20,496 nt of DNA from a virus. Under the pieces are notes generated by a model. It was not told the origin of the DNA, did no database searches, and saw only the letters and a list, made by a program, of their open reading frames with translations. The first letter of the stretch is position 1. Each line of letters opens with the position of its first letter. Both the position numbers and the translations under genes were made by a program. This document shows positions 1 to 20,496 of this stretch, piece by piece. The DNA is taken from positions 3,493 to 23,988 of the IMG/VR virus record IMGVR_UViG_3300003621_000038; one strand, given 5' to 3'.

Positions 1-99
1 AATAATGATATTAAAGCGCCTAAGGGTAGAGTTTTTATTCTAAGAGATGATGATATATCAGTCACCGTAAATTTAGAAGACACGAATAACAGTTATTAA
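1..99 (+). CDS. C-terminal end of an upstream gene (partial)
   Basis: An open frame runs from the left edge to a TAA at 97-99 and gives 32 residues ending in NLEDTNNSY. The gene starts outside the window. The fragment is too short to assign. By position, just before a baseplate-type gene in a T4-like tail cluster, it is probably another baseplate wedge protein (in related phages gp6, gp25 or gp53 genes lie nearby), but this is inference from context only. The AAGGA ribosome site of the next gene (98-102) overlaps this stop codon, so the two genes are probably co-transcribed and translationally linked. Confidence 0.6.
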   Translation, partial: NNDIKAPKGRVFILRDDDISVTVNLEDTNNSY

Positions 100-109
100 G
101 GATTAAACC

Positions 110-2344
110 ATGCAAGTAGAAAAGAATATTGCATTCCTCATAAACCAACAATTTCCTGCATATTTTAGGGAGTATGGTTCTGAGCTCGTGTCTTTAACTG
201 AAGAGTATTATAACTTTTTAGAAACTGAAACGAATCAATCTAATTACGTTAATCGTAGAATGTTTGATTACCGCGACATTTCTTCTACCTTACAGAATAT
301 GCTCATTTCTTTTCAACAAAAATATATGGCAGATCTTCCGTATAGAGAAGAATCAGTTATTATATTAGTTAAGAATATTATAGATCTGTATCGTCGTAAA
401 GGTACTAAGAGTGGTATAAAAACATTCTTTGCCATGTTCTATCAAGAGCAAGTTGAAATCTTCTATCCTGCTAGATTTATGCTCAAGCCTTCTAATTCCA
501 AATGGAAGAAAGGTGTCTATTTACAGATGTTTCCTAATAATGATTTCTTTGTTTCTGTAAATGGTTTAGAATATTCTTATAACGATATATTAGGTGCTAA
601 CATAACTGGTTCTGCATCAGGAGCAAAGGCTGCGGTTGATAAAGTTAATTTTATTGTACTTAATAATATTTTAACTCCTATCGTTTATATTGATAGTGTA
701 CAAGGTACGTTTAAAAAATTCGAATCTATTATTACTAGTTTAAATAATGAAGTTATTTCTTTTGGTAAAATTAATGGATCTCTTAATGCAATTACTCTCG
801 ACTTTTCTAAAGCAAGAACTTCTGGAAATAAAGTTGGTGATATATTAGATTTAGAAACTCAATACGGTTATGGCGGTCAAGCAATCGTTAGTGAAGTTTC
901 AGAAAGTTTTACTGGCGAAATAGATTACGAAATATTAGATGGTGGTTTTGGTTATACTTTAGAAAATACTAAATTAATTGTATCAGATCAATCTTTAATA
1001 TTAGATAATTCTGATTTATCTTTTACTGTCGGAGAATATTTAATTGATACCGCAGGTAACCGTGGTTATGTAGTAGGACAAAATGAAAATTCTGTTGGTT
1101 TAAAAATGGACACCGGCGATGAGTTTTCTATTACAAGAAATATTACAACACAAAACCGATCTCCTAATGTACAAATTGTCCCAGGTGAAGTATCATTAAA
1201 AAATACTTCTTCTCCTGGCGCACTATTCCCTGATACTGCGGATCCTAACGATGTAAGAGTAAAAGAATTAGGAAATCCAGTTACCGCTAATTTAATTACC
1301 GATGATATTCTACCTTACGTAGGTGTTGCTCTAAATAGTGCAAACTATAATACGGCGCAAGCAATGTCGGGTACTGCAGATCCTGTTACGTTAGCAACTC
1401 CATTGGATGAAGCATTTGAATTAACAGAGTTTACATTAGGTTCGATTTTAGATTTTGTAAATGTTTCTCCTGGCGAAAATTATACTAACGATGTATTTTC
1501 TATCGCGGTTGATGAAAGCTATTCTAAATTTAATAGAAGAGATCAAGTCATTACGTTTGAAACACCAGCTGCGGCAGGTTCTTTTAATATTGGCGAAACA
1601 ATTACAGAAGCAAATACAAATATCATTGGTGTAATTCAAGAAACAAATCCAACTGATGGGTATATTAAAATTACTCCTTTTGATTATTATGGTTTTTCTG
1701 GAACTAATGATGTAATTAAATCAAACTCAGATAGATTCGCTATTACAAGAGCAGACACTGATTATGATTCTAAAATACATGGCGAAAATGCTAGTATTAA
1801 ATCTACAACAGAATTTGCGATAGGTCAAATTAAAGAAGTACAAGTATATGATTCTGGTTTTGGATATGTAGATGATGCTGCTGCCAAGTTATTGAATAAC
1901 GACGGTGATACCGCAGTCGAAGGTAATCTTGTTGTACAGACGCAAGGTAGTACTTCAGGATATTGGTCTGATTATACGTCTCACATAAATGGTTATCAAG
2001 AATCTGCAAACGGCGCTCTATCTTATTCTAACGAAGGAATGAAAATACAAGATAGTGATTACTATCAAGAATACTCGTATGAAATAAAATCGATGTTAGG
2101 CCAAGAACAATATGAAACTCTTTTAAAAGAAAACATGCATTTGGCTGGCACTAAAATGTTTAGTAAGTTTTCTTATCAAGCAAAAGCAAAAGGCAATGTT
2201 AAGCAAAGATTCATTAGACGATTTAATGACCAAGGAATTGGTACTCCATTAGATACTATAGATTTATCTGAAGTAACGGCAGATGTATTTAACTTAAGCG
2301 TAGATTCTATAGAATTGACCGTTGATAATGATTCAACTGTATAA
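110..2344 (+). CDS. Baseplate-type virion structural protein, 744 aa
   Basis: The protein has no signal peptide or membrane segment. Residues 1-150 form a compact conserved-looking head, including a basic stretch with YRRKGTKSGIKTFFAMFY (about 95-112). It resembles the N-terminal part of large structural proteins that follow the baseplate wedge genes in marine T4-like phages; this is recalled similarity, not a search. The rest is beta-rich and repetitive. Three copies of a short strand-turn-strand motif ending in G-x-G-Y or a variant occur: GGFGYT at 278-283, PGENYT at 454-459 and SGFGYV at 582-587. They alternate with glycine-rich segments such as FNIGETIT. The same motif occurs in the gp8-like protein at 5210, suggesting a shared baseplate fold. 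The start at 110 has AAGGA seven bases upstream. The role is probably at the baseplate periphery or fibre attachment. The exact T4 counterpart is not clear. Confidence 0.7.
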   Translation: MQVEKNIAFLINQQFPAYFREYGSELVSLTEEYYNFLETETNQSNYVNRRMFDYRDISSTLQNMLISFQQKYMADLPYREESVIILVKNIIDLYRRKGTKSGIKTFFAMFYQEQVEIFYPARFMLKPSNSKWKKGVYLQMFPNNDFFVSVNGLEYSYNDILGANITGSASGAKAAVDKVNFIVLNNILTPIVYIDSVQGTFKKFESIITSLNNEVISFGKINGSLNAITLDFSKARTSGNKVGDILDLETQYGYGGQAIVSEVSESFTGEIDYEILDGGFGYTLENTKLIVSDQSLILDNSDLSFTVGEYLIDTAGNRGYVVGQNENSVGLKMDTGDEFSITRNITTQNRSPNVQIVPGEVSLKNTSSPGALFPDTADPNDVRVKELGNPVTANLITDDILPYVGVALNSANYNTAQAMSGTADPVTLATPLDEAFELTEFTLGSILDFVNVSPGENYTNDVFSIAVDESYSKFNRRDQVITFETPAAAGSFNIGETITEANTNIIGVIQETNPTDGYIKITPFDYYGFSGTNDVIKSNSDRFAITRADTDYDSKIHGENASIKSTTEFAIGQIKEVQVYDSGFGYVDDAAAKLLNNDGDTAVEGNLVVQTQGSTSGYWSDYTSHINGYQESANGALSYSNEGMKIQDSDYYQEYSYEIKSMLGQEQYETLLKENMHLAGTKMFSKFSYQAKAKGNVKQRFIRRFNDQGIGTPLDTIDLSEVTADVFNLSVDSIELTVDNDSTV

Positions 2345-2350
2345 TAAATA
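2343..2350 (+). promoter_or_regulatory. Putative T4-type late promoter (AATAAATA)
   Basis: AATAAATA matches the NATAAATA form of the late promoter described for T4-like cyanophages and differs from the T4 consensus TATAAATA only in its first base. It overlaps the TAA stop codon (2342-2344) of the preceding gene and lies 46 bases before the ATG of the next gene, in a 52-base gap. Transcription would start near 2356, giving a leader of about 40 bases. An eight-base AT-rich motif can arise by chance, but the position is right. Confidence 0.5.
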
Positions 2351-2396
2351 GTTAATGCGAATTAAATAAACAAAATTAAACACTCAGGAGACAATA

Positions 2397-3491
2397 ATGT
2401 CAAAGCAGACGATTAATATCGGAACAACAGCAAATGATGGAACAGGCGATCCATTACGCACTGCATTTGATAAAGCTAATGATAACTTCAATGAGATTTA
2501 CACTTCTTTAGGTGGTAACTCTCTAGTTTCGCTTTTAAATACAAATGGCGAAATTACTCGCACCGGTGCCAATAAAATCACGTTTAAATATAACGCATTA
2601 TCTAATTTACCGGATGCAAATACTTATGAAGGTATGATTGCTTACGTTGATGCAGAATCAGCGGTTTATTATGCAACTGGTGGAGAATGGACAAAATTAT
2701 TAACAGATGCAAGTTCTAGTGTTACTGGATATACTGATAGCTTATCGACAGTTGCTTATACTGGAAGTTTACTAGATTTAAGTGGTGGTATTTCTGACGG
2801 GCAGGCAGGACATGTATTACAAGCAGACGGGGATGGTACTTTTTCTTTCGTAGCTATTTCTGGTGGCGGTGGTGCTTCTGCAATAGACGACTTATCTGAT
2901 GTTTCTATCTCAAGCCCATCATCAGGCGAAGTATTAAAATGGAATGGATCTGCTTGGACTAATGCTGCAGATGCAACAACAGGAACAGGAACTCTTTTAG
3001 GTTTAACTGATACGCCTGCTTCTTTTGGAACCGCAGGTCAAGTACTTGCTGTTAATTCTGGAGCAGACGGTGTAGAATTTGTTGATGCAAGTGGTGGCGG
3101 TGGTAGTTCTTTACAATCAAGAACAGCTGCAAGTGGTACGACCTCATCTTTAGCAGACGATGCTTCTGCAAATTTAGATATCACTGGATTTAAATCATAC
3201 GCATTACTTTCTATTGAAACAGATCGAGCAGCGAGAGTTATTTTATATGCAAATGCAGCGTCAAGAACATCTGACGCATCGAGAGATGAATTAACAGATC
3301 CTTTACCTGATGCAGGTGTAATAGCAGAAGTAATTACGACTGGCGCTGAAACTGTTTTAATGTCACCAGCGACAATTGGTTTTAATGCAGAATCCACTCC
3401 AACCACAACTATATACGCAAAAGTAACAAATAAATCGGGTTCAACTGCAGCGGTTGCTGTGGACCTAACAGTATTACAGTTGGAGGCGTAA
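2397..3491 (+). CDS. Short tail fibre / adhesin-like structural protein, 364 aa
   Basis: The N-terminus (residues 1-38, from MSKQTINIGTTANDGTGDPL to NEIY) is a familiar opening of fibre proteins in marine phages and probably docks to the virion. Residues 125-230 hold three degenerate copies of a fibre repeat built as L-x-D/L ... G-x-V-L-x-x-(N/D)-G: about 125-154, 164-190 and 200-230. The first and third copies are followed by GGGG linkers at 156-159 and 233-236. Residues 240-364 form a separate C-terminal domain (key runs RTSDASRDELTDP, GVIAEVITTG, VTNKSGSTAAVAV) that I recall at the ends of many cyanophage structural proteins, where its ligand is unknown. The start has AGGAG six bases upstream. 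The S8 protease gene begins one base after the stop. A host-binding or decoration role is likely but unproven. Confidence 0.72.
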   Translation: MSKQTINIGTTANDGTGDPLRTAFDKANDNFNEIYTSLGGNSLVSLLNTNGEITRTGANKITFKYNALSNLPDANTYEGMIAYVDAESAVYYATGGEWTKLLTDASSSVTGYTDSLSTVAYTGSLLDLSGGISDGQAGHVLQADGDGTFSFVAISGGGGASAIDDLSDVSISSPSSGEVLKWNGSAWTNAADATTGTGTLLGLTDTPASFGTAGQVLAVNSGADGVEFVDASGGGGSSLQSRTAASGTTSSLADDASANLDITGFKSYALLSIETDRAARVILYANAASRTSDASRDELTDPLPDAGVIAEVITTGAETVLMSPATIGFNAESTPTTTIYAKVTNKSGSTAAVAVDLTVLQLEA

Positions 3492-3492
3492 A

Positions 3493-5151
3493 ATGTCTTT
3501 AAAGGAATATGTAGTTACTCTTCATAGCAGAGAAGATTTAGAAAGTTTCTATGATGACATGGAAACTCCTGGCGGTAACCTTTATATTCCTGATAGACAA
3601 GTTGAAGTTGCTCAGAAAAGACCCATTAGTAGAAATACTCATTATATGTTAACTGCAGAGGAAGCAGAGTTAGTTAGACAGGATGAAAGAGTATGGGACG
3701 TTGAACTAAAAGAAATATTAGACGCAGTCACTATTAAACCTCAAGGTTATTCTATAGACAATGGGCAGTTTGATAAAGACCCTTTTTCTAATGCAGACGA
3801 TATTAATTGGGGATTACTTAGACATTCTGAAAGACAGAATAGAACTGACTGGGGATATGGTGATACTGTAAGAGTAACAGATAATTTAAATATCACTGCT
3901 TCAGGTAAAAATGTAGATGTTGTAATAGTAGACGGTCATATAGATCCAAGCCATCCGGAAATGGCTGCTAACTCAGACGGAACTGGTGGTTCAAGAGTAC
4001 AACAATTTAATTGGTTTTCTTTAAATCCAGATATTGGTCAAGGTGCGGCAGGTACATATGTATATCCACCGTACATAGATGGAACTAATCCTGAGAGAAC
4101 TGGCGATAATAATCATGGCATTCATGTAGCAGGTACAGCCGCAGGAAATACTTACGGTTGGGCAAGAGATGCTAACATTTATAATATCAGTCCTTACGCA
4201 ACAAATCCAAATAGTGTTAGTAACTTATGGGATTATATTAGAGCTTGGCATAATACAAAACCAATAAATGCTGATACAGGTAGAAGAAATCCTACTATCA
4301 CTAACCACAGCTACGGATCTAATATAAATGCAGGTGGCGCTGGAAGTAATTTCGGTAACGTAACGGCTATTAATTATAGAGGCACTACTTTTAACCCAGG
4401 GAGAGATTTAACTCAAGCTGAGCTACAAGCAAGAGGTTGTTATGCCCCTAACGCAGATGGTGAAATAGAGTTTTCTTTTTATTCGACTTCAATAAGAGCA
4501 GACGTACAAGATGCGATATCTGATGGTATTATCGTTGTTCATTCTGCTGGTAATAGCAGTTGGAAGATGGTAAAAACTGGCGATCAGGATTACAATAACG
4601 CAGCGTCTATACCATTCTCTGGTTCTTCATTCAACTTTGCTTTACATAGAGGTGGTTCTTTATCAAGTATTGATGGTGTAATAGTAGTTGGTGCTTTAAG
4701 TTATTTTAAAGATGACAGAAAATCAGATTTTAGTAACTGTGGTAATGCCGTAGATGTTTACGCGGCCGGTGAAGGTATCAATAGTTCTTTATTAACAGGT
4801 GGAGCTACAGACCCAAGAAACGCTTCTTATAGAGTTGGAAAATATAAAGGGACTAGTATGGCTTCTCCACAGGCAGCCGGTCTATTGTCTTGTTTAGCGG
4901 AAACTTGGCCTGGGATGACAAACAGTCAAGCGTCTGATTGGTTGGTATATAACGCAACACAAGAACTAATGTTTGACAGCGAAGCTGATGATGCAATGGA
5001 TAGAACAAGTTTACAAGGTTCACCAAACTTAATGATGTTTTGGAAAAACGTAAGACCAGTTGACGGCGGAGTTTTCCCTAGGAATAATATTGCGTCAAGA
5101 GCTAATTTAAAACAAGTTTATCCAAGACCTAAAATAAGAAGAAAAGGTTAG
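3493..5151 (+). CDS. Subtilisin-like serine protease (peptidase S8 family) with propeptide
   Basis: The 552-residue protein carries a complete S8 active site: Asp147 in VVIVDGHID, His208 in NNHGIHVAGT, oxyanion-hole Asn354 in HSAGNSS and Ser455 in GTSMASPQAAG. Residues 1-73 look like an I9-type inhibitory propeptide: an opening YVVTL strand and a late block YMLTAEEAELVRQDERVWDV with the family's spacing. The His-Ser distance (247 residues) is longer than in subtilisin (157), so the catalytic domain holds insertions, notably around residues 250-330. There is no N-terminal signal peptide, so a host secretion route is not evident and release by lysis or packing in the particle is more likely. 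The ribosome site GGAGG (3482-3486) lies inside the end of the fibre gene, one base separating the two genes, which suggests coupled translation. Possible roles are fibre maturation, digestion of host surface protein, or an unknown virion function. The protease assignment is firm; the role is not. Confidence 0.93.
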   Translation: MSLKEYVVTLHSREDLESFYDDMETPGGNLYIPDRQVEVAQKRPISRNTHYMLTAEEAELVRQDERVWDVELKEILDAVTIKPQGYSIDNGQFDKDPFSNADDINWGLLRHSERQNRTDWGYGDTVRVTDNLNITASGKNVDVVIVDGHIDPSHPEMAANSDGTGGSRVQQFNWFSLNPDIGQGAAGTYVYPPYIDGTNPERTGDNNHGIHVAGTAAGNTYGWARDANIYNISPYATNPNSVSNLWDYIRAWHNTKPINADTGRRNPTITNHSYGSNINAGGAGSNFGNVTAINYRGTTFNPGRDLTQAELQARGCYAPNADGEIEFSFYSTSIRADVQDAISDGIIVVHSAGNSSWKMVKTGDQDYNNAASIPFSGSSFNFALHRGGSLSSIDGVIVVGALSYFKDDRKSDFSNCGNAVDVYAAGEGINSSLLTGGATDPRNASYRVGKYKGTSMASPQAAGLLSCLAETWPGMTNSQASDWLVYNATQELMFDSEADDAMDRTSLQGSPNLMMFWKNVRPVDGGVFPRNNIASRANLKQVYPRPKIRRKG

Positions 5152-5162
5152 CTGCTCTCTCA

Positions 5163-5170
5163 TATAAATA
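5163..5170 (+). promoter_or_regulatory. T4-type late promoter (TATAAATA, perfect match)
   Basis: TATAAATA is identical to the T4 late promoter element recognised by the phage sigma factor gp55. It sits in the 58-base gap between the protease and gp8-like genes, 12 bases after the protease stop and 39 bases before the next ATG. The predicted start near 5176 gives a leader of about 34 bases. It would drive the baseplate unit starting with the gp8-like gene. Confidence 0.75.
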
Positions 5171-5209
5171 ATAAAAACTTATCAAGAATAATATTAACTC
5201 GGAACGATC

Positions 5210-6811
5210 ATGGCAGAAATATTGACAACAAACTTTAAGACTGATACGACACGGTTGTTCGTGGACGACGTTTTAAGTAATGATTACTATTTGTTCGTAT
5301 CTAGTATAAACGGTACAGAATCGGCAAATCATATCAGATCGACAAATGATTTTTTAGAAAAAACTTTATTTGGTAAACAAATTTTTAACAGCGATGTTTT
5401 CTTCATGATCAAGTATTATCCTTGGCAAAAAGATGATGTCTACGTACAATACGATGATGCTGAAGATTTAGAAGAACAGAAATTTTATGCAGTTGTTGGT
5501 CCTAATAATAATGATACCGGCGATTATCGAGTATATAAATGTTTATTTAATAATAACGATGCGCAAGTTACTTCACCGCCTAATTACGATGGACAGACCG
5601 CAGGTCAAATATATAGAACTGCTGATGGCTACGTATGGAAATATATGTATGCAATTTCAGAATTAGAATTTGAAGCTTACAATGCTTTAGGTTATATTCC
5701 TATCACAGGAACTTTTGAAACTGATCCGACCGCAAACACAGGTGGTTCTGAAATTGCTGAAATATTCGTAGAAAATCCTGATGTAAACTTAGGATATAAA
5801 TCTGTATTTGGATCTATGAATGGATCACCTAATGGTTCTAGTTTAATAGTTATTCCTGGGCAAGTTCCTGCATGGAGCGAGCTTGATAATTATTATGCAG
5901 GCCAATCAGTTTATTTAACTAATCCTAGTGGTGTTTCTTTTCTATATGTTATAACGTTCTATGCGTATAACGAGAATACTGGTTTGGCAGAAATAAGAGT
6001 TGATGGAAATCCTGCTACCGATGGGGTTGCTAGTAACGCAAGTCTTAAAATACTTCCTACGATAGAAATTCTAGGTGATGGTTCTGGTGCTCAAGGTATT
6101 CCTAACATAGATAACAATGATCGCATTACTTCTGTTACAATGCTAAACAATGGTGTTGGATACAATAACGTAACAGTTAGAGTAATTGATCCATTATATG
6201 ATTTCAAACCAGATGATCCTAATGATACAGATACAAGAGCAGATGTAAGAGCTATTCTTTCTCCTAAAGATGGTCATGCGTTTGATCTTATAGATGAATT
6301 TAAATGTAAACATTTCTTACTATACGCATATATTACTGCCGAAGACAATAACCAAATTGGTGCAACTAATACATATGCAACTGTTGGTATAGTAAAAAAT
6401 CCAGAGTTTGCTAATACAGCGCCTGGAGTTTTTGATAACAGAATTGCTATTACAACAGACGATATTGGAAAGGTTGAAGAAAATACGATAGTAAATCAAA
6501 TCGACGACAATAACGAAATCATATTTTCAGGGATTGTTCACGAAGTTGATTTATCAAGTAATACCATGTTTATCGCTGAATATAATGGCCCATACCAAAA
6601 CGTGGGCAATACTGATATTTCTTTAGACACAACTGTTCCATTTAGAAATGAGACAGGTCAGACAATTGAAATAAATACACCAGTGGACAACAATATAATA
6701 AAATCAGAATACATACAAAGAACAGGCAAAGTGTACTTTATGGAAGACTTCTTCCCGCTTGCTCGAACTGATCTCTCACGCGAAGAGTTCAAAATCGTTC
6801 TTGAATTTTAA
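5210..6811 (+). CDS. 8: Baseplate wedge protein, T4 gp8-like, 533 aa
   Basis: In T4, gp8 is a wedge protein of the baseplate that bridges gp7, gp10 and gp6. The N-terminal 160 residues carry the family's recognisable blocks: TRLFVDDVLSNDYYLFVSS, an aromatic-rich run MIKYYPWQKDDVYVQYDD, and DGYVWKYMYAIS near 142-153. The protein is about 200 residues longer than T4 gp8 (334). The extra material seems to lie in the middle (about 180-340) and includes NNGVGYNNVTVRV, a G-x-G-Y motif (Tyr318) shared with the 744-residue protein upstream. The C-terminus ends with an acidic, aromatic segment (VYFMEDFFPLARTDLSREEF), which fits the family. The ribosome site is weak (GGAA at 5201-5204). It is probably co-transcribed with the following DUF4815 gene, 16 bases downstream. 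Confidence 0.85.
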   Translation: MAEILTTNFKTDTTRLFVDDVLSNDYYLFVSSINGTESANHIRSTNDFLEKTLFGKQIFNSDVFFMIKYYPWQKDDVYVQYDDAEDLEEQKFYAVVGPNNNDTGDYRVYKCLFNNNDAQVTSPPNYDGQTAGQIYRTADGYVWKYMYAISELEFEAYNALGYIPITGTFETDPTANTGGSEIAEIFVENPDVNLGYKSVFGSMNGSPNGSSLIVIPGQVPAWSELDNYYAGQSVYLTNPSGVSFLYVITFYAYNENTGLAEIRVDGNPATDGVASNASLKILPTIEILGDGSGAQGIPNIDNNDRITSVTMLNNGVGYNNVTVRVIDPLYDFKPDDPNDTDTRADVRAILSPKDGHAFDLIDEFKCKHFLLYAYITAEDNNQIGATNTYATVGIVKNPEFANTAPGVFDNRIAITTDDIGKVEENTIVNQIDDNNEIIFSGIVHEVDLSSNTMFIAEYNGPYQNVGNTDISLDTTVPFRNETGQTIEINTPVDNNIIKSEYIQRTGKVYFMEDFFPLARTDLSREEFKIVLEF

Positions 6812-6827
6812 GGAAAGGACTATTTAG

Positions 6828-9800
6828 ATGCCTATTAATACCGATCTTAATACAGCACCATACTTTGACGATTTTGACGTCGAAAACCAATACTATAGAG
6901 TATTGTTTAAACCTGGGTATGCAGTACAAGCTAGAGAATTAACTCAGCTACAAAGCATGTTACAATCGCAAATCGAGCAATTTGGTGATAATATCTTTAA
7001 AGAAGGTAGTATCATTAAAGGTTGTAACTTTACTCAAATCAGCGATCTTCAATTCGTTAAATTAACTAACAACGATAGTAACGGAAATAGTTTCGATCCT
7101 ACTGTTTATGTTAGTGAAAGAAAGGTAGAAGAGATAGCAGGCCAAGAAGTAGAAATTGATTACGTATATGAAATAGAAGGTTCTACAACTGGTCTTAAAG
7201 CGCAAGTTATTTCTGCATCTCGTGGCTTTACTTCAAGAGCTCCTGAATTAAATACATTCTTTATTAGATATTTAAACTCTAATGAAACTAGCAATTATAA
7301 AGTATTCCAAAATGGTGAAACATTAACTGTTAACTTATATAAGTACAAAGTAAGTGCAGTAGATCCATTAGTCGATAGCGATTTAGGTATTGTCCAAATT
7401 TCAGTCCCAGCTGCTAGCATAGATGCAAATGCAACAGGTGCTTCTTACGGTATTAAAGCAAGTCCTGGTGTTGTATTCCAAAAAGGTCATTTCCTGTATG
7501 CTGACGATCAAACATTAGTTGTTTCAAAATATACAAACCAACCTGATAATGTTTCCGTTGGTTATAGAGTTCAAGAAGGTCTAATTTCAGCGTTACAAGA
7601 TGCTGATTTATATGATAATGCAAACGGTTCAAACAATGAAAACGCCCCAGGTGCAGATAGATTAAGATTGATTCCTACTCTTACTGTGTTAGGAACTGCA
7701 GCCGCGGATACTGATCCTACGTTCTTTACTTTAATTAGATATCAAGCAGGTAATGAAGTTACGCTAAGAGATGTTTCTCAATACAACGTATTGGGCGAGG
7801 AATTAGCAAGAAGAACTTACGAAGAATCAGGAAACTATATTTTAAATGATTTTAAAGTGAAGACTGATGATCGTTTAGTTGGATCTAACAATGAAGTACA
7901 TGCTTTATTAGGTTCAGGTACAGCGTATGTTAAAGGTTATAGAATCGAAAACAATGGTGAAAGACCATTTGTTATTGACCAAATAGAAACAACTGAGATC
8001 CAAGAAAATCAGCCAGTATCTTTTAGCTACGGCGGATATGTTGATGTATTAAGTTATAACGGTTATGGATTTATGGATCCAAACGAACCATTAGATTTAT
8101 TAGATAATGGCGATACGAAAATAGGTGAAGCTTTTGTATTAAATGTAATGCCAAATAAAGCCTATTTAACTGGCGTAAGAATGGATACAGGAAAAGGTTT
8201 TTCTGACGTAATTAAAATAGACGGATCTAACGGCGAAATGGTAGTTGCGAATACTACGGTATCTGCTACATTAAAAGATAATAACAAAGCACCACTTGTT
8301 TTTGACACTGGTTTACTTAGCGTTAAAGAAACGACTGATACTATTGTTCCTGTAAGAACTGAATTAGTTGCTACGCATACTTCAAACCAAATTACAATTT
8401 CTGCATCTCCTGGCGAAGACTTCGCGGTTGATAACAGCGATATAGTTGTTCTTGATAGCACGGGTACATTTATTAACGTAACAAGTGTAACTACTACATT
8501 AAACGATTCACAATTAAATATTTCGTTAAATCCAGCAGATGGTGCAACTACTAATTTAACTGTTTACTTTAATAAACGTTTACAGAATATTGAACCTCAT
8601 TCTAAAATTGTACATGAACCTTATGTAAAAGTTGTTCATAGCAATTCAAAAGATAAGTATAGCTTAGGTTTCCCTGATGTTTTTGAAATTCAAAGTATAG
8701 AAGATTCTGCAGGTACCGACTTTACTGATAGCTTCAGATTAGTAACAAATCAAAAAGATCAATATTATGATCTATCATATATGGAATATATTACCGGACG
8801 CCCTCGCCCAGCAGGAACGTTAACTATTCAACTAAAAGTGTTTGAAGTCAATGTTAATACTGGTGAATATTATTTCTCTATTAACAGTTATCCAAATACT
8901 TTAGATACATCTGATATTCCAGTGTACACTGGTTCTAATGGTGTTAGATATAACTTAAGAGAATGTTTAGATTTCAGACCGCATGTCGTAAAAGATAGTA
9001 ATGTAGATTACACTGATACAACTCCTGCATCGGCTGGAACTGTGTCTGCAAATGTTGATGTAACTCCTCCTTCATTTATTGGAAATGGTTTAGGATTAAT
9101 ACCAGCAATTAACACATCTGTTACGACTGACATAGAATATTACTTAAGCCGTGTTGATGTTATTACTGTAGATTCATACGGTGAAATAAAATTAATTAAA
9201 GGTGAAGAAGAAAGATTTGCTACTCCACCTAAAGTTGATAGCGATAAATTAGTTGTTGCTGAAGTTACAATCCCTGGTTATCCTGCGCTTTCTAGAGCTG
9301 CTGCTGCAGTACAAAAGAAATCAGAATACGCAGTAAAAGCCAAATCGATTGGAATTAAAAACTTCACAATGAAAGATATCCATAACATGGAAAAGAGAAT
9401 AGATACTTTAGCGTATTATACTTCTCTAAACCAATTGGAAACAGAAACTCAGAACTTAACTATTCTCGATGAAGATGGTTTATCAAGATTTAAAAATGGA
9501 TTCTTAGTAGATCCGTTTAACAATTTATCTTTATCGAACGTAGAAAATGCTAAATTCAATGCAGCAGTACAGTTTAATCAAAAGATATTAACTCCGTCTT
9601 TGAAAACTTTCCCATTAGATTTAGAATATAAATCTTCAACAGGTACTTCTTTATTCTCTGCTGAGAATCCTAAAGTTGCTACCCTAGGAAGAAACGCAGA
9701 TATTAGTATTTTAAATCAGCCTTATGCTTCTGAATTTAGAAACTGTGTATCTAACTTCTATCAATATAATGGTGTTGGTGCGTTATCTCCTGAATATGAT

Positions 9801-12194
9801 GCTGCATATGATACAACGACAAACCCAGTTACTTTGGATATTGATCTAGAGTCTCCGTTTGAAGATTTCGTAGATAACATACAATCATTTTTACCACTGA
9901 CTGATACTTCAGTTATTGCTGATAGATCAATTGAAAGAATTGGAAGACGTCGTGGATTTAGTACAACCACTCTTACTTCAACTACTACCGAATTAACCTC
10001 AGCGACTAGAACGTCAAATGAATTCGTTGGTGACTTTGTTACTAACTTCCAATTTAATCCGTTCATGTCTTCTCGTGAAGTTAAAGTTTACATGTCAGGA
10101 TTGAGACCAAACACTCGCCACTACTTCTTCTTTGATGAAATCAATGTAGATGCGCATGTTATCCCAGGTAGTGCAGTTAATAAAGTAGAAGACGTGCAAC
10201 GTTTTGGTTCTTTCGGCGATGCAGTTGAAACAGATAGCAATGGTGTATTACGAGCAGTATTTAAAATTCCTGCCGAAACATTTTATGTTGGCGATCGTGT
10301 TTTAGAAGTTGTTGACGTGGATCAATACGCAAGTATCGAATCTGCATCTACTTCTTATGGATTTAAAACATATAGAGCATATAACTTCTCAGTTGAAAGA
10401 TCTTCTCTTACAGCGGCAACAAGAACCCCTGACTTTGAGATTTCTTCTACTACAACTACTCGCAACTTACCTAGAAGACCAGTTGTATTTGGTGATCCAC
10501 TTGCACAAACTTTCTTTATTAAAAATGGTATGGGTAGAGGTTCAAATTCAGTATTCATTTCTAAAGTTGATTTATTCTTCAAACGTAAGAGTGATGTGAA
10601 TGGAGTAACGGTAATGTTACGCGAGGTTGTAAATGGTTACCCTAGCGATCAGGTAATTCCATTCTCTAAAATTCACTATACGCCAAGTCAAGTTAATGTT
10701 TCTGATGATGCATCTTCTGCAACTACATTTACATTTGAAGCACCAATCAGACTTGATGTGGAAAAAGAATATTCAGTTGTAGTACAACCTGATGCTAATG
10801 ATCCTAATTACTTAATTTATACTTCAAAAGTTGGTGGAACTGATTTAACTCCAGGCGCAACTCAAGGGCAAGCAATTGTTCAAGATTGGGGTGACGGTGT
10901 ATTATTTACGTCTACTAACAACCGTGCATGGAAATCATATCAAGATGAAGATGTTAAATTTAATCTTTATCGTCATGATTTTAATGAATCATCTGGTACA
11001 TTAACGTTAACAACTAAGAAACAAGAATTCCTTTCTGTTGACGATATCACTGGAAGATTTAATGTTGGTGAAACAGTTTATCAAGTTAAATCTTTGGTAT
11101 CTCCAACAAGTCAAACAATAAGTATAGCACAAGGTACTTCTATTATCACCGGTACTGATTTAGATGCAACTTACTCAGTTGGCGATTATATCTTAGTACA
11201 AACTTCAAGTAATACAAATAAAGATATTTTTAAAGTTGTGAGCGTAGATAGTACTTCGCAAATCACCGTAAACAAACCAGCAGCTGTTGGTATATCAAAT
11301 GGTAAAGGTGATCCTATTGTCGTTGGTACATTATCTTATTACGATAAGAGAACACCAAATGAAATGCACTTACAAGATAGTAGCGCTAAAACAGGTAGAA
11401 GATTTGATGCTAGTTTCGACATCGTAGGCTTTGATTCTGAGTCTACTGCTAACTTAGCAAGTGTAGATAATATACAGTTAAGTTACATTCAACCTATGAT
11501 TTTAAAATCAAATGATTCTGTGTCGACTACAACGTTAACTGGTGAATTCGTTTCTCCTTCAGACGTAAATAGTTCATACACTACCGCAATGAAATTTAGC
11601 GATAATAATTACTTTAATAATAAAGGTGCTGTGTTATATAGTAAGTCTAATGATTTAGCTGATGCTAAACCTTTTGAATTAAATGTGAATATGACTAACG
11701 GTGGAAACTCTACTTCTACTCCTTTCGTTGATGTTGAAGTTTCTAAGTTAATTGCTTACCAATATAGAATTACTAATGATGCAGATACTACGTCTTCTTA
11801 TATTTCTAAAACAATTGAATTGGCTGAAGATTTTGATGCAGAAGATATTAATGTAATATTAACAGGTTATCGTCCAGTTAATACTGATATTAAAGTTTAC
11901 ATTAAACCTCAAAATACTTTCGATAGTGATAACTTTGATGCTATTGATTGGATAGAGTTAGAGTTATTTGAAGGAGTTGGTGTTTATTCTTCTACTTCAA
12001 ACATTAATGATTACAGAGAATTTAATTACAGAGTCGCCGATTCTGATAAAGATTCTAACGGTGCATTAACATACATTAGCAACGCAGGTACATTCTCAGG
12101 ATACAGAAAATTTGCTATTCGTATTGATTTGTTATCTGACAATTTATATAATGCGCCAACATTGAAAGATTATAGAGGAATTGCATTAACATGA
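6828..12194 (+). CDS. Large baseplate/tail structural protein with DUF4815-type N-terminus, 1788 aa
   Basis: The opening residues (MPINTDLNTAPYFDDFD, then YYRVLFKPGYAVQARELTQL and FGDNIFKEGSII) are the signature of DUF4815, found in large virion proteins of many T4-like and marine phages; the domain usually covers about the first 550-600 residues. A second recognisable region starts near residue 1077 (NPFMSSREVKVYMSGLRPNT, then YFFFDEINV), and a third near 1223 (DPLAQTFFI, then VDLFFKRKSDVNGVTVMLRE and NGYPS), both recurrent in phage tail proteins near fibre-attachment sites. Residues 850-900 are helical and charged. A Ser/Thr-rich linker lies near 1045-1065. There is no signal peptide and no membrane segment. 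A strong purine-rich ribosome site (AGGAAAGGA, 6811-6819) lies eight bases before the ATG. Its end overlaps the next small gene by ATGA. A role at the outer baseplate, holding fibres, is inferred from domain and place. Confidence 0.82.
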   Translation: MPINTDLNTAPYFDDFDVENQYYRVLFKPGYAVQARELTQLQSMLQSQIEQFGDNIFKEGSIIKGCNFTQISDLQFVKLTNNDSNGNSFDPTVYVSERKVEEIAGQEVEIDYVYEIEGSTTGLKAQVISASRGFTSRAPELNTFFIRYLNSNETSNYKVFQNGETLTVNLYKYKVSAVDPLVDSDLGIVQISVPAASIDANATGASYGIKASPGVVFQKGHFLYADDQTLVVSKYTNQPDNVSVGYRVQEGLISALQDADLYDNANGSNNENAPGADRLRLIPTLTVLGTAAADTDPTFFTLIRYQAGNEVTLRDVSQYNVLGEELARRTYEESGNYILNDFKVKTDDRLVGSNNEVHALLGSGTAYVKGYRIENNGERPFVIDQIETTEIQENQPVSFSYGGYVDVLSYNGYGFMDPNEPLDLLDNGDTKIGEAFVLNVMPNKAYLTGVRMDTGKGFSDVIKIDGSNGEMVVANTTVSATLKDNNKAPLVFDTGLLSVKETTDTIVPVRTELVATHTSNQITISASPGEDFAVDNSDIVVLDSTGTFINVTSVTTTLNDSQLNISLNPADGATTNLTVYFNKRLQNIEPHSKIVHEPYVKVVHSNSKDKYSLGFPDVFEIQSIEDSAGTDFTDSFRLVTNQKDQYYDLSYMEYITGRPRPAGTLTIQLKVFEVNVNTGEYYFSINSYPNTLDTSDIPVYTGSNGVRYNLRECLDFRPHVVKDSNVDYTDTTPASAGTVSANVDVTPPSFIGNGLGLIPAINTSVTTDIEYYLSRVDVITVDSYGEIKLIKGEEERFATPPKVDSDKLVVAEVTIPGYPALSRAAAAVQKKSEYAVKAKSIGIKNFTMKDIHNMEKRIDTLAYYTSLNQLETETQNLTILDEDGLSRFKNGFLVDPFNNLSLSNVENAKFNAAVQFNQKILTPSLKTFPLDLEYKSSTGTSLFSAENPKVATLGRNADISILNQPYASEFRNCVSNFYQYNGVGALSPEYDAAYDTTTNPVTLDIDLESPFEDFVDNIQSFLPLTDTSVIADRSIERIGRRRGFSTTTLTSTTTELTSATRTSNEFVGDFVTNFQFNPFMSSREVKVYMSGLRPNTRHYFFFDEINVDAHVIPGSAVNKVEDVQRFGSFGDAVETDSNGVLRAVFKIPAETFYVGDRVLEVVDVDQYASIESASTSYGFKTYRAYNFSVERSSLTAATRTPDFEISSTTTTRNLPRRPVVFGDPLAQTFFIKNGMGRGSNSVFISKVDLFFKRKSDVNGVTVMLREVVNGYPSDQVIPFSKIHYTPSQVNVSDDASSATTFTFEAPIRLDVEKEYSVVVQPDANDPNYLIYTSKVGGTDLTPGATQGQAIVQDWGDGVLFTSTNNRAWKSYQDEDVKFNLYRHDFNESSGTLTLTTKKQEFLSVDDITGRFNVGETVYQVKSLVSPTSQTISIAQGTSIITGTDLDATYSVGDYILVQTSSNTNKDIFKVVSVDSTSQITVNKPAAVGISNGKGDPIVVGTLSYYDKRTPNEMHLQDSSAKTGRRFDASFDIVGFDSESTANLASVDNIQLSYIQPMILKSNDSVSTTTLTGEFVSPSDVNSSYTTAMKFSDNNYFNNKGAVLYSKSNDLADAKPFELNVNMTNGGNSTSTPFVDVEVSKLIAYQYRITNDADTTSSYISKTIELAEDFDAEDINVILTGYRPVNTDIKVYIKPQNTFDSDNFDAIDWIELELFEGVGVYSSTSNINDYREFNYRVADSDKDSNGALTYISNAGTFSGYRKFAIRIDLLSDNLYNAPTLKDYRGIALT

Positions 12195-12370
12195 TAAAAG
12201 ATGATAAAAGTGGCGCCGTTTTGAATAATGACAAAGAGGCGCTTAATAAATATAAAGTAGAAAAGAAATATCGCAATAAAGTAGATAGGATGCAAGATGA
12301 TCTTGAAGAGATTAGAGAATGCTTATCTAAAATTTGTCAAAAAATAAAGAGTTTAGAAGGGCAGAATTAA
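12191..12370 (+). CDS. Small charged, probably coiled-coil protein, 59 aa
   Basis: An ATGA overlap (12191-12194) joins this reading frame to the end of the DUF4815 gene, and GAGGA (12175-12179) gives an 11-base-spaced ribosome site. The product begins MIKDDKSGAVLNNDKEALNK and is mostly Lys, Glu, Asp and Arg, with about 40 residues of likely continuous helix (KVEKKYRNKVDRMQDDLEEI and following) that reads well as a heptad coiled coil. It has two cysteines (44 and 49) and no membrane segment. The next fibre gene begins two bases after its stop. I recall similar short charged proteins between baseplate and fibre genes of marine T4-like phages but no assigned function. A fibre trimerisation aid, assembly chaperone or small wedge component are possibilities. 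Coupled translation and tight packing make it a real gene in my view. Confidence 0.75.
   Translation: MIKDDKSGAVLNNDKEALNKYKVEKKYRNKVDRMQDDLEEIRECLSKICQKIKSLEGQN
12245..12252 (+). promoter_or_regulatory. Possible internal late promoter (AATAAATA)
   Basis: AATAAATA lies inside the small coiled-coil gene, about 120 bases before the S74 fibre gene. It fits the NATAAATA late form and could give extra transcription of the fibre gene. It falls over Lys/Tyr codons in an AT-rich gene, where chance matches are common, so support is weak. Confidence 0.25.
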
Positions 12371-12371
12371 A

Positions 12372-13508
12372 ATGGCCAAACCGTCAATTACAAATATCAC
12401 AACTTCACAGACGTTTCAAAATTGGTTAGACAAAACCAATGAAATGGTAAACATATTTAAAAGTGAAGTAGTTACTGCGTCTTCAGGTGGCGATACCACT
12501 ACAGGCGACGCTACGTTAGTTGGCGATTTCGAGGCAACTAATATAACTGCTGATACTTTATTATCAACCGACGCAATTGCATCGCAAACCGGTGGTGCTG
12601 AGATTGATTTTCAATCACCTATTGATATAACAGGTACAACTACTGCTATATGTGCAACATTCACATACGGTACATCTGGCGGGCAAACAAGATACACTGA
12701 TGGAACTACTGCCTGGGATATTGGTATGGAAGATTCCACGGATGCGCATTTTATCATTAATACTGGTATAGGTGATAACAAATTTGAGCTATCGCCAGCA
12801 GGTACGTTATATGTTAAAAATATTATCGTAGATGGTGATATTACAGCAAATAATGTAGTTGGTTCATTAGGTGGTACAACTACTGATTCTATAGATGAAG
12901 GTTCAACTAATCTTTATTTTACAGAAGAAAGAGCAAGAACTGCAGTTACAAAGGCACACGTAGATAGTTTGGATGTAGATGCAGCATCAGTAGGTGGTGT
13001 AGAATTAGCGAACTTGGCTAGAACAGATCAAGTAGGTGAAATCTTTAGTGGGTACGTGCGTGCAGATGGAGGCTTTACCACACTTAAAGGTTTAACGACT
13101 GGAGAAACAATTGTCGCTAAACAGGATATTACTACATTATTAGATGTGAATTGTACTAATGTGAATTGCACTGATATAAGAGCAACTGGCTCTGTTATAA
13201 CTGATTATAGCACATCTGATATAAATTTAAAAACGGACTTAGAAGTAATAGATAGTCCTTTAGAAAAAATTGAATTGATAAACGGTTATACATACGCTCT
13301 TAAAAAGAGACCTGATGAAAGATTAACTGGTTTGGTAGCTCAAGAATTAGAAGAAGTATTACCTGAAGCCGTTTTTGTTTTTGAAGATGACGATGGCACT
13401 GATCGTAAAGGTATTAATTATGGAAATACAGTTTCTCTTCTTGTCGAAGCGATTAAAGAATTAAAACACAAAGTTGAAGAATTAGAGCGTAAGACTGGCG
13501 ATAAATAA
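12372..13508 (+). CDS. Tail fibre with C-terminal S74 intramolecular chaperone, 378 aa
   Basis: The N-terminus (MAKPSITNITTSQTFQNWLD, then KTNEMVNIFKSE) is a common virion-attachment opening in marine phage fibres. The middle is beta-rich and contains the recurrent fibre motif DEGSTNLYFTEERARTAV (about 175-192). Residues 282-378 are a peptidase S74 / intramolecular chaperone domain: SDINLKTDLE, LINGYTYALK, LTGLVAQELEEVLPEAV, then a coiled-coil end (IKELKHKVEELERK). The Ser282-Lys287 spacing matches the catalytic Ser-Lys pair of the endosialidase chaperone, where cleavage occurs just before the Ser once the trimer has folded. Cleavage here would leave a 281-residue mature fibre and release 97 residues. 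A GAAGGG site lies about 10 bases before the start. It follows the small coiled-coil gene by one base. It probably forms a trimeric host-contact fibre or spike. Confidence 0.88.
   Translation: MAKPSITNITTSQTFQNWLDKTNEMVNIFKSEVVTASSGGDTTTGDATLVGDFEATNITADTLLSTDAIASQTGGAEIDFQSPIDITGTTTAICATFTYGTSGGQTRYTDGTTAWDIGMEDSTDAHFIINTGIGDNKFELSPAGTLYVKNIIVDGDITANNVVGSLGGTTTDSIDEGSTNLYFTEERARTAVTKAHVDSLDVDAASVGGVELANLARTDQVGEIFSGYVRADGGFTTLKGLTTGETIVAKQDITTLLDVNCTNVNCTDIRATGSVITDYSTSDINLKTDLEVIDSPLEKIELINGYTYALKKRPDERLTGLVAQELEEVLPEAVFVFEDDDGTDRKGINYGNTVSLLVEAIKELKHKVEELERKTGDK
13500..13507 (+). promoter_or_regulatory. Putative late promoter (GATAAATA) before the giant fibre gene
   Basis: GATAAATA fits the NATAAATA late form and overlaps the TAA stop (13506-13508) of the S74 fibre gene, as the 2343 motif overlaps its own upstream stop. 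It is followed by the only gap of note in the window (86 bases). A start near 13513 would give a leader of about 80 bases for the giant fibre gene. Because its last codons read Asp-Lys-stop, a chance match is possible. Confidence 0.4.
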
Positions 13509-13594
13509 TGTTAATATCATATCGCTAATATAGAATGGTCTACAGTGAGCAGTCTTAGTGTAATAAAAATTAAAGGAAGAAGGTAGACTCATAT
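13509..13594 (+). other. Leader region of the giant fibre gene
   Basis: This 86-base gap is the longest gene-free stretch in the window. It holds a purine-rich ribosome site (AAAGGAAGAAGG, 13572-13583) ending 11 bases before the ATG, rather far. A six-base inverted repeat, GTCTAC at 13538-13543 and GTAGAC at 13583-13588, brackets that site, so a weak structure could cover it. I see no terminator-like hairpin followed by a T run and no small ORF with a credible ribosome site. Confidence 0.35.
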
Positions 13595-16500
13595 ATGTCT
13601 AAGATTTCAGAACTCGGGCCGATTACAGGCGCCAATACAAGAACAGAAGATCTTTTTGTTATCGTTAACCTAGTACAAGGTGATGATGGCACAAAGAACA
13701 TTTCACGTAAAGAACTTGTAGAGGCAATTCAGTACGAAATATTCTCAAGAATCACGATCACTGGCGGAACAATATCCGGCGTTGAGATGTCGGATTCTCT
13801 TATTTTTGATGTAACAATCAATGACTCAATCATTAACGATAACGTAATTAATGATTCTACCTTAAACAACAGTACAATATACACTGCTTACGCAAATAAC
13901 GTCACGATGGAAAACTCCACGATTGACGAATCAGAAATTTCTAACTCTTCTTTTGCGAACGGTTCATTAACAGATTCTACAGCAGATAATCTTACTATTA
14001 TCAATTCTTCCTTTGCGAATGGTTCTGTTGAAGATTCAACTGCAAATAATGTAACAATTACAAATTCTAGCTTTGCAGACGGATCTATCGAAGATTCAAC
14101 TGCAAATAATGTAACAATTACAAATTCTATTTTTGAAGACGGTTCTATTGAAACTGCAACCGCTAACAACGTAACAATTACTAATTCTTCTTTCACCGAT
14201 GGTACATTAGCTGACTCTGACGCAAATAATTTAGTTATTACCAACTCTGATTTTACAGACGGTACACTAGCCGATTCAGATGCAAATAACTTAGTCATTA
14301 CTTCTTCTGAGTTTAATAATGGTACTGCTGACAGCGTAATAATTACGAATTCCGAATTTAACGAAGGCACTGCTGACGATGTAACAATCACGAATTCTGA
14401 GTTCAATCAAGGTAATATTACTGAAGTAAATGTTGATGATGCCACTATTGTCAATTCAGATTTTTCTGATGGTACAGGCAATAATAATGTATTTACTAAC
14501 ACAACAATAGATCAAGGTGAAATTACTAATTCTGTCATTTCAAATACAGAATTCCAAGGATCTATGGATAATGTTGTCGCTACCAACTTACAGATTTCAA
14601 GTTCATCTGCAGCGGGTCTTGACCAAAGACAATCAACGTTTGATGATGGTAAAGTAACTGGATCTACGTTCGACAATGGTGAAATCACAAATTCAACATT
14701 AACTGATATTGATTTAAATCTTACTAAGAAATTTGACGAACCACAAATTGACGAAGATTCTTATTTTGCATTAAAAAATAACATAACTGGCGAAACAGAA
14801 CAGTTCAGCTACAAACAATTCTTTGATGAAATTTCAAAGACTGTAGAAAAATCATTAAAAGTACACGTTGCCGTAGATGGTGATGATTCCAACCCTGGTA
14901 CAATATTACAACCAGTACAAACATTAGAAAGAGCTGCTGAACTTGCTTTAGAAAAAGCAGGCGGTAAATATGATCGTAACGATGTTAATAATGCAGTTCA
15001 TATTTCTTGTGGCCCTGGTACATATTACACAAAAGGTAATGTTGCTTTACCTGATGATTGTTCTTTATCTTCAACATCAGGACAATATGCGACAGTTATT
15101 CAAGCACTTCCTGGGTACGAAAGAAATAACGCAATTCTAGTTGGTTCTGGTTGTTATGTTCAAGGTTTCTCATACTTAGGTTGGGAAATTGACAACTTCG
15201 ATTATCCAGAAGGTGGTTTTGGTGTTGCATATCGCCCAGGCGCTAAATTACGTCGTTCTCCATATTTACGAGATTCCACACAGTTATCAAACTTCTTACG
15301 TGAAGATGTTGAAGCACCTTTAGTACCATTCAACTCTAAAGGTGGTATTTCTGATTTAGGTACCACACTTTATATACAATCACACTCTGGTGATTTTGCA
15401 GAAGGTGATGAAGTTACATTCTCAAGCGGTGCTACTGGGTTTATATCGACTGCTGATTATTTGGTTTCAGATGACGAATTATTTGTACGTAACATTAAAG
15501 GTACAATTTCAGATGGCGATTTATTATTCGCAGAATCTGGTGGTACTGCAACTATTGATACGGTTGGTCCTGAAGATTTCCCTAATGCGTTAGTTGGTCG
15601 TGGTGGTGGTTGTGTACTTGCAGATAGACGAGTACTAGATCCTGACTCGTTATATACTTACGTATTATGTTTCGGTTTTACACCACGTACGCAAAACGGT
15701 ATGGGATATGTTGCTCGTGACGGTGCTGGTATTAACGGTATCGGTTCACTATCAATATTCGTACGATGCGCATTCTATGCATTGAACGGTGGCCAAATGA
15801 CTCTGAATAACTCAGGTACTCAGTTTGGTGATATCTCAATGCGAGCTAAAGGTTCAACTGTCGTATTTGCTCCTAAAGAAATTAGCGATTCTAATGTATT
15901 ATTACAAAACACTGTATTCGCTGATACGCTAGAAGAACAATCTGAAATCATTATAGATGATGTTGTTGAATTCTTAACAGCAAATACTGCGGCAGGCGGT
16001 TTAGGTTATCAAGCATACGATGCAGATAAATGCGAACGTGACTCAGGAATTATCGTTGATCGTGTTGCGTTGGATATTGCTACGCAATCAAACTACTGGG
16101 GTCGTTTGGCAGGTATTACTTACCGTTCACCTATCTCGTATACAGTTATCAACGAGCAATTAGATGAAACTACAGGTGCTATAAGACACCTTAAATCTGA
16201 ACTGACAAGTACATTCGAAAACGCAGATCAAGCTGTTGTAGACGCTGTTAACACATCATTTAATGAAATATTAAACACAATCGAATATGGCGAAGAGTAC
16301 GCAAGTCCTATTATCTTTACTGATACTGGAGACATTGCTAAGACTGCATCTCGAGAGTTATTACAAGATAACAGAACATTAATTCAAGATGCCACAATTG
16401 ATTGGATCGAAAATAACGACGAGTTCTTCTCATACGATAGCGTAAAATGCCGTCGTGATACAAAAGAATATATCTTACCTGCTGTTGAATTAGATATGCA

Positions 16501-19500
16501 GTTAGATACAAACTACAATGCGGTAACTGCAGGTAATGCTTATTATATGGCAACTGCTTCTAAGGTTGTAGAAAATCAAAGAGAAGAAACAATTGCTGCA
16601 TATAATCGTTTGAAAGACCAAACGATGGAATTAATTGATAACGCAAATACTTATTTAGCAACATCAAGAGCTGATAAAGCATTAAGTGAAATTGTTAATA
16701 TCATTAACGATGGCGATAAGACATATACTCCTAGCAGTGCTGCGTATGATCCAGTATCTGGTTTGTTTACAATCACATTAGGTGACCATGTTTTAGTTGA
16801 AGGTTCAAGTATATTACTTACTCCTAACAGCTTTACATTTACTTGTGGTTCAGACGGCGATCGTTCTACAATTACACATCCTCGTTTAACAGATCCTGCT
16901 TACAATCAGCCATTAAGAATTATTTCTACGACTGATACTACGGTTACTGTAAACGTAGGTACTTCTACTGAAACATCAACTCATACATTTATTAAAGCTG
17001 ATGCGTCGGCAGTGCAAGTTGTTGCTTCTAAAATTTACTTCAGTGATGATACTGGTATCGCTGCTGATAAACGCAACGCAAGAATACAATTACAAAATAA
17101 TAGAACATATATCCAAGATCATATCATGGGTTACATCGATGATAACTATTTCGTATATGATAGTGAAAAATGTCAACGTGATACTAAAGATTATATCTTG
17201 CCTGCAGTACAAAGAGATCTATTATTAGGTACTAACTTTAACGCAATCCAAACAGGTATCGGTTATTATTCTGCAACAGCGAGTGAAGTTGTTGATGGTC
17301 AATTGCCAGAAACTGTTGCTGCTGTTGGTGAATTAAAACAGTTAGTTGCTAATAACGTATTATCTGATGCAGATTCAATTGTAAGAACTGATGCTGCATT
17401 TAATGAAATCATTGATATTATGAACAACGGTTTAACTGCAGTAAATGATATTACTTGGTCAAACCCAACAACTGATTTAGAATTCTTTACTCCAACAACT
17501 GCTACTTATGACCCATTAACTGGTGATTCTGTAATTACAATCGCAAGTCATGGTTTACAAGTTGGCGATAATATTATGATTAGACCGAACGGTTTAACAT
17601 TTGAATGCGGTTCTCCTGCTGAAGAAATATCTCATCCACGTGTAGGTGATCCTGCATACGAATCAGCGGTCGAGATTACTGCAGTTACTACTGATACAAT
17701 TACAGTAAATGTTGGTGATGCAAATGGTTATACTGGTGCTCATACATTCGTTAGTGCAATCAGTCAAGCAATTGTTAAAGTATCAATTACAGAAGACGGT
17801 TCTAATGCTCGTAAGCAATTAATGGCTAACAGAACATTTATTCAAGAAGAAATATATGCATGGATCCAAGATAACTATTTCGGTTATAAAGGTGACAAAT
17901 GCGCAAGAGATGTTGGTTTAATTTTAGATGCAGTAAGACGAGATGTTCAAACTGGTTCTAACTTTAATGCAATCTTCGCAGGTTTAGCATATCGTTCTGG
18001 TAACGCAAGTACTGATGCTGTAATCAACGAACAATTAAGTGAAACTGTAGATGCAATTAACTTTATTAAATCTAGAATTTCTAACGAATTATCTGGTACT
18101 CCATTAACAAGAGCAGGCGCTGCTTTTGATGAAATCATCGATATCATGGAGAATGGTACAGGTAATGCGGATTCAATTGATTTAGGTTCAGGTGATTTAA
18201 CAGTTGAACGTTCAGCTGCAGTAGATTCATTACAGAATAACAAAACATTCTTACAAGATGAAATCACAGCTTGGATTGCAGAAACTTATCCTTCATTAAC
18301 TTACGATGTAGCTAAATGTGAAAGAGATGTTGGTTACTTAGTTGATTCTATATCGTTTGATATTAAGAATGGCGGTAATACTGCAGCAATTAACAACGCA
18401 AGATTGTATTTTGATAATGCGGTAAGTATATTACCTGAAGGACAAAAGGTTCCTACTGCAAAAGCATTTAAACATATCGCGCAAGTTGCCGAAGATATTG
18501 TACAACAAAGAGAAGTTACGCCAACGACAGGTAACACCACTTCTCAGGTATTCTCAACTGGTCTAACTCCAACCGGAGCAACTTACGATGTAGCAACGGG
18601 TGTTACTGTACTTACATTAGGTGCAGGTCATGGATTGGTTACCGGCGATTACATTGTCATAAGTGAAGAAGGAATTACATTTGAATGTGGTTCTCCTGCA
18701 GTTCAAATATCGCATCCTAGAGCTACAGATCCTGCTTTCAATAATCCATTACAGATTTTAGCAAGTGATTCTACTACGATCACTGTTAACGTTGGTGATG
18801 CAAATGGTTACACAGGCGTTCACGCGTTCGTCAGTGCAACTTCAGGATCGGTCAAACAATCATATGTCGTAGAAGGTCAGGAAGCAAATGATCTAGTATC
18901 AATCGTAGCCGATATGATTGAAGACGACGATTTTGGTAAATTACCTGCTATTGAAGAACCTGCTCATACAAATGGTTTAGAATATACTGAAGCAAACAAA
19001 ATTATCTTTGGTCAAACTGCATTCTTACAAGGCGAAGTAATTGAATTCTTAGCCGATAATAACGACGGATTGGCATACGATCAAGATTTATGTTATAGAG
19101 ATATTGGTTACATCGTTGACGCAATTGCGCAAGATGTTGAATACGGTGGAAATGCTGCAACTGTTAATGCTGCTACATTCTACTTCAACAATGCGGTAAA
19201 TATTTTACCGGTCGAACAACGTGAACCGACAAGACAAGCTTACTTATATCTTGGTAACATTTTAGATAATATCATCCGCGAAGTAACAGTAACTCCTACG
19301 ACAGGAAATACTGCAACTCAAGATAAGTCAGGTACTCCTGGTTCTGTATCTATCGCAGCTGAAGCAAACAGTTTAGCACAGATTGTCGCTAACACTGTTG
19401 ATAATTTATCTCCGCTAGAATTACCAAGTGTATCAGGCGCTCCTGCATACAATCCTAGAAAGGCATTTGCTCGCAAATCTCTACAAGCAAATAAAGCATT

Positions 19501-20496
19501 CTTACAACAAGAAGTTATATCGTATCTTAATGACAGATACTTTACTTACGATGGCGAAAAATGTAAGAGAGACGTTGGTTATATAATGGATTCAGTTAAA
19601 CGTGATGTTAAGACTGGTTCTAATTTCAACGCAATCTTTGCTGGTTTAGCATATCGTTCAGGTACTGTTGGTTCTACATTGGTTGTAGAAGATCAGTTAG
19701 CAGAAACAGTTGCAGCGATTGAAAATGTAAGAGATGATGTCGTTGACCAAGTGGAAGGTGTAGGTGCTAAAGAAGACACGACTGACGCGTTTAATGAATT
19801 AATTGATATTATGACTAACGATGTCGCCGCTGCTGATACTATCAACTTCGGTAATTTCTATGGAAGTGTTGCTAGAGTAAATGGTAGAGTACAGCTACAA
19901 AATAACAAAGCATTCTTACAAGCTGAAGTTACTGCTTGGATTGCTGATAATTATCCTAGCTTATCATATGATTCTGCTAAGTGCGAAAGAGATGTTGGTT
20001 ATATCTTAGATTCAGTATCTTGGGATGTTCAACATGCAAGTAACACTGCATCTATCAATAACGCAACAATTTATTTTGAAAATGCGGTTAGTATATTACC
20101 GTTAGATCAACGCGCGCCGACTGCTGCTGCATTCGCTCACTTGGCGTCTGTTGCTGGGGATGTTGCCAACGAAACTGTAGTTACTCCTACGACAGGTAAT
20201 ACTGAGACTCAAGACTTTAGCGGTTCAGTCGCAGGTTCTGCTGTAGCTGCTGAAATTGAAGATTTAATTGCTATCATTACCGATGCAGTTACTGCTAACT
20301 CTTTATCTTCTCTACCTGATGCGATCGAACCAGCAGGTTTAGGTACAGGTTATACTGAAGAATTAAATACTGCATTTACGACAATAGATAATGCAAAAGA
20401 ATTCGAACAAAATACTGTTCTTGATTTCTTAGCAGAAAATTACAATGCATTACCTTACAACGAAGCAAAATGTAAGAGAGATGTTGGTTATATAAT
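13595..20496 (+). CDS. Giant modular tail fibre / virion structural protein (partial, at least 2300 aa)
   Basis: The frame opens at ATG 13595 and has no stop before the right edge, so the C-terminus is missing. Residues 1-50 (KISELGPITG, DLFVIVNLVQGDDGTKNISR) match the adaptor-like opening of marine phage fibres. Residues 53-322 are 54 consecutive pentapeptide-like repeats, with a second run of six at 347-376. Residues 423 to about 775 open with VHVAVDGDDSNPGTILQPVQ and IHISCGPGTYYTKGN, a typical cap of pectin-lyase-like right-handed beta-helices. From about 780 onward come mostly helical repeats, each with a conserved Cys in K-C-x-R-D or a variant: Cys813, 952, 1193, 1436, 1575, 1833, 1990, 2130 and 2293. 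A beta module is inserted in three of them. I recall similar repeats in cyanophage structural proteins of unknown role. No catalytic motif is evident. It is probably a long host-contact fibre or sheath-associated whisker. Confidence 0.82.
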   Translation, partial: MSKISELGPITGANTRTEDLFVIVNLVQGDDGTKNISRKELVEAIQYEIFSRITITGGTISGVEMSDSLIFDVTINDSIINDNVINDSTLNNSTIYTAYANNVTMENSTIDESEISNSSFANGSLTDSTADNLTIINSSFANGSVEDSTANNVTITNSSFADGSIEDSTANNVTITNSIFEDGSIETATANNVTITNSSFTDGTLADSDANNLVITNSDFTDGTLADSDANNLVITSSEFNNGTADSVIITNSEFNEGTADDVTITNSEFNQGNITEVNVDDATIVNSDFSDGTGNNNVFTNTTIDQGEITNSVISNTEFQGSMDNVVATNLQISSSSAAGLDQRQSTFDDGKVTGSTFDNGEITNSTLTDIDLNLTKKFDEPQIDEDSYFALKNNITGETEQFSYKQFFDEISKTVEKSLKVHVAVDGDDSNPGTILQPVQTLERAAELALEKAGGKYDRNDVNNAVHISCGPGTYYTKGNVALPDDCSLSSTSGQYATVIQALPGYERNNAILVGSGCYVQGFSYLGWEIDNFDYPEGGFGVAYRPGAKLRRSPYLRDSTQLSNFLREDVEAPLVPFNSKGGISDLGTTLYIQSHSGDFAEGDEVTFSSGATGFISTADYLVSDDELFVRNIKGTISDGDLLFAESGGTATIDTVGPEDFPNALVGRGGGCVLADRRVLDPDSLYTYVLCFGFTPRTQNGMGYVARDGAGINGIGSLSIFVRCAFYALNGGQMTLNNSGTQFGDISMRAKGSTVVFAPKEISDSNVLLQNTVFADTLEEQSEIIIDDVVEFLTANTAAGGLGYQAYDADKCERDSGIIVDRVALDIATQSNYWGRLAGITYRSPISYTVINEQLDETTGAIRHLKSELTSTFENADQAVVDAVNTSFNEILNTIEYGEEYASPIIFTDTGDIAKTASRELLQDNRTLIQDATIDWIENNDEFFSYDSVKCRRDTKEYILPAVELDMQLDTNYNAVTAGNAYYMATASKVVENQREETIAAYNRLKDQTMELIDNANTYLATSRADKALSEIVNIINDGDKTYTPSSAAYDPVSGLFTITLGDHVLVEGSSILLTPNSFTFTCGSDGDRSTITHPRLTDPAYNQPLRIISTTDTTVTVNVGTSTETSTHTFIKADASAVQVVASKIYFSDDTGIAADKRNARIQLQNNRTYIQDHIMGYIDDNYFVYDSEKCQRDTKDYILPAVQRDLLLGTNFNAIQTGIGYYSATASEVVDGQLPETVAAVGELKQLVANNVLSDADSIVRTDAAFNEIIDIMNNGLTAVNDITWSNPTTDLEFFTPTTATYDPLTGDSVITIASHGLQVGDNIMIRPNGLTFECGSPAEEISHPRVGDPAYESAVEITAVTTDTITVNVGDANGYTGAHTFVSAISQAIVKVSITEDGSNARKQLMANRTFIQEEIYAWIQDNYFGYKGDKCARDVGLILDAVRRDVQTGSNFNAIFAGLAYRSGNASTDAVINEQLSETVDAINFIKSRISNELSGTPLTRAGAAFDEIIDIMENGTGNADSIDLGSGDLTVERSAAVDSLQNNKTFLQDEITAWIAETYPSLTYDVAKCERDVGYLVDSISFDIKNGGNTAAINNARLYFDNAVSILPEGQKVPTAKAFKHIAQVAEDIVQQREVTPTTGNTTSQVFSTGLTPTGATYDVATGVTVLTLGAGHGLVTGDYIVISEEGITFECGSPAVQISHPRATDPAFNNPLQILASDSTTITVNVGDANGYTGVHAFVSATSGSVKQSYVVEGQEANDLVSIVADMIEDDDFGKLPAIEEPAHTNGLEYTEANKIIFGQTAFLQGEVIEFLADNNDGLAYDQDLCYRDIGYIVDAIAQDVEYGGNAATVNAATFYFNNAVNILPVEQREPTRQAYLYLGNILDNIIREVTVTPTTGNTATQDKSGTPGSVSIAAEANSLAQIVANTVDNLSPLELPSVSGAPAYNPRKAFARKSLQANKAFLQQEVISYLNDRYFTYDGEKCKRDVGYIMDSVKRDVKTGSNFNAIFAGLAYRSGTVGSTLVVEDQLAETVAAIENVRDDVVDQVEGVGAKEDTTDAFNELIDIMTNDVAAADTINFGNFYGSVARVNGRVQLQNNKAFLQAEVTAWIADNYPSLSYDSAKCERDVGYILDSVSWDVQHASNTASINNATIYFENAVSILPLDQRAPTAAAFAHLASVAGDVANETVVTPTTGNTETQDFSGSVAGSAVAAEIEDLIAIITDAVTANSLSSLPDAIEPAGLGTGYTEELNTAFTTIDNAKEFEQNTVLDFLAENYNALPYNEAKCKRDVGYI
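13751..14560 (+). repeat. 54 tandem pentapeptide-like repeats (residues 53-322 of the giant fibre)
   Basis: Reading residues 53-322 in fives gives a nearly unbroken pattern x-(T/S)-hydrophobic-x-(N/D), for example VTITN, SSFAD, GSIED, STANN. The third position is I, F, L, V, M or A in nearly all pentads. Four pentads make a 20-residue, 60-base higher unit, clear from about 13920 to 14310. Later units shorten to three pentads (45 bases, for example FNEGTADDVTITNSE) without losing the five-residue register. In pentapeptide-repeat proteins four pentads form one coil of a square beta-helix, so this segment is likely a stalk. The N/D position differs from the classic A(D/N)LXX pattern, so the exact fold is inferred. 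The segment has no Cys or Pro. Confidence 0.8.
14030..14129 (+). repeat. 40-base perfect direct repeat, 60 bases apart
   Basis: Positions 14030-14069 and 14090-14129 are identical over 40 bases, in frame with the 20-residue higher unit of the pentad array. Other neighbouring units are alike in protein but differ more in DNA, so this pair points to a recent unit duplication or local gene conversion. Gain or loss of one unit would keep the reading frame. Confidence 0.85.
14633..14722 (+). repeat. Second short pentad run (residues 347-376)
   Basis: After a 24-residue break, six more pentads appear in a new register: STFDD, GKVTG, STFDN, GEITN, STLTD and IDLNL. The break may be a kink or joint between two beta-helical rods before the charged helical linker that leads to the pectin-lyase-like domain. 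Confidence 0.55.
16739..17005 (+). repeat. Inserted beta module, copy 1 (residues 1049-1137)
   Basis: This segment reads AAYDPVSGLFTITLG, then FTFTCGSDGD, ITHPRLTDPAYNQPL and TVTVNVG. It accounts for most of the difference between the 139-residue core spacing and the 241-residue spacing between Cys952 and Cys1193. It is the most diverged of the three copies and lacks the NGYTG turn. Confidence 0.75.
17501..17758 (+). repeat. Inserted beta module, copy 2 (residues 1303-1388)
   Basis: This copy reads ATYDPLTGDSVITIASHGL, then LTFECGSPAEEISHPRVGDP, TITVNVGDANGYTG and HTFVSA. It sits in the next A-variant repeat, in the same relative place as copy 1. Cys, His-Pro-Arg and Asp-Pro-Ala are shared by all three copies. 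Confidence 0.8.
18578..18838 (+). repeat. Inserted beta module, copy 3 (residues 1662-1748)
   Basis: This copy reads ATYDVATGVTVLTLGAGHGL, then ITFECGSPAVQISHPRATDP, TITVNVGDANGYTG and HAFVSA. It follows the VTPTTGNT segment of a type B repeat, a different host context from copies 1 and 2, which lie in type A variants. DNA similarity to copy 2 is clear around GTTGGTGATGCAAATGGTTA. Confidence 0.8.

Follow-up and report, generated by a model that had tools for sequence, protein, structure and literature searches.

A subtilisin-type protease gene paired with a conserved fibre domain in marine T4-like phages

Why would a T4-like phage encode a subtilisin-type protease directly behind a fibre gene, and where would such an enzyme act? 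The question is raised by a stretch of 20,496 nucleotides from the IMG/VR virus record IMGVR_UViG_3300003621_000038 (positions 3,493 to 23,988 of that record), here called the window, in which a sequence-only reading had proposed a protease zymogen at positions 3493-5151. Our best reading, which we hold with slightly better than even confidence, is that the zymogen is mounted on the end of a baseplate fibre and acts outside the cell. The features of the protease gene are as follows.

3493..5151, + strand: subtilase (peptidase S8) gene, ATG start, 552 aa, free of in-frame stops
3493..3711, + strand: putative I9-type prodomain, residues 1-73 (order of secondary structure in the model; weak I9 / S8_pro-domain Pfam matches among family members)
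3904..4965, + strand: catalytic domain, residues 138-491, proteinase K-like (PF00082; Foldseek)
3931..3933, + strand: catalytic Asp147 in D-G-H (D in 57/59 homologues, E in 2/59)
4114..4116, + strand: catalytic His208 (H in 59/59)
4552..4554, + strand: oxyanion-hole Asn354 (N in 59/59)
4855..4857, + strand: nucleophile Ser455 (S in 59/59)
5119..5148, + strand: basic C-terminal tail YPRPKIRRKG, candidate docking motif (conserved in sequence, disordered in the model)

The gene encodes an intact enzyme of the S8 family, as judged from a profile match above the curated cut-off and from the catalytic order D-H-N-S. The PF00082 match to residues 138-491 is far beyond chance (E 3.6e-26, 92.6 bits against a Pfam cut-off of 21.8), PHROG 9158 covers residues 3-538 (E 1.2e-119), and PF00082 and PHROG 9158 / 15006 were the only matches in Pfam and PHROG. 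The PDB chains matched by sequence were subtilases without exception. The four active-site residues lie exactly at the positions given by the sequence-only reading, in the contexts IVDGHID (Asp147), NNHGIHVAGT (His208), SAGNSS (Asn354) and GTSMAS (Ser455). The usual S8 signature D-[ST]-G, which is not a strict requirement for membership, is replaced by D-G-H at Asp147; the H at this place is shared by 49 of the 59 homologues, and D-[ST]-G is retained in a second S8 subfamily described below. An AlphaFold2 model built from 38 window-type sequences (mean pLDDT 87.4) matched proteinase K-like enzymes in Foldseek with E-values of about 1e-16 to 1e-19 and TM scores by target length of 0.82-0.86 (0.86 for proteinase K). 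As modelled, the protein has the subtilisin / proteinase K fold, and we infer the geometry of the triad from this fold match.

The predicted fold, the catalytic order and the putative I9-type prodomain are common to the window protease and to proteinase K and subtilisin. Unlike these enzymes, it is paired with a phage fibre, carries a conserved basic C-terminal tail, has a His-to-Ser interval longer by roughly 90 residues and lacks a signal peptide, in that no hydrophobic stretch is visible at its N-terminus (MSLKEYVVTLHSREDLE...), as had been claimed. The insertions between His and Ser that the sequence-only reading described are real, since the two residues are 247 positions apart compared with 155 by the residue numbering of proteinase K, whereas no support was found for the virion-docking role that it had assigned to them.

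The proposal that residues 1-73 form an I9-like propeptide held for the order of the fold in the model, with weak backing from sequence profiles. Residues 4-72, located N-terminally of the S8 domain, are predicted to follow the beta-alpha-beta-beta-alpha-beta order of the I9 prodomain (strand 4-10, helix 16-24, strand 39-42, strand 48-53, helix 55-62, strand 67-72). In an alignment of 42 N-termini, Inhibitor_I9 (PF05922) was the Pfam family found most often among the members with matches, but the five matches were weak and below the cut-off (best E 0.0098), the window protease itself did not match PF05922, and no solved propeptide was found by sequence with the profile of the N-terminus. When aligned in Foldseek with pro-subtilisin E (3whi) and pro-Tk-SP (3afg), the model matched over more than 500 columns at an rmsd near 20 Å; we take this to mean that its prodomain is placed differently. 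An I9-like prodomain is thus supported, but not proven.

The most informative feature of the locus, which the sequence-only reading had overlooked, is the C-terminal domain (CTD) of the upstream fibre, and the features of this part of the window are listed here.

2397..3491, + strand: fibre gene, 364 aa, directly upstream of the protease gene (open reading frame; PF07880 match)
2403..2516, + strand: gp9/gp10-type N-terminal baseplate-attachment motif of the fibre (PF07880 T4_gp9_10_N, residues 3-40, E 4.3e-8)
3108..3488, + strand: fibre CTD, 127 aa, compact all-beta (AlphaFold2 mean pLDDT 95.5)
3482..3486, + strand: GGAGG ribosome-binding site of the protease gene, inside the terminal fibre codons (QLEA-stop)
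5210..6811, + strand: next gene, baseplate wedge subunit, gp8-like (phrog_438, E 1.2e-49)

The gp8-like gene places the pair within a baseplate gene cluster. Conservation is much higher in the CTD than in the central part of the fibre, and a [ND]DG[TNS]GD motif was seen in 31 of 41 non-redundant fibre N-termini. The fold of the CTD gives no function, because searches of the PDB returned nothing at E <= 0.001 (the best match was the HFTV1 turret protein at 1.3e-3) and those of a viral library returned only cyanophage fibres and weak matches to unnamed phage proteins. When two of the loci, L165 and L170, are compared, their CTDs are 94% alike, whereas 50% of positions differ between the proteases and 86% between the fibre N-termini, a contrast which suggests that the CTD may serve as a recombination anchor.

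The junction of the two genes is tight. The fibre gene ends with TAA at 3489-3491, and the protease gene starts with ATG at 3493, so that the one-base gap and the GGAGG inside the end of the fibre gene, at 3482-3486, are as originally described; the ribosome-binding site is encoded by the final codons of the fibre, QLEA-stop. With the protease as query, a fibre of the CTD kind was found directly upstream in 68 of the 71 loci with at least 400 nt of upstream sequence, the exceptions being L085 (a frame-broken open reading frame), L080 (the first of two tandem S8 genes) and L087. With the CTD as query in a scan of viral contigs, from which the best 80 of 218 were kept, an S8 gene was next in all 76 readable loci (>=300 nt downstream), at -1 to +7 nt; rarer partners are under-sampled in this best 80 of 218. 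Thirty-four of the junctions from the CTD scan (again the best 80 of 218) were absent from the protease search, and about 80 distinct junctions were obtained from both searches combined. The tight coupling to the fibre noted in the window extends to its relatives in both directions. In 156 of 156 pairs, the distance between the fibre stop and the protease start codon is -4 to +7 nt; the 15 nt ahead of the start contain GGAGG in 76 pairs and GAGG in a further 52.

The pair is found in several genome contexts: the window, S-H38 and S-CREM1 have it inside the baseplate cluster, S-RSM4 and S-WAM2 near talC. Tandem S8 genes occur in L050 and L080, each behind its own fibre-like open reading frame, and their proteases have strongly diverged. 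A special co-divergence of CTD and protease received no support from a mirror-tree comparison of 41 loci, where S8 distances correlated at 0.58 with those of the CTD versus 0.67 with those of the fibre N-terminus. Locus L087 (3986-5767), with Glu in place of the catalytic Asp and located directly behind a wedge-like gene, is the sole S8 locus with long upstream sequence but no fibre of the CTD kind.

It is conceivable that the enzyme acts inside the infected cell and breaks down proteins of the host there, in which case its adjacency to the fibre would reflect late expression only. The lack of a visible signal peptide fits this explanation, and auxiliary enzymes do occur in phages. We nevertheless consider it very unlikely, given the specific and conserved pairing with one fibre domain on many contigs and in several genome contexts, and given the virion label on a homologue in S-SCSM1. 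The late promoter sequence TATAAATA occurs once in the window, at 5163-5170 before gp8, and is not evidence here, since 3.65 sites are expected by chance.

Another explanation is that the subtilisin fold mainly gives the CTD structural support, as a cap, or assists its folding, and that catalysis is a minor function or missing. A chaperone encoded by the downstream gene is the usual arrangement for phage fibres; in Pam3, for example, gp25 adjoins gp24 and acts on the distal part of the fibre (PMC9608196). The window protease is likewise adjacent to its fibre, whereas gp25 is not a protease and works without the involvement of catalytic residues. The replacement of the catalytic Asp by Glu in S-CAM1 and L087 would also agree with a structural role. 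However, His, Asn and Ser are invariant in 59 non-identical homologues and Asp is kept in 57, none of which a purely structural role requires, and the prodomain is retained. We therefore regard this explanation as improbable. The degraded active sites that the sequence-only reading had named as a sign against its proposal were not seen among these homologues, and pairwise dN/dS ratios of about 0.03-0.36 (pairs with dS above 0.1) indicate purifying selection. Judging from this conservation, the window enzyme is most likely catalytic.

The cargo behind the CTD is exchanged between phages. In the four cyanophages S-BM3, Sf-CH1b, S-SCSM1 (gp141) and ACG-2014i (gp165), the CTD precedes another, non-protease family at a distance of 1-5 nt. 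These alternative partners have no Pfam match, and have in common a GNTGW-type N-terminus and a PCPYYLPDDF C-terminal region of their own; an N-terminus shared with the S8 proteins was looked for by eye and not seen. ACG-2014i and its IMG/VR relatives contain one cassette of each kind, and in the siphophage S-CBS2 a distant CTD match is followed by yet another protein. Furthermore, fibres with another C-terminal domain in common precede a second S8 subfamily (P-SSM2, S-SCSM1, S-T4, Sf-CH8), and the C-terminus of some S8 variants bears domains that are Laminin_G/lectin-like or, weakly, cupredoxin-like. From these sequence patterns, the CTD looks like an exchangeable mount.

Such exchange also bears on the main rival to our reading, in which the subtilisin is an assembly protease: it would cleave the neighbouring fibre, or some other component of the tail, as the particle is built, and would have no working role of its own in the virion. 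The near-obligate pairing with one fibre domain and the coupled translation are in line with this rival, as is the fact that small helpers of tail fibres often adjoin their fibre, like gp25 and gp24 of Pam3 (PMC9608196). That the CTD also precedes non-protease partners argues against it being only a protease substrate, and implies that a protease as such is not needed. The conserved QLEA end of the fibre is largely dictated by the ribosome-binding site, and no conserved candidate for a cut site was noted. Subtilases usually have broad specificity, which is another point against the rival, and the S8 homologue in S-SCSM1 is labelled as a virion protein. All in all, we consider an assembly protease rather unlikely.

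On the side of the protease, the recurrent conserved feature that corresponds to the fibre CTD is the basic C-terminal tail. A YPRx[RK][IV] motif was found at the C-terminus of 63 of 85 distinct proteins and in none of the other open reading frames examined, and residues 526-552 of the window protease have pLDDT values below 50. This conserved disordered tail, YPRxRIRRRG, or the added C-terminal domain in other members, is a candidate for the contact with the mount. Eight loci (L053, L054, L059, L063, L081, L082, L091, L170) have an insertion of about 300 aa between the catalytic Asp and His, which is alike across the loci, has no Pfam or convincing PDB match and contains a potentially metal-binding stretch, E-H-L-M-H-T-I-H. 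L068 (3998-6394) has another kind of insertion, which precedes the catalytic Asp and is roughly 230 aa long.

Does the protease travel with the particle? The presence of the protease in virions is supported by data of another group on a relative, the phage S-SCSM1. Its gp144, a protein of 1411 aa from the second S8 subfamily with an intact catalytic set and Laminin_G domains, is marked as a virion protein in the GenBank notes. This label is placed on 47 features across the whole record, and 45 virion proteins were identified by mass spectrometry in S-SCSM1, with NMNAT, a lysozyme-like enzyme and a D-Ala-D-Ala carboxypeptidase named among the non-structural ones (PMC9602691). Since the two counts are similar and all three of the named proteins bear the label, it very probably stands for detection. 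Carriage by the virion, which the sequence-only reading had suggested, is accordingly probable. S-SCSM1 also encodes a prohead protease (gp040) besides the subtilase, for which reason we rejected the idea that the subtilase replaces the head protease, and the window protease showed no homology to gp21-type prohead proteases in Pfam or PHROG. No paper on the protease as a virion enzyme was found in the open-access literature, an absence that carries little weight.

Tail fibres of other phages offer a parallel for the gene order. In the T4-type gp37-gp38 pairs, for example those of PP01 and S16, a distal fibre gene is likewise followed directly by the gene of an end protein that can be exchanged, which in PP01 is a receptor-binding protein at the tip (PMC12892980). 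In the CTD cassette, too, the gene immediately after a conserved fibre end is exchangeable. The partner here, on the other hand, is an enzyme whose place at the tip is putative, and no sequence homology of the protease to gp38 adhesins was found in Pfam or PHROG.

We hypothesize that the genes at 2397-3491 and 3493-5151 constitute a fibre-plus-cargo cassette. The fibre would join the baseplate via its gp9/gp10-type N-terminus, and the CTD would be the mount, or the platform for assembly, that receives whatever the next gene encodes, in this case a subtilisin produced as an I9-inhibited zymogen. Coupled translation would produce the protease beside its mount, and the prodomain would keep it silent in the cytoplasm. 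Once docked on the CTD and assembled onto the particle, the protease would lose its prodomain and, thus activated, could cut a protein on the host surface during adsorption, this being the most natural substrate for an enzyme borne on a fibre. More broadly, and with less assurance, we suggest that the CTD might be a general mount on the baseplates of marine T4-like phages, with interchangeable cargo that is mostly a zymogen subtilisin digesting host-surface protein.

The enzymes with which phage particles digest surfaces are mostly known for sugars and peptidoglycan. If our reading is true, the subtilisin would be a proteolytic counterpart of the polysaccharide depolymerases of tailspikes and a protein-digesting tool carried by many marine phages. 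It would also provide a testable function for a PHROG family left as unknown, and the CTD, for which binding of the protease or, in its place, of the alternative partner is predicted, would offer a natural means of attaching enzymes to a fibre.

The protease family itself is already known by annotation in cyanophages, as PHROG 9158 / T4-GC 292, a point that had escaped the sequence-only reading. The window protein belongs to this family over its whole length, and the family members are also located behind a fibre or tail pin gene. Matches were found in 47 of 50,697 phage records, all of them cyanomyoviruses or marine single-cell virus records, at 23-42% identity, and 80 protease loci were kept from IMG/VR. 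Identity was 36-42% to the full-length homologues of S-WAM2, S-H38, Sf-FR1 and S-CREM1 and 29% to P-SSM2_297, which is noted as T4-GC 292; the names subtilisin-like serine protease (Sf-FR1) and peptidase (S-CREM1) are already in use in GenBank. No function or pairing of PHROG 9158 / T4-GC 292 is described in the open-access papers searched, and on that basis the near-obligate pairing of fibre and protease and the exchange of cargo appear to be undescribed. Other S8 peptidases of marine T4-like phages fall into separate clusters, T4-GC 518 in P-HM1 and P-HM2 (Sullivan et al., 2010; PMC3037559) and T4-GC 519 in S-BM3, the latter within a protein of 2648 aa that matches PF00082 only in part.

Nor are the homologues scattered insertions derived from hosts, the other outcome that the sequence-only reading had weighed against itself. 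The eight matches in a collection of bacterial and archaeal genomes, all contigs of metagenome bins, have a phage fibre directly upstream (8/8), and we therefore take them to be phage genes and reject a host origin. The Rhodobacteraceae bin contigs FZLS01000013.1, FZLS01000008.1 and FZLS01000012.1 (L183-L185), which carry the phage cassette, are probably phage contigs binned with a bacterium.

In contrast to the cyanophage members of PHROG 9158, the window phage has core genes that are nearest to those of phiN3 and phiM12. Its gp6 is closest to these Sinorhizobium phages (44-45%), and its wedge gene to Caulobacter phage Cr30 and phiN3/phiM12, which places it among the T4-like phages outside the known cyanophages and suggests, from these sequence affinities, a separate marine lineage. 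The core baseplate genes at 1-3491 and upstream of the window (L093) are likewise nearest to the alphaproteobacterial T4-like phages phiM12, phiN3 and Cr30. Further downstream, positions 13595-20494 encode a very long structural protein of at least 2300 aa that runs off the window and has N-terminal tandem repeats of the type TITNSSFADGS.
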